Origin: Clostridia bacterium
GTDB lineage: Bacteria > Bacillota > Clostridia > Oscillospirales > CAG-272
Length of the DNA stretch: 43,693 bases
Assembly (NCBI GenBank): GCA_017451545.1
Contig: JAFTOB010000068.1
Location: forward strand, 1-43,693
Direction: 5' to 3'
The notes beneath the pieces were generated by a model. The model worked only from the letters and a program-made list of their open reading frames with translations, was not told the DNA's origin and made no database searches. Positions 1-43,693 of the stretch are shown here, piece after piece; positions within the stretch are counted from its first letter, which is position 1, and every line of letters begins with the position of its first letter. The translations under genes were made by a program, and so were the position numbers.

Positions 1-729
1 GATTTCGCTTGGGACGTCTTCTGCGACTGGTACATCGAGCTTGCAAAGACACGCCTAAACGACAAGGAGAGCGAGAAGAATCTCGTGGCTCAGAAGGTCA
101 TCTGCTACGTGCTGACCGGTATTCTCAAGCTCCTGCATCCCTGTATGCCCTTCATCACCGAGGAGATCTACCAAGCTCTGCCCCACGACTGCGAGAGCAT
201 TATGATCTCCGAGTTCCCGACCGAGAGCGAGGCTCTGCGCTTCCCCGAGGAGGCCGAAAAGATGGAGCGCATCATAGATGCCATCACCGCTATCCGCGCC
301 CGCCGCTCGGATATGAACGTGGTTCCCTCCCGCAAGGCGAAGGTCTACATTGCCACAAAGTACACCGACAGCTTCAATGCCGACACCGCTATCTTCTTCC
401 AGAAGTTGGCCTCGGCCTCCGAGGTTGAGATCGCCGAGAGCTTTGACGCATCGGTCATTTCGGCTGACGATGCCGTTCAGATCATTACCGACTCTGCAAT
501 GATCCTCCTGCCCCTCTCGGATATTATCGACACCGAGAAGGAGCGCGCCAGACTGGCGAATGAGCTCGCAAAGCTCACCGAAAGCGCCGAGCGCATCGAA
601 AAGAAGCTGGCAAACGAGGGCTTTGTCGCCAAGGCTCCCGCCGCCGTCGTTGAAGGCGAGCGTGCAAAGCTTGCCAAGCTCAACGAGAACATCGAGGGCG
701 TAAAGGCCGCTCTCGCAAAGCTTAAATAA
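1..729 (+). CDS. valS: Valine--tRNA ligase, C-terminal part (5' end outside window)
   Basis: Open from the first base in frame 1 with no start, so this is the last 242 residues of a larger protein. The fragment begins inside the class I tRNA synthetase anticodon-binding domain (FCDWYIELAK, then HPCMPFITEEIYQ). It ends in a charged helical segment of about 65 residues, the coiled-coil tRNA-arm domain that is characteristic of ValS and absent from IleS and LeuS. ValS charges tRNA-Val in the cytoplasm. An intrinsic terminator follows immediately. Catalytic HIGH and KMSKS motifs lie upstream of the window and cannot be checked. Confidence 0.95.
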   Translation, partial: DFAWDVFCDWYIELAKTRLNDKESEKNLVAQKVICYVLTGILKLLHPCMPFITEEIYQALPHDCESIMISEFPTESEALRFPEEAEKMERIIDAITAIRARRSDMNVVPSRKAKVYIATKYTDSFNADTAIFFQKLASASEVEIAESFDASVISADDAVQIITDSAMILLPLSDIIDTEKERARLANELAKLTESAERIEKKLANEGFVAKAPAAVVEGERAKLAKLNENIEGVKAALAKLK

Positions 730-735
730 TACGAA

Positions 736-775
736 ACGAGGCTGATCCCGACGGGATCAGCCTCGTGTTTTTGTT
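736..775 (+). terminator. Intrinsic terminator of valS
   Basis: A 14-bp GC-rich stem (ACGAGGCTGATCCC and its complement) with a 3-nt loop, followed by GTTTTTGTTTT, starts 6 nt after the valS stop. Confidence 0.9.
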
Positions 776-820
776 TTGAACGAATTATAATTCGGCGGGA
801 GACGGTTTCTGTATAACGGG

Positions 821-1328
821 AAGATAAATGGGAGTTTGCCGGCTTAAGCTGAGCCCCTCTTTGAAAGTTTTGATAAAACTTTTTCAAAAGTTTTTCGGGA
901 GCCGGCGCCGAAACGCCGGTCGAGCTCCGCAGAGCTCGAAATCCCCCTTTTTGCGTCTCGGAAAAAAGAAGCGAAAAATTGGGTATGCAGCACCGACACG
1001 GTGCAAATACCTAATTTTTGGCTTGTTTTTTCAGCAAAAAAAGCAAATAGAATTGGCAAGGCAAAGCCGCTGTGGCCTTTAATATCTTACAGTGGCAATA
1101 TTAGTTTAAACCGTTCGTTTGCGCGGCCTGAAAAACAAGCCAAATTTTAGGTATTTCATACCCAAAATTTCGCTTCTTTTTCACTGAAGCAAGGGCCGCG
1201 TGGAGTATTTCGCGCTCTGCGGAGCGCGACCAACGGGTTGCCGTTGGATCGCAAAAAACTTTTGAAAAAGTTTTATCAAAACTTTCAAAGAGGGGTTAGG
1301 CTTAGACCTTGAAACTCCAATTTATCGG
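821..1328. repeat. About 508-bp nested palindromic element (MITE-like)
   Basis: This gene-free region is one large imperfect inverted repeat centred near 1075. Positions 854-895 are the perfect complement of 1254-1295 (42 bp). Outside that, GATAAAT..GAGTTT at 823 matches ATTTATC at 1320. Inside it, GAAGCG..TGGGTATG (about 970) and AATACCTAATTTTTGGCTTG (about 1005) match mirrored copies near 1140-1185. Each arm also carries its own small hairpin (GAGCTC CGCA GAGCTC; CGCGCTC TGCG GAGCGCG). No transposase-like frame is present, and short open frames on both strands are by-products of the symmetry. It could be a non-autonomous transposon or a structured repeat. Confidence 0.8.
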
Positions 1329-1345
1329 CGCGATATTTGTCTGTA

Positions 1346-2497
1346 TCACAGCTCGAGGGCTACGGCGACGATGCGCTTTGCGGCTTCGGCGAGAGAGGCG
1401 AGGTATGCGCGCTCGTTGCCCGAATGGATATCCTTGCCGCGGACGCCCAGTGAATCGATGCAGGGGATGCCAGACTCGGTGACGTATGCAGCATCCGAAC
1501 CGCCGTTGCGGCGAACGCCCTCAAGGGTGGGCAGTCCGTGCTTTTCAAAGGCGACGTTCATTTTTCGGAGCAGCTCTGCGTTGTGGTCGGTCAGCTCCAT
1601 TGCGATACGGCCGCCCTCGTTCACGACCTCGCAGGTGCAGCCCGGCACGTGTACGGTCTCTGCCACCTTTTGCGCGTAGCTGTCCATCCACTCCCTCTGC
1701 TCGGCGGTGGCGTAGCGGACGTTCACCTTGAAAACGCACTTGCCGGGCACGGTGTTGACCACAGTTCCGCCCGAAACTATGGCGCAGTTGCAGGTCAGGC
1801 CGTCATCGTCCTTAATTTTGTCGAGCATTATCATTTTGTGGGCGGCGTCGATAATGGCATTTGCACCGTCGGTGGCGCATTTAGACGAGTGCGCCTCCTG
1901 CCCCGTGACAGTGAAGGTGTAGCTCACGATGCCCTTGCGCGCGATGCAAGCCTTGCCCTGCGAGTGACCCTCAAGATTGAGAAACGCCGCGGCATTCTTT
2001 GACTTTTCGCACATAAAACGGATAGTCTCGCCGTCGCTCAGCGTGCTGTTGACCTCCTCGTCGCTCTGCAAAATGAGCTTGACGGGGCGCAGATCGAAGC
2101 CCTCGCTGTCCATCGCATCCATAGCCAACAGCGCGGCGACTATTCCGCCCTTGCAGTCGCAAACACCGGGACCGTATATCATTTCCCCGTCTATGCGGAC
2201 GGGTGGCGTGCCGAAGGAGCCCACGGGGTGGACTGTGTCCATATGCCCCGAAAGGCAGATTGGTGAAGAGTCGGCACTCGGATTTATTACGATGCAGGCC
2301 GCATTGCCCGACACGGGTTGCGGGAAATGCTCTGTTTCCCAGCCCTTTTTCTCGGCGAGGGCCGTTATATACTCACAGACGGCATCCACTCCCGCCTTGA
2401 AGCTCGTGGGGCTTTCTATGTTACAGATATCCTCCCACACGCGGAGGTATTCTTTTTCGAGATCATCTATTCTGTCAAATATTTTCGTCGCGTTCAC
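1346..2497 (-). CDS. M20 family metallopeptidase (CPG2/ArgE/DapE type)
   Basis: A 383-aa cytoplasmic zinc peptidase or deacylase. Family metal-binding motifs are present in order: GHMDTVHP near residue 83, GPGVCDCKGG near 110 (bridging Asp), the SDEEVN catalytic Glu pair near 146, the LEGH ligand near 175, and a C-terminal DIHSGNE near 358. Between them lies the dimerisation lid (VSYTFTVTGQEAHSS). Best match is the glutamate carboxypeptidase-like branch of M20; the substrate is not predictable. The start is GTG, chosen because AAGGAG sits 8 nt upstream. It is transcribed divergently from the GH78 gene from its own strong promoter. Confidence 0.88.
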   Translation of the reverse strand: MNATKIFDRIDDLEKEYLRVWEDICNIESPTSFKAGVDAVCEYITALAEKKGWETEHFPQPVSGNAACIVINPSADSSPICLSGHMDTVHPVGSFGTPPVRIDGEMIYGPGVCDCKGGIVAALLAMDAMDSEGFDLRPVKLILQSDEEVNSTLSDGETIRFMCEKSKNAAAFLNLEGHSQGKACIARKGIVSYTFTVTGQEAHSSKCATDGANAIIDAAHKMIMLDKIKDDDGLTCNCAIVSGGTVVNTVPGKCVFKVNVRYATAEQREWMDSYAQKVAETVHVPGCTCEVVNEGGRIAMELTDHNAELLRKMNVAFEKHGLPTLEGVRRNGGSDAAYVTESGIPCIDSLGVRGKDIHSGNERAYLASLAEAAKRIVAVALEL

Positions 2498-2526
2498 CGT
2501 TCGGTCTCCTTGAACTGTTTTTTTCG

Positions 2527-2555
2527 ATTATAGCACAAATCCAGAAAAAAGTCAA
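2527..2555 (-). promoter_or_regulatory. Sigma-A promoter of the M20 peptidase gene
   Basis: On the minus strand TTGACT (2555-2550), 17-nt spacer, TATAAT (2532-2527). The -35 box lies only 6 bp from the opposite-strand -35 box of the GH78 promoter, so the two promoters form a back-to-back pair (AAAAGTCAA..TTGACTTTTT). Confidence 0.85.
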
Positions 2556-2561
2556 TCCGCC

Positions 2562-2590
2562 TTGACTTTTTGCCCGTATGCGTGTATAAT
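2562..2590 (+). promoter_or_regulatory. Sigma-A promoter of the GH78/GH106-like operon
   Basis: TTGACT (2562-2567), 17-nt spacer, TATAAT (2585-2590), about 35 nt before the AAAGGAG ribosome site of the GH78 gene. Confidence 0.85.
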
Positions 2591-2630
2591 GATTTTACAA
2601 AAATTTTCTCGGCAGAAAAAGGAGACAATT

Positions 2631-4943
2631 ATGAAGCTTTCAAAAAAATTCATATCGGCCACGAGGGAGACGAGCAGCTACGCGCGCCCCATCCCCGCGC
2701 CCTATTTCCGCAAGAATATTGAGATAACCGAGTCGCCCGCCAAGGCTGAGCTGTCTGTCTGCGGTCTCGGCTTTTACCGCTTCTGGCTTGACGGCGTTGA
2801 GCTGACGCGCGGTCATCTTTCACCCTATATTTCAGCATCCGACGACATACTTGACTATGACGTTTACGAACTGACGGACAGGCTGACCGTCGGCCGCCAC
2901 ACCCTTGCCTTCTGCCTCGGAAACGGAATGCAGGACTGCTTTGGCGGCTACGTTTGGGACTTTGATCAGTGCGCCTGGCGTTCCTCACCCAAGCTGGCGA
3001 TCTGCCTTGAGCTGACAGACGAGAAGGGCGAGGTTGCCTCTATCGAGGCCGACGAAAGCTTCCTTTGCGCCGAGTCGCCCACGGTGTTTAACGATCTGCG
3101 CTGCGGTGAATGCTACGATGCGAATCTTGAGATCGTGGGCTGGAATCTGATAGGCTTTGACGACAGCGCGTGGGCTCACGCCATAGCCGTTGAAGCCCCC
3201 CGAGGACGCGCCAAGGTCTGCGAGGCCGCGCCCATCGTCGAGACGGGTCGCTTGTCCCCTGTTTCTGTAAAGCCCGACACCCGTCTCGTTTCAAGATATT
3301 TTGACGATCTTTCGGAGATCGGCTATCTTTACGATTTCGGGGTCAACCTTGCGGGTATCCCCGAGCTTCATATCAAGGGAAAGAAGGGGCAGAAGGTCGA
3401 GATGATCTTCGGTGAGTACGTAAATGCCGAGGGCGAGTTTGAGATCGACAATATTTCCTTCCGCCACAGCGTTTCTCGTGGACTTCCCCCCTATATGCAA
3501 AAGGACGTGTACGTCTGCCGCGGCGAGGGCGAGGAGGTCTGGTCGCCGTCCTTTACATATCACGGCTTCCGCTATGCGCTGGTGTGGGGCATCGAGCCCG
3601 AGCAGGCAGAGCCCGAGCTTCTGACCTACCGCGTGATGAACACCGAGCTTGTCGAGATCGGCAATTTCTCCTGCTCGGACGCCACGCTCAACGCCCTGCA
3701 GACCATGGTTCGCCGCGCTACTTTGGCGAATTTCTACCACTTCCCCACCGACTGTCCCCACCGTGAGAAAAACGGCTGGACGGCAGACGCCGCGCTGTCG
3801 GTCGAGCACACCCTGCTCAATCTGACCCCCGAGCGCAATTACAAGGAATGGATGCACCATATTTTAGCGGCGATGGACGATCGCGGTGCTCTGCCCGGCA
3901 TCGTGCCCACGGGCGGTTGGGGCTTCCATTGGGGCAACGGCCCCGCGTGGGATCAGGTGATAATTACCCTTCCCTATCTGCTTTATCGCTACCGCGGCGA
4001 CCTTGAGTGCGCGAAAAACGCCCTGCCCGGTCTGCTCCGCTACGTGAACTATCTTACCACCCGCCGCGACGAGCGCGGACTTATTGCCATCGGTCTCGGC
4101 GACTGGTGCGCACCCTATACCTTCGAGCATCCGAGCTATAAATACCGCGCTCCGCTGGTTTTCACCGATTCTGTTATTTCAATGGACATCTGCGAAAAAA
4201 CGGCCTTCCTTTTTGAAAAGACGGGTCAGCGCGCGCAGGCCGACTTCTGCTACGCGGTGGCAGGTGAGCTCAAAGCGGCGATCCGAGAGCATCTTGTTGA
4301 CCTTGAAACTATGACCGCCGTGGGCGTCGGCACTGCCACGCCCGGTGCGCAGACCTCTCAGGCTATGGCAATTTTCTACAATATATTCACCGATGAGGAA
4401 AAGCCTGCGGCATTCCGCGTACTGCTCCGCAAGATACGCGAGGGGAACGATCACCTTGACACCGGCGTGCTGGGCGCGCGCGTGATCTTCCACGTGCTTT
4501 CGGAGTTCGGGCAGGCCGATTACGCTTATAAGATCATGACAGACACCGAAGCTCCCTCCTACGGTCACTGGGTGGCTCGCGGCGAGACCGCGCTGCCCGA
4601 GAACTTTTTGCGCTACGATCAGCACGTCGATTCCCTCAACCACCACTTCTTCGGAGACGTCAGCGCGTGGTTTATAAAGTCTGTTTGCGGCATCAATCTC
4701 AACCCCGACTGCGAGGACTTGAATTTCGTGCGCATCGCGCCCCACTTCCTCTCGGCCCTCGATCACGCGAAGGCTTATCATATAGCTCCCGCAGGCAAGA
4801 TCGCCGTTGAGTGGGTGAGATGCGGCGAGAAGATCGAGCTGACTCTTGAAATTCCCGAAGCCATGCGTTTTGAGCTTATACCCGATTTCGGTTGGCGAAT
4901 TTCGGCTCAAGACGGCGCAAAATACACTTTTGAAAGAGCTTAA
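2631..4943 (+). CDS. Alpha-L-rhamnosidase, GH78 family
   Basis: A 770-aa protein that should release terminal alpha-L-rhamnose from plant or microbial glycans. The first ~330 residues form beta-sandwich/N-terminal rhamnosidase domains (YRFWLDGVELTRGHLSPY). The (alpha/alpha)6 catalytic domain starts near residue 350 and has the hallmark PTDCPHREKNGWTADA with the acidic general-acid cluster. Later come HLDTGVLGARV, YGHWVARGETALPE and SLNHHFFGDVSAWF, all GH78 signatures. The start at 2631 is preceded by AAAGGAG at 6-nt spacing; an upstream ATG-like extension overlaps the promoter and is rejected. No signal peptide, so it is probably intracellular and acts on imported oligosaccharides. The stop is 1 nt from the next start. 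Confidence 0.9.
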   Translation: MKLSKKFISATRETSSYARPIPAPYFRKNIEITESPAKAELSVCGLGFYRFWLDGVELTRGHLSPYISASDDILDYDVYELTDRLTVGRHTLAFCLGNGMQDCFGGYVWDFDQCAWRSSPKLAICLELTDEKGEVASIEADESFLCAESPTVFNDLRCGECYDANLEIVGWNLIGFDDSAWAHAIAVEAPRGRAKVCEAAPIVETGRLSPVSVKPDTRLVSRYFDDLSEIGYLYDFGVNLAGIPELHIKGKKGQKVEMIFGEYVNAEGEFEIDNISFRHSVSRGLPPYMQKDVYVCRGEGEEVWSPSFTYHGFRYALVWGIEPEQAEPELLTYRVMNTELVEIGNFSCSDATLNALQTMVRRATLANFYHFPTDCPHREKNGWTADAALSVEHTLLNLTPERNYKEWMHHILAAMDDRGALPGIVPTGGWGFHWGNGPAWDQVIITLPYLLYRYRGDLECAKNALPGLLRYVNYLTTRRDERGLIAIGLGDWCAPYTFEHPSYKYRAPLVFTDSVISMDICEKTAFLFEKTGQRAQADFCYAVAGELKAAIREHLVDLETMTAVGVGTATPGAQTSQAMAIFYNIFTDEEKPAAFRVLLRKIREGNDHLDTGVLGARVIFHVLSEFGQADYAYKIMTDTEAPSYGHWVARGETALPENFLRYDQHVDSLNHHFFGDVSAWFIKSVCGINLNPDCEDLNFVRIAPHFLSALDHAKAYHIAPAGKIAVEWVRCGEKIELTLEIPEAMRFELIPDFGWRISAQDGAKYTFERA

Positions 4944-4944
4944 A

Positions 4945-7929
4945 ATGACCGAATTTGACATAAACCGCTTCCGTCGGCCAGACAGCTCGCGGCGCGGTCT
5001 GCCCTTCTGGGCTTGGAACACCGACGTGACCGCCGATAAGGTGGCGCATCAGGTGAAGATCTTCAAAAAAATGGGCTTTGGCGGCTTCATCATCCACGCC
5101 CGAAAGGGTCTGCGCACCGAATATATGGGTGAGCATTTTATGGATATGGTGCGCCTCGCCATCAAGTGCGCTGCCGAGAGCGGTCTGCGCGTCTGGCTTT
5201 ACGATGAGGACGGCTGGCCCTCGGGCTATGCGGGCGGCTCTGTTACGGTGGAGAAAAAGTACCGTCAAAAGACCCTGCTTTTCACAAAAAAAGAGCTTGC
5301 CGCCCTGCCCCGTGAAGAGGCTATCGAGCGCGGCGAGCCCTATCTGCTGGCGCGATATGATGCAGAGCTTTGTGACGGATATCTGAAAAGCTATGGTATG
5401 CGAAGCGACGGGGCGGTCTTTGCCTACGTAATGACCGCTCCCGACAATCCGCGCTTCAATTATCAAGCATATATTGACACTATGAACCGCGCGGCGGTGG
5501 AGCGTTTTATCGAGCTGAGCCACGAAAAGTATCTTGCCGAGCTCTGCGGCTTTGAGGGCGTGGAGGCCATTTTTACCGACGAGCCCCAGATCGCCCGCGT
5601 TGAGCCCTTGACTCTTTCGGAGATTGGGGACGGTTTTGAGGTATCCATCCCTTGGAGCGACGATCTGCCGCAGACCTATTTTGAGGCCTACGGGGAGGAT
5701 ATTTTGCCCCTGCTTCCGAAGGTGATATTTGAGCCTGCGGACGGCAAAAACGCAACACGGTACCGCTTTAACGCCCATATTGCCCACCGTTTCCGCGAGG
5801 CGTTTTCGAAGCCCATCGGAAAATGGTGCCGCGAGCACGGCATAAAATTTACGGGGCATTATCTCTACGAGCAGTCCCTTGAGGTGCAGTCGCTTTCCCT
5901 GCGCGACGTGATGCGTAACTACGCCGAAATGGATATACCCGGCATCGACGTTTTGCTCGGTGGCTACGAATTTACCACCGCTCTGCAGTGCCGCTCGGCG
6001 GCGCATCAGTACGGGCGGACGCAAATGATGTCCGAGCTCTACGGCGTGACCAACTACACCGCCGATTTCCGCGATTATATTTCTCAGGGCAACTGGCAGG
6101 TCGCCCTCGGCGTGACCGAGCGTGTGCCCCATCTGACTTGGATGTCCATGAAGGGCGAGGGCAAGCGCGACTACCCTGCCAATTTCGGCTATCAGGCGCC
6201 GTGGCACCGAGAATTTTCGGCGGTCGAGGATCATTTTGCCCGCTTGAACGAATTTTTGCATGCGGGGCGGCCGACGGTACGCCTCGGCGTGATCCATCCT
6301 ATGGAGAGTCATTGGCTGATCTATGGCCCCGAGGACAAAAACGGCTCTCTTCGCCGCGCGCGGGACGAGGAGTTCCACAAGACCTGCGAGTGGTTGCTTT
6401 TCGGCGGTCTTGACTTTGATTACATAAACGAGGATCTGCTGCCCGAGCAGTTTGACGGCGAGGGCAAGGTAGGCGAAATGCGCTACGATGCCGTGCTTGT
6501 GCCGAACTGTCTGACCCTGCGATCGAGCACTCTCGAAATACTGCAAAAAATGCAAAAAATCGGCATACGTGTGGTGTTTTCGGGGAATATTCCGAGCCTT
6601 GCGAACGGCCTTGCCTACGCGTCGGTTGCGAATTTTGCCGCGGGCTGTGAATGTGTCGCACACACGGAGGCGGCCATTCTCGGCGCGTTTTCAGAGCTTC
6701 GCGGCCTTCGTCTTACAAATGGCGGTAAGCCCGACGGCAGATATCTCGCCTGTGAGCGCGAGATCGGCGGCGACCGTTGGGTGTTCTTCACGCCCGCGCG
6801 CGGTCTTGACAAGTCGAGCACCGCGCGGCGCGAGTATGAGATCACCGTTGACGGTGAATATATCCCTACTGTTTTTGACACCTTCACGGGTGCGACCCGT
6901 CTGCCCGAATTTGAGCAAAAGGACGGCAAAACCCACATACGTGTGGCGTTATTTGAGTATGACAGCCTGCTTTTGCGGCTCAGAAAGGGTCGCGGCGCGG
7001 GCAAAGCTATACCCGAAAGTCGGGCAGAAAAATGCATAACGCCCACGCTGATATCTGTCGAGCGGTGCGAGAAAAACGTACTGCTGCTCGATATGGCAAA
7101 GTATTCGATCGACGGCGAGAATTTCGTCGGTGAGGAAGAAATAATGCGGATCGATGCCGCCGCGCGGCGCGCACTCGGTCTGCCATCCATTGCGGGAAAG
7201 GTGTCGCCCCAGCCCTACACGGTTGCGGACGACGTAAAAAAGACGGTCTGCCTGCTCTTTGCCTTTGAATGTGAGTGCGAGCTCGAGGCCGAGCTTGCCT
7301 TTGAAGGTGCAAGCTCGGTCAGGCTCAACGGCGAGCGCGTTTCGCTCCGCTCTGTCGGGCATTACGTTGACCGCGACATCAAGCGCGTTTCCCTACCCCG
7401 CCTCGCGCGTGGCGAAAATCTGCTTGAGGTCGAGCTTTGCATCTCAAAGACGGTTGGCGTTGAGCCCATGTACCTGCTCGGCGACTTTAACGTGCGTCTT
7501 GACGGCGGTCGGAAGATCCTTTCATCGCCCGCGCCCGTCAAGTCTCTCGGAAGCATAAAGGATTCGGGAATGCCCTTTTACGGCGGCAATCTTGATTATC
7601 TTTTCGAGTTCGAGTGCAAGGGCGGCGACCTTGAGCTGACACTTCCCTCTTACAGCGGCGAGCTTGTAGCCGTTTATCTCGACGGGGAGCGAAAGGATCG
7701 GATCATTCTGCCACCCTATGCCCTGACACTTAAAAACGTGTCGGCAGGTCGGCATGAGCTGAAGCTCCGCCTTTTCGGCAACCGCCACAACACCTTCGGC
7801 TCGCTCCACTGGGCAAAATACGACCCCTACTGCGGCCCCATGCATTGGCGCAAATCGGGCGAGGATTTCACCTACGATTACCGACTGTGCAATATGGGGA
7901 TCACGGATATGCCGAGGCTGAAAAATTAA
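4945..7929 (+). CDS. Large glycoside hydrolase, GH106-like (probable alpha-L-rhamnosidase)
   Basis: 994 aa, starting 1 nt after the GH78 stop with GAAAGAG as ribosome site inside the end of GH78. The N-terminus has the pattern of GH106-related TIM-barrel enzymes: LPFWAWNTDVTADKV, then GGFIIHARKGLRTEY, then VWLYDEDGWPSGYAGG (within residues 18-100). A conserved acidic motif FTDEP is at about 212, and HGIKFTGHYLYEQ and QMMSELYG follow. The C-terminal third is beta-sandwich in character (VRLNGERV, VYLDGERKDR). No signal peptide. Pairing with GH78 suggests joint hydrolysis of rhamnose-containing oligosaccharides. The family call rests on motif memory; GH2-like relatives are an alternative. Confidence 0.75.
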   Translation: MTEFDINRFRRPDSSRRGLPFWAWNTDVTADKVAHQVKIFKKMGFGGFIIHARKGLRTEYMGEHFMDMVRLAIKCAAESGLRVWLYDEDGWPSGYAGGSVTVEKKYRQKTLLFTKKELAALPREEAIERGEPYLLARYDAELCDGYLKSYGMRSDGAVFAYVMTAPDNPRFNYQAYIDTMNRAAVERFIELSHEKYLAELCGFEGVEAIFTDEPQIARVEPLTLSEIGDGFEVSIPWSDDLPQTYFEAYGEDILPLLPKVIFEPADGKNATRYRFNAHIAHRFREAFSKPIGKWCREHGIKFTGHYLYEQSLEVQSLSLRDVMRNYAEMDIPGIDVLLGGYEFTTALQCRSAAHQYGRTQMMSELYGVTNYTADFRDYISQGNWQVALGVTERVPHLTWMSMKGEGKRDYPANFGYQAPWHREFSAVEDHFARLNEFLHAGRPTVRLGVIHPMESHWLIYGPEDKNGSLRRARDEEFHKTCEWLLFGGLDFDYINEDLLPEQFDGEGKVGEMRYDAVLVPNCLTLRSSTLEILQKMQKIGIRVVFSGNIPSLANGLAYASVANFAAGCECVAHTEAAILGAFSELRGLRLTNGGKPDGRYLACEREIGGDRWVFFTPARGLDKSSTARREYEITVDGEYIPTVFDTFTGATRLPEFEQKDGKTHIRVALFEYDSLLLRLRKGRGAGKAIPESRAEKCITPTLISVERCEKNVLLLDMAKYSIDGENFVGEEEIMRIDAAARRALGLPSIAGKVSPQPYTVADDVKKTVCLLFAFECECELEAELAFEGASSVRLNGERVSLRSVGHYVDRDIKRVSLPRLARGENLLEVELCISKTVGVEPMYLLGDFNVRLDGGRKILSSPAPVKSLGSIKDSGMPFYGGNLDYLFEFECKGGDLELTLPSYSGELVAVYLDGERKDRIILPPYALTLKNVSAGRHELKLRLFGNRHNTFGSLHWAKYDPYCGPMHWRKSGEDFTYDYRLCNMGITDMPRLKN

Positions 7930-7932
7930 AAC

Positions 7933-7961
7933 AAAAAGAGGGCAAATTTTGCCCTCTTTTC
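7933..7961. terminator. Bidirectional terminator
   Basis: Near-perfect hairpin with AAAAGAGGGCAAA facing TTTGCCCTCTTTT. It lies between the convergent GH106-like and XRE genes and supplies a T-run on both strands. Confidence 0.85.
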
Positions 7962-7971
7962 TGATATTTGT

Positions 7972-8211
7972 TTATACAAGGCGGTCAAGGCTGACCCCAA
8001 ATATCTCCGCAAAGCCCTTGAGCTCAATATCGGTAACGAATCTTTTTCCGCACTCTATTCTTTGAATGGCGTTTTTATCCACGTCTATGCCGATGAGCTG
8101 CATTTTATCGGCAAGACCTCTCTGCGAGAGCTTTGTTGGGTATGCCAATCTGAGCTTGCGAATATTTTCTCCGCACAAATTATTTTTTCCCTCGTTTTTG
8201 TTTTTAAACAT
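7972..8211 (-). CDS. XRE-family helix-turn-helix repressor
   Basis: 79 aa, essentially a single HTH_3/Cro-C1 DNA-binding domain: NIRKLR at the first helix, SQRGLADKM in the helix-turn-helix, NAIQRIECGKR as the recognition helix, and LKGFAEIFGVSLDRL at the end. The start at 8211 is chosen because GGAG lies 6 nt upstream; an earlier ATG at 8223 has no ribosome site and lies within the operator side. Codon use is AT-rich (ATA, TTA, AAA), unlike the GC-rich neighbours, which suggests later acquisition. Probably represses its own and the divergent AbrB-like gene. Confidence 0.85.
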   Translation of the reverse strand: MFKNKNEGKNNLCGENIRKLRLAYPTKLSQRGLADKMQLIGIDVDKNAIQRIECGKRFVTDIELKGFAEIFGVSLDRLV

Positions 8212-8224
8212 TTTGTACTCCATT

Positions 8225-8295
8225 TTGACATTTAGTGATTGACAAAATCATTATATTATGTTAGAATACATAATATGACATTCACTAAATGTCAA
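8225..8295. promoter_or_regulatory. Divergent promoters with paired operators for the XRE/AbrB pair
   Basis: TTGACATTTAGTGA (8225-8238) is the exact inverted complement of 8282-8295. Plus promoter: TTGACA 8239-8244, 17-nt spacer, TAGAAT 8262-8267. Minus promoter: TTGACA 8295-8290, 17-nt spacer, TATGTA 8272-8267. One operator abuts the plus -35 box and the other contains the minus -35 box, so one dimeric repressor could shut both promoters. Confidence 0.8.
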
Positions 8296-8318
8296 TATTA
8301 ATAAAGGTAAGAGGAAAA

Positions 8319-8588
8319 ATGAAAAACAGACCAGGAGCTATAAAGGAGGTTGACGGTATCGGAAGAATCGTCATACCCAAAGAATTGAGAGAGCGGTTCG
8401 GGTTAACCAAAAGCGGAGTGGGAATTATAAAAGAGGTCGACAGCCTTGGAAGAATCGTCTTACCAAAAGAATTAAGGGAGCGGTTCGGAATAATCAACAA
8501 CGTCGAAATCGTAGCTACCGAATTTGGATTGCTGTTAAGAAGTCCGGAATATAAGCTTGTAAAAATAGAAAATAATGATAACAAATAA
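8319..8588 (+). CDS. AbrB/SpoVT-like transition-state regulator with duplicated half-domain
   Basis: 89 aa. The swapped-hairpin motif appears twice: IKEVDGIGRIVIPKELRERFG near residues 8-28 and IKEVDSLGRIVLPKELRERFG near 41-61. Only the second copy continues into the normal second half (NNVEIVATEFGLLLRSPEY). The DNA of the two copies is also similar, so this is a recent internal duplication of roughly 100 nt. A GTG near 8419 would give a normal-size AbrB domain but has a weak ribosome site; 8319 has GAGG and AAAGG upstream. AT-rich like its partner XRE gene. Likely a DNA-binding regulator of unknown targets. Confidence 0.85.
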   Translation: MKNRPGAIKEVDGIGRIVIPKELRERFGLTKSGVGIIKEVDSLGRIVLPKELRERFGIINNVEIVATEFGLLLRSPEYKLVKIENNDNK

Positions 8589-8622
8589 GGCAGAGAAGCT
8601 TGCTTCCCTGCCTTCTGTATTT
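8587..8622 (+). terminator. Intrinsic terminator after the AbrB-like gene
   Basis: AAGGCAG and CTGCCTT flank an inner GAAGC/GCTTC stem, followed by CTGTATTTTT. It touches the carD stop, so it lies between convergent genes. Confidence 0.65.
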
Positions 8623-9126
8623 TTACGCCGTTTCTACGCGGTCGGCGATCATTTTGATGACCTCGTCGCCGTCCACGCCGAGGACGGCCGAAAACTCGTC
8701 GAGGATCATTTTCTCGGCGCGCTTGAAGTTATTTTCATCGGTGGCGTAGAGCCGAAGCCCCGCGGCGGTCAGCTCCTGCTTTTTGAGATAAACCGTCCGC
8801 ATAAGCCGCAAAAGCTCGGCGCGGTCACCATTCTCGATTATATTTCGGAATTTTTCATTGCGCGTCTTGGTGTCGGTCGGCCAGTCGAGAGCCGCAAGTG
8901 GCATACCTGCAATCAGGCCGTCGATCTCCTCTTTCGTTGCCAGCGGCTTCATACGCGCGGTCAGCAGCTCGCTGTCTATCGGCACGAAAACGGTGGTCGA
9001 CGCGCTGTCGATGGCGCTCATAACGTAATATTTGCGCGTGCTACCGCTGAAATCCTCATTTCTTATATCGTCAATACGATAAACTCCGCCCGAGCCGTAC
9101 ACGACCAAAGACCCTATCTCAAACAT
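8623..9126 (-). CDS. CarD/CdnL-family RNA polymerase-binding regulator
   Basis: 167 aa, a usual length for Firmicutes CarD-like proteins. Residues 1-60 form the RNA polymerase-interacting TRCF-like domain (FEIGSLVVYGSGGVYRIDDI, KYYVMSAID). The rest is the helical DNA-binding part (RNEKFRNIIENGDRAELLRL, FKRAEKMILDEFSAVLG). CarD proteins bind the polymerase beta subunit and stabilise open complexes at many promoters. GGAGG lies 5 nt before the ATG; a long upstream extension of the frame is not credible because it runs antisense across the next gene and its promoter. Confidence 0.88.
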   Translation of the reverse strand: MFEIGSLVVYGSGGVYRIDDIRNEDFSGSTRKYYVMSAIDSASTTVFVPIDSELLTARMKPLATKEEIDGLIAGMPLAALDWPTDTKTRNEKFRNIIENGDRAELLRLMRTVYLKKQELTAAGLRLYATDENNFKRAEKMILDEFSAVLGVDGDEVIKMIADRVETA

Positions 9127-9159
9127 AAGAACCTCCGAAAAATACAGTTTTATACTAAT

Positions 9160-9165
9160 ATTATA
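9160..9165 (-). promoter_or_regulatory. -10 box of the carD promoter
   Basis: TATAAT with an extended -10 TGG just upstream on the minus strand. The -35 region is poor (TAGATT at 17-nt spacing). Confidence 0.6.
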
Positions 9166-9199
9166 CCATATTCCGGAGAAAAAATCTAATGGGCAATTT

Positions 9200-9646
9200 T
9201 CACAAAAAAAGCGAAAAGAGCCAATAAAATAGTCCGTAGAGGGTGCCTGCGGCGGTGCCGTAGAGCAGGACGGGCCCTGCCACGGTGAAGATCTTTGCGC
9301 CCACGCCGAGGATATAGCCCTCGGCCTTTGCGTCGATGGCTGGGGAGACCACCGAGTTTGCAAAGCCCGTTATGGGGACGAGGGTTCCCGCGCCCGCGAA
9401 GCGGGCTATCTTATCGAAAACGCCGAGCCCCGTGAGTATGGCCGCCGCGACGATAAGAGTCACCGAGCAGAGTGTGCCCGCGTCGGCCTTCGGGTAGCCG
9501 AGCTTCGTGTAAAGCCATATGAGCCCCTCGGCCAGTGTGCAGATAGATCCCCCGACCAGAAAGGCGTGGAGGCAGTTTTTGACGATGGGCGAGCGCGGCG
9601 CGTGAGCCTTGACGAATTTTTTGTATTTTTCCTTTGTGAAATTCAC
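9200..9646 (-). CDS. spoVAC: Stage V sporulation protein AC
   Basis: 148 aa membrane protein with several hydrophobic helices. The family-typical stretches KNCLHAFLVGG, ILTGLGVFDKIARFAGAG, VPITGFANSV and AKAEGYILGVGAKIF are clear. SpoVAC is a mechanosensitive-type channel component for dipicolinic acid movement across the spore inner membrane. Start GTG at 9646, with AGAGG 6 nt upstream; the GTG at 9655 overlaps that ribosome site. The usual partners spoVAD and spoVAE are not next to it, so it is an orphan copy here. Confidence 0.85.
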   Translation of the reverse strand: MNFTKEKYKKFVKAHAPRSPIVKNCLHAFLVGGSICTLAEGLIWLYTKLGYPKADAGTLCSVTLIVAAAILTGLGVFDKIARFAGAGTLVPITGFANSVVSPAIDAKAEGYILGVGAKIFTVAGPVLLYGTAAGTLYGLFYWLFSLFL

Positions 9647-9706
9647 ACCTATCACCTCTTTAAGGCTATTTTGCCCCGAAAAGGCGGGTTTTATTATTTC
9701 GGAGGG

Positions 9707-9918
9707 CCGATAAATCGGAGTTTGAAGTTATGATCGCCTGCGGCGAGTTTAGAGTTATGATTGGCTTCGCCAAGTTATGATGCGACCGCGGCACAGTTTG
9801 AAGAAGCAGAGCGATCATATCATAACGTTTGCAAAGCAAACTCATAACGGTGAGCGCAAGCGAACCTCATCACTCATCACTCATAACTAAAAATCTCATT
9901 CAAATTCCGATTTATCGG
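9707..9918. repeat. Hairpin-spaced repeat element with terminal inverted repeats
   Basis: This gap of more than 300 nt between spoVAC and the isomerase gene contains an element bounded by 19-bp inverted repeats, CCGATAAATCGG(A)GTTTGA at 9707-9725 and its complement at 9900-9918 (one mismatch). The interior is a string of short hairpins (CGCCTGCGGCG, TGGCTTCGCCA, GTTTGCAAAGCAAAC) separated by TTATGA/TCATAA blocks and ending in TCATCACTCATCACTCA. No coding potential. The same 12-bp palindrome recurs near 43445 and 43530. Confidence 0.75.
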
Positions 9919-9930
9919 TCTGTTGCTCAA

Positions 9931-9967
9931 TCAAAAAGATCGCCCCGATCGGTGACCGATCGGGGCG
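9931..9967 (-). terminator. Intrinsic terminator of the isomerase transcript
   Basis: 12-bp perfect stem CGCCCCGATCGG with a 3-nt loop. On the minus strand it is followed by ATCTTTTTGA, just after the isomerase stop. Confidence 0.88.
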
Positions 9968-9980
9968 GTTTGAATTATGC

Positions 9981-10763
9981 TTACATAAGGTTTTCCTTGA
10001 TGTACTTTGCGCTTCTTGCGGCGGACTTGAAGGGATCGTTGTTCTCCCAACGGCCGTCCTGCTCGACGATGTAGTGCTTTACGCCGATCTTCTCAGCCGA
10101 CTCGATGATGCCCTTCCAGTTAAGGTTGCCGTCACCGATGGAGGTGTACATAAGGTGATCCTTGTCCTTGTTGTCCTTGACCCACTCGGCATCCTTGAGG
10201 TGGAGAATATCGATTCTGCCTGCAAGCTTTTCGATCCACTCGCGAACGTCAGCGCCTCCGCACTGTACCCAGCAGGTATCAAGGCAGAAGGAGGTGGTTA
10301 CGGGATCAAGCTCTGCGACGAGGATGTCCATAAGTCTGGTGTTGCCCTCGATCTTGCCGAACTCGTGGTGATGGTTGTGATATGTAAATCTGAAGCCCTC
10401 CTTGTGGATGATCTCGGCAAACTTGTTGACTCTCTCGCAGAAGCGACGGCAACCGTCTGCGCTCTCGCGTGCTTCCTTGCCCATTCCGCCGGTTCCGATA
10501 TTGGTGGTACCGAGGATTCTGTGGAACTCCATTGCTGCCTCGGGATCCTCCATCATCTTCTCAACGTTCTCGTGAGTTCCGATGATCTTGATGCCGTTAT
10601 CCTTTGCGATCTGTGCATACTCCTCAACGGGAATGGCACAGCCTGCGGTCTGGAGCTCATCGTAGCCCAGAGCCTTCATCTTTTTGAATGCGAGGTCGGT
10701 GAACTCCGCATCCTTCATATAATCTCTGATTGTGTAAGCCTGAAATCCGAACGTTTTGATCAT
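9981..10763 (-). CDS. Sugar phosphate isomerase/epimerase (xylose isomerase-like TIM barrel)
   Basis: 260 aa, matching the AP endonuclease 2/xylose isomerase-like superfamily: AYTIRDYMKD at strand 1, GYDELQTAG at strand 2, IIGTHENVEKM, FTYHNHHHEF with metal-binding His and Glu, SFCLDTCWVQCGG with the ligand Asp, DILHLKDAEW, and a final HYIVEQDG. These residues fit a divalent-metal site for keto-aldose isomerisation or epimerisation. Cytoplasmic, with no signal. It has its own promoter and terminator, and GGAGG precedes the ATG. The exact sugar cannot be read from sequence; inositol or hexulose catabolism is common in this family. Confidence 0.82.
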   Translation of the reverse strand: MIKTFGFQAYTIRDYMKDAEFTDLAFKKMKALGYDELQTAGCAIPVEEYAQIAKDNGIKIIGTHENVEKMMEDPEAAMEFHRILGTTNIGTGGMGKEARESADGCRRFCERVNKFAEIIHKEGFRFTYHNHHHEFGKIEGNTRLMDILVAELDPVTTSFCLDTCWVQCGGADVREWIEKLAGRIDILHLKDAEWVKDNKDKDHLMYTSIGDGNLNWKGIIESAEKIGVKHYIVEQDGRWENNDPFKSAARSAKYIKENLM

Positions 10764-10810
10764 TTTTAGTATCCTCCGATCTGTTTTATGTGGAAATTCC
10801 TGCTGATTTA

Positions 10811-10838
10811 ATTATAAACTATTATTCTCAAAAGTCAA
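10811..10838 (-). promoter_or_regulatory. Promoter of the isomerase gene
   Basis: Minus-strand TTGACT (10838-10833), 16-nt spacer, TATAAT (10816-10811). Confidence 0.75.
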
Positions 10839-10853
10839 TAGATTTTCCGAAAA

Positions 10854-12116
10854 TCACTTGGCTTTTCTTAGCAGAAGTTGACGTTTCACCGTCATGATTC
10901 CGCTGACGACCACAAGCACAGCCACCATACCGAGGGCGATGGCCAATGCCTCGAGGGCGGTCGTTGAGCCCCAGCCCGACACCAGGTCGGGTCTACCGTG
11001 AAGCATACTGCTGAGGGTATAATAAAGGGCGCGTCCCGGTACGAGCGGAATGACCGCAGGCACAAGAAAGACCGTTGCGGTGGCGTGCATGGTTCTCGCC
11101 ATTATCTGTGAGTAAAGCGCACCCGCCGCCGCGGCAATAAAGCAAGCGGCGAAATCGTTACAGCCGAGATAGGCGGCCAGAAGATACGCGCCCCAGCCGA
11201 TGAGTCCGCCGATGGCGGCGGCAGTCAGGCGTGTGGGTCGCTTCATACCCAGCTTCAGGGCGAAGCCCAATGCGCTGATAAGTGCCATGGCAAGCTGGAC
11301 GAGCTTATGCGGGTCTCCCTTGCTTGAAAGGTTAATAAGCTCGGTAGCACCGCAAACGTATGTAGCCACGGCAAAGCCTGCGGCTATGGCGCAGGCGGCG
11401 ATGACCGACTCGCAAAGGCGGAGCAGGCCTGTTATGGTGTCGCCCATAAGCAGGTCCTCAATGGCACCCGTCATAGCCATTCCAGGGATCAGGAGCATTA
11501 TGACGCCGATCATTATGAAGTCAAGATTTTCGCCGAGGCCTATGCGGACGGTGCCGACGCTGAAAGCGCCGCCGAGGATGGAGGCCAAAAGATTAAAGAC
11601 TATTTTGTTGTTTTTGACGTGGGATACGGCCCTCTCGAATGCAAAGACCACGATACCAGCAAGGCCTGCGGCTATGGCATCGCGCCACGTCCCGCCAAAG
11701 AAAACGGTGAAGCTTGAAGCCACGATTATGGCGGCGAGGGCGGCAAAATACCAGCGAAGAGGCTTCATCGTGCTTATTTTTTTGAGCTCCGCGTCGATCT
11801 CATCCATAGTGGGACGGGTCTCGCATATTCTGCGCGAGAGGCGGTTCAGCGCCTCTATCCTCATCAGGTCATTGGTGCGCGAGGTAATTCGACGGGTCTG
11901 GGTTATGCAATCGCCCTCGGGGGTCTCGATGGTAGTGATGATGGACGAGGTGATCGACAGCACGTCGACTCTGACCGCGCCGTACGCGCGGCACATACGG
12001 ACAATGGAATCCTCTACGCGGTTGACGTCGGTGCCGCTGATGAGCATCTGCTCACCCACCGACATTGCGCATTTGAGTATCCGACCGTAATTTTTTTCGT
12101 TTGGCTGTATTTCCAT
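10854..12116 (-). CDS. Threonine/serine exporter, ThrE family (fused ThrP-ThrE2)
   Basis: 420-aa polytopic membrane protein. The cytoplasmic N-terminal part (residues 10-125: MLISGTDVNRVEDSI, TSSIITTIETPEGDC) and the first helix bundle match the ThrE/DUF1212 domain, and residues ~270-410 match the second DUF3815-type bundle (ALGFALKLGMKR, VPAVIPLVPGRALYYT). Many relatives have two genes for these halves; here they are one chain, as in Corynebacterium ThrE. Likely exports threonine and serine. The start lies 4 nt after the PHP gene stop, with its ribosome site AGAGG inside the PHP end, so the two are co-transcribed. Confidence 0.85.
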   Translation of the reverse strand: MEIQPNEKNYGRILKCAMSVGEQMLISGTDVNRVEDSIVRMCRAYGAVRVDVLSITSSIITTIETPEGDCITQTRRITSRTNDLMRIEALNRLSRRICETRPTMDEIDAELKKISTMKPLRWYFAALAAIIVASSFTVFFGGTWRDAIAAGLAGIVVFAFERAVSHVKNNKIVFNLLASILGGAFSVGTVRIGLGENLDFIMIGVIMLLIPGMAMTGAIEDLLMGDTITGLLRLCESVIAACAIAAGFAVATYVCGATELINLSSKGDPHKLVQLAMALISALGFALKLGMKRPTRLTAAAIGGLIGWGAYLLAAYLGCNDFAACFIAAAAGALYSQIMARTMHATATVFLVPAVIPLVPGRALYYTLSSMLHGRPDLVSGWGSTTALEALAIALGMVAVLVVVSGIMTVKRQLLLRKAK

Positions 12117-12120
12117 CGGC

Positions 12121-12813
12121 TTATTCCTCTCTCAAGGGATTTTTCATTGTAAAAATGCTCATCTCGCCCTGCACCATTCGTCGGCAAAAGTCGGCCTCCG
12201 AGCTCACGGGGGTCTCCGAGCTCATACCCGCAAGGTTCAAGGCACGTGCGCCCGAATGGTTATCCGAGCCCGCGAGCTTCAAAAGTCCGTAAGCATCGGC
12301 ATATGCGTCGGCCATTTTGTTTTCGAGGTCGGTGCGGCAGGCGTTGACAGTCTCAACGCCGTGAACAGCGCGCGGGAAAAGGCGTATATGGTCAATATAT
12401 GCCGCCTCGCGGTAGGGGTGCGCCTGAAAGACCAGCGCGCCGCTTTCCATCAAAAGCTTCAGCTCCTCGCTCTTTTTCATCTCCATGATCTCGGGATGGG
12501 CGAGAAACCACTCCCGTCCGAGGCCGTAAACGAGAAAATCCGTGCCCTTGTAGGACAGCTCGACGCCGAGAAAGACCTTGATGCCGATCTCATCTGAGAG
12601 TCTTTTGCCTTCCTCATAATCCGAGAAATAAAAATTTATCCTTTCCTCATACGGCAAGGATCTATCTATATTTATATTTCCGTCAAGAAAGTGGTTGGTG
12701 ATGAATACACCGTCATACCCGAGCGCACGGTAAAAGCGCAGCGTGTCCTCCACCGAGGCTCTCGCGCACTTGCTGACGGGCGACGTATGAAGGTGAGTTT
12801 CGTATTTATACAT
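12121..12813 (-). CDS. PHP-domain metal-dependent phosphoesterase
   Basis: 230 aa. The N-terminal HLHT motif (YETHLHTSPVS), GYDGVFITNHF, a FLGVELSY Glu ligand, VFQAHPYRE and LAGSDNH are the successive metal-binding motifs of the PHP family (histidinol-phosphatase / polymerase-associated type). Probably a cytoplasmic phosphoesterase; the substrate is unknown. The start at 12813 is preceded by CGGAG at 6-7 nt. First gene of a two-gene unit with the ThrE-type exporter. Confidence 0.85.
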   Translation of the reverse strand: MYKYETHLHTSPVSKCARASVEDTLRFYRALGYDGVFITNHFLDGNINIDRSLPYEERINFYFSDYEEGKRLSDEIGIKVFLGVELSYKGTDFLVYGLGREWFLAHPEIMEMKKSEELKLLMESGALVFQAHPYREAAYIDHIRLFPRAVHGVETVNACRTDLENKMADAYADAYGLLKLAGSDNHSGARALNLAGMSSETPVSSEADFCRRMVQGEMSIFTMKNPLREE

Positions 12814-12842
12814 AATGATCTCCGAGCTTTGATTCTGTGGCA

Positions 12843-12871
12843 ATTATATCACACTTTTTTCGGCTTTGCAA
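12843..12871 (-). promoter_or_regulatory. Promoter of the PHP-thrE operon
   Basis: Minus strand TTGCAA (12871-12866), 17-nt spacer, TATAAT (12848-12843) with TGTGA just before it. Confidence 0.75.
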
Positions 12872-12875
12872 GTGC

Positions 12876-12904
12876 TTGACAAAAATTAGTATATATGATA
12901 AAAT
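12876..12904 (+). promoter_or_regulatory. Promoter of the AroE/AroK-like operon
   Basis: TTGACA (12876-12881), 17-nt spacer, TAAAAT (12899-12904) with an upstream TGA. Back-to-back with the PHP promoter, 4 nt between the two -35 boxes. Confidence 0.8.
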
Positions 12905-12937
12905 TAATTAAATATTATTATCTTTCAGGACGGACAT

Positions 12938-14122
12938 ATGGCAGATAAATTTTACGGAATACTTTACGGAGAAAAATTCACCGACAAGGAGCAGACGGCA
13001 TACGCCGTTTCACACTCCCTGCTCAGCGGTGGCTCGCTTATGGGCGCGTCGGTCTCGCCCGACACCTTGGTGTCATTTATAAAGGGACGGGGCTTTGACG
13101 GGCTGATCGTCTCACCCGAATACGGCAAGACCGTGATGCCGCTGGTCTCCAAGACCTCTCCCGCCGCACGCGACGTGGGAGCGGTGGACGTTATCGTCAA
13201 GGGGGCTGACGGCAAGCTTTACGGCGACAATACGGCCATCCCCGCTTTCGCCTATCTTCTCGGTCGGGTGATGCGCGGCGAGCTTCCGCGCAAGTGCATA
13301 ATCCTCGGTAACGGACCCGATGCAAACGCGGTGAAGTACGTGCTTTCCTCCATTGAGGGAGCTCGGATCGATGTAGTTACCGTCACCGAGAAGGGCAAGA
13401 ACAATTTTTCGAATATCATCAACCACGCCGACGCCGACCTTTTGGTCAACACTCTCGGCTCGATGGCGGCACTTCCCTTCTCTTTTGACTACCTGCCCCT
13501 GCTTGACGCAGTCATTGACCTGAGCTTTTCCCCTCTCACCACGCCTCTTATGCAGGCGGCGAAGGAGAGAGGAATTACCGCCGCAAACGGCATCCCCATG
13601 GTTGCGGCGCGTGTGAAGGCGGCAAACGAGCTTTTCTTCGGCGTTGAGGCCGACGACGATATTCTCGCTCCCGTTGAGGCGGCGGTGTTTTCCTCGCTGA
13701 TGACGGTGACTCTCATTTCCACCGACGAATCGCTGGCGCGCACCGTGTCTCCCCTGCTGGGTGAGGCGGTGGGCAAAAAGAGCTTTGACCTTGCCGACAT
13801 TTTCGAAAAGCTCTACTGCAAGTCTCTGGCCGAGATCAAGGCTCTGTCAAGCCCCGGCTCGGGTGAGCTCGACCGTATGCTCCGCGTGGCTGTGGAGTGG
13901 ATGAAGAAGCGAAGCGGCTGTATTATCTGCATTCCCTCCGAGGTTGCGGAAAAGCCCGCATACCGCGAGAGCATCTCGGCGGGCGGCCCCATTATCGGCA
14001 TAGTTCGTCCCGACGAGGACGTCGAGCTGCTCGAGGGCTTTTGCGATATTCTCGTTCAGATCCCCGACGCGGAGCACGCAGACGTGGCCGTTGAGGCCAT
14101 TCGCGCCGAGCTTCAGATATGA
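12938..14122 (+). CDS. Degenerate shikimate dehydrogenase-shikimate kinase-like fusion
   Basis: 394 aa. Residues 1-~245 align by eye with AroE: FDGLIVSPEYGKTV at the usual NVTvP-K site, DVGAVDVIV for GAVN, KLYGDNTAIPAFAYLL for GDNTDGxGF, KCIILGNGPDANAV as dinucleotide loop, ADLLVNTLGSM, then NGIPMVAARVKAANELFFG. Residues ~255-394 resemble AroK: LGEAVGKKSFDLADIFEKLY, KSLAEIK, ELDRMLRVAVEWM. The kinase P-loop is replaced by STDESLAR, the AroE GDNTD aspartate is Ala, the GAVN Asn is Asp, and the N-terminal HSLSP signature is gone. It is probably a non-catalytic or re-purposed relative. First gene of an operon with two phosphoesterases. Confidence 0.7.
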   Translation: MADKFYGILYGEKFTDKEQTAYAVSHSLLSGGSLMGASVSPDTLVSFIKGRGFDGLIVSPEYGKTVMPLVSKTSPAARDVGAVDVIVKGADGKLYGDNTAIPAFAYLLGRVMRGELPRKCIILGNGPDANAVKYVLSSIEGARIDVVTVTEKGKNNFSNIINHADADLLVNTLGSMAALPFSFDYLPLLDAVIDLSFSPLTTPLMQAAKERGITAANGIPMVAARVKAANELFFGVEADDDILAPVEAAVFSSLMTVTLISTDESLARTVSPLLGEAVGKKSFDLADIFEKLYCKSLAEIKALSSPGSGELDRMLRVAVEWMKKRSGCIICIPSEVAEKPAYRESISAGGPIIGIVRPDEDVELLEGFCDILVQIPDAEHADVAVEAIRAELQI

Positions 14123-14133
14123 AAGGAGCAAAT

Positions 14134-15243
14134 ATGCTTAACGAAATTCTCAGATCCTACCCGGCCGTTTACGCAGTCGGCCGCGATTATCAGATAATTA
14201 CCGTCACTTCCCGCGAGACCCTTTGCTGGGTCGAGGTCGCGGGCGAGGAGTTCTTTGACGAATCCAACGGCATCATCCGCTCTGGCAAGCCCGTTCACAA
14301 GGTGGAGTTGCCTATGGAGCTGCTCGACGAGGCCTGCGAGTACACGGTCTGCCTGCGCCCTGTCATCGAGCGCAAGCCCTATTATACCGAGACCGAGGAT
14401 GTGATTCGCCTTACCTTCCCCTTCCGCCCCGTGCGCGGAGGCGATATCAAGATCTATCACATTGCCGACGCCCACAACAAGGTGGAGACACCCGTGGCCG
14501 CGGGTCGGTATTTCGGTGACGAGCTTGACCTTTTAGTGCTTAACGGCGACATTCCCAACCACAGCGGCGACATTAAGAATTTTGACGCCATCCACGAGAT
14601 CGCAGGCCGCATCACACGCGGTGAGCTGCCCGTTATCTTCTCGCGCGGCAACCACGATATGCGCGGTATCTACGCCGAAAATATTGCCGAGTACACCCCC
14701 ACCGATCGCGGAAACTCTTATTTCACCTTCCGCCTCGGCGATATGTGGGGTCTGGTGCTCGACTGCGGCGAGGACAAGCCCGACTCAAGCGTTGAATACG
14801 GCAACACCATTTGCTGTCACGCCTTCCGCAAGCGCGAGACCCGCTTCATTGAGGAGGTTATAAAGAACGCCGAGGGCGAATATCTGGCTGAGGGCGTGAA
14901 AAAGCGGGTGGTCATTTGTCACGATCCCTTTACTTACACACCCCCCGCACCCTTTGACATTGAGATCGAGCTTTTCACCTATTGGGCACGCCTGCTCGGC
15001 GAGCATATCAAGCCGAACTTTATGCTTTGCGGCCACAAGCACGTAACCGAGGTCTGCTACCCCGGATGTGAACGCGATAACAAGGGTCAGCCCTGCCCCG
15101 TTATTATAGGTGCCAATCCTCACAAATACGAGGAGCCCGATATTTACGAGGGCTGTGCACTCATTTACGGCAACGAATCCGTAACTGTCCGCTTCACCGA
15201 TCAGGACGGCCATATAACAGGCGAAGAAAAATTTGATATATAA
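14134..15243 (+). CDS. Calcineurin-like metallophosphoesterase
   Basis: 369 aa. All five metal motifs are visible: ADAH (D-x-H), LVLNGDIPN, FSRGNHDMRG, VVICHDPF and MLCGHKH. About 95 residues before the catalytic domain look like a beta-sandwich (WVEVAGEEFFDESNGI), reminiscent of the N-terminal domain of purple acid phosphatase-like proteins. No signal peptide, so cytoplasmic. The ATG at 14134 has AAAGGAG 5 nt upstream; the ATG at 14119 overlaps the previous stop and lacks a site. Sits between the AroE/AroK-like gene and the secreted EEP protein, all on one transcript. Substrate unknown. Confidence 0.87.
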   Translation: MLNEILRSYPAVYAVGRDYQIITVTSRETLCWVEVAGEEFFDESNGIIRSGKPVHKVELPMELLDEACEYTVCLRPVIERKPYYTETEDVIRLTFPFRPVRGGDIKIYHIADAHNKVETPVAAGRYFGDELDLLVLNGDIPNHSGDIKNFDAIHEIAGRITRGELPVIFSRGNHDMRGIYAENIAEYTPTDRGNSYFTFRLGDMWGLVLDCGEDKPDSSVEYGNTICCHAFRKRETRFIEEVIKNAEGEYLAEGVKKRVVICHDPFTYTPPAPFDIEIELFTYWARLLGEHIKPNFMLCGHKHVTEVCYPGCERDNKGQPCPVIIGANPHKYEEPDIYEGCALIYGNESVTVRFTDQDGHITGEEKFDI

Positions 15244-15255
15244 AAGGAGACCGTT

Positions 15256-18200
15256 ATGAAGAAAAGAATTTTACTTATCGCTCTTGCGATCCTGCTCATC
15301 GCGGCCATTCCCGTGGCGGCCTTTGCCGTCAGCGCGGCGGGCAACAAGGTTCAGAACGTATCCACCGGCGACGTCTACGACAGCCTTGACAGCGCTGTCT
15401 CAAGCGCGCGCGAGGGCGACACCCTCAAGCTGCTCGACAACGTCTCGGTATCGTCGCCCGTCAAGATCACTAAGGGCTTGACCATCGACGGCAACGGTAA
15501 GACGGTCAGCAACACCGGCGGCGGCGAGGCCTTCAATATCGCGGCCGCGGTCACGGTAAAGAACATATCTGTCAGCTCGACCACGGGCGGCGGCTTCACC
15601 GTCGACACGAACGGCGAACTGACCCTGAACGGCTCCACGGTGGACGTCAAGGGCTCAAGCGGAAAGGCAAACGCCTTGTATATGGCGGGAAGCGCCCCGA
15701 GGGCCGACGTTTACACCTCCACCCTCAAGGGCAGCACTCAGGCCGTCGGAAGTGAGGCGAGCGGTGCGACGGTCAACATCCACAGCGGCCACTTTGAGGC
15801 CAAGGATAACGTGACGGGCGTGCGCCTTTTCCAGATGTACGGTGCGAACAGCACCTGGAACTTCTACGGCGGCACCTTCGTTGCACAGCGCGGCTACGTT
15901 TTCAACTGCTCCGTTGACGGAAGCACGGTAAACGTTTACGGCGGCAGCTTCTACGATACGGGTGCAAACGAGAGCTTTTGGATCTTTAAGTATACCGCCT
16001 CGGCTAACTTCTACGGCGGTTATTTCTACTCTCCCAATCTGAACTATACCGTAACTAACGAACACAGTCCCAAGATCAACTTCTACGGCGGAACCTTTGT
16101 AAACAAGACCGGACTGCCCATGTCCGCAAACACTACCGCCCAAAAGACTATCTACGGCGGCTCCTATCTCAACAGCACCTACGGCGTTCAGATGGATCCG
16201 CTGACCCCCGTTCCCGTGAGAATTGACGGCGCGTCGGTTCGTCTGGCGGCCACATCCTCGGGTATCCGCTTTACCTCCTACGTTCCCGCGCGTACGATTG
16301 CCGCCATCAAGGCGATGGCCGACACGGGCTCGGAGATCTCCTACGGCACGGTCATTCTGCCCACCGACAAGCTGGATGCAGAGATCATTACCTTCGATTA
16401 TCTCAAATCAAAGGGCTACGTCGAGGGCGTTGACTACGTTGACGTTCCCGCAGAAAAGGGTCTGAGCGCAGACGGTGAGGGCAACGTTACCTTCAACGCC
16501 GCCATGATCAATATCAAGGCCAAAAACTACGGCCGTGAGTTCTCGGCCGCGGCTTATATCAAGTACACCGTAAACGGCGTCACCTGCTACGCCTTCAGCG
16601 TTTACGATGACGGCGACAGCCGAAGCATCAAGGACGTGGCTCACCGCGCGCTGGCGGTCAACGATACCTCGGGCAAGTACACCGAGAGTCAGGTTGCCGT
16701 GCTTGAGCATTACGCAAGCGAAAAGAACACCGATAATACGTATACCACCGTTAACGTGTTGACTCTGAACATTCTGACCCACGAGGCCGACCACGGCGGC
16801 AACACAACCCGCTACAAGCTTTACGGCAATCAGACCGTGGCCGACTACGATTTTGCTCCCCGCCTTGAGTACGCCAAGGCAATGGTGGCATACGCCAACC
16901 CCGACGTCATCCTCTTCCAGGAGTTTTCGGGTCCCCGCTGGTGGGGTACGGTCATGAATCTCAAGCCCGTATCGGGCAGGAGCGGTATCTACACCTCCGA
17001 ACACTTCCCCGGTTACATCTGGGTCAACCATCAGAACCGCCGCGGCGTGCTTTATGAGAACAATACCGACGGCAACCCCTTCGGCGCACACAATTTCGTG
17101 CTTTACAAGGCCGATAAGTTCGATCTTATCGAAAGCGGCACACGCTTCGTTTCCGAGAGCGGTGAGCGCGCCATTCCCGGAAGCTGGTACGATAACGGCG
17201 GCGGTGTTGGCGGCTCGGGTCTTTACGACGATCTCGGCGACTACACCTGGGTGGTGCTTCAGGACAAGGAGACCGGCCTGCGCTCGATCTACGCCTCCAT
17301 TCACACCTACAACGGCTCGATCCAGCGTCACGCATATATGCTCGACAATCTGCAGTGCGTTACCGAGTTCCTCCAGAAGAAATCGACCGAGTACGGCGGC
17401 ATTCCCGCTACCATCGGCGGCGACTTCAATCTTAATTACCGCGATCCCGTTCAGTATTTCACCTACGATCACATGGTCGAGGTGGCAAATTTTGTGGATT
17501 CTAAGGTTCTCGGCAGTAATTCGGGTACCGCCCGCGTTTTCGGAAACGCTATTCCCGGCACCAACGGCGGTTCGGCTCACGGCTCGCGCATCGACTACAT
17601 CTTCACCAACGGCGGCGAGCCCTACGCATACGAGGTGCTCAACGGTATGTTCGTCAAGACCTCGGGCGGCTACGAGTACGACCCCTACTGCCCTCTTGAC
17701 GGCACGGGCTACGACGTCTCCGACCATCTGCCTGTTATAGCCAAGATAATTATCGGTGAGGGCTACAAGTATCAGACGGCTGACAAGAGTAATTATTTCC
17801 GCAATGACGGCACAAAGGACGATACCGTTGTTACCGACAGCTCTGCCGCATCGGTGACTGCAGGCAAGGTGACCTTCACCACTACCGATATTCTCAAGTA
17901 TATCACTCTCGGCGAAAAGCTGACCGCCGATATCGTCAAGGACAGCGCAAAGGGCAACGTGCTTCGCGTTATGGCCACCGACGAAACCAACCGCGTTTCG
18001 ATGGAGATCGACTACAAGGCCCTTCTGGGAACCGTGGATCTCAGCAAATACAGCACGATAACCCTGACCTACCGCACCGATTACACCCTTTCGGGCTGTA
18101 AGGTGAAGTTCGGCTGCGCGCAATACGCAAACGGTCTTTCCCTCCTCGGCACGCTCACCGAAATGTCCTCCTCAGACGGCTGGACTACCCTGACTCTCGA

Positions 18201-18312
18201 CGTCAGCTCCCTTAGCTACGCGTTGCGGATCGTGGGTATCTACGGAGCCCTCGAGGCCACCGGACTTGTCAACGGCGACGCCATCTACATTGCGTCCATT
18301 GAGCTTAAATAA
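15256..18312 (+). CDS. Secreted beta-helix protein with endonuclease/exonuclease/phosphatase domain
   Basis: 1018 aa with a Sec signal peptide (MKKR then a hydrophobic core to about residue 27). Residues 40-320 look like a pectin-lyase-type right-handed beta-helix with recurring FYGGTF/VYGGSF rungs. Residues 325-490 resemble a domain seen in clostridial secreted proteins (SVRLAATSSGIRFTSYV, ISYGTVILP, AAYIKYTVNG). Residues ~495-835 are an EEP fold: LTLNILTH, PDVILFQEF, GGDFNL, GSRIDYIF and the DHLPVIA catalytic end. The last ~180 residues are beta-rich. No LPXTG or S-layer motif. Possibly an extracellular nuclease or phosphodiesterase that scavenges phosphate or nucleic acid. AAAGGAG precedes the ATG, 12 nt after the previous stop. 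Confidence 0.82.
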   Translation: MKKRILLIALAILLIAAIPVAAFAVSAAGNKVQNVSTGDVYDSLDSAVSSAREGDTLKLLDNVSVSSPVKITKGLTIDGNGKTVSNTGGGEAFNIAAAVTVKNISVSSTTGGGFTVDTNGELTLNGSTVDVKGSSGKANALYMAGSAPRADVYTSTLKGSTQAVGSEASGATVNIHSGHFEAKDNVTGVRLFQMYGANSTWNFYGGTFVAQRGYVFNCSVDGSTVNVYGGSFYDTGANESFWIFKYTASANFYGGYFYSPNLNYTVTNEHSPKINFYGGTFVNKTGLPMSANTTAQKTIYGGSYLNSTYGVQMDPLTPVPVRIDGASVRLAATSSGIRFTSYVPARTIAAIKAMADTGSEISYGTVILPTDKLDAEIITFDYLKSKGYVEGVDYVDVPAEKGLSADGEGNVTFNAAMINIKAKNYGREFSAAAYIKYTVNGVTCYAFSVYDDGDSRSIKDVAHRALAVNDTSGKYTESQVAVLEHYASEKNTDNTYTTVNVLTLNILTHEADHGGNTTRYKLYGNQTVADYDFAPRLEYAKAMVAYANPDVILFQEFSGPRWWGTVMNLKPVSGRSGIYTSEHFPGYIWVNHQNRRGVLYENNTDGNPFGAHNFVLYKADKFDLIESGTRFVSESGERAIPGSWYDNGGGVGGSGLYDDLGDYTWVVLQDKETGLRSIYASIHTYNGSIQRHAYMLDNLQCVTEFLQKKSTEYGGIPATIGGDFNLNYRDPVQYFTYDHMVEVANFVDSKVLGSNSGTARVFGNAIPGTNGGSAHGSRIDYIFTNGGEPYAYEVLNGMFVKTSGGYEYDPYCPLDGTGYDVSDHLPVIAKIIIGEGYKYQTADKSNYFRNDGTKDDTVVTDSSAASVTAGKVTFTTTDILKYITLGEKLTADIVKDSAKGNVLRVMATDETNRVSMEIDYKALLGTVDLSKYSTITLTYRTDYTLSGCKVKFGCAQYANGLSLLGTLTEMSSSDGWTTLTLDVSSLSYALRIVGIYGALEATGLVNGDAIYIASIELK

Positions 18313-18315
18313 CAC

Positions 18316-18353
18316 AAAAGAAGCCAAGATCCTTCGATCTTGGCTTCTTTTTT
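18316..18353. terminator. Bidirectional terminator
   Basis: 16-bp stem AAAAGAAGCCAAGATC with CTTC loop between convergent genes; T-runs occur on both strands. Confidence 0.9.
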
Positions 18354-20682
18354 ATTTGATTGAGCGGCTTTCGTGGCAGGTGAGGTAGATTATCTGCGTG
18401 TCGCGCGAAAGCTCGCGGAGCATCTCCTTGGCGCGCTCCAGCTTCTCTCCGTCCAGATTGACGAAGGGATCGTCGAGGACGAGGAAGGGGCGTTCTTCGC
18501 CGTAGAGCGAATCAATAAGCGACAGTCTGATGCAGATGGCTACGACCGCCTGCCAGCCCGTGCTGTAAGCATCGGCCTTCTGCTGACCGCCCTCGTCCCT
18601 CAGCTTGACCTCCAGCTTTGCATCCACCGTTACGTCGCGGTCGTTGCCCGTCAGGCTGTTGAAACGGCTCTCAAAGCTGTTTTTCATATTGACGAGATAA
18701 CGGGAAGCGAGATTTTCCTTGGCCTTCTCGAGGAATTTTACGGTGCTGTCGCAGATATCGCGGCGTTCGGTGTACTCGGCCACGCGGGCTGACAGCTCCT
18801 CGCGGGTCTCCTTGAGAGCGGCAAGGCTCTCGGCCTCGTTTTCGAGGCGATCGGCTTTCTCTGTCATTCGGCTTTGGTCTGCGATGAGGCGGTTCTGCTC
18901 CTCACGGGCTCTTTCGGCAGCGATCTCAAGCATCTTGGGATCGATATCCGATTCGGGGGGCAGCTCGCCGAGATTCTTTTCTCGCTTGAAGCTCTCGGCC
19001 TTTTCTTTGTATTTTTCAAGCTCGCGCTCAAGGCGCAGGAGCTCTGCGCGGCTCTGTCTGATATCCGAAATGCCCTGCGACGGTGCAAAGCCGTATTTCT
19101 CGCGGAAGGCGGCAAGGGCGGTCATTTTTTCGCCTATTGCCTCGCGCCGACGGAGCTCGGCATTCTTACGCTCGAGCGCAGTATCGGCAAGCCTTCCGTA
19201 GCGCTCGGCATCGGCTGACAGCAGTCCGAGGGCGGCCTCCATATCGCCGCCCGCCGTGGCTCCGTATTTGCCAAGGAAGGAAATCAAACCGTTCTCGGTC
19301 TGCGCGATCTCCTCTTCAAGGGCTTTGAGCCCTTGTATTTTGCCGTCGTATTGGGCTTTTGCCGCCTCATAATCGCGGAAACGGAGCTCGGCCTCGCGCT
19401 CGGACTTGACTCTTTTTGCATCGGAATAAACGGCCACGGCCACACCCGAGACAAGGGCGACCGCACCGAAGATGCCGAGGGGGAGCAGAACAGCGAAGCC
19501 CACGGCGGCAAGAATAAGGCCTGCCACAGCCAGCGCAATGCAGGCGGCGAGCATTCCCTTCTTGACCTCAGACTTACAGATGGGCTTTTCGGGGAGCTTT
19601 TCCGACGCAAGTGCGGTGCGCAGAGCATCCGCTTCCCTTCTCTTTCTTTGCAGCTCCTTTGCCTCCCAAATACGATTCGTCAGCTCAAAGCCGCTCGGAA
19701 CACCGTCCTCAAAGCGGCGGGCGAGGGATTCGAGCTCCGAATTATTGGCGTCCGAGTGGCGGTCAAGATCGCTGAGGCTTACGTTTATTTCGCTTTCAAG
19801 CGTCTCGGCTGCCCGAAGCTCTTCCTCCGTGGGAATACCGAGTCTGAAGTTATCATTGGCGGCGTTGAGCTTATTTTGGCAGTCCTCGGCATCACGGACA
19901 AAGCCCGAATAGATCTCGTGATCCTTGCGGACGAGGTTGAGCTTGTTCGCGCCGTCTATCTTTTCGCTCAAAATTTTGATATCGGATCTGATCTCCGCGA
20001 TCCTTTCCTCGGTCTCGGCAATGCTCGCTCGGAGCGCGGCGGCCTCGGTCAGCTTTTCCTCGCACTCGCGGATGCTTTTTTCGCACTTTACGAGATCATT
20101 TTTTGTGTCCTCTATAAGTCCCCCCGTGCCCTTGAAGACCTCAAGCCTGCGGCGGCTCTCCTTGATGCGATCCACAGCCGAAGAAAACTCGCCCATATCG
20201 CTTGAGCCTTCAACAAGGGCAGTCTGACGCTCGCTGATGGAGTCGGTCATTTTCAGGTCCTTCAGCGTAGCCGCGCTCTGGGGCATATAGGTGCATTTAT
20301 CGTAGGACTCGGCGTTGATGCCGAAAAGCTCCTCGCCTATATTTTCGCTGTATTCGTCGGAGGGGAGACCCGTGTCGAGAGTGGTCAGCTCAAAGCTGTC
20401 ACCCGTGCTCGGAGAAAAGCGCCGAGCAATGCGGAATTTTCCCCGTTCGGTCTCGATATCCATAGTGCCGCCAAAATCGCCGCCCGACCAAGGGGCGTAT
20501 TTTTTGCGCAGCTTGCTCTTGTCGCGGTTGTCGGGCAGGCCGTAGAGCATGGCCTTGATGAAGGCGGCGAGGGTGGTCTTACCGTAACCGTTCTCGCCAA
20601 GCACCTCGGTGAGGCTTTCGGCCTCGAGCTTGAAATTCTTCAGCTTGCCGAAGGCGTCTACGTGTATAAACAGTATTTTCAC
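18352..20682 (-). CDS. SbcC/YhaN-like AAA ATPase with membrane hairpin
   Basis: 776 aa. The N-terminus has a Walker A loop GENGYGKTT (residues 29-37). Long coiled coils follow on either side of a hydrophobic double helix near residues 375-425 (AVGFAVLLPLGIFGAVALVSG), as in YhaN-type proteins rather than the zinc-hook SbcC. The C-terminus has the ABC signature and Walker B (PFLVLDDPFVNLDGEKL) and a switch His (IIYLTCHE). It probably works with the preceding phosphoesterase in DNA end processing. Its ATG overlaps that gene's stop by 4 nt (ATGA), indicating translational coupling. Confidence 0.85.
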   Translation of the reverse strand: MKILFIHVDAFGKLKNFKLEAESLTEVLGENGYGKTTLAAFIKAMLYGLPDNRDKSKLRKKYAPWSGGDFGGTMDIETERGKFRIARRFSPSTGDSFELTTLDTGLPSDEYSENIGEELFGINAESYDKCTYMPQSAATLKDLKMTDSISERQTALVEGSSDMGEFSSAVDRIKESRRRLEVFKGTGGLIEDTKNDLVKCEKSIRECEEKLTEAAALRASIAETEERIAEIRSDIKILSEKIDGANKLNLVRKDHEIYSGFVRDAEDCQNKLNAANDNFRLGIPTEEELRAAETLESEINVSLSDLDRHSDANNSELESLARRFEDGVPSGFELTNRIWEAKELQRKRREADALRTALASEKLPEKPICKSEVKKGMLAACIALAVAGLILAAVGFAVLLPLGIFGAVALVSGVAVAVYSDAKRVKSEREAELRFRDYEAAKAQYDGKIQGLKALEEEIAQTENGLISFLGKYGATAGGDMEAALGLLSADAERYGRLADTALERKNAELRRREAIGEKMTALAAFREKYGFAPSQGISDIRQSRAELLRLERELEKYKEKAESFKREKNLGELPPESDIDPKMLEIAAERAREEQNRLIADQSRMTEKADRLENEAESLAALKETREELSARVAEYTERRDICDSTVKFLEKAKENLASRYLVNMKNSFESRFNSLTGNDRDVTVDAKLEVKLRDEGGQQKADAYSTGWQAVVAICIRLSLIDSLYGEERPFLVLDDPFVNLDGEKLERAKEMLRELSRDTQIIYLTCHESRSIK

Positions 20683-21749
20683 GGCATTTCACCTCCCAAA
20701 AGGGCGGCGAGACCGCAGGCGATGATGCGCTCGCGCTCCTCCTCGTCCTTGACCTTTTCGGTGACAAGGCGGATGAACTCGCCCTTCAGCGAGATGTCGC
20801 CCTCGTAATCGGCGCGGTCGACCAACACTCCCGTGCGATCCTTGACCGAAAAGCCGTAATATTCGCCCTCCAGCTCGTGAACGATCTGGTCAAAGAATTT
20901 TTCCTCGCCCGGGCGGAGCTTGCCCTCGGCTCGGATGCGGACGACAGAGCTCGACGGCACGTCGGCCAGAGCATCCCTGACTCGGCAGAGCTGCTCGGCA
21001 AATGTGACGGCACCCGTCATATCGGCCCGTCTTTCCTCCACGGTGCGAATGGAGCTTTTTACGAAACGGTGAGTTATTTTGCCGTTTTCAACGTCGAGCT
21101 CAACGAATCCCTTGTCGCCGCACTCGTCAAAGCCGCGCCCCTCAAGGCAGCCGGGATAGCAATAAATGCCGCGGCGGTCGATCTTGCCCGTATCATAGCT
21201 ATGATAATGACCGAGAGCGAGGTAGTCGATGCCCTTCTCGGCCAGAGCCTTGATATTGACGGCATCCTCGCCGAAGGTCCTGCCCGCCGCGCCGTGCATA
21301 ACGGCGATATTGACCCTCTCGGGGTCAAGCTCAAGCTCGCCGTACAGGCTCTCGCAGTTTTCTCCCGTCAGCTCGACGCCGCAAACGGTGACGCCCTCGG
21401 GCAGATCGTATTTCACCCACTCCGAGCCGAAAAGCTTGAGGTTTTCGGGCAGGCTGTCGGTAAACTCAAAGCAACCCGCATCGTGGTTGCCGAAAAGTAC
21501 GTAAAATTCGATATCCGGCAGACCCCTAACCGTATCAATGACAAAACGGCGCACCTTCGCCGTCACACGGCCGCGATCGAAAAGATCGCCCGCGATAATA
21601 ACGGCGGATGCGCCCGCTTTGTCTGCATACTCGGCAAGGCGCAGAAAGGCTGTCATCAGTTCGCTTCGGCGTTCCTTCGCCCGCTCGGGTGACAGACCTG
21701 TCTGCATTGCCGCGTCAAGGTGGATATCAGACGTGTGAATTATCTTCAT
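20679..21749 (-). CDS. SbcD/YhaO-like DNA repair metallophosphoesterase
   Basis: 356 aa. Nuclease-type calcineurin fold with HTSDIHLDA at the N-terminus, IIAGDLFDRG, LFGNHDAG, a VMHGAAG His and LGHYHSYD, which are the Mre11/SbcD metal ligands. The C-terminal ~120 residues are a capping domain. It is the nuclease partner of the overlapping ATPase. Its ATG directly abuts the TAA stop of rnfB, with only a distant AAGGA upstream, so it must be read from the Rnf transcript or by coupled translation. Confidence 0.88.
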   Translation of the reverse strand: MKIIHTSDIHLDAAMQTGLSPERAKERRSELMTAFLRLAEYADKAGASAVIIAGDLFDRGRVTAKVRRFVIDTVRGLPDIEFYVLFGNHDAGCFEFTDSLPENLKLFGSEWVKYDLPEGVTVCGVELTGENCESLYGELELDPERVNIAVMHGAAGRTFGEDAVNIKALAEKGIDYLALGHYHSYDTGKIDRRGIYCYPGCLEGRGFDECGDKGFVELDVENGKITHRFVKSSIRTVEERRADMTGAVTFAEQLCRVRDALADVPSSSVVRIRAEGKLRPGEEKFFDQIVHELEGEYYGFSVKDRTGVLVDRADYEGDISLKGEFIRLVTEKVKDEEERERIIACGLAALLGGEMP

Positions 21750-22607
21750 TTATTCTGACTGTTCCTTATCTTTCTTTACTCTTGTGATTATAAGGCTGTT
21801 GTTCTGCACCTCGGCAGACCAGATGATGTGGCGCGGGCATTTTTCAACGCAAATGCCGCAACCGATGCACTTTGCGTAATCGATGGAGGCCTTGAAATCA
21901 TTGACCGTAATAGCCTGCTCGGGGCAAGCCTTCTCGCAGATCTTGCAGGCGATACAGCCCACGTCGCAATACTTGCGGGTAACGGGGCCCTTATCCACCG
22001 ACATACAGCCGACCCAATGCTCACTGTTGTAGGGAATGAGCTTGATTATGTGCTTGGGGCAGGCGTTTACGCAAGCGCCGCAGCCCTCGCACTTTTTGTA
22101 GTCAACGACGGCGACTCCGTTGACAACGGAAATTGCCTCGAATTTGCAGGCCTTGACGCAGGTGCCGAGTCCTGTACAGCCGTTGGGGCAAACGCGGTCT
22201 CCGCCGCCCAGCTTCGCGGCGGCTATGCAGTCCTGAACTCCCGCGTATATGTATTTCTGCTTGGCGTAATCGTCGGTGCCCGAGCACATGACCTGCGCGC
22301 GCATACGCGTGGGCATCTCGCCCACCTCAACGCCGAGGATCTCGGCGATCTTCTTCGCCGTATCGGGGCCGCCTGCGTTGCAGGCGGTGACGGGTGCTTT
22401 GCCGTCGGCAATGGCTTGCGCCAGCTGTGCACAGCCCGCGTAGCCGCATCCGCCGCAGTTTGCGCCGGGGAGCACCTCGGTAATGGCGGCAACGCTCTCC
22501 TCGGTCTTAACGAAGAAGACCTTGGACGCGATGGCGAGAAGAACACCGAAGACAAGTCCGAGTCCCGCGAATATGCCCACGGGAAGCAGTATATCTAACC
22601 AATCCAT
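21750..22607 (-). CDS. rnfB: Electron transport complex subunit RnfB
   Basis: 285 aa. One N-terminal transmembrane helix ([20 protein letters not shown]), then the CGGCGYAGC four-cysteine cluster domain near residues 50-58, then three clear ferredoxin-type motifs: [24 protein letters not shown] and [12 protein letters not shown], plus a further cysteine group around [11 protein letters not shown]. RnfB is the ferredoxin-side iron-sulfur subunit of the Na+ or H+ translocating ferredoxin:NAD+ oxidoreductase. Ribosome site AAAGGAGG 6 nt upstream. Last Rnf gene in the order C-D-G-E-A-B. Confidence 0.96.
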
Positions 22608-22619
22608 ATTTTTCCTCCT

Positions 22620-23207
22620 TTAACCGAAGCTCACGCCCGAGAAGGCGGAAAATGCCATAGCCAGCAGTCCCGCCGCCACGAGGGTGATGGGAAAGCCGCG
22701 GAAGGCGCGGGGCGGATGTGCCGTTTCAAGCCTTGCTCTGACGCCCGCAAAGACCACGATGGCCAGAGTGAAGCCGAGACCTGCGGCGAATCCGAAGCAG
22801 ACGCTCTCGATGAAATTATAATTGTTCTCAATGATAAGAAGTGTTGAGGACAGAACGGCGCAGTTAGTGGTGATCAGCGGCAGGTAGATGCCCAGCGAAT
22901 TATAGAGCGCGGGCACGAACTTGCGCAGGAACATTTCAATAAACTGAACCAGTGCCGCAATAACGAGAATAAACGCGATGGTGCGCAGATAATCAAGCCC
23001 GAAGGGCTCGAGCAGGAAGGTGTAGACCGCCCACGTAACGGCGCAGGAGAGCGAGATGACGAAGGTAACGGCCATTCCCATACCGAGGGCGTTGGCGGGC
23101 TTATCCGAAACTCCGAGGAAGGGACAGCAGCCGTAGAATTTGCTGAAGATGAAGTTCTCGATGAGGATTGCGCCGAACATCATCAAAAGAATATCGGTAA
23201 AGCTCAT
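22620..23207 (-). CDS. rnfA: Electron transport complex subunit RnfA
   Basis: 195-aa integral membrane protein with about six helices. The signatures IENFIFSKFYGCCPFLGVS, PLITTNCAVL and GFTLAIVVFAGVR are those of RnfA/NqrE, with the conserved cysteines that hold the membrane iron-sulfur cluster shared with RnfE. Start overlaps the rnfE stop by 4 nt. Confidence 0.96.
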   Translation of the reverse strand: MSFTDILLMMFGAILIENFIFSKFYGCCPFLGVSDKPANALGMGMAVTFVISLSCAVTWAVYTFLLEPFGLDYLRTIAFILVIAALVQFIEMFLRKFVPALYNSLGIYLPLITTNCAVLSSTLLIIENNYNFIESVCFGFAAGLGFTLAIVVFAGVRARLETAHPPRAFRGFPITLVAAGLLAMAFSAFSGVSFG

Positions 23208-23866
23208 TCCTTGTCTCCCCTTTCCTTCGGCTCAACGTGGGACAGACGCTTCAGGCGCTTTTTGTCCTCCACCGAATTTTTGATCTTCTGTACGGCGGCG
23301 ATAATGATACCGAGAGTGATGAACGCGCCCGCAGGCTGTGCGATCATCATTGCGGGCTCGTATACACCGAAGGTGATATCGTAACCGAGAATGGTTCCCG
23401 AGCCGATGACCTCACGGATGGCCGCCATAACGATCAAGGCAAAAGTGAAGCCGAGACCCGTGGCAATTCCGTCGACGATGGACGGCAGGGGCTTGTTTTT
23501 GGACGCATACGCCTCGGCTCTTGCGAGGATTATGCAGTTAACGACGATGAGCGAGAGGAATATACCCAACGACTGGTAAAGGTCGAAGAGGTACGCCTTC
23601 ATTATAAGCTCGACGGCGGTAACGAAGCCCGAAATGATAACTATGTACGCCGCAATTCGCACCTGCTTCGGTATAATGTGGCGAAGCAGGGAGATGAGCA
23701 GATTGGAGCAGACGAGAACGGCCGTGGCGGCGAGTCCCATTCCTATTGCGTTGGAGACGAGAGTGGTCAGCGCCAGCGTAGGGCACATTCCGAGGAGCTG
23801 AACGAACACGGGGTTTTCGTCAAGTATGCCCCGCTTGAGCTGTGAAAAGAATCCGTCCTTTTTCAT
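23204..23866 (-). CDS. rnfE: Electron transport complex subunit RnfE
   Basis: 220-aa membrane protein, homologous in fold to RnfA and inverted in topology. Signatures: ENPVFVQLLGMCPTLAL, LIVVNCIILARAEA, DGIATGLGFTFALI and REVIGSG. The paired Cys in MCPT and NCII correspond to the intramembrane cluster ligands. Its start shares one base with the rnfG stop (TGATG). Confidence 0.95.
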   Translation of the reverse strand: MKKDGFFSQLKRGILDENPVFVQLLGMCPTLALTTLVSNAIGMGLAATAVLVCSNLLISLLRHIIPKQVRIAAYIVIISGFVTAVELIMKAYLFDLYQSLGIFLSLIVVNCIILARAEAYASKNKPLPSIVDGIATGLGFTFALIVMAAIREVIGSGTILGYDITFGVYEPAMMIAQPAGAFITLGIIIAAVQKIKNSVEDKKRLKRLSHVEPKERGDKE

Positions 23867-24453
23867 CAGTTTGCTCCTCCCTTCTCAATGATTCCAAGCG
23901 ATTCAAGTGCTTCTCTTGCGGTGTTTACCGCACCGAGAACGCCCTTTGAGCTGATGGTCGCGCCTGCGATCTTATCGATTCCGTTGCCGAAGACGATCTC
24001 GCCCGACTGACCCTCGTAGCCGGCAAGATATCCGGCATCCGAGACCTTGCTTCCGATACCCGTGGTCTCTTTTGAGGCCAGCACCATAACGCGCCTGACC
24101 TCACCCTCGGCGCCAAAGGCCACAAAGACCTGAAGTCCCGTGCTGTATCCCTTGACCGTCAGAGTGACGGTGGCGAGAGTTTTGCCGTTTACATCAACGG
24201 CGGTGCGGATCTCGTCTATACCCTCGGGCAGAGCTTTAAGCTTTTCAAACTCAACGCCCTCGCCGTAAATCTCGTCGATGGCACGGAGCTTTTCTTCTTC
24301 CTTTTTCTGCTCGACCATAGCCTCGTTGGCGGCGATCTGATCGCGGGTCAGCACCTGGAGACCCGAAATGATGCCCGCAACGACGGCGCAGATGAGAAGC
24401 AGGGGGAGGAAGATCTTCAGAACGTAGGTAAAGTTATTGCTCTTAGCTTGCAC
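23866..24453 (-). CDS. rnfG: Electron transport complex subunit RnfG
   Basis: 195 aa with one N-terminal membrane helix (FLPLLLICAVVAGIISG) and an extracytoplasmic FMN-binding domain ending in IAGATISSKGVLGAVN. The Thr of that motif is where FMN is covalently attached in RnfG/NqrC proteins. The start codon is GTG, overlapping the end of rnfD by 11 nt. Confidence 0.93.
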   Translation of the reverse strand: MQAKSNNFTYVLKIFLPLLLICAVVAGIISGLQVLTRDQIAANEAMVEQKKEEEKLRAIDEIYGEGVEFEKLKALPEGIDEIRTAVDVNGKTLATVTLTVKGYSTGLQVFVAFGAEGEVRRVMVLASKETTGIGSKVSDAGYLAGYEGQSGEIVFGNGIDKIAGATISSKGVLGAVNTAREALESLGIIEKGGAN

Positions 24454-25459
24454 GTTTCTTTACCCCCTTTGTTCCGAAGATTCTGGGCTTGGTGGCGAAG
24501 TCGATGTACCACACAAGCGAGTTCATAATGAGGATGGCAAAGGACACGCCCTCGGCGTTTGCGCCGAAGCACCTGAAGAAGAAGGTGAGAAGTCCGCATC
24601 CCACGCCGAATATGACTCTTCCCCACTTGGTAATGGGGCAGGTGACGTAGTCTGTTGCCATAAAGATGGCGCCCAGCATAAGACCGCCCGACAGAAGCTC
24701 GTAGAGCATAGCGTCAAGCCTCGAGACTCCCGCGACCTGCGGGAAAATAAAGAACATAACGGCGCAAGTGCCGAGATAGGTTACGGGAATATGCCAGCTT
24801 ATAATGCCGCGGATGAGCAGATAAATGCCACCGACGAGCAGGAGCAGAGCCGAGATCTCGCCGATAGTTCCGTCGCATTTACCAAAGAACATATCGAGAA
24901 GGGACGCCGAGGGCGTGCCGCCCTCCTTGATGCCTGCGAGAACGGTGGCCGAGGCCTGAATGTCCTCGCCCACGTTGGCGAAAAGGGGCAGCTTGGCACC
25001 GAGTCCCACGTACTTGCCCATATGTGCGGGCCAGGAGAAGAAGAGGAAGGCGCGAGCGGCCAGGGCGGGGTTGAGGAAGTTTCTTCCGATACCGCCGAAA
25101 AGCTGCTTTACGATGATGATGGCGAAGGCCGAGCCGACCACGGGCAGCCAAAGCGGCACCGAGGCAGGCAGGTTCATACCGAGCAGGAGACCCGTGAGAG
25201 CCGCCGAGCAGTCGGAGATCATCACGCGCTTTTTGATAATAAATTTCTGATAAACAAACTCGCTCAGCACGGCCGAGGCTACGCTGATGAGCAGGACGAA
25301 CAGTGCTCGCCAACCGAAGATATAAACTCCGAAGGCGCAGGCGGGGATGAGGGCAATTATGACCTCAAGCATACTCCAGCGGATGCTGGCGCGCCTTTTT
25401 ATATGGGGCGAGGGCTCAACCGTCAGAAGAGCCGCTTCATTGAATTTCGTATCTTGCAT
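24443..25459 (-). CDS. rnfD: Electron transport complex subunit RnfD
   Basis: 338-aa membrane protein with about ten helices. Signatures: SPHIKRRASIRWSMLEVIIA at the N-terminus, GRNFLNPALAARAFLFFSWP, KEGGTPSASLLDMFFG (FMN attachment region) and a final ILIMNSLVWYIDFATKPRIFG. The ATG at 25459 is preceded by GGGAG at 6 nt; the longer open frame upstream runs into rnfC and is rejected. Together with RnfG it carries flavins across the membrane. Confidence 0.94.
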   Translation of the reverse strand: MQDTKFNEAALLTVEPSPHIKRRASIRWSMLEVIIALIPACAFGVYIFGWRALFVLLISVASAVLSEFVYQKFIIKKRVMISDCSAALTGLLLGMNLPASVPLWLPVVGSAFAIIIVKQLFGGIGRNFLNPALAARAFLFFSWPAHMGKYVGLGAKLPLFANVGEDIQASATVLAGIKEGGTPSASLLDMFFGKCDGTIGEISALLLLVGGIYLLIRGIISWHIPVTYLGTCAVMFFIFPQVAGVSRLDAMLYELLSGGLMLGAIFMATDYVTCPITKWGRVIFGVGCGLLTFFFRCFGANAEGVSFAILIMNSLVWYIDFATKPRIFGTKGVKKRAS

Positions 25460-25476
25460 ATTTTTCTCCCAAATCT

Positions 25477-26787
25477 TTATTTCTTGGCACGGAGAGCACC
25501 CTTTGCCACACGGATATGCTGAACTATCATCATATGTCCCGGGCAGTTGTAGGAGCAGGTTCCGCACTCAACGCAGGACATAACGCCGAGCTTTGCCGCC
25601 TCGTCGAATTTGCCGAGTCGGGCGAAGCGCACCAGATAGTTGGGCATCAGGTGCATTGGGCAGTTTTTGACGCAACGTCCGCAACGGATACAGACCGAAG
25701 GCTCGTTGTAGTGGGTGAACTGATCCTCCGAGAGCACCAGCAGAGCCGACGTACCCTTGATGACGGGGCCCTTGATATCCCACTGTGCCGCGCCCATCAT
25801 AGGACCGCCGCTGACCAGCATATAGGGATCCTTTTTCAGACCGCCCGCGAACTCGATAAGGTCGCTGAAGGAGGCACCGATGGGGGCAAGAACGTTTTTC
25901 GGAGTGTTTACACAGTCACCGTCCACGGTTATGACGCGCTCGATGACCGGCATACCGCACACCACAGCGTTATGGATGGCCACGCAGCTCGAGGCGTTGA
26001 AGAAGACACAGCCCATATCTGCGGGCAGCTTTCCGGGCGGGAGCTGGCGGCGGGTCAGGGCGTACATAAGCTGACGCTCGTCACCCTGCGGGTATTTGGT
26101 CTTGCAAACGCAGACCTTGATGTTCGGGAAGTCCCGTGTCTCGCGCTCAAGGGCGGCGATGGACTCGGGCTTGTTGTCCTCAACGGCGATGTAGGCCGAA
26201 TCAAGGCCGAAAATATGCATAAGTATCTTCACACCGTTGACGAGACGGTCGGTGTACTCGATCATAACGCGGCAGTCTGCGGTTATGTAGGGCTCGCACT
26301 CGGCGCAGTTGATGATGATGTGGTCGACCTTACCGAGAGCCGAACGGATCTTGGCATAGGTTGGGAACATTGCGCCGCCCATGCCCGAAATTCCCGCCAG
26401 ACGGATGCGCTCTATGAGCTCGTCCGCAGAGCGGTCAAGATAACTGCCCTCAAGGGGCACGATGTCGGGACAGAGTGTTCCCTGCCCGTCGTTTTCTATA
26501 ACGATATTCTGGATCGGCACTCCTTGGGCGTTGTTGCGGGAGTCGATGGCTATGACCTTGCCCGAAACGCTGGAGTGTACGGGGCAACCGAGGGCGTTCT
26601 CCACGCTTCCGATCATCTGGCCGCGGGTGACGGTATCGCCAACCTTGACCAGCGGCGTACAGGGCGCGCCTATATGCTGTGAAAGTGCGATGGAGACGGT
26701 TGCGGGAACGGGCATGGGCTCGATAGCACAGCCCGCTGTGTTTTTGTGTTCCTCAACGTGAGTTCCGCCTTTGAACGTGTACTTCAA
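25477..26787 (-). CDS. rnfC: Electron transport complex subunit RnfC
   Basis: 436 aa, the cytoplasmic NADH-binding subunit. The N-terminal RnfC barrel-sandwich (PATVSIALSQHIGAPCTPLV, GDTVTRGQMIG) is followed by the NADH/FMN module (GISGMGGAMFPTYAK, NCAECEPYITAD) and two ferredoxin motifs, CIRCGRCVKNCP and CVECGTCSYNCPGH. The start is TTG, placed by AAGGAG 8 nt upstream. First gene of rnfCDGEAB and the following nuclease pair; a single promoter is visible upstream. Confidence 0.95.
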   Translation of the reverse strand: MKYTFKGGTHVEEHKNTAGCAIEPMPVPATVSIALSQHIGAPCTPLVKVGDTVTRGQMIGSVENALGCPVHSSVSGKVIAIDSRNNAQGVPIQNIVIENDGQGTLCPDIVPLEGSYLDRSADELIERIRLAGISGMGGAMFPTYAKIRSALGKVDHIIINCAECEPYITADCRVMIEYTDRLVNGVKILMHIFGLDSAYIAVEDNKPESIAALERETRDFPNIKVCVCKTKYPQGDERQLMYALTRRQLPPGKLPADMGCVFFNASSCVAIHNAVVCGMPVIERVITVDGDCVNTPKNVLAPIGASFSDLIEFAGGLKKDPYMLVSGGPMMGAAQWDIKGPVIKGTSALLVLSEDQFTHYNEPSVCIRCGRCVKNCPMHLMPNYLVRFARLGKFDEAAKLGVMSCVECGTCSYNCPGHMMIVQHIRVAKGALRAKK

Positions 26788-26828
26788 AACAAAATCTCCT
26801 TAAAATCCATTATTTCTCTAACATTATA

Positions 26829-26857
26829 ATTATATGATAATTTTGCACAAATTTCAA
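26829..26857 (-). promoter_or_regulatory. Promoter of the rnf operon
   Basis: Minus-strand TTGAAA (26857-26852), 17-nt spacer, TATAAT (26834-26829); a second overlapping TATAAT lies 6 nt downstream. The remaining ~90 nt up to the tRNA promoter is AT-rich with no gene seen. Confidence 0.75.
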
Positions 26858-26951
26858 TAGTAAAAATGTACAAAAGTAAGATACTTTTTTAACAATGTGC
26901 CGAAAGCATTAAAATTCTCAAATATTTTTCAAAAAATCGCGAAAAAAAGTA

Positions 26952-26980
26952 TTGACAAACGACAAAAGCTGTGATATAAT
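26952..26980 (+). promoter_or_regulatory. Promoter of the tRNA-Met/tRNA-Glu unit
   Basis: Perfect consensus TTGACA (26952-26957), 17-nt spacer, TATAAT (26975-26980) with TGTGA just before it. It lies 15 nt upstream of the mature tRNA-Met 5' end. Confidence 0.9.
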
Positions 26981-26994
26981 AGCAAAGCGCTTGT

Positions 26995-27071
26995 GGCGGA
27001 ATAGCTCAGCTGGCTAGAGCATCCGGTTCATACCCGGCAGGTCGTTGGTTCAAATCCGACTTCCGCTACCA
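26995..27071 (+). tRNA. tRNA-Met (CAT)
   Basis: 77 nt cloverleaf: acceptor GGCGGAA/TTCCGCT, D-stem GCTC/GAGC, anticodon loop TTCATAC (anticodon CAT), T-arm GTTGG-TTCAAAT-CCGAC, encoded CCA. Elongator type, since acceptor position 1 can form a G-U pair. A tRNA-Ile with lysidine-modified CAT is a less likely alternative. Confidence 0.93.
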
Positions 27072-27100
27072 AGAAAAAAAGCCTCGCGGCTTTTTTTCTT
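27071..27100 (+). terminator. Hairpin with T-run between tRNA-Met and tRNA-Glu
   Basis: 13-bp stem AAGAAAAAAAGCC, loop TCGC, complement ending TTTTTTTCTT. It looks like an intrinsic terminator, yet tRNA-Glu begins 4 nt later with no promoter of its own, so it must leak or act as a processing spacer. Confidence 0.75.
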
Positions 27101-27103
27101 AAA

Positions 27104-27178
27104 GGCCCGTTGGTCAAGCGGCTAAGACACGGCCCTTTCACGGCTGTAACATGGGTTCGATTCCCGTACGGGTCACCA
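27104..27178 (+). tRNA. tRNA-Glu (TTC)
   Basis: 75 nt. Acceptor GGCCCGT/ACGGGTC, anticodon stem CGGCC/GGCTG, loop CTTTCAC (anticodon TTC), T-arm ATGGG-TTCGATT-CCCGT, encoded CCA. Depends on read-through from the tRNA-Met promoter. Confidence 0.95.
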
Positions 27179-27227
27179 AAAAAGAGCAGGAGCACATTCG
27201 TGCTCCTGCTCTTTTTTGGTGACCCGT
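27168..27227. terminator. Terminator hairpin extending into tRNA-Glu acceptor end
   Basis: Positions 27168-27195 and 27200-27227 are perfect 28-nt inverted complements with loop ATTC. The outer 11 bp of the left arm are the 3' strand of the tRNA-Glu acceptor stem plus discriminator and CCA; the inner part (AAAAAAGAGCAGGAGCAC and its complement) is an ordinary intrinsic terminator with a T6 run. Confidence 0.9.
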
Positions 27228-27600
27228 CGGACGAACACAACGCGTGCTTTTAAGCTTAGCTTGCAACCAAGTAAAACTCCACCGCACGCGTATGGGTTCG
27301 AATACCCCGCCCGGAGATCTGAAAGCTCGCTTTCAAGGCGAAGGGCGTGGGTATCATCGCCACCGGCGATATTCCCGTACACAACCTTAATTTTTATGAC
27401 ACCGAATGGTGTGCTTTTTCGTTTTTGGTGACCCGTCGGACGAACGGGGCGCGTGCTTTTAGGTTTATCTGAAAACCAAGAAAAACCTCACCGCACGCGT
27501 ATGGGTTCGAATACCCCGCCCGGAGATCTGAAAGCTCGCTTTCAAGGCGAAGGGCGTGGGTATCATCGCCACCGGCGATATTCCTGTACGTAGCTTAAAG
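27213..27600 (+). repeat. Two tandem 209-nt tRNA-Glu-linked cassettes
   Basis: Occupies the 500-nt gene-free gap between tRNA-Glu and the rubredoxin gene. Period 209 nt; the cores 27280-27380 and 27489-27589 differ at one base in 101. Each unit starts with TTTTTGGTGACCCGTCGGAC (inverted tRNA acceptor end) and has a GCGTGC..GCACGC stem pair. It then has a T-arm half GGGTTCGAATACCCC, hairpins GAAAGC/GCTTTC and ATCGCC/GGCGAT, and ends in ATATTCCCGTAC, like the other half of the tRNA-Glu T-arm. Short open frames across it are not convincing genes. Confidence 0.85.
27399..27419 (+). terminator. Small terminator ending first tRNA-Glu cassette
   Basis: ACACC-GAAT-GGTGT stem-loop followed by GCTTTTT. 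The same ACACC-GAAT-GGTGT core is used in the tRNA-Lys terminator at 35833-35846. Confidence 0.6.
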
Positions 27601-27639
27601 TTTCAAAGCGCAGTCGAAAACTCCATACTCTCGCCCCAA

Positions 27640-27670
27640 CAAAAAGGCAGGGATCGCTCCCTGCCCTCTT
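27640..27670. terminator. Terminator between the cassettes and the rubredoxin gene
   Basis: GGCAGGGA-TCGC-TCCCTGCC with A5 on the left and CTCTTTTATT on the right; usable in both directions. Confidence 0.8.
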
Positions 27671-27673
27671 TTA

Positions 27674-27835
27674 TTATTCCGCCTCGGAGAAATTATCCTT
27701 GCCTACTCCGCAGAGGGGGCACTCGAAATCCTCGGGCAGATCCTCAAACTTTGTGCCGGGGGCGATTCCGTTATCGGGGTCGCCGACTGCCTCATCATAT
27801 TCCCAGCCACATACATCACATACGTATTTTTTCAT
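27674..27835 (-). CDS. Rubredoxin
   Basis: 53 aa, a full-length rubredoxin. Two metal knuckles are present: [11 protein letters not shown] near residues 4-14 and [12 protein letters not shown] near 37-48; between them lies the conserved [20 protein letters not shown]. Four cysteines hold one iron. It is a small cytoplasmic electron carrier, often supplying rubrerythrin, ferritin-like or flavodiiron proteins under oxidative stress. Start at 27835, because the ATG at 27841 is only 2 nt from the AAAGGA site whereas this one is 8 nt away. 35 nt downstream of the ferritin gene, so one operon. Confidence 0.96.
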
Positions 27836-27870
27836 TTTCATATTCCTTTCTTATTGTTAAAATGTACTTA

Positions 27871-28383
27871 TCAGAGCACCAGCGAGGGCGCGGTGTATAC
27901 TCTTGCCGCCAGTTCCTGGTTAAGCATATAGAGACTTCTCGGATCGCTGCCGAAGAGCTCCATCTTGGTGATCATATCGTTGGCGTTGGTCTCCTCCTCA
28001 CCCTGCTCCTTGACGAACCAATCGAGGAACTGCATTGTGCGGAAGTCCTTGACGTCGTAAGCCGCAGCGTATATGTCGTTGATCAGCGAGGTCACGTACT
28101 CCTCGTGCTCAAGGCCTGCCTTCAGGACGTCCATATGGCACTCGAAGGTCTTATCGGGCTTGGCTATTGCCTCCAAAGTTACGGGCTGACTTTCATTCTG
28201 CAGGTACTGGTAGAAGAGCATTGCGTGGTCGCGCTCCTCCTGTGCCTGGATCATATACCAATTTGCGAAGCCGTCGAGGCCCTTCGCCTTGAAATAATTT
28301 GAAAAATCGAGGTAGAGATATGCCGAGTAAAATTCCTTGTTTATCTGCTGATTGAGAAGCTCGTGTACTTTTGCGTTCATCAT
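27871..28383 (-). CDS. Ferritin (non-haem, FtnA type)
   Basis: 170 aa, typical for bacterial ferritin. The four-helix bundle has ferroxidase ligands in NKEFYSAYLYLDFSNYF (Glu near 17), AQEERDHAMLFYQYL (Glu and His near 50-53), EHEEYVTSLIND and FVKEQGEEETNAND. No haem-binding Met of bacterioferritin is apparent. It oxidises and stores iron in the cytoplasm and protects from peroxide. AGGAG lies 8 nt before the first of two adjacent ATGs. Operon with rubredoxin; a CRP/FNR-like site sits in its promoter. Confidence 0.95.
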   Translation of the reverse strand: MMNAKVHELLNQQINKEFYSAYLYLDFSNYFKAKGLDGFANWYMIQAQEERDHAMLFYQYLQNESQPVTLEAIAKPDKTFECHMDVLKAGLEHEEYVTSLINDIYAAAYDVKDFRTMQFLDWFVKEQGEEETNANDMITKMELFGSDPRSLYMLNQELAARVYTAPSLVL

Positions 28384-28415
28384 TGTTTTATCTCCTTTTC
28401 CTTTGTTGTGATCAT

Positions 28416-28458
28416 AGTATACCACTTTTTAGACAATAAAATTGTGATATTTATCACA
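28416..28458 (-). promoter_or_regulatory. Ferritin promoter with CRP/FNR-type site
   Basis: Minus-strand extended -10 TGG-TATACT (box 28421-28416) with no good -35 at 17 nt. TGTGATATTTATCACA (28443-28458) is a perfect TGTGA-N6-TCACA palindrome, centred about 41.5 nt upstream of the expected start, where class II CRP/FNR activators bind. Confidence 0.65.
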
Positions 28459-28474
28459 TTTTTGAAATTTTTTC

Positions 28475-28508
28475 AAAAAAAATACAGCCGACCCCGTGGG
28501 GTCGGCTG
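28475..28508 (-). terminator. Intrinsic terminator after the lipoprotein gene
   Basis: 11-bp stem CAGCCGACCCC with 2-nt loop. On the minus strand it is followed by TATTTTTTTT. Confidence 0.88.
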
Positions 28509-28510
28509 CT

Positions 28511-28626
28511 TTTGTTTATAAGTTTTGATCAGTTGTTTATCGAATAGCAATCGGGGCAGATAACTATACCCGAAAGCTACTGAACCACACGCATCCTCGG
28601 GGTACATACCTCCGCAGACGGTGCAC
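28511..28626 (-). pseudogene. Possible relic of a zinc-ribbon reading frame
   Basis: Immediately beyond the lipoprotein stop, the minus strand encodes ECTVCGGMYPEDA in one frame and, after a +1 shift, VICPDCYSINN and a stop in another. Two CxxC knuckles of this spacing look like a small zinc ribbon broken by a frameshift and a TAG. No start or ribosome site is seen, so the call is weak. Confidence 0.3.
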
Positions 28627-30123
28627 TCACTCAATCGGAAGAATCTCCTCGGGCTGGTTGGGCTGAGCGACCAGGAAGAGCTGGAAAATGGGGCTCTCCA
28701 TGAGCTTCTCAAGATCGGCCTGTGTGATATCGAGAATATCCTTTGCGTTCTCGGGGATAGCGGGAGCGGTTGCGGTCTTATTGAAGGTGATGGCGGCACC
28801 GATGTCGATGGAAACGCCCATAGCACCTACGGAATCAAGGGTGATGGTTGCGGACTCACCGTTCTTCTTGATGCTACCCTTGAGGTTAGCGGAGATCTCC
28901 TGAGTGCTGTTCTCAATCTTACCGGCGATCTCGTCATACTCGCTGACAAAGCCGGTAATACCTGCCTTGAGCTCGAAGTTACCGCTCTTCTTATCGTAAG
29001 TATAGGTGACTTTGAGAATGTCGTAATCCCTTGCCAACTCGCCGAGAACACCTGCGGGAGCCTTAACGTTGAGCTTTGCGGTGTAGACCACGCTGTCGCC
29101 CTCGGTCTTCTTATCCATATCGAAGTATACGCCGAGAGTCTCGCCCTGGAACTCGACCTCAAGAGCTGCCTTGATGGCATCAGCGGAGAAGGTGACCTTA
29201 GCCTCGATCTCTGCCTTGCCGCCGGTGGTTGCTACAGAACCGAAGGAACCGTAAAGCTTAATGCTGCTGACGGCACCGGTCTTGACGCTGACGTTAATAT
29301 CGAGCTTCATGCTCAGGCCGAGCATATCGAAGGATGCGCCGATCTGAGGAAGGGACTCCTCGATCATTGCCTTGTTCTCATCGTCGGGCATATCCTTCAG
29401 TACTTCCTTTACGAGAGCCTCGATGGAATCACCGTCGATGACGTAGGAAATAACAACGGAATCATCGGATACGGTAACGGTCTGCTTCAGAGCGGAGATG
29501 TATCTGTTGATTCTCTTCTGATACTCCTCCATGGTCATATTGGCCTGACCCTCCAGCTGATCGAAGAAGGATTCCATCTCTCCGAGCATAGCGCTGTACA
29601 TTTCGACGAATTCCTCGCCGAGGAGCTCTGCAAGAGAGCTGTCTGCAAACTCCTTGTCGAAGTTGAAAACGTCTAACTTATAGGTGTCGCCGCCGATGGC
29701 GCTACCACCGATAGCCATAAGGCTGGTGGTGATGTAAAGCATTGCGGTGTACTCCTCGCCTGCTACGTTCAGCTTTGTGTCGGAAACGAGGGAGGAGAAA
29801 TCCTTGCCGAAGTAGAGGGTCTCGTCGATGCCGAGCTGGGGCATACCGGTCATTTCCTTAATGGCCTCGGTAGCCTCCCACTTGACGTTAACGGAGCCGC
29901 CGTTGAGTGCGCCTGCTACGATCTCGTCGATGCCTGCGTCGTCACTCATAAAGCCCTCTGTTGCCTTGTTAAAGGACTCGCCGAGATACTTTACGGGGTT
30001 TTTCTTGATATCCTCGGGGTTGACAGCTTCTACGGGAGTCTCGCCGTCTCCACAGGACGTGAAGACCACGGACATAGAAAGAAGCATTGCCATAGCGAGA
30101 ATTACGGACAGTAACTTTTTCAT
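28627..30123 (-). CDS. Uncharacterised secreted lipoprotein
   Basis: 498 aa. Signal peptide with a lipobox (LLSMSVVFTSC), so Cys24 should be lipidated and the protein anchored outside the membrane. The mature part is acidic and beta-rich with repeated amphipathic stretches (YKLDVFNFDKEFADSSL, AKVTFSADAIKAALEVEF, GVYFDMDKKTEGD). No recognised catalytic motif. GAGGT lies 7 nt upstream of ATG. Monocistronic, with its own promoter and terminator. It may belong to clostridial lipoprotein families of unknown function; I do not recognise it. Confidence 0.75.
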   Translation of the reverse strand: MKKLLSVILAMAMLLSMSVVFTSCGDGETPVEAVNPEDIKKNPVKYLGESFNKATEGFMSDDAGIDEIVAGALNGGSVNVKWEATEAIKEMTGMPQLGIDETLYFGKDFSSLVSDTKLNVAGEEYTAMLYITTSLMAIGGSAIGGDTYKLDVFNFDKEFADSSLAELLGEEFVEMYSAMLGEMESFFDQLEGQANMTMEEYQKRINRYISALKQTVTVSDDSVVISYVIDGDSIEALVKEVLKDMPDDENKAMIEESLPQIGASFDMLGLSMKLDINVSVKTGAVSSIKLYGSFGSVATTGGKAEIEAKVTFSADAIKAALEVEFQGETLGVYFDMDKKTEGDSVVYTAKLNVKAPAGVLGELARDYDILKVTYTYDKKSGNFELKAGITGFVSEYDEIAGKIENSTQEISANLKGSIKKNGESATITLDSVGAMGVSIDIGAAITFNKTATAPAIPENAKDILDITQADLEKLMESPIFQLFLVAQPNQPEEILPIE

Positions 30124-30167
30124 AATTTTTACCTCACTTTATTGTCAAATTTGTTTGGTTACTTAGT

Positions 30168-30196
30168 ATTATATCACATTAAGGGCGATTTGTCAA
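30168..30196 (-). promoter_or_regulatory. Promoter of the lipoprotein gene
   Basis: Minus strand TTGACA (30196-30191), 17-nt spacer, TATAAT (30173-30168) preceded by TGTGA. Confidence 0.88.
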
Positions 30197-30210
30197 TATA
30201 ATCTTATGAA

Positions 30211-30702
30211 TTATTGCTCCTTGCCGAAGAGCTTGGTGCGTATGGGCCATACGGCGGCCATAAGGATATATCCGAACAGTCCCGCCGAGATTATCTCACC
30301 TGCGCCCACGGTGACGAATATAAAAGGAAGGGCGTCGCCCACGTTATAGGCGTATTTTAGGACGAAGGGGATGATCAGCGTATTGGCGACGATGGGCGGC
30401 AGAGGCGCCAGCATACGGAATTTCCGCAGGGCTCTCGTGCCCAGCGCGCCGATAAGTGTGGCGGCTGTTCCGAAAACGATATCCAGCCAATTACAGCCCG
30501 ACACGAGGTTCGTGATCAGGCAGCCGACGGTCACGCCCGGCACGGCGGCGGGTGTGAAAACGGGCAGGATGCACAAAGCCTCGGACAGTCGGCATTGGAT
30601 AACGCCCGACGACATACCGAAGGCGGTGCTGATTAAGGCCAGGGCGACGTACATTGCCGCGATGATAGCGGCGTGGCAGGTGAACAGGGTCTTGCTTTTC
30701 AT
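30211..30702 (-). CDS. queT: Queuosine precursor transporter QueT
   Basis: 163-aa membrane protein of the QueT family (S-component of an energy-coupling factor transporter): AAIIAAMYVALALIS in the first helix, GVIQCRLSEALCILPVFTP, GVTVGCLITNLVSGCNWLDI with the typical GC(L/I)ixN motif, and FGTAATLIGALGT. QueT imports preQ1 or a related queuine precursor. This assignment is supported by the preQ1-I-like riboswitch in the leader. AAGGAG lies 8 nt before the ATG, and its sequence is part of the riboswitch tail. Confidence 0.92.
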   Translation of the reverse strand: MKSKTLFTCHAAIIAAMYVALALISTAFGMSSGVIQCRLSEALCILPVFTPAAVPGVTVGCLITNLVSGCNWLDIVFGTAATLIGALGTRALRKFRMLAPLPPIVANTLIIPFVLKYAYNVGDALPFIFVTVGAGEIISAGLFGYILMAAVWPIRTKLFGKEQ

Positions 30703-30710
30703 TTTTATTG

Positions 30711-30752
30711 CTCCTTAGTTTTGTTTTGAGTGAGGATGGTTACGAACTCACT
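30711..30752 (-). promoter_or_regulatory. preQ1-I riboswitch in the queT leader
   Basis: Read on the minus strand: stem GTGAG/CTCAC, loop TTCGTAACCATC with the conserved TAAC that contains the ligand-pairing C, then the A-rich tail CAAAACAAAACTAAGG that runs into the ribosome site. This is the compact H-type pseudoknot layout of class I preQ1 riboswitches, which act on translation. Ligand binding would sequester AAGGAG and lower queT expression. Confidence 0.78.
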
Positions 30753-30779
30753 TATTTGCCGCGTGTCTGCCATGACAAC

Positions 30780-30808
30780 ATTATATGCCCTGCCCCGCAA
30801 AAAATCAA
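30780..30808 (-). promoter_or_regulatory. Promoter of queT
   Basis: Minus strand TTGATT (30808-30803), 17-nt spacer, TATAAT (30785-30780). Confidence 0.75.
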
Positions 30809-30972
30809 GCAAATCCTGCTTGCGCCCTGTCAAGTGTCACTTGCATTTTTGCAAAAAGCCGCATAAAAACGCCGAAATACGTGCAAAACACCGCGTACGT
30901 ATTGAATTATACACCAATCGTCTCTTTTTGTCAAGCGCAAAAGCTACCTTGGAAAATCTTTTTAAATGGGGC

Positions 30973-31021
30973 TTGACAAGCGGCACACTGTGTGCTATAA
31001 TTATGATAGCACATTGTGTGC
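30973..31021 (+). promoter_or_regulatory. Promoter and double operator of the TetR-acyl-CoA synthetase operon
   Basis: TTGACA (30973-30978), 17-nt spacer, TATAAT (30996-31001). GCACACTGTGTGC (30983-30995) fills the spacer and GCACATTGTGTGC (31009-31021) covers the start site, 26 nt centre to centre. The half sites also form the exact inverted pair TGTGCTAT..ATAGCACA (30991-31013). Well placed for autorepression by the TetR product. Confidence 0.82.
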
Positions 31022-31063
31022 TGATACTCCGCGCGTGCGGATACACATGAAAGGAGGCTCAAT

Positions 31064-31657
31064 TTGGTTGAACAAAAGGATGCTGTCTCCATGATCAGCG
31101 ACGAAATGTCGGATAAGATCATTGAGGCCGCACGATGCATTGCCACAGAGGAGGGTGCCGAGGCTCTGACGGTCAGGAAGATCCTTGTCAGGCTTAATAT
31201 CACCAACCGCGTCTTTTACAACCGCTTCAAAAACATCAACGAAGTGCTTGAGATAGTCTACAAAAAGACGGTGCTCAAGATCCGTGAGAGCATTATGTCG
31301 GATTTTCGCGCCGACACCTGCGAGGAATTCTTCGATCACGTCAACGAGGTGCTGACAAATCTGCTCATTCTCTCCTACGAAGCGAAAAAGCAGCTCAATC
31401 AGTACGTTTTCCTCAACGACTCCATCTCCCCCATAAACTTTGAATGGTGGTACTCGGAGGTCAAAAAGCTTATCGAATACGCCAAGGAGCGCGGCTTCTT
31501 CAAGCCCGAGCTCGACTCCGACGTGCTCAGCTATTCCATCTGGTGCTTCTGCCGCGGATATAACGCCGACGCGCTCGGCCGCAATATTCCCCGCGACGTG
31601 GCCATTGAAAACTTCAAGTACAGCTTCGGATTTCTGCTTCAGGGCATGAAAGCCTAA
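31064..31657 (+). CDS. TetR-family transcriptional regulator
   Basis: 197 aa. N-terminal HTH: DKIIEAARCIATEEGAEALT, VRKILVRLNITNRVFYNRF and KNINEVLEIVYKK, matching TetR_N helices 1-4. The C-terminal ~130 residues are the helical ligand domain. The TTG start is fixed by an optimal AAAGGAGG 6 nt upstream. Followed after 34 nt by an acyl-CoA synthetase gene, so it probably senses a fatty acid or acyl-CoA (inference from context). Paired operators overlap its own promoter. Confidence 0.9.
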   Translation: MVEQKDAVSMISDEMSDKIIEAARCIATEEGAEALTVRKILVRLNITNRVFYNRFKNINEVLEIVYKKTVLKIRESIMSDFRADTCEEFFDHVNEVLTNLLILSYEAKKQLNQYVFLNDSISPINFEWWYSEVKKLIEYAKERGFFKPELDSDVLSYSIWCFCRGYNADALGRNIPRDVAIENFKYSFGFLLQGMKA

Positions 31658-31691
31658 AAAATTTATTACTATATTGAAAAGAGATTTGATT

Positions 31692-33386
31692 ATGAGTAAA
31701 GATCTTCTGCACGAAAGAAAAGATTTTGACACCGTCCGCCAGCTTATTGAATGGGCGGGTGATACCTATAACGAAAAGGCGGCATATTCCTTCCGCCGCA
31801 ACCCCAAGGATGACATTACCACCGTCTCCTTCACACAGCTCCGCGACGACGTTCGCGCCCTCGGCTCCTACCTGTTGTCGAAGGGCTTTGCGGGCAAGCA
31901 TTGCTCCATTATCGCAAAGTGCTGCTATGAGTGGGTAGTGGCTTATTTCGCCACCCTCTCCATCGGCGCCGTTCTCGTTCCTCTGGACCGTGACTGGGCA
32001 AAGGAGGACCTTGCCGACACCGTCGCCAAGGCGGATGCCAAGCTTCTCATCTGCGAGGAAGAGCTGAAGGAAAAGGCCGAGTTCATTGCCGAGAAGGTTC
32101 AGCTTGAGGCAGAGCCCGTATATCTGCTCACCAAGGAGCAGGGCGGCGGTCTGACCGCGCTTATCGAGGAGGGTCGCACCATCTATGCCGAGAATCCCGA
32201 TGCCTTCCATAATGCCGAGATCGATCCCGACAAGCTCTCGCTTCTCGTTTTCACCTCGGGAACCACCGGCAAGGGCAAGGGCGTTATGCTCTCCCAGACC
32301 GCTATCCTCACCGACCTTTCGTCGGTCATTCCCTATGTTGCCTTCCGCGAGAAGACTGTTGGCGTGCTTCCCCCTCACCACACCTACGGCTCGTCTGTTA
32401 TGTTCATCGGTCACGCAATGATCGGAACCGAGATCTATATTTCCAGCGGTCTGCGCTACGTTCAGCGCGAGATGAAGGAGCAGCGTCCCGGCCACCTTGT
32501 GCTGGTGCCCCTCTATCTTGAGACCTTCTACCGCAAGATCCAGGCCAACATCAAGGAAAAGGGCAAGGAGAAGCTGGTTCGCAAGATGATCAAGGTCAGC
32601 AATGCCCTGCGTAAGGTTGGAATCGACCTGCGCAAGAAGTTCTTCGGCGAGATCCGCGCGGCCTTCGGCGGTGAGGTCACAATGATCATTTCGGGCGGCG
32701 CGCCCATCAACCCCGAGATCCTCAGCTTCTTTGAGGCTATCGGTATTTCCACCCTCAACGGCTACGGCATCACCGAGTGCGCTCCCATCGTTGCCGTTAA
32801 CAGAACCAAGAATGTGGTTCCCGGCAGCGTCGGAAACATTCTTGATATTGATACCGTCAAAATCGACGAACCCAATGAGGACGGCGAGGGCGAGATCTGT
32901 GTCAAGGGCTCCAACGTTATGCTCGGCTACTACAAGGACGAGGAGGCCACCGCCGCGGCTATGACCGAGGACGGATATTTCCGCACCGGCGACTACGGCA
33001 AGGTCGACAAGAACGGCGTTCTTTACATTACGGGACGCAAAAAGAACCTGATCATCCTCTCCAACGGCAAGAACGTTTACCCCGAGGAGATCGAGAACGA
33101 GCTGATCGCCACCCCCGGTGTTCAGGATATTATCGTTTACGAGGGACAGAGCAAGCGCGGCATGGAGCATAACGCCATCGTTGCCGAGATCTTCCCCGAT
33201 GCCGATTATGTTTCGAAGAACGGCATCACCGACGTAAAGGCTCATCTGAAGCCCTATATCGATGCCTACAACAAGACCGCCGTCGCTTACAAGAAGATCG
33301 GCGTTTTGAAGGTCCGCACCGAGGACTTCCCCAAGAATACCCTGCGTAAGATCCAGAGATTCAAGCTGGATATGAGCATTGATTGA
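31692..33386 (+). CDS. Long-chain acyl-CoA synthetase / AMP-dependent ligase
   Basis: 564 aa of the ANL (AMP-forming) superfamily. P-loop-like TSGTTGKGKG at residues 188-197, NGYGITECAP near 360, the YFRTGDYGKVDKNG hinge region and GRKKNLIILSNGKNVYPEE of the C-terminal lid are all present. NTLRKIQRFKL at the end contains the adenylation Lys. It should activate a fatty acid to acyl-CoA in the cytoplasm. The ATG at 31692 is preferred over a TTG at 31674; the ribosome site is weak (AAAAGAG), suggesting modest translation. Second gene of the TetR operon. Confidence 0.9.
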   Translation: MSKDLLHERKDFDTVRQLIEWAGDTYNEKAAYSFRRNPKDDITTVSFTQLRDDVRALGSYLLSKGFAGKHCSIIAKCCYEWVVAYFATLSIGAVLVPLDRDWAKEDLADTVAKADAKLLICEEELKEKAEFIAEKVQLEAEPVYLLTKEQGGGLTALIEEGRTIYAENPDAFHNAEIDPDKLSLLVFTSGTTGKGKGVMLSQTAILTDLSSVIPYVAFREKTVGVLPPHHTYGSSVMFIGHAMIGTEIYISSGLRYVQREMKEQRPGHLVLVPLYLETFYRKIQANIKEKGKEKLVRKMIKVSNALRKVGIDLRKKFFGEIRAAFGGEVTMIISGGAPINPEILSFFEAIGISTLNGYGITECAPIVAVNRTKNVVPGSVGNILDIDTVKIDEPNEDGEGEICVKGSNVMLGYYKDEEATAAAMTEDGYFRTGDYGKVDKNGVLYITGRKKNLIILSNGKNVYPEEIENELIATPGVQDIIVYEGQSKRGMEHNAIVAEIFPDADYVSKNGITDVKAHLKPYIDAYNKTAVAYKKIGVLKVRTEDFPKNTLRKIQRFKLDMSID

Positions 33387-33397
33387 GTTTAATTTAT

Positions 33398-33434
33398 AAA
33401 ACGAACGGGCTGAAAGATCAGCCCGTTCGTTTTT
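33398..33434 (+). terminator. Intrinsic terminator of the acyl-CoA synthetase operon
   Basis: 16-bp stem AAAACGAACGGGCTGA, loop AAGA, then a T5 run. Confidence 0.9.
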
Positions 33435-33459
33435 CTGTTCACATTACGATTAAACCTAC

Positions 33460-33492
33460 GCAGCATCCGACGCAGGATGCGTCGGACGCTGC
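33460..33492. other. Strong GC-rich hairpin near the anti-sigma gene end
   Basis: GCAGC(A/G)TCCGACGCA stems around a short loop, 14-15 bp with one mismatch, without a proper T-run on either strand. It may be a 3' stabiliser for the minus-strand sigma operon. Confidence 0.5.
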
Positions 33493-33501
33493 CAAAAGCA
33501 A

Positions 33502-34704
33502 TTATTCCGGGATAAGAATATCGCCGCTTGTTATTATACCTTCCGAGATATCAATTGCCCCGAAGATCTTGTTACCGTTCTTTTTGTCAATGTCACCCTC
33601 GTACACAACAATGACCGTGCCGCCGACATTGATCGCGCCGCATTCCACGTATCTGGAAATTCTGACGTCATTGATCATAATTTTATAAGTTATGCCGTCC
33701 TCGGGATTTTTGCAAAGAACCGAATCATCGACCAGAATATAGCCCTCCGTTATCTCAACGACCTTTCCGGCCACCGTCTTGTTGAACGGTTCGGATTTCG
33801 CGGGAACAGAATTTTCTTCGGCGTACCTAATAATACTTCCCGCAACGTCGGCACCTATGAAATAGAGATATTCACCGTCAAAAGCATTCGTCCACACGTA
33901 CCCGCTTTCGGTAACATACATAGCCCTCTTATACACTCCCAACGCTTCGGCCGTCACCGTAAAAGAAATATAGTCGCCCCTATTCTCGTGCCAGCCTATC
34001 GGATCTGCCGCCTCTGCGTTTTTCGCGTTATTCAAGGCGTTCCAGACAAACTCGTCGTCATTCAGTAGGCGATAAGCCTCCGCTTTTCCATTTTCATTAA
34101 CGGAAAATCCTTCCAGCTCGACGTATTGAGGCAACGAATAAGCCTCCAACACGCCCCCTAATTTTTCGGGCGGGCTGTACTTTTTCGAAATAAATGCGTA
34201 GTAATGGTTCTCCATTTTCACCGCTATCAATCTGTCGGGTGCAACGCCCTTTACGGTGTATGCCTCAAAGCTTTCAAAGTAGGTCTTATCCGAGGTATCA
34301 TCGTATCCTGTGGCCTTATAGGTGCCAAGCATCTCGCCGACATAGGATGAAGGCAGTGCCCTTTTTCGCCCGACGAATTCAGAGCCGTCCACGTTGATGG
34401 AAAAATACTTTTCATAAACGGTCTTGTATTCCCAAGGCCACACTATGCCGTATTCCCCGGATATTATTGAAAAATCGTTATATCTGTCTCCGCTATCCGA
34501 ATCGGCAACGGCATCGGGCTCATCTGCGTGCATCGTCGGTATCAGAATTACCGCACTTAATGCCACTATGAAACAAGCCGCAATTGCGCCGAAACGAAGC
34601 CATACGTTGTTTTTCTTCTTTACCGCCTTCTCGGTCGGTGCGGCCTTTATGATGAGCTCGGGATCCAAACCGCCTAAACTCCTGTAAATGTCCTTATTAG
34701 TCAT
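33502..34704 (-). CDS. Membrane-anchored partner of the ECF sigma factor (probable anti-sigma)
   Basis: 400 aa. A short cytoplasmic N-terminus of about 33 residues with a basic end (AVKKKNNVW), one transmembrane helix (AIAACFIVALSAVILIP) and a large extracytoplasmic part of about 340 residues with no recognised domain. This is the topology of clostridial sigma-linked membrane regulators, but the N-terminus is too short for a classic zinc anti-sigma domain. It overlaps the sigma gene by ATGA, so it is translated together with it. The external part could sense envelope stress. Function inferred from position and topology. Confidence 0.6.
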   Translation of the reverse strand: MTNKDIYRSLGGLDPELIIKAAPTEKAVKKKNNVWLRFGAIAACFIVALSAVILIPTMHADEPDAVADSDSGDRYNDFSIISGEYGIVWPWEYKTVYEKYFSINVDGSEFVGRKRALPSSYVGEMLGTYKATGYDDTSDKTYFESFEAYTVKGVAPDRLIAVKMENHYYAFISKKYSPPEKLGGVLEAYSLPQYVELEGFSVNENGKAEAYRLLNDDEFVWNALNNAKNAEAADPIGWHENRGDYISFTVTAEALGVYKRAMYVTESGYVWTNAFDGEYLYFIGADVAGSIIRYAEENSVPAKSEPFNKTVAGKVVEITEGYILVDDSVLCKNPEDGITYKIMINDVRISRYVECGAINVGGTVIVVYEGDIDKKNGNKIFGAIDISEGIITSGDILIPE

Positions 34705-35258
34705 ACTTCAATGCCCTCCTTATTCAAAAATTCTTTCAGTTTTTTTCTTGTACGAAGCAACAGCACGGCGACGTTACTCTCCTTCATCCCATACTCCCTT
34801 GCAATCTCGGCAATAGAGCTTGAATACCAATATCTGCGAACAAAAATTTTCTGCGTTTTATCCGGCAAGGACCAAACGAATTTATTCAAAGCATCTTTCA
34901 AGGCACTATTCTCGCCCACATCGTATCCGCTGTCATTGTCGGGGATACACTCTAAAAGCTCATCGAGAACAAGTGCAGCCTCCCCGCTTCGCTTCTGCGC
35001 GTGATATTTTTCATAACGGTCAAGCGAAAGTCGTCGGCTTATCATACCGACGTATGATTTTAAACAATCCGGTCGATTTGGAGGAATCGTATTCCATACC
35101 TTCAGGCAAGTATCGTTTACGATCTCTTTGGCATCCTCGTCGTTTTCAAGAATACTGTAGGCAATATAATGGCAATAACGCCCGTACTTTTCTTCGGTCG
35201 CGGTGATAGCAGACTCAGAGCGCTCAAAGTACAGATCCACTATCTTTTTATCTTCCAT
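34701..35258 (-). CDS. ECF-type RNA polymerase sigma factor (sigma-70 family)
   Basis: 185 aa. Region 2 is in YCHYIAYSILENDEDAKEIV and NDTCLKVWNTIPP, and region 4 is a helix-turn-helix near the end (DKTQKIFVRRYW, SIAEIAREYGMKESNVAVLL, RTRKKLKEFL). It directs polymerase to a small set of promoters, probably including its own. The start at 35258 has AAAGGAG 8 nt upstream; the in-frame extension to 35327 lacks one. First gene of a two-gene operon. Confidence 0.92.
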   Translation of the reverse strand: MEDKKIVDLYFERSESAITATEEKYGRYCHYIAYSILENDEDAKEIVNDTCLKVWNTIPPNRPDCLKSYVGMISRRLSLDRYEKYHAQKRSGEAALVLDELLECIPDNDSGYDVGENSALKDALNKFVWSLPDKTQKIFVRRYWYSSSIAEIAREYGMKESNVAVLLLRTRKKLKEFLNKEGIEV

Positions 35259-35373
35259 GACTCGCACTCCTTTCGTGTGTTCTTGAAGGCCCTTCACCCT
35301 AAAAAACGGGAAATTCACCGTGTTCATTACATTTTTATCTTAAATTTTTTTGAATTTGAAAAATATATTCAAA

Positions 35374-35542
35374 ACACAGGGGACGGTTAGCGTGAAAGTC
35401 GATTGATTTTCATTGGTTGTGTGCGGCTAAAAAAGTCATGCGGTGTTCTCTGTGTTATTTTGCAAAGTTTAGCAATTTGTGCTCTGCAAACACAGAGAAC
35501 TGTCCCTTGTGTTGCCTTGTGTTGCGAACCGTCCCGCTGTGT
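35374..35542. repeat. REP-like nested inverted repeat
   Basis: ACACAGGGGACGGTT (35374-35388) faces AACCGTCCCGCTGTGT (35527-35542), and inside, GTTCTCTGTGTT (35445-35456) is the exact complement of 35489-35500, which runs on into AACTGTCCCTTGTG. GGGACGGTTCTCTGTG-type palindromes are typical of elements mobilised by REP-associated tyrosine transposases in Firmicutes (from memory). No transposase gene is present. Confidence 0.65.
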
Positions 35543-35550
35543 ATAAGCAA

Positions 35551-35857
35551 GGCTTAAATGCACACGCCGGGGCCGATAGGTTGTGGATCACAAAAAAGAG
35601 AGCACACACCGAATGGGCTATAAGGTGAAATCAGGTTTGTCCTTTGCCCGGGAATCCGCCCTCTGCTTCGCTTCGGCGGCGGAATCCTCCGAGCCGTCCG
35701 TGAGCAAGCTCCCGACGTCTTCCGTCGGATTCTCGAACCCGCTGCGTGTGCGGATTCGTTTGCTTTGACTTTATGTATGGCTTAAATGCACACGCCGGGT
35801 TAGATAGGTTGTGGATCACCAAAAAAGAGGGCACACCGAATGGTGTGCCCTCTTTTT
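35551..35857 (-). repeat. tRNA-Lys-linked cassette and duplicated end segment
   Basis: 35551-35616 and 35779-35843 are ~65-nt direct repeats (about 90% alike) containing GCACACGCC or GTGCATTTAAGCC (minus) and GGTTGTGGATCAC. Between them, read on the minus strand, come GCACACGC, then CGGGTTCGAGAATCCG (35726-35741), a GAGCTTGCTC hairpin, and GGATTCCCGGGC (35657-35646), matching the tRNA-Lys T-arm halves. The order of parts is the same as in the tRNA-Glu cassettes although the sequences differ. Confidence 0.75.
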
Positions 35858-35868
35858 TGGTGATCCAC
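35811..35868. terminator. Terminator hairpin extending into tRNA-Lys acceptor end
   Basis: 35811-35837 and 35842-35868 are perfect 27-nt inverted complements with loop GAAT. On the transcribed (minus) strand the outer 11 nt are the acceptor 3' strand, discriminator and CCA of tRNA-Lys, and the inner part is a terminator with T6. Confidence 0.9.
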
Positions 35869-35933
35869 CCGGGAATCGAACCCGGGACACCTTGATTAAA
35901 AGTCAAGTGCTCTACCGCCTGAGCTAGTGGATC
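35858..35933 (-). tRNA. tRNA-Lys (TTT)
   Basis: 76 nt on the minus strand: acceptor GATCCAC/GTGGATC, D-stem GCTC/GAGC, anticodon stem CTTGA/TCAAG with loop CTTTTAA (anticodon TTT), T-arm CCGGG-TTCGATT-CCCGG, encoded CCA. Confidence 0.97.
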
Positions 35934-35960
35934 GTGACGCGCAACGTCGCGTACCTATAT

Positions 35961-35989
35961 ATGATACCATAAAGTTGCGCTTTTGTCAA
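35961..35989 (-). promoter_or_regulatory. Promoter of tRNA-Lys
   Basis: Minus strand TTGACA (35989-35984), 17-nt spacer, TATCAT (35966-35961), about 28 nt before the mature tRNA 5' end. Confidence 0.85.
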
Positions 35990-36052
35990 GTTTTTTGTTT
36001 TCTGCGTTTTCAACAAATCAAACAAATTTAAGATGCTTGATTTTGTGATTTT

Positions 36053-36568
36053 TCACAGTTTTTTCAGTTTTTCGGCCAATTTTGTGATCTCCGAGGGGTT
36101 TATCTCGGGCAGGATGCGTATCATTATCTCGTCATCCGAATCTCCGTTATTGATAATATCGTTTCTCATCATCTTAACCAGCCGCTTCTTGAAAAAGCCC
36201 TTCTGTTTATCGGGCTTCAGCTCGCCGCCGAAATACACGCAATCCACGGCCGTGCGGCGGAGCTCCCGCGGGAAGGTCTCCTCAATATATTTATCGGCCA
36301 TATCGGTGAATCCGCAACAGATATAACCCGCGAAGTGCTTTTTCTGCAAAAGCTCCGAGTTTTCGCGCATAAATGCGGTGGCGCATTTCTCGGCCTTGCC
36401 GTAATAAACCGCGCTTCCCACAACTACCGCATCGTATTCGTCGAGGTCAGGTTTTTCCTTCTTAAGATCGCAAAGCGTGACGTCGCGGCCGTCCAGCCCC
36501 TTTTTGAGCAGCTCGGCGCACTCGGCCGTGACCCCTACCCTGCCCGCGTATGCTATAAGTATCTTCAT
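36053..36568 (-). CDS. Flavodoxin-domain protein (HemG-like)
   Basis: 171 aa. Flavodoxin fold: MKILIAYAGRVGVTAECAELL with the FMN phosphate loop region, DAVVVGSAVYYGKAEKC as second strand-loop, and FAGYICCGFTD as third. The phosphate loop (YAGRVGVT) is altered from the usual (S/T)xTGxT. Similar stand-alone flavodoxins include menaquinone-type protoporphyrinogen oxidase HemG and general flavodoxin-domain proteins; the electron partner is unknown. CGGAG precedes the ATG. Monocistronic. Confidence 0.8.
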   Translation of the reverse strand: MKILIAYAGRVGVTAECAELLKKGLDGRDVTLCDLKKEKPDLDEYDAVVVGSAVYYGKAEKCATAFMRENSELLQKKHFAGYICCGFTDMADKYIEETFPRELRRTAVDCVYFGGELKPDKQKGFFKKRLVKMMRNDIINNGDSDDEIMIRILPEINPSEITKLAEKLKKL

Positions 36569-36645
36569 ATTTTCTCCGAAGCATCATTTTTAGTAATTAT
36601 AACACATATTTTGCGACTTTTCAAGAGTGCGAAGGAAATTATTTC

Positions 36646-36674
36646 TTGACACGGGCGATCAACTGTGATATACT
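36646..36674 (+). promoter_or_regulatory. Promoter of the GLUG lipoprotein gene
   Basis: TTGACA (36646-36651), 17-nt spacer, TATACT (36669-36674) preceded by TGTGA. Confidence 0.87.
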
Positions 36675-36711
36675 AAAATTTGTTTAATTATTATGAAAGG
36701 AAAGCTTTACA

Positions 36712-39219
36712 ATGAAAACCAAGCTTTTTGCATTTTTAATTGTGCTTGTCGCTCTGTGCCTCGTGCTCGCGGGCTGTGACGACGGTTCGTCGGACGGCGA
36801 GGACACGAAGGGTAACACGGTCACCACCGCACCCGACGCCGAGGGCACGACACTGCCTGACGGTACGACCACGTCTACGCCCGAAAGTAGCGAGACTCCC
36901 GAGAGCAGCGAGCTCCCTGGAGGTGAGACTTCGACGGTTCCCGACAGCAGTGAGGCACCCGAGACCAACGGCACTCAGGGCGGTGAGACCTCGTCAATTC
37001 CCGACGGCACCACCGAGCTGCCCGAGGACACGAAGGCACCCGAGGTGACCGTCCCCGACACCACGGTCCCCGAGGACACCGAATGCACCCACAGCTACAA
37101 TGCTGTCATCCATGCTCCTACCTGCACTGACGAGGGCTACACAGAGCACATCTGCACCCTTTGCGGCGACTCCTACCGCGACGGTATTACGGAAAAGCTC
37201 TCTCACAGCTACTCGGAATCCATCGTGAAGCATGCAACCTGCACCGTCGACGGCGTCAGAAAATACGCCTGCGTTTGCGGCGATTTCTATACCGAGGTCA
37301 TCAAGGCCACGGGGCACAAGTATGAGGAGGAGGTCAGAGACGACGCCACCTGCACTATGCCCGGATATATTAAGTACAGATGCACCTGCGGCTCGTCCTA
37401 CACCGATGCCCTCGACCCCACGGGTCACGATTACACCGAGACCGTGATCTCGGAGGCCACCTGCGAAAAGGACGGAAAGGCAAATTACGCCTGCTCGCTC
37501 TGCGGCGACAGCTACGAAAAAATTCTTCCCGAGTCCCACAAGGCTGTGAACGGCTCCTGCACCGTTTGCCTGCGCAAGGTCTGGGACAAGAGCATCGATA
37601 CCTCCTGGTACGATGCCTCAAAAACCGAGTTTACTATTACGGATGCCGCACAGCTTGCAGGTCTTGCCGAGCTTGTCAACGGCGGCAACAGCTTTGCGGG
37701 CAAGACCGTCAAGCTTGGGGATGATCTTGATCTCGGCAACAACGCATGGACGCCCATCGGAAGCTCTGCCGCTCCCTTTGCGGGCACGTTTGACGGATGT
37801 GGCAAGACCCTTTCCCACTTCCGCCTTGAAGGCGAGCTCTCCGATGCAGGATTCTTCGGCTACAACAGCGGAAGCATTAAAGCTCTTACCATTTCAAACG
37901 TGACGGTGGATATCGAAAGCAGCGAGAACAACCTCAACGTGGGCTGTGTCGTCGGGACAAACGACGGAACGGTCAGCGGTTGCACCGTTTCGGGTCTGAT
38001 CAACGTACACATGAGCGCATATGCCGGCACGGGATATATTTATCTGAACGTGGGAGGCGCGGTCGGTCAGAATACTATGCTCAGCCAGCTTACGGACTGC
38101 AGCTTTGACGGCACGGTAAATCTCGGTCATACGGCCGGTGCGCTGAACATTGGCGTGGGCGGTATCGTCGGCAAAAATTTCTCGGCATCCAACGTGGAAA
38201 ACTGCACGGCGAACGTTCAGATAAAGCACGAGGGCTACGTATCCCATTCGGTAAACGGTTACCTTTGGGCGGGCGGCATCGTCGGGCACCATTCCAACGG
38301 TGCGCTTGTCAACTGCACGGCCGAGGGAAGCATTTCCTCTGCCTTTAACGCCACCCAGGCGAACGATTGCGAGCTCTACGGCGGCGGTGTTGTGGGATAT
38401 CTGGCATCGGGCAAGGCTCAGGGCTGCTCAAGCTCGGTGGAGCTTACGCTCACCTCAACTGCCACAAAGGCACCCAACAGCGTTTACGGCGGCGGCTTTG
38501 CGGGCTATCTCAAGGGAACCGTGATCGGTTGCTATGCCTCCGGCAATATCAGCGCATCCGCCCTTTCGTCGGGCGGAATGTTCGCGGGCAACTGCATCAT
38601 AGGCGGCTTTGTCGGTCTAAACCATGGTGGAAGCATCAGCCAGTGCTATGCTGTCGGTGCCATAAATATCACCGACGGAAACGACGTTGCCGGCGGCGGC
38701 TTTGCCGGCTACAATATGGAAAAAGGAAATATTGAGAACTGCTACTCGCGCGGAAAGGTGACCGTTAAGGCTCTGGATTACGTCACCTACAACGGCGGCT
38801 TTGTCGGCGTCAACCACTATTCCACTATTAAATATTGCTACGCCGCGGGAAGCGTGGAGGTCAATTGCGAAAAATCCCGCGCTATGGGCGGCGGCCTTGC
38901 GGGTCAGAATTTCTCCGGAAGAATACTTTACAGCTACGCTCTCGGCAGTGTGAGCGTTACCGGAGTCAAATCCTCGGGCATTGGTACCACGAGCACGGCG
39001 GGCACCATCATCGCCCAAGATTACTACGGCGATTATACGGGCTGTTATTATACCGACGGTCAGTCGCTCAAATCCAGCAGCAACTCGACCGCCAAGTACG
39101 GAACCGCCAAATCGTATATGACCCTTGTGGGAAGCAATTTCGGAACCGGAACACTCGGATGGAGCGCGGATATCTGGAAATTCTCCATGAGCCCCTCACT
39201 TAAAATTTTCGACAATTAA
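36712..39219 (+). CDS. Surface lipoprotein with Cys-pair repeats and GLUG motifs
   Basis: 835 aa. Lipoprotein signal peptide with lipobox VLAGC near residue 22. Residues 24-125 are a low-complexity Thr/Pro/Glu/Ser spacer with recurring ETS and PD-T/S blocks. Residues ~125-290 hold four ~40-aa modules, each with two paired cysteine groups (APTCTDEGYTEHICTLCGDSY type). From ~300 comes a beta-strand repeat region with GLUG-like units (VGGAVGQNTMLSQLTDCSFDG, FAGYNMEKGNIENCYSRGKV), a motif common in bacterial surface adhesins. No cell-wall sorting signal; the lipid is the anchor. Probably an adhesin or surface-binding protein; ligand unknown. Confidence 0.82.
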   Translation: MKTKLFAFLIVLVALCLVLAGCDDGSSDGEDTKGNTVTTAPDAEGTTLPDGTTTSTPESSETPESSELPGGETSTVPDSSEAPETNGTQGGETSSIPDGTTELPEDTKAPEVTVPDTTVPEDTECTHSYNAVIHAPTCTDEGYTEHICTLCGDSYRDGITEKLSHSYSESIVKHATCTVDGVRKYACVCGDFYTEVIKATGHKYEEEVRDDATCTMPGYIKYRCTCGSSYTDALDPTGHDYTETVISEATCEKDGKANYACSLCGDSYEKILPESHKAVNGSCTVCLRKVWDKSIDTSWYDASKTEFTITDAAQLAGLAELVNGGNSFAGKTVKLGDDLDLGNNAWTPIGSSAAPFAGTFDGCGKTLSHFRLEGELSDAGFFGYNSGSIKALTISNVTVDIESSENNLNVGCVVGTNDGTVSGCTVSGLINVHMSAYAGTGYIYLNVGGAVGQNTMLSQLTDCSFDGTVNLGHTAGALNIGVGGIVGKNFSASNVENCTANVQIKHEGYVSHSVNGYLWAGGIVGHHSNGALVNCTAEGSISSAFNATQANDCELYGGGVVGYLASGKAQGCSSSVELTLTSTATKAPNSVYGGGFAGYLKGTVIGCYASGNISASALSSGGMFAGNCIIGGFVGLNHGGSISQCYAVGAINITDGNDVAGGGFAGYNMEKGNIENCYSRGKVTVKALDYVTYNGGFVGVNHYSTIKYCYAAGSVEVNCEKSRAMGGGLAGQNFSGRILYSYALGSVSVTGVKSSGIGTTSTAGTIIAQDYYGDYTGCYYTDGQSLKSSSNSTAKYGTAKSYMTLVGSNFGTGTLGWSADIWKFSMSPSLKIFDN

Positions 39220-39225
39220 ATCAAG

Positions 39226-39259
39226 AACATCCCCCGACCGTGCGGTCGGGGGATGTTTT
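39226..39259. terminator. Bidirectional terminator
   Basis: 15-bp stem AACATCCCCCGACCG with 2-nt loop, followed by ATGTTTTC. Between convergent GLUG and GH38 genes. Confidence 0.88.
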
Positions 39260-39260
39260 C

Positions 39261-42200
39261 TTAAAATTCAAGCTTTAACGTGACGATCTCAAAGCCCTTG
39301 ACGTCGAGGGTCACGGAGTTGTTCTCCACGGGGAGAGTTGCGAGCTCGTTCTCCATCAGGTCGCAGAGGGTGACACGCTTGACGGGGAGGCCGAAGGTAA
39401 CCTTTGCGCGGCCGCGGATGTTCTGTGCCTCGTAAAGTCGGACGATGACATCCTCGCTGTCCTCGGCCTGCTTGACGGTCTCGCAGACCACGTTATCGCG
39501 GTCGACAGTCAGCACCGAAAATCTCTCGGGAAGTGCGCTCTTATCGCCCGTTGCCGCCACGGCGGTCATGGGATAATTGAGGTAATAGGCCTCGCGCAGC
39601 ACGTCACTGTCGCAGAGTCGGCCTTCGTGGGGCATCAAGGAATATGTGAACTTGTGGATGCCCTGATCGGCCACCTCGTTGGGATAAGTGCCGCACTTGA
39701 AGAGCGAGAGGCGCATAACGCCGTCGTGAATATCGTAGCCGTACTTGCAATCGTTCATCAGTGCCACGCCGTAGCCGTTATCCGACAGATCGGCGTACTT
39801 GTGGGCGCAGACCTCGAACTTTGCCGCATCCCAGCTCGTGTTCTTGTGGGTGGGTCGCTCCACGTTGCCGAACTGCACCTCATAGGTGGCCTTGTCGGCA
39901 TTAATGTCCACGGGGAAGGCGGCCTTGACCATCAGGTGTGACTCGTGCCAATCGGCGACGGTCTCGAAGTCGATACGTGCAATATGGTCGCAGAACCAGA
40001 CGGTCTGGGTGATCTTCGACTTGCTGTAAGGGCGAGTGATGCGGATGCCGCGGCGTGCGCCGTCCTCCACCGTCTCTGCGGACTCGACGGCGGTGAGAGT
40101 GCGGTGCTCGTCCAGCGAATACTCCTGCCACTCCCAGTTGTCGTACTTGTCTGGGTGGTCGGGGTAGATCTCGATGACGTTGGCGCGCTGACCCTCTGTG
40201 ATGATCTCGCGGCCGCAGCGCTTATCGTAGATCGAGCTGATCTGCCAGCACTCGTCAAACTCAACGCGGAAGGCCGCTGTCTCTACGGTGCGGCCGTCAA
40301 TTACCACGTCGTTTTCGGTGAGCATATCGGCGACGCAGGAATATCCCTTAGGAGCGACGCCCTCAACGTATGCAGTACGGTCGTCTATCTTCACAAATCC
40401 GTTGCCCACGAAGGAGTGGGGATTGAAGACCACGTAGCCCTGCTTTTTGTCGATGCCGCGGGCGATCTCGGCCTTTGCCGAGTCAACTGTTCCCTCACCC
40501 GTTGCGCGGACGGCGGCATAGTCCCGGTCGCACTGCTCGTAGACCTCGCGGATGGAGGAGCCGGGGATGATATCGTGGAACTGATTGGTGAGAACTGTCT
40601 CCCACGCGTTATGAAGCTCGGCCTTCGGGAAGGGCTTGCCGCAGAGCAGACCCGCAAGTGTTGCGTTCAGCTCGGCATCGGACAGAAGGAGCTCGCTCTT
40701 TCTGTTATTGCGCTTATTTTTAGCGATGGAGGTGTACGTGCCTCGGTGATACTCAAGGTAGAGCTCGCCCTGCCATTTGGGGAGCTTGCCCGCCTTGTCT
40801 ATTCTCTCCTCCATACGTTTGAGGAAGTCGCCCGCAAAGCCGATCTCGGCATTCGGCGCGCCGGGAATGCCCTTGGCACCGCGGCGAAGCTTTTCGATGA
40901 ACTCGGGGGTGGGGCCGCCGCCTCCGTCACCGTAGCCGAAGGTGAGCATCGCCTCGTCGGACAGTGCCTTCTGGCCGTAGCGCCAATAGGTTCCCGCCAC
41001 CATCTTCTGATGAGTGTGGGCGTTGTAGGTGGCCTTGCCCGAGCTATTTACGTCGCAGGCTGTGAGGAAGTAGGTGTTTATATCGGTGCCGTCGATTCCC
41101 TGCCACTTGAAGGTCTCATAGGGCATTACGTTGGTATCGTTCCAGCTGATCTTGGAGGTTACGAACCAATCCACGCCGCACTTTTTGAGGATCTGCGGCA
41201 GTGCGGCCGAGTAGCCGAAAACATCGGGCAGCCAAAGCACGCGGTTATCAACGCCGAACTCTTCCTTGAAAAAGCGCTTGCCGTACATTACCTGACGGAC
41301 AAGGCTTTCGCCCGAGGAAAGGTTGCAGTCGGCCTCTACCCACATGGCGCCCTCGCACTCCCAGCGGCCCGCGCGGATCATTTCGCGCACGCCTTCGTAG
41401 ATCTCGGGGGCTTCCTCCTTCAGATATTTGTAGAGGAGAGCCTGAGAGCTCATAAATTTGTATTCGGGGTAGCGGCGCATAAGCTCGAGCACCGTGGCAA
41501 AGGAGCGCTGAACCTTTTCGCGGGTCTGGTCGAGAGTCCAGAGCCAGGCGCAGTCGATGTGAGTATGTCCGACGCAGAGGGTGGTCGTGGGCTGTTTGCC
41601 GCAATATTTGCCGTAAAACTCGTCACGTATGTAGGCCTTTGCGCGGGCGACCGATTCAAAGAATGCCTCCGAGCCCACCTCGTAGAGATCGAGAAGCGAA
41701 ACGGTCTTATCGAGATAGTCGACGATCATTGCGTACTCGTGGCTCCTTTCGTCAAGGTAGGTAAGCATATTCAGCGGAGCGTCGATATCGAAATACAGAT
41801 CCTGCACGTCGGTGCGGCGGCGGCAGGTGTATGCCATAAGGCGGCTCTCGGTGCTACGCGGGCCGACGTAGCCGTAAAGATAGATATCGTAGCTCTGCCC
41901 GCCCTCCACGGTAATATAGGTATGGTTGACGTCAAAGCCCTGGCTGATCTCGCCGTTTATGTAAATTATAAACTGCGGATTGACGGCATCCCAGCGGTTT
42001 GAGGAGCTCTGGATCTGATCGGGCTTCTTGGTTTCGGTATCGATGAAGAGCAGAATCGGATCGTTGCCTCCAACGGCCGGCGTGTTGAGAGTAAAGTGGA
42101 ACCAAGCGTGGCTGTCGTAGCCGTCTCCCCAAGGGGAGCAGGGCTCAAAGGGCTTAAATTCCGAAAGGGGCGGCGGGGTGTTATCCTTTTTGTAGCCGCA

Positions 42201-42299
42201 GGGGCAGATGGTGATGCCGTCTATGGGGCTGTGACCGTAATAAATAAAATCCTTGATCAGTTTAAAATACTGATTTATTTTTCTCAGCTTTGCGCGCAT
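39261..42299 (-). CDS. Alpha-mannosidase, GH38 family
   Basis: 1012 aa, usual size for bacterial GH38. The N-terminal ~220 residues are a beta domain. The catalytic domain begins with VGHTHIDCAWLWTLDQTREK (metal ligands His and Asp), then the nucleophile region LWLPDVFGYSAALPQILKKC (Asp near residue 365), ISWND and YNAHTH (metal His). A middle helical domain and a long C-terminal beta-sandwich (VFNPHSFVGNGFVKI, GKLPKWQGELYLEYHRGTYT) follow, as in the family. No signal peptide, so intracellular trimming of imported mannosides. AAAGGAG lies 7 nt upstream. Divergent from the AraC-type gene, its likely regulator. Confidence 0.93.
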   Translation of the reverse strand: MRAKLRKINQYFKLIKDFIYYGHSPIDGITICPCGYKKDNTPPPLSEFKPFEPCSPWGDGYDSHAWFHFTLNTPAVGGNDPILLFIDTETKKPDQIQSSSNRWDAVNPQFIIYINGEISQGFDVNHTYITVEGGQSYDIYLYGYVGPRSTESRLMAYTCRRRTDVQDLYFDIDAPLNMLTYLDERSHEYAMIVDYLDKTVSLLDLYEVGSEAFFESVARAKAYIRDEFYGKYCGKQPTTTLCVGHTHIDCAWLWTLDQTREKVQRSFATVLELMRRYPEYKFMSSQALLYKYLKEEAPEIYEGVREMIRAGRWECEGAMWVEADCNLSSGESLVRQVMYGKRFFKEEFGVDNRVLWLPDVFGYSAALPQILKKCGVDWFVTSKISWNDTNVMPYETFKWQGIDGTDINTYFLTACDVNSSGKATYNAHTHQKMVAGTYWRYGQKALSDEAMLTFGYGDGGGGPTPEFIEKLRRGAKGIPGAPNAEIGFAGDFLKRMEERIDKAGKLPKWQGELYLEYHRGTYTSIAKNKRNNRKSELLLSDAELNATLAGLLCGKPFPKAELHNAWETVLTNQFHDIIPGSSIREVYEQCDRDYAAVRATGEGTVDSAKAEIARGIDKKQGYVVFNPHSFVGNGFVKIDDRTAYVEGVAPKGYSCVADMLTENDVVIDGRTVETAAFRVEFDECWQISSIYDKRCGREIITEGQRANVIEIYPDHPDKYDNWEWQEYSLDEHRTLTAVESAETVEDGARRGIRITRPYSKSKITQTVWFCDHIARIDFETVADWHESHLMVKAAFPVDINADKATYEVQFGNVERPTHKNTSWDAAKFEVCAHKYADLSDNGYGVALMNDCKYGYDIHDGVMRLSLFKCGTYPNEVADQGIHKFTYSLMPHEGRLCDSDVLREAYYLNYPMTAVAATGDKSALPERFSVLTVDRDNVVCETVKQAEDSEDVIVRLYEAQNIRGRAKVTFGLPVKRVTLCDLMENELATLPVENNSVTLDVKGFEIVTLKLEF

Positions 42300-42367
42300 T
42301 TTCGGTCTCCTTTATAAAAAATAAAATTATTTTCAATATAATGATAGCTTTTTTCGTAAAAATATGC

Positions 42368-42373
42368 TATAAT
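42368..42373 (+). promoter_or_regulatory. -10 box of the AraC-type regulator gene
   Basis: Extended -10 ATATGC-TATAAT; no strong -35 (TAGCTT at 17 nt). The 139-nt divergent region is AT-rich; a minus-strand promoter for GH38 is not clear, in keeping with an activated promoter. Confidence 0.6.
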
Positions 42374-42438
42374 AAAAGAACACAAAAATATCAATTTTTT
42401 GTCATTTTAATTTTTCAATTTGAGGAGCGATCAAGTCT

Positions 42439-43308
42439 ATGAAAGAATACAGATACGAGCAGGAGCAGGCCGTAATCACCAAAACGGGAATTGAATTTTT
42501 CCTGCAGAAGATGCCCAACTCGGTGGGACGGGTCAACCCCCACGTGCATTCGGCCATTGAAATACTTTACATCGTCAAGGGAAGGTTCCGTATGTTCGCC
42601 GACGACACCGAGGTGGTGGTCGGTGAGGGCTGTACGGTGCTTTTCCGCTCCAACGCGGTGCATAAGATCTTTCCGCTGAGCCCCGGAGAATCCTTTTACT
42701 ACGTGCTGAAGGTCAAGCCCGCCCTGATTATGGACTTCTCTTCCCCCGACGAGCGCGGATCCTATCTTATGGATCTGGCACTGAGAACCGGCGACCGAAA
42801 GGTTATGTGGACGGCGAAGGAATCCGAGGACAGCGGCATTTCCGCCGAAATACTAAATATAGCAAAGGAGGCCGAGCGTCGGGACTACGGCTACGATATC
42901 GCTATGAAGGCTGGGGCGGCGAGGGTACTTCTCGCCATTTTGCGAGACACGCGCCCCATTGAGAGCCGACTTGACTGCGGCCTCAGCGAAAACAACATCC
43001 GCCGCATTTACGACGTGACGGTCTACATCAACTCACATTACGGCGAAAACCTGACCGCCGCCGACTGCGCGGCGCGCGCCATTATGAGTGTCAGCTATTT
43101 TTCGCGTTGCTTTGCCAAGGTCACGGGCAAGAGCTTTAAGGATTATCTCAACACGGTGCGCGTGGGTCACGCCGAAAAGGCGCTTGCCACCACCGACCGA
43201 TCGGTCACCGAGATCGCCGCCGATTGCGGCTTTTCCAACGTTTCCTATTTTATTTCGGTATACAAAAAGCTCAAGGGCATCACGCCCCTCGCCGCAAGAA
43301 AGGCTTGA
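42439..43308 (+). CDS. AraC-family regulator with N-terminal cupin domain
   Basis: 289 aa. Residues 25-110 form a sugar-sensing cupin (NPHVHSAIEILYIVKGRF, EGCTVLFRSNAVHKI). Residues ~190-289 carry two helix-turn-helix units: LTAADCAARAIMSVSYFSRC and VTEIAADCGFSNVSYFISVY, with the AraC signature FKKLKGITPL-like end. It likely senses a sugar and activates the divergent GH38 gene. GAGGAG is 11 nt upstream of ATG. Ends in a clear intrinsic terminator. Confidence 0.9.
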   Translation: MKEYRYEQEQAVITKTGIEFFLQKMPNSVGRVNPHVHSAIEILYIVKGRFRMFADDTEVVVGEGCTVLFRSNAVHKIFPLSPGESFYYVLKVKPALIMDFSSPDERGSYLMDLALRTGDRKVMWTAKESEDSGISAEILNIAKEAERRDYGYDIAMKAGAARVLLAILRDTRPIESRLDCGLSENNIRRIYDVTVYINSHYGENLTAADCAARAIMSVSYFSRCFAKVTGKSFKDYLNTVRVGHAEKALATTDRSVTEIAADCGFSNVSYFISVYKKLKGITPLAARKA

Positions 43309-43320
43309 TTTTTATTGATT

Positions 43321-43348
43321 GGGATCCCTGTTCGGGGATCCCTTTTTT
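43321..43348 (+). terminator. Intrinsic terminator of the AraC-type gene
   Basis: GGGATCCC-TGTTCG-GGGATCCC stem-loop followed by T6. Confidence 0.88.
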
Positions 43349-43693
43349 AATGAATAATGAAGTCGCTTCGCTAATGAATAATGAATAATGAATAATTGAG
43401 GAAGAAAATCGTTCCGATTTTCGATTTTATTGTATTTAGACAGACCGATAAATCGGGCCGGGCGCCCCGGCGGGCAAGGATCGGGTGGCGTGACCTTTAA
43501 TCGCACGCGATCACCCGACGGGGACGTTGCCGATAAATCGGAATTTGAATGGTTCAAACAGGTTTCACCAAAACCAACCTCGGAAGCGGTTAAGACAATG
43601 GCTCTCCCTTTGGGAGAGCTGGCGCGAAGCGACTGAGAGGGTAAAAAAGCCCTCTCCGGCACGGCAAGCCGCGCCACCTCCCCCAATGGGGGA
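43349..43693. repeat. Repeat-rich intergenic region to the window end
   Basis: Three layers are visible and no gene. First, AATGAATAATGA direct repeats with a TCGCTTCGC interruption (43349-43399). Second, two copies of the palindrome CCGATAAATCGG (about 43445 and 43530), the same as the ends of the 9707-9918 element. Third, two inverted copies of a ~42-nt hairpin element at 43600-43641 (GGCTCTCCCTTTGGGAGAGC start) and 43650-43693, joined by GTAAAAAAG. The last may be cut by the window edge. Confidence 0.65.

Follow-up and report, generated by a model that had tools for sequence, protein, structure and literature searches.

The window, as the whole analysed stretch of 43,693 nt from the Clostridia bacterium assembly GCA_017451545.1 (contig JAFTOB010000068.1) is called here, contains a tRNA-Met gene (26995-27071) followed by a tRNA-Glu(TTC) gene (27104-27178, ARAGORN), and both are preceded by a promoter-like site of full consensus at 26952-26980. 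A ferritin-like gene (27871-28425, minus strand) adjoins the pair. The end of tRNA-Glu is part of a perfect palindrome, the arms of which (27168-27195 and 27200-27227) are 28 nt long, 100% complementary and separated by the 4-nt loop ATTC. The inner 17 bp (27179-27195 with 27200-27216) form a terminator-type hairpin, and the outer 11 bp are built from tRNA-Glu bases 27168-27178 (ACGGGTC-A-CCA) and their copy TGGTGACCCGT at 27217-27227. A sequence-only reading of this DNA had reported such an exact inverted repeat overlapping the tRNA end, with an inner terminator of about 17 bp and outer 11 bp that duplicate the tRNA, and both the position and the complementarity are confirmed. When 27110-27240 was folded, z was -11.4 and 0 of 200 shuffles were equally good. 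The inner hairpin looks like an intrinsic terminator by eye and was unlisted by a consensus scan, probably since its T-run sits inside the long stem; ordinary terminators of tRNA genes, by contrast, stop short of the tRNA.

The palindrome is the first part of a non-coding unit of about 209 bp, two copies of which lie behind tRNA-Glu (the earlier reading had seen this first part alone), and a 185-nt repeat of 89% identity joins 27210-27394 with 27419-27603. The unit consists of the tRNA end X (from the T-arm to CCA), the hairpin h1, the inverted copy I, the hairpin h2 and the direct T-arm copy D, the T-loop of which is split at TTCG^A by a conserved body of two hairpins (Pa and Pb). The features are as follows.

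27104-27178, plus strand: tRNA-Glu(TTC), the host gene, with X (T-arm to CCA) at 27151-27178 (ARAGORN, Rfam)
27179-27216, plus strand: h1, terminator-type hairpin with 17-bp arms and loop ATTC
27217-27227, plus strand: I, exact inverted copy of the last 11 nt of tRNA-Glu
27228-27236, plus strand: remainder of I, CGGACGAAC, ending in CGAAC, the complement of T-loop GTTCG (sequence, local alignment, fold)
27240-27291, plus strand: h2, hairpin ACGCGTGC..GCACGCGT (sequence, fold)
27292-27378, plus strand: D with body b, T-arm copy ATGGGTTCG..ATTCCCGT, T-loop split by Pa and Pb (body model R2, 106.3 bits)
27399-27412, plus strand: partly decayed terminator hairpin that opens unit 2
27426-27436, plus strand: I of unit 2, the identical 11-nt inverted tRNA-Glu end
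27501-27587, plus strand: D with body b of unit 2 (R2, 103.1 bits)
35858-35933, minus strand: tRNA-Lys(TTT), the second host in the window (ARAGORN)
35822-35857, minus strand: h1 of the tRNA-Lys element
35811-35821, minus strand: I of the tRNA-Lys element, TGGTGATCCAC, exact inverted copy of the tRNA-Lys 3' end
35648-35742, minus strand: D with a diverged body b behind tRNA-Lys (R2, 25.4 bits, E 0.0011)
35582-35591, minus strand: start of a truncated second unit behind tRNA-Lys, TGTGATCCAC (sequence)

The tRNA-Lys gene is thus followed by its own hairpin, its own I, a further hairpin and a T-arm copy, and because it has its own version of the arrangement, the tRNA-Glu palindrome is not due to chance. 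An Rfam search of the whole window at gathering score returned tRNAs only, with no match inside the element, and the element showed neither a standard target duplication nor a terminal repeat.

Units behind other tRNAs

The same anatomy is common to Glu, Lys, Gln, Tyr, Ser, Ala, Trp, Gly and Arg tRNAs, with host-specific I and host-specific D in many of them. The units often stand in tandem, and continuous perfect palindromes are seen at several loci. I often extends from the complement of CCA as far as CGAA(C), which is complementary to the T-loop, and in units with body b it mostly lacks the part that faces the 3' T-stem strand; D is the T-arm of the host, and its T-loop holds either an extra base or the entire body. 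In GCA_017451545.1, relatives of the unit lie behind tRNA-Glu(CTC) on another contig, tRNA-Gln(TTG), which has a 15-nt exact inverted copy, and tRNA-Arg(CCT), tRNA-Met being less clear, and most remaining tRNAs have ordinary terminators or other hairpin arrays.

The exact-palindrome pattern occurs at 5 places in 4 of 146 genomes, GCA_017451545.1 included, versus 0 for a reversed-pattern control, and an exact core pattern matched three stretches in named genome contigs. With a looser palindrome pattern, matches came from 10 of 196 family genomes, and inspection by eye showed a hairpin separating the arms in 9 of these; in the phylum sample it matched 17 of 398, and the hairpin was visible by eye only in GCA_017451545.1. 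The outer 11 bp, randomness of which in relatives the sequence-only reading had named as telling against it, are non-random there, and its proposed search of relatives for inverted acceptor copies found them by pattern in the 9 family genomes. Among tRNA genes with enough downstream sequence, 56 of 146 distinct ones have at least 8 nt of their own inverted end within 75 nt, at loci picked largely by model R1, which favours such cases. Strict exact own copies follow 3 of 33, 0 of 35 and 2 of 35 tRNA genes in three genomes (genes with at least 60 nt downstream, as far as the fetched loci allowed), and foreign tRNA ends match in 136 of 10432 comparisons of this test, so exact copies are uncommon per gene and degenerate units more frequent. 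Since R1 also scores a plain tRNA with its terminator (194 of 196 genomes at E up to 0.1), its counts are not usable as frequencies.

The body itself was followed with R2, a structure-based covariance model built from 5 copies, and with a relaxed pattern, used instead of a strict one that matched 3 places. The element is restricted to one clade: R2 finds it at E up to 0.01 in 34 of 196 relatives, 30 of which belong to its own family (GCA_017451545.1 included), and in 1 of 398 genomes of an even phylum sample, namely GCA_017451545.1. Over 56 chosen sources, R2 gave 85 matches in 79 distinct rows, loci L104 and L192 containing the same places twice. Fifty of these matches follow a same-strand tRNA at a distance of up to 900 nt, and the other 35 comprise some reverse-strand shadows or contig ends and some copies beside displaced tRNA pieces; the spacing is fairly uniform, with 37 bodies 74-143 nt after the tRNA. 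Body b (Pa, Pb) has GTTCG and AGCT(C/T)GCT in 19 of 19 aligned copies beside Glu, Gly, Gln, Tyr, Arg, Ser and Lys tRNAs, and its loops AGCTCGCT and TTCGCAT are conserved. Body a (CCGG(T/G)GG .. TGACCGA) occurs at 6 places (Glu 2, Ser 2, Ala 1 and one with no tRNA in reach) and body c at 4 places in 2 genomes, both in the same arrangement as body b. A phage collection yielded 30 matching records, and among the 20 matches listed the tRNA part alone was covered; in an Rfam search of 20 loci, only tRNAs and one Gut-1, the latter outside the element, passed the gathering score.

Other repeat families were noticed behind tRNAs as well. In GCA_017451545.1, arrays of small hairpins with a spacer that is mostly GTGAAATA lie behind tRNA-Tyr, Ala-CGC, Arg-ACG, Leu-TAA and His (L038, L052, L043, L060, L031), and a similar array in L104 (214-297, minus strand) scores 56.3 bits, above the Rfam Gut-1 gathering score. 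A second array family of the same genome has a spacer like TATATCATCA and stands behind Gln-CTG, Arg-CCG, Ser-GCT, Trp and Val tRNAs (L051, L059, L055, L039). A third repeat (ACTTTTTCACTCTTCACT .. AGTGAA(A/T)AG), found behind Gln-TTG, Ser-GGA and Ser-TGA in G001 and behind Trp in G086 (L251, L254, L259, L263), is common to different genera.

Fit to the host tRNA and turnover among congeners

The match between unit and host was measured on 36 first units taken from the R2 matches, each with a tRNA within 150 nt, duplicates dropped, from 21 genomes and 14 tRNA species. The test is fair for I because I is no part of R2, with the reservation that some of these loci were first fetched through R1, which rewards I. 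I matches its own tRNA by at least 8 nt in 18 of the 36 units, compared with 35 of 1042 foreign comparisons, and the own tRNA beats every foreign one in 22 of 36; roughly half of the first units have a poor I or none. D is tailored as well, since 147 of its 180 stem pairs are identical to those of the host T-stem. Sixteen more are changed on one side and still paired, 14 are changed on one side and broken, and of those changed on both sides 2 are paired and 1 is broken. Compensatory change is therefore rare, and D is more a copy than a separately evolving stem. On average 9.00 of 10 letters of D match the own T-stem and 5.25 a foreign one, and without species resembling the training set the values are 9.09 (n=23) and 4.86. 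The acceptor strand after D is mostly lost, at least 5 of 7 bases being kept in only 11 of 36 units.

The similarity of the bodies is independent of the identity of the tRNA. Among 74 copies that remained after shadows and identical rows were dropped (copies without a tRNA being left out of the pairs), identity between different genera is 0.54 for the same tRNA and 0.53 for different tRNAs; it is 0.48 between the tRNAs of one genome and 0.65 for the same tRNA within a genus (n=9). Presence also differs between congeners: in G001, Lys-TTT and Arg-CCT are followed by an ordinary terminator and Gln-TTG has no such unit behind it, gain or loss being read here from the comparison of congeners.

The unit can also stand on the other side of its host. 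At tRNA-Ser(CGA) of G163, G056 and G086, a 5'-side unit is made from the inverted tRNA 5' end and split at TTCG^A, and a similar 5'-type unit lies on a contig end of G166, without a tRNA; the use of TTCGA in the inverted tRNA-Ser(CGA) means that a CCA end is not the requirement. In G086 this tRNA has a body-b unit on either side, both pointing outward (L195:6870-7283).

Recombinases were met only beside displaced copies and were absent near the intact units of the window. A large serine recombinase (L190:6116-7816), a tyrosine integrase (L204:172-1230) and a resolvase-like gene (L193:7779-8660) mark islands that lie between a tRNA or its fragment and an existing h1-I-h2-D, and they apparently entered later, the unit being the older at these places. 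The Y1 transposase family (PF01797) is present in 44 of 172 genomes and in neither GCA_017451545.1 nor its three congeners, a phyletic pattern that does not track the element and rules this enzyme out as its mover. The scan of this one protein family and the island genes beside copies pointed to no mobilising enzyme.

Origin and meaning of the unit

The explanation that we place first, with our confidence about evenly divided for and against it, is a hairpin insertion element in the T-loop, around which the tRNA is rebuilt and the copies are kept exact by template switching. Let L and R be the parts of the tRNA end to the left and right of TTCG^A in the T-loop, divided between G and A. The order at the locus is then L, R-h1-R', L'-h2-L, Pa-Pb, R, where R' and L' make up I and the final L..R is the T-arm copy with the body inside it. 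The tRNA remains whole, its 3' end being provided by the left arm of the first hairpin. Insertion would take place at TTCG^A, the element moving among tRNA loci by means of a putative recombinase, and hairpin template switching during replication may create or restore the exact pairing of the stems and of R with R', so that the copy would keep up with the host sequence even if it served no function in the tRNA. The suggestion, made earlier from the sequence, of a mobile element that uses tRNA ends comes close to this, as the element lies behind many tRNAs; the accompanying choice between selection and recent duplication omits hairpin-templated rewriting as a third possibility. The element is mostly found beside a tRNA or tRNA piece, where a freely moving element need not be, and the conserved loops of the body could reflect an RNA function and so point against insertion.

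A bolder proposal, which we regard as doubtful, is a new class of non-coding mobile DNA that homes to TTCG^A, rebuilds the tRNA and copies its end into its own arms; such copying might proceed by hairpin-primed or tRNA-primed DNA synthesis, every copy being tailored to its host gene. REP/BIME, the palindrome-associated elements (PATE) of IS200/IS605 and RAYT are short, non-coding, hairpin-based, repeated and intergenic, and so is the present element, but it differs from them in being tailored to a host tRNA and fixed at its end, in a genome with no Y1 transposase. Integrative elements with tyrosine or serine recombinases insert at tRNA 3' ends, leave the tRNA intact and carry a direct copy of its 3' part, as D does here; in contrast to these, the present element is about 200 bp long, has no genes, includes an inverted copy too and has an interrupted T-loop in D. 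Units of this size have no room for a gene, hence the lack of a recombinase gene between the direct copies. The primer-binding site of LTR retroelements consists of TGG and the complement of a tRNA 3' end, which I resembles; no LTR was seen, and we treat this as a likeness only. Such an element was not found in a literature search with narrow terms, outside which most subscription journals lie, and it is apparently undescribed, which is no claim that it is absent from print.

How the stems vary bears on a purely mutational origin, in which template switching at strong terminator hairpins turns X into X, inverted X and X again, arrays recombine, and nothing is mobile or functional. In the R2 alignment, which was fitted to the model so that pairing is inflated, 91.9% of cells are paired and double changes are seen in 26 of 28 pairs, with 404 double-changed cells compared with 122 when shuffled and 31-73 when slid. 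G-U pairs make up 9 of 1166 paired cells (0.8%) in the outer part of Pa and Pb, where A-C mismatches occupy 13 cells, and 14 of 404 in the inner part of Pa, compared with 175 of 2297 (7.6%) in the acceptor and T stems of tRNAs in the same data; the value of 1.5% for h1 is partly built in by the filter for near-perfect stems. Covariation without G-U steps is unusual for RNA under selection, and the combination of strong covariation with almost no G-U points to palindrome dynamics at the DNA level. Tandem inversion duplication and quasipalindrome template switching leave forward, inverted and forward copies around hairpins, with perfect stems free of G-U steps, much as X, I and D are three copies with the middle one inverted. 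The order X-h1-I-h2-D, the tandem arrays, the continuous perfect palindromes and the interchange of ATTC and GAAT loops in otherwise alike hairpins agree with this origin, and PMC8794818 proposes template switching as a source of perfect stems and predicts covariation without G-U steps from it. Even so, we consider the purely mutational account unlikely, for the units extend beyond local copies, and a conserved body with conserved loops, shared by unrelated loci of many genera behind 14 tRNA species and placed identically in the T-loop, is left unexplained.

Selection on RNA, in which the unit, as a tRNA mimic or an antisense element, would pair with the 3' end of the tRNA and so control its maturation or serve as a decoy, appears improbable. 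It would fit the covarying structure, the conserved loops and the match of I to its own tRNA, and the predicted folds of the tRNA-Glu transcript agree with it in part: if transcription stops at the U-run, the cloverleaf and h1 would form, and if I is transcribed too, the tRNA would give up its acceptor and T arms. The sequence-only reading had suggested that the copy might compete with the acceptor stem and make maturation switchable. RNA folding predicts a misfolded tRNA for read-through transcripts only, and weakly supports a switch at the tRNA end; the poor host match of I in about half of the units (it is missing in many), a congener without a unit behind the same tRNAs and the scarcity of G-U pairs weigh against it. 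The D acceptor strand, moreover, is mostly lost, the 5'-side unit mimics the wrong strand, and no promoter-like site was found within the element region of the window.

Genomic islands are well known to dock at tRNA ends, and recombinase islands abut several elements (L190, L204, L193), but that the units are remnants of such islands, with I and D as decayed attachment sites, is very improbable, since the islands are later arrivals at pre-existing units, the spacing behind tRNAs is fairly uniform, and neither the inverted tailored copy nor the body is explained by them.

If the insertion element is real, its repeated settling in tRNA ends, with the tRNA still functional and the arms of the element tailored, would represent a new mode of coexistence between DNA and essential genes. 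Its loci would also offer a natural series of paired sequences for testing template switching against selection in keeping hairpins perfect, a question raised in PMC8794818.

Follow-up and report, generated by a model that had tools for sequence, protein, structure and literature searches.

Tandem hairpin-bearing units behind tRNA genes of gut Clostridia as probable mobile DNA cassettes that enter through the T-loop

We found that two tandem units behind tRNA-Glu in the window (the whole 43,693-nt stretch of DNA analysed here), together with their relatives in other genomes, are quite probably mobile DNA cassettes that enter tRNA genes and tmRNA through the T-loop. From the sequence alone the units had been read as an undescribed small RNA family, a tRNA decoy or a non-coding mobile element targeting tRNA T-arms, and it is the last of these that is borne out by empty and occupied sites, cognate tRNA halves, tandem growth and relatives at many tRNAs. 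In the arrangement that we propose, a cassette would run from a tRNA 3′ half (R-E) through a terminator palindrome, a partial inverted copy of the 3′ half (E′-L′), hairpin A and L-TTCG to the hairpins B and C. It would go in between TTCG and the 3′ strand of the T-stem, so that its own R-E, the first bases of the cassette, would rebuild a working tRNA and the old 3′ half would be left behind B/C, where each old copy would usually persist only as a 7-nt R box. Arrays would arise by repeated insertion at the tRNA-proximal side or by tandem duplication, and single tandem steps could be ordinary unequal crossing-over; some cassettes would bring a promoter and genes. Comparison of sequences shows insertion inside the tRNA, its restoration, cognate ends, conserved DNA-like hairpins, gene cassettes, a shared cassette and exchange between genera.

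ARAGORN identified tRNA-Met, tRNA-Glu(TTC) and tRNA-Lys in the window, and an Rfam scan of the same stretch returned tRNAs only. Two 209-nt tandem units do follow tRNA-Glu, visible as a direct repeat (27210–27394 and 27419–27603, spacing 209 nt) on its 3′ side, and the core reported to differ at one base was recovered, as the longest one-mismatch stretch at an offset of +209 is exactly 101 nt (27280–27380). This core folded at −42.3 kcal/mol (z −3.87), and none of 200 shuffles folded equally well. Both copies carry the expected halves of the tRNA-Glu(TTC) T-arm, GGGTTCGA and ATTCCCGTAC, the second reading ATTCCTGTAC in copy 2. The ACACC-GAAT-GGTGT terminator, however, is not terminal as had been stated and sits between the units, from 27398. 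A feature absent from the sequence-only reading is a perfect 28-nt inverted repeat (27168–27195 and 27200–27227) that mirrors the 3′ end of tRNA-Glu.

Unit 1 is best read as beginning within tRNA-Glu, at 27160, since it includes the 3′ half and the terminator of that tRNA. The host gene occupies 27104–27178 on the (+) strand, as do all features of this array, and is called by ARAGORN and Rfam; by the site logic of empty and occupied tRNA-Arg(CCT) sites, its 3′ half from 27160 would have been supplied by unit 1. Site comparison places the target, TTCG^A in the T-loop, at 27156–27160, with insertion after 27159. Unit 1 (27160–27370), delimited by its repeats and by analogy with the occupied and empty sites, then comprises R-E, a terminator palindrome (27179–27217) and E′, an inverted copy of the tRNA 3′ end (GGTGACCCGT, 27218–27227), both recognised from the inverted repeat, E′-L′, hairpin A (ACGCGTGC / GCACGCGT, 27240–27291), L-TTCG, a copy of the T-stem 5′ strand plus TTCG (27290–27300) that is supported by the cognate-end test below, and hairpins B and C (27301–27370), the conserved site defined by covariation and by the covariance model R1. 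The displaced R box, ATTCCCGTAC, follows as a copy of the T-stem 3′ strand (27371–27380). Unit 2 (27371–27579, 209 nt, assigned from the repeats) has its palindrome from 27398, E′ at 27427–27436, L-TTCG at 27499–27509 and B/C at 27510–27579, and the last displaced R box, ATTCCTGTAC with one change, lies at 27580–27589. The window's own units carry no genes, and a search for an empty site syntenic with the window's own tRNA-Glu found none.

The tRNA-Lys cassette named in the sequence-only reading was found on the minus strand at 35876–35656, behind tRNA-Lys(TTT) (35933–35858, minus strand, ARAGORN). It follows the same plan, and its tRNA-derived pieces (R-E, E′ and L) are of the Lys type; hairpins B/C lie at 35733–35656. 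Next to it, at 35655–35520 on the same strand, are an R box (35655–35646) and a degenerate second Lys unit with terminator, E′ (GTGATCCAC) and the start of hairpin A. Beyond this second unit, between 35440 and 35530 on the minus strand, the inverted repeat GTTCTCTGTGTT / AACACAGAGAAC points to one more insertion. The genome of the window is a 2.38 Mb bin, in which the same plan recurs behind tRNA-Glu(CTC), tRNA-Arg(CCT) and tRNA-Gln(TTG). At both the TTC and the CTC tRNA-Glu genes of genome G001 (L237, L242), which have the same T-arm, we observed nearly the same unit, which suggests copying within the genome between genes with identical T-arms.

The point of entry was read from empty and occupied tRNA-Arg(CCT) sites within one genus. 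At the occupied locus L219, two units follow tRNA-Arg(CCT), and the last hairpin is succeeded by ATTCCCGTTGCGGGTGCCA and flanking DNA. The flank behind this displaced 3′ half matched the flank behind the tRNA 3′ half at three empty sites (112/118 identical positions with L211, 105/119 with L228 and 114/118 with L234), whereas the L219 flank adjoining the intact tRNA did not match (54/141 against L211). Insertion of the first unit therefore took place within the tRNA gene, and the 3′ half now completing the tRNA arrived with that unit. At L234 the tRNA is itself represented by a 3′ half that a different integration left behind, and the flank common to the four loci resembles a repeat found behind other tRNAs; for these reasons a second occupied and empty pair, L208 and L209, whose flanks are 93% identical over 195 bp, carries weight. 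The exchange could be placed between G57 and C61 from T-loop positions 58–60, since ATT loops keep ATT at 23 of 29 sites, AAT loops read TAC at 21 of 30 and AGT loops read AAT at 6 of 7. Downstream copies retain positions 61–67, with identity running from 0.96 to 0.81, and fall to background from position 69 on; the match filter inflates the identity over 61–67 but not the sharp fall. Like tRNA-integrating islands, the units are thus found inserted in a tRNA gene whose 3′ end is restored.

Some copies of tRNA-Arg(CCT) (G159:C5:70632, G427:C114:11555, G317:C136/C114 and G377:C97) are halves with a break near the anticodon, of the kind that conventional integrative elements leave. At L219, L211, L228, L234, L352 and L353, a repeat that has a hairpin and the arms CACTTTTCACT and GTAATAGTGAA is found within arrays and downstream of several tRNAs; it is possibly another mobile element.

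The layout of an array, a tRNA 3′ segment followed by its inverted copy and again by itself, with hairpins at both turns, resembles the product of fold-back replication. Template switching at tRNA terminator palindromes, giving an inverted triplication that slippage then amplifies with no dedicated mobility, would also suit the long perfect palindromes through tRNA ends and the near identity of tandem units. We nevertheless regard it as a very improbable source of the arrays: the flank comparison places the first insertion, with a foreign terminator, inside the tRNA; the conserved B/C hairpin is foreign to tRNAs and common to genera and tRNA kinds; and gene cassettes vary between species, with 96% identity between genera for one unit. 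These points contradict template switching for the founding of an array, while part of the tandem growth may be so explained.

Cassette ends are cognate to the tRNA they adjoin, as tallied for 83 cassettes that together cover 16 tRNA species. The pentanucleotide in front of TTCG matched the adjoining tRNA at 4.22 of 5 positions, as against 2.50 ± 0.10 for other tRNA kinds, and the far side (R) at 7.53 of 10 as against 5.50 ± 0.09; a displaced 3′ half was present downstream at 46 loci, with 4.6 expected when the sequence of other tRNAs was used. These counts come from related genomes and so are not independent, but relatedness is not the explanation of a contrast between tRNA kinds within one set. 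Units of one core type occur at many tRNAs with ends matching each, which means that retargeting requires a further step outside the cassette model.

Seven cores from five genomes fold as a three-way junction made up of hairpin B, which has a conserved internal loop, hairpin C and, on the outside, the two T-stem halves; compensatory changes are seen in 14 of their 32 pairs. The covariance-model search of the core with R1, proposed beforehand as a check, returned matches in 126 of 395 genomes of the family (mostly metagenome bins) and 28 of 71 genera. Outside the family, R1 matches came from single genomes in three further families of the same order, and in two of these genomes the element stands behind tRNA-Pro or tRNA-Gln. 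A DNA pattern of hairpin B only, free of T-arm letters, found 80 loci, mostly in herbivore-gut Oscillospiraceae and Clostridia bins, and in phages, plasmids and IMG/VR there was no match to the window units or to the exact B-hairpin pattern. Units at non-tRNA sites with unrelated flanks, named in advance as what would speak against the association, are not the rule: 91 of the 122 distinct R1 matches have a called tRNA within 1.5 kb, first copies typically 66–145 nt beyond the tRNA end. Of the matches that are not near a called tRNA, most start near a contig edge or come after a fragment of a tRNA gene or after tmRNA, which is among the targets; for 26 of the 122 the locus includes no tRNA, and many of these 26 are near a contig edge. 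A few matches, such as L131 and L135, have no visible tRNA.

The genome of the window also holds arrays of other hairpins with spacers GTGAAATA or ATATCATC (L043, L034, L029, L051, L042, L046 and L050), which lie behind tRNA-Ala, Arg, Tyr, Leu, Gln/Arg, Trp and Ser, respectively, and may be further unit types; an other-hairpin array at L273 likewise ends in a displaced tRNA-Gln R box. At tRNA-Pro(CGG) (L262, 6570–7180; L092; L149), tandem tRNA 3′ halves from the anticodon loop on are mixed with B/C units, so that two different integration points are stacked at one tRNA.

Strong covariation and a stable fold would equally be expected of a conserved small RNA family or tRNA-like decoy transcribed 3′ of tRNAs, in which the T-arm halves, able to pair as a T-stem, would mimic that stem and act on tRNA processing or modification enzymes; the position behind tRNAs fits as well. 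The covarying fold is indeed present, with 398 cells changed on both sides as against 136 in shuffles among 92 distinct sequences, but the tolerance of G-U pairs that marks pairing at the RNA level is not. Only 17 of 1374 paired cells in hairpin B are G-U (1.2%), compared with 73 of 437 (16.7%) for the T-stem in that alignment, a stem that derives from real tRNAs (Fisher p 1e-31). The units also sit behind tRNA terminators. At some tRNA-Ser genes, moreover, the array lies at the 5′ end on the opposite strand, where the array sits at CCACTTCG^ATA and the split site reads CCACTTCG|ATATCTCTCC, the reverse complement of the tRNA start. The low G-U content, the reversed tRNA-Ser arrays and the position behind terminators are in keeping with a hairpin selected as DNA and a DNA target TTCG^A, and argue against a small RNA. 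The same three observations leave the earlier proposals of an undescribed small RNA family and of a tRNA decoy unsupported, and since genes between units and insertion inside the tRNA gene also count against it, a transcribed RNA as the basis of these units seems to us highly improbable. The tRNA-Ser sites bear on one more candidate that was rejected: snap-back reverse transcription from the tRNA terminator, giving an inverted 3′ end and a stop near m1A58, suits the palindrome, but opposite-strand sites at tRNA-Ser 5′ ends do not fit it.

Genes are often found downstream of the displaced R box TACCCTAGTGCC at tRNA-Gln(CTG), headed by one type of promoter-like sequence (TTTACAT ... TATAAT); a terminator, E′, hairpin A, L-TTCG and another B/C come after them. 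At L257, L272, L273, L275, L276, L284, L285 and L248, near-identical promoter-like sequences (TTTACATTYC..TATAAT..AGAAAGGCGGTG) stand immediately past the displaced 3′ half of the tRNA and precede unrelated genes. The genes vary among species of one genus and encode a DUF3267 peptidase, a SASA esterase, a polysaccharide deacetylase, a lipoprotein and small membrane proteins. One cassette, for a 172-aa membrane protein, is third in both L257 and L321, where it is preceded by different cassettes; its two copies are 82% identical in DNA over 664 bp, ending just past L-TTCG, and in another genus a homologue also stands behind tRNA-Gln, preceded by two units whose hairpins are of a different type. 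Two genera share one unit at 96% identity over 261 bp; it adjoins the tRNA in one genus and lies 3.1 kb away in the other. As compared here, the gene-carrying tRNA-Gln units thus behave as a cassette array: as in integrons, cassettes with variable genes stand in tandem, each with a folded site.

For the mobile cassettes that we favour, movement would probably depend on a recombinase that works in trans and recognises the folded B/C site, with a circular cassette intermediate, probably folded as L-B/C-R, being joined to the tRNA T-loop; the strand used and the entry of new units at the tRNA are likewise presumed. The check for integrase or transposase association that the sequence-only reading had proposed identified no recombinase. 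No recombinase family recurred among 127 ORFs within 3.5 kb of the arrays, as judged on the 25 commonest of 149 families, and the cassette ORFs tested included no recombinase. Y1 transposases were not associated with the units (counts 50/76/89/180, OR 1.33, p 0.21) and are absent from the genome of the window; neither within nor with the elements was the Y1 of IS200/IS605-like elements found. A miniature single-strand transposon (IS200/IS605-like, PATE or REP type) that inserts after TTCG, with B and C as its end hairpins, and is carried within tRNA tandem duplications would account for hairpin ends with DNA-like pairing, for the fixed TTCG to the left of the insert and for the lack of a duplication at B/C. 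Besides the Y1 results, however, a tetranucleotide target leaves tRNA-only sites with cognate ends unexplained, and the flank comparison indicates that the whole unit was inserted, not B/C alone; we consider such a transposon improbable. Left of B/C there is TTCG and two hairpins are present; the right end depends on the tRNA.

Among PF00589 matches, the only recombinase common to the eight array-bearing genomes checked is one Xer-like tyrosine recombinase of ~340–357 aa, present once per genome (L243 at G000:C30, and L293–L299), which may act at dif or at the cassettes. The two of these proteins that were scored reached 86 and 78 bits on the integron integrase model TIGR02249 (cut-off 265) and 223 and 215 on XerC, scoring best on XerC/XerD and far below the IntI cut-off; no IntI was found with TIGR02249 applied to part of the PF00589 matches of the eight genomes. 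The attC consensus has core boxes RYYYAAC / GTTRRRY; these were not seen around B/C, whose conserved left flank is L-TTCG and whose right flank is the cognate R box.

Integron gene cassettes and CALIN arrays (attI, attC, IntI), with integrons defined by IntI and attC boxes (PMC8618304), offer a close parallel in organisation. In common are tandem cassettes from a fixed anchor, a folded hairpin site at each cassette end with a conserved short box to its right, variable and mostly unknown genes, and shared cassettes beside different neighbours; the proposed insertion geometry is that of attC × attI. Here, in contrast, no IntI was found and no attC R/L boxes were seen, cassettes are anchored in tRNA T-loops at many loci and have tRNA-cognate ends, many are non-coding, and gene cassettes have their own promoter. 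The arrays may therefore work like integron cassette arrays, but with no IntI found and no attC motif we do not class them as integrons. The closest published insertion site is that of the Dehalococcoides ssrA-specific islands, which enter the tmRNA gene halfway along its T-loop and form tandem stacks by means of the serine recombinases DsiB/DsiA (PMC3146451). Mid-T-loop insertion, the 3′-end direct repeat left behind and tandem stacking are shared, whereas those islands are large, encode their own integrase and use one target gene, and the basic units here are ~130–210 nt, carry no genes and occupy 16 tRNA species; an element-encoded integrase, as in tRNA-integrating islands, is accordingly missing from the basic units.

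Tycheposons, tRNA-integrating islands, satellites and phages share a tRNA anchor, an element that supplies the 3′ end, and tandem stacking, and usually encode a tyrosine recombinase specific to one tRNA. No such recombinase was found here, and many tRNAs share the hairpin site. REP/RAYT, IS200/IS605 and PATE elements are short, palindromic, non-autonomous DNA with a fixed short target; the units differ in having no Y1 association, in their tRNA-cognate ends and in insertion of the whole cassette. In the open literature, as incompletely covered here, we found no description of hairpin-ended, mostly non-coding cassettes at multiple tRNAs.

Tentatively, and with somewhat less than even confidence, we put forward a new class of gene-cassette capture in gut Clostridia, in which a non-IntI recombinase would read folded DNA hairpins and capture coding and non-coding cassettes at the T-loops of many tRNAs and of tmRNA, each cassette carrying a tRNA end that keeps the host gene alive, so that tRNA genes would serve as parallel integron-like platforms. 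Model R1 provides a search tool, and the proposal makes clear predictions for finding the enzyme. A mobile element of this unusual kind would be harmless only where it matches its target tRNA, so that its choice of target and its retargeting could be put to the test. If the proposal is true, integron-like cassette capture would exist outside IntI/attC and would enter through tRNA genes across the whole genome, in a family of herbivore-gut bacteria where variable genes spread by unknown means.

Follow-up and report, generated by a model that had tools for sequence, protein, structure and literature searches.

The window analyzed here is a stretch of 43,693 nt on a contig of a Clostridia bacterium (Oscillospirales; CAG-272). 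Its gene for tRNA-Lys(TTT) lies on the reverse strand (positions 35858 to 35933; ARAGORN and Rfam RF00005), and the 3' end of this gene takes part in an inverted repeat whose 27-bp arms (35811 to 35837 and 35842 to 35868) are 100% complementary around a 4-nt loop. The first-pass annotation had described such a perfect repeat, built on the tRNA's own acceptor sequence, and our analysis agrees. Within the arm, 11 of the 27 bp are tRNA (GTGGATC plus ACCA, i.e., the whole 3' acceptor strand, the discriminator, and CCA), and the other 16 bp are those of a terminator-like hairpin after the tRNA. Read along the tRNA strand, the palindrome consists of GTGGATCACCA (tRNA) plus AAAAAGAGGGCACACC-ATTC-GGTGTGCCCTCTTTTT plus TGGTGATCCAC. 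We call the tRNA 3' end X, the hairpin after CCA H (AAAAAGAGGGCACACC-ATTC-GGTGTGCCCTCTTTTT; 35822 to 35857, reverse strand; direct reading and inverted repeat), and the inverted copy of the acceptor strand and ACCA X' (TGGTGATCCAC; 35811 to 35821, reverse strand; inverted repeat). Each of the 11 bases of X' is complementary to its counterpart in the 3' acceptor strand, the discriminator, and CCA. By eye, H has a GC stem followed by a T-run, as an intrinsic terminator would. A consensus terminator scan made no call on it, probably because the stem extends through the T-run.

A 28-bp perfect version with its own acceptor sequence (arms 27168 to 27195 and 27200 to 27227) was found at tRNA-Glu(TTC) on the forward strand (27104 to 27178; ARAGORN and Rfam RF00005). 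Here, H (27179 to 27216) and X' (TGGTGACCCGT; 27217 to 27227) were both defined from the inverted repeat and the sequence. At tRNA-Met (26995 to 27071), no such inverted repeat is present, as the earlier reading had stated; this gene is followed by just a short ordinary hairpin.

The Lys palindrome forms the end nearest the tRNA of a unit of about 200 bp, in which X is followed by H, X', a further stem (P1), and a T-arm copied in forward orientation, with a structured insert (R1) interrupting its loop. At tRNA-Lys, P1 is the stem GCGTGTGC/GCACACGC (35744 to 35795, reverse strand; direct reading and DNA fold prediction), and the forward T-arm copy, GCGGGTTCG...GATTCCCGGG (35646 to 35742, reverse strand), is split by a diverged insert of the R1 type (covariance match, E value of 2.9e-4). 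A second, partial unit made up of half of H, X', and the start of P1 lies 228 bp farther on (35544 to 35616, reverse strand; direct repeats). At tRNA-Glu, P1 is CGCGTGC/GCACGCG (27241 to 27290, forward strand; direct reading), followed by a T-arm copy with the insert, ATGGGTTCG...ATTCCCGT (27292 to 27380, forward strand; E value of 3.5e-28, with the sequence being one of the nine from which the R1 model was built). The second Glu unit has a hairpin remnant and an X' (27426 to 27436) within positions 27399 to 27436 (forward strand; repeats and sequence) and a second R1 domain at 27501 to 27589 (forward strand; E value of 2.5e-27). Both window loci thus carry more inverted and forward tRNA-matched pieces plus a tandem partial repeat downstream (35544 to 35616 and 27399 to 27603). 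The forward T-arm piece is broken in the T-loop at both Glu (27292 to 27380) and Lys (35742 to 35646), and the distal X of the window is split and lacks the acceptor end. Folded as single-stranded DNA, the Lys region (35646 to 35868) had a z score of -11.9 against shuffled sequences, and the X-H-X' stem dominated the fold. Among curated Rfam models, only tRNAs matched the window at the gathering score. An open frame of 248 aa on the forward strand (27556 to 28302) begins inside the second Glu unit; it is probably spurious, which calls for caution with gene callers.

Architecture of the units

Forward, inverted, and forward copies of one segment (X, X', X) stand at many tRNAs, often in a decayed state: many forward copies end short of CCA, and many X' copies have decayed. 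The forward copies started at GGTTC in 27 of 52 rows. In 50 of 58 rows, GGTTC was separated from the tRNA base that follows it, R57, by exactly one extra base; the 58 rows came from nine surveyed genomes, and at least 4 of them count one unit twice (two tRNAs precede the unit). The extra base was T in 25, A in 22, C in 2, and G in 1 of these 50 rows. As a search motif, GGTTC with its extra base gave 59 matches in five genomes. Of these, 47 lie downstream of a same-strand tRNA at a distance of no more than 1 kb, and 12 have no listed tRNA within 1 kb. GGTTCW alone is too short a motif for judging spread through the order; among the genomes listed of 394, none except G105 reached a count of 9 (by eye).

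The tRNA 3' end is directly duplicated, including CCA, at four loci (L089, L090, L130, and L145) and nowhere in the window itself. In several fresh-looking cases, the H after the tRNA is identical to the H after the distal copy, whereas at L089 and L090 the two are completely unlike. No gene was found in the units, and the roughly 100 to 300 bp between copies is too short for an integrase plus cargo, neither of which was seen. At L091, L235, and L168, near-identical units form tandem arrays behind a single tRNA. At L024 and L216, where the tRNA is an initiator-type tRNA-Met, the inverted copy extends past the T-arm, with anticodon- and D-arm-like pieces beyond, so that by eye it amounts to nearly a whole inverted tRNA.

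Frequency of copies matching the resident tRNA

Covariance searching of the window's own genome gave 34 tRNA matches; 33 ARAGORN rows were used in the survey, with duplicates and flanks with less than 60 nt downstream dropped. An inverted acceptor copy matching at 9 or more of 11 positions followed Lys, Glu-TTC, Glu-CTC, Gln-TTG, and one tRNA-Met. At Arg-CCT, the forward part is present without an acceptor copy. Many other tRNAs of this genome are followed by a hairpin and then by hairpin arrays of other kinds. At L008, L013, L022, and L030 (also L009, L021, L025, and L029), for instance, the tRNA terminator is followed by arrays of short hairpins with spacers of the TGAAATA or ATATCATC type, a different kind of tRNA-following repeat.

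We then considered this genome together with four more (167 tRNA flanks). An inverted copy of the flank's own tRNA (score of at least 24) was present in 23 of the 167 flanks (14%) versus 0.12% of mismatched pairs, so that the survey for acceptor-matched inverted copies proposed in the first-pass annotation did turn up further cases. Forward copies of the own tRNA (score of at least 28) were present in 31 flanks (19%) versus 0.27% of mismatched pairs. A full 11/11 match to the own acceptor within 90 nt occurred in 8 of the 167 flanks and in 0 of 3,340 mismatched tRNA/flank pairs from the five genomes. Exact runs of at least 8 nt from the complement of CCA followed 26 of 276 tRNAs versus 15 of 5,520 mismatched pairs; these runs are as long as 24 nt, and their lengths show no peak at 11, where the acceptor ends. 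The pattern is far too frequent for chance. Copies occur at tRNAs for Arg, Gln, Glu, Gly, His, Leu, Lys, Pro, Ser, Thr, Trp, Tyr, and Val.

Searching the GTDB species-genome collection for the exact Glu palindrome gave 14 stretches; 11 are at tRNA-Glu in metagenome-assembled genomes labeled Clostridia or Oscillospiraceae. The other three (L088, L092, and L094) were set aside as chance matches, no tRNA being called on the 8-kb locus. The pattern GGTCACCA-N(20-45)-TGGTGACC was present in 10 of 196 genomes of the family, and its reversed control was present in 0. Unbiased Glu and Lys flanks from the family contained no perfect 11-nt copy beyond the window's own genome. Carriage of the Glu and Lys palindromes by phages was rejected, as neither had a match in IMG/VR.

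The arms follow the resident tRNA

The earlier reading held the relation to be architectural, with each copy matching its own tRNA, and this holds across many tRNA species and genomes under the mismatched-tRNA controls. A copy of the 5' acceptor strand was rejected on the basis of tRNA-Gln, where the copy carries the complement of the 3' strand TATCCCA, unlike the mismatched 5' strand.

Substitutions in the tRNAs of sister species were mirrored in the copies, as the proposed check for co-change between tRNA and copy would have it (by eye; both copies for Trp and the forward copy for Leu-TAG). Between two sister species of one genus, tRNA-Trp GGGTTCGAGTCC/GGGTTCAAGTCC is paralleled by X' GGACTCGAA/GGACTTGAA and by forward X TCGAGTCC/CCAAGTCC, the substitution G57A being mirrored in both the inverted and the forward copy. 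At Leu-TAG, the difference GTCACC/GTCGCC, at one acceptor-side position, recurs in X. Within one genome (G070), the units at Trp, Leu-CAA, and Leu-TAG have a near-identical core (by eye), with both arms fitting each own tRNA. The sequences of H and P1 are wholly replaced between some orthologous units, with pairing kept.

X' itself varies in perfection between sister species with the same or nearly the same H. At Glu-TTC, X' is TGGTGACCCGT in G105 versus TGATTACCCGT in G147; at Gly-CCC, it is TGGAGCAG in G158 versus CGGATCAG in G116; and at Tyr, its exact run is 16 nt in G158 versus 5 nt in G116 (the direction of change is unpolarized in all three comparisons). This variation suggests that the acceptor match itself is probably not the target of selection. 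For the sister analysis, we used the tRNA-extension list and the sister rows; an arm-length table was dropped because of artifacts from masked N stretches.

The structured insert

The R1 model, built from nine tRNA-Glu inserts, has 28 pairs, with 92.9% of cells paired. Two-sided changes were counted in 26 cells, compared to 9.8 in shuffled alignments (0 of 500 shuffles were as high, and slid controls reached 5 at most), and 11 of the 28 pairs had such a change among the nine sequences, all from tRNA-Glu. These compensatory changes suggest selection on the structure of the insert.

R1 matched in 138 of 395 genomes of the family and in 30 of 71 genera, with up to 11 copies per genome. Among the best 30 loci, 27 had a same-strand tRNA 75 to 728 nt upstream (Glu, 10; Cys, 7; Arg, 6; Gly, 3; Val, 1), and 3 were too near a contig end to decide. 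We compared the T-stem with the host tRNA at 26 of the 27 loci (one was dropped, as the motif was absent). The 5' strand agreed with the host at four or five of five bases in 22 of 26 loci versus 5.0% of 522 mismatched hosts, and the 3' strand did so in 22 of 26 loci versus 13.4% of 478 mismatched hosts; the match fell below four of five bases in 4 of 26 loci on each strand. A known RNA family was rejected as an identity for the unit: at E values up to 1, ten unit loci matched no Rfam model other than tRNA and weak hairpin look-alikes.

Units at the 5' end of tRNA-Ser and beside putative recombinase genes

Twenty further R1 matches were examined, including all 11 listed ones covering only model positions 6 to 82. 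For nine of these 11 partial matches, the opposite strand carries a tRNA-Ser at a distance of 81 to 286 nt, with the match located 5' of that tRNA; the other two had no tRNA called nearby, one of them with just 63 nt of contig upstream. This 5' form is inserted in CCACTTCG^ATATCTCTCC or close to it, shares the TTCG^AT context, and has an AT-rich palindrome without a T-run. In G105, one tRNA-Ser carries a unit at both ends. The existence of a form at the tRNA-Ser 5' end makes a terminator- or CCA-specific role of the pattern unlikely. A function tied to the acceptor or CCA is likewise disfavored by the missing run-length peak at 11 and by the decay of X' in sister species.

Of the other nine R1 matches, seven follow tRNAs for Pro, Ser, Glu, Gln, or Cys, and two (L472 and L473) have no local tRNA. 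The latter two units are joined directly, at TCCACCA and TCACCA, to the 3' ends of genes for putative large serine recombinases (Pfam Recombinase and Zn_ribbon_recom for L472; reading of the translation only for L473). An element integrated between a tRNA and its unit is the likeliest explanation, and recombinases like these may take part as well. The recombinase frames (L472, 1 to 1116, forward strand; L473, 1194 to 2099, reverse strand) continue through the hairpin and enter or traverse the R1 element; the annotated C termini would thus consist of repeat sequence.

Discussion

Few sites in bacterial genomes receive mobile DNA as often as tRNA genes do. Across the family of gut bacteria studied here, the ends of these genes are being copied, turned around, and multiplied according to a regular pattern. 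Read from the sequences, the architecture, the match of both copies to their own tRNA, the T-loop junction, the structured insert, and the position locked to tRNA genes are established features. For their origin, we lean, with about even confidence, toward a tRNA-anchored inverted-triplication repeat whose arms would be recopied from the resident tRNA by hairpin-provoked template switching. H would provoke a template switch during replication: the nascent strand would fold back at the hairpin and copy the tRNA 3' end in reverse, giving X', and would then return to the original template farther back, giving the second forward X. Past the forward X with its T-loop insert, the unit ends in a second hairpin. 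The same switching could occasionally make X' copies perfect again, and a family of hairpin inserts may ride on the duplicated T-arm and have spread between tRNA loci. PMC8794818 describes template switching as able to create and mend perfect hairpins, and PMC13334657 reports small duplication-inversion-duplication events in yeast and tumors, with their loss tested in E. coli. The same or nearly the same H with a perfect or a decayed X' in sister species is the footprint expected of hairpin correction and decay, and X' runs of up to 24 nt without a peak at the acceptor boundary suit repeated copying across the hairpin followed by decay. The excess of own-tRNA copies over the mismatched controls, the 3'-strand copy at tRNA-Gln, the frequent GGTTC start with its extra base, and the shared core of the G070 units likewise speak for this reading. 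As a repeat, the unit is probably tolerated and in part selfish, and at 3' ends H would double as the tRNA terminator. One simple template-switch event would not give the differing H copies at L089 and L090, and no event with a proven empty ancestor was found among the loci compared. Template switching also leaves the recurrence of related cores and inserts across tRNAs and genera unexplained, which requires spread of the core as a second process. This spread and the structural conservation point to an additional mobile or selected element.

A further possibility, to which we give a fairly low probability, is a gene-less mobile element that makes its terminal arms anew from every tRNA gene into which it moves. 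Its conserved hairpin core would recognize the universal T-loop and copy the resident tRNA end one time in reverse and one time forward, giving a tRNA-specific unit while the tRNA stays intact. If this were true, target-copying repeats would, to our knowledge, be an undescribed class, and an element would have a new means of moving that spares its target. Insertion at TTCG^AT by a dedicated recombinase that targets the universal T-loop (GGTTC/TTCGAT), with the tRNA 3' duplication as an att-type repeat, seems unlikely to us. It would suit the sharp T-loop junction, the four direct duplications that include CCA, the TTCG^AT context at the tRNA-Ser 5' end, the related cores at different tRNAs of G070, and the units abutting putative large serine recombinase genes at L472 and L473 (Pfam for L472 only). 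However, site-specific recombination makes no inverted target copy, and here both arms are target specific; the units contain no gene, their Glu and Lys palindromes are absent from IMG/VR, and ordinary elements inserted between a tRNA and a preexisting unit also explain L472 and L473.

We give a similarly low probability to a selected RNA or DNA device at tRNA ends, such as a read-through RNA that would base-pair with the 3' half of the tRNA, or a switch in which the P1-closing stem and the T-stem would alternate. The compensatory changes in the insert, the presence of R1 in 138 of 395 genomes, the retention of units at orthologous tRNAs with hairpin sequences replaced and pairing retained, and the T-stem and arms that track the host tRNA and its substitutions all speak for it. 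Yet the unit sits beyond a terminator-like hairpin, most tRNAs and genomes lack it, its order and copy number vary, and a perfect X' is transient. At tRNA-Ser, the unit stands at the 5' end of the gene on the opposite strand, and its AT-rich hairpin lacks a T-run; no Rfam family apart from tRNA and hairpin look-alikes matched at an E value of 1. The portion of a tRNA gene that usually serves as attB is X, and X' presents it again in inverted form; the copies could be decoys at which integrating elements land without harming the tRNA, and two recombinase genes do end at the CCA/H joint of such units. Since many forward copies end before CCA, many X' copies have decayed, and no integration into X' was seen, we consider such spare attachment sites very improbable. 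We find an ordinary bidirectional terminator that extends into the tRNA by chance hardly credible: the central 16 bp and the T-run resemble an intrinsic terminator, but the mismatched-tRNA controls reject chance extension, and the palindrome recurs at unrelated tRNAs with changed acceptor sequences.

Among known systems, template-switch (quasipalindrome) mutation, as treated in PMC8794818, resembles the unit in its perfect inverted copy beside a hairpin, mutual correction of the arms, and sequence turnover with pairing kept; unlike it, the unit recurs at many tRNAs of one bacterial family, with a forward third copy and a conserved insert. The duplication-inversion-duplication events of PMC13334657 also have forward, inverted, and forward copies of a short segment at a scale of about 150 bp, with hairpins at the joints. 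Those events are described there as rare in yeast and tumors and unstable in E. coli, whereas the unit is inherited, widespread, and tRNA bound and has a structured domain. Two structured-RNA surveys (PMC8040213 and PMC2864571) contained nothing comparable in their passages on tRNA terms. A literature search, mostly of open-access papers and without bioRxiv preprints, found no description of bacterial tRNA genes followed by inverted copies that match the tRNA.

The unit also differs from familiar elements. In tRNA-gene attachment sites, a displaced 3' fragment from the T-loop to CCA is duplicated downstream of the gene; the unit likewise duplicates the tRNA 3' end but has no integrase gene or cargo and has an extra inverted copy. 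REP/REPIN sequences and nonautonomous IS200/IS605-type elements are short, noncoding, and hairpin rich, with several per genome. Unlike these, the arms of the unit follow the neighboring tRNA, the location is locked to tRNA genes, and there is no constant terminal hairpin, H and P1 differing entirely between some orthologous units. With more than 12 tRNA species represented, the units offer a natural, replicated record of the way in which hairpins in bacterial chromosomes may give rise to inverted copies, together with a family of structured inserts that no Rfam model covers and whose flanks track the host tRNA.

Two further observations concern protein genes of the window. A QueT-type transporter gene (Pfam; 30211 to 30702, reverse strand) lies between the Lys and Glu tRNA loci. 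Adjoining genes on the reverse strand (18352 to 20682 and 20679 to 21749) encode an AAA_23 ATPase and a calcineurin-like phosphoesterase (Pfam), a pair that we take to resemble YhaN/YhaO or SbcC/SbcD and thus presumably a possible hairpin nuclease.
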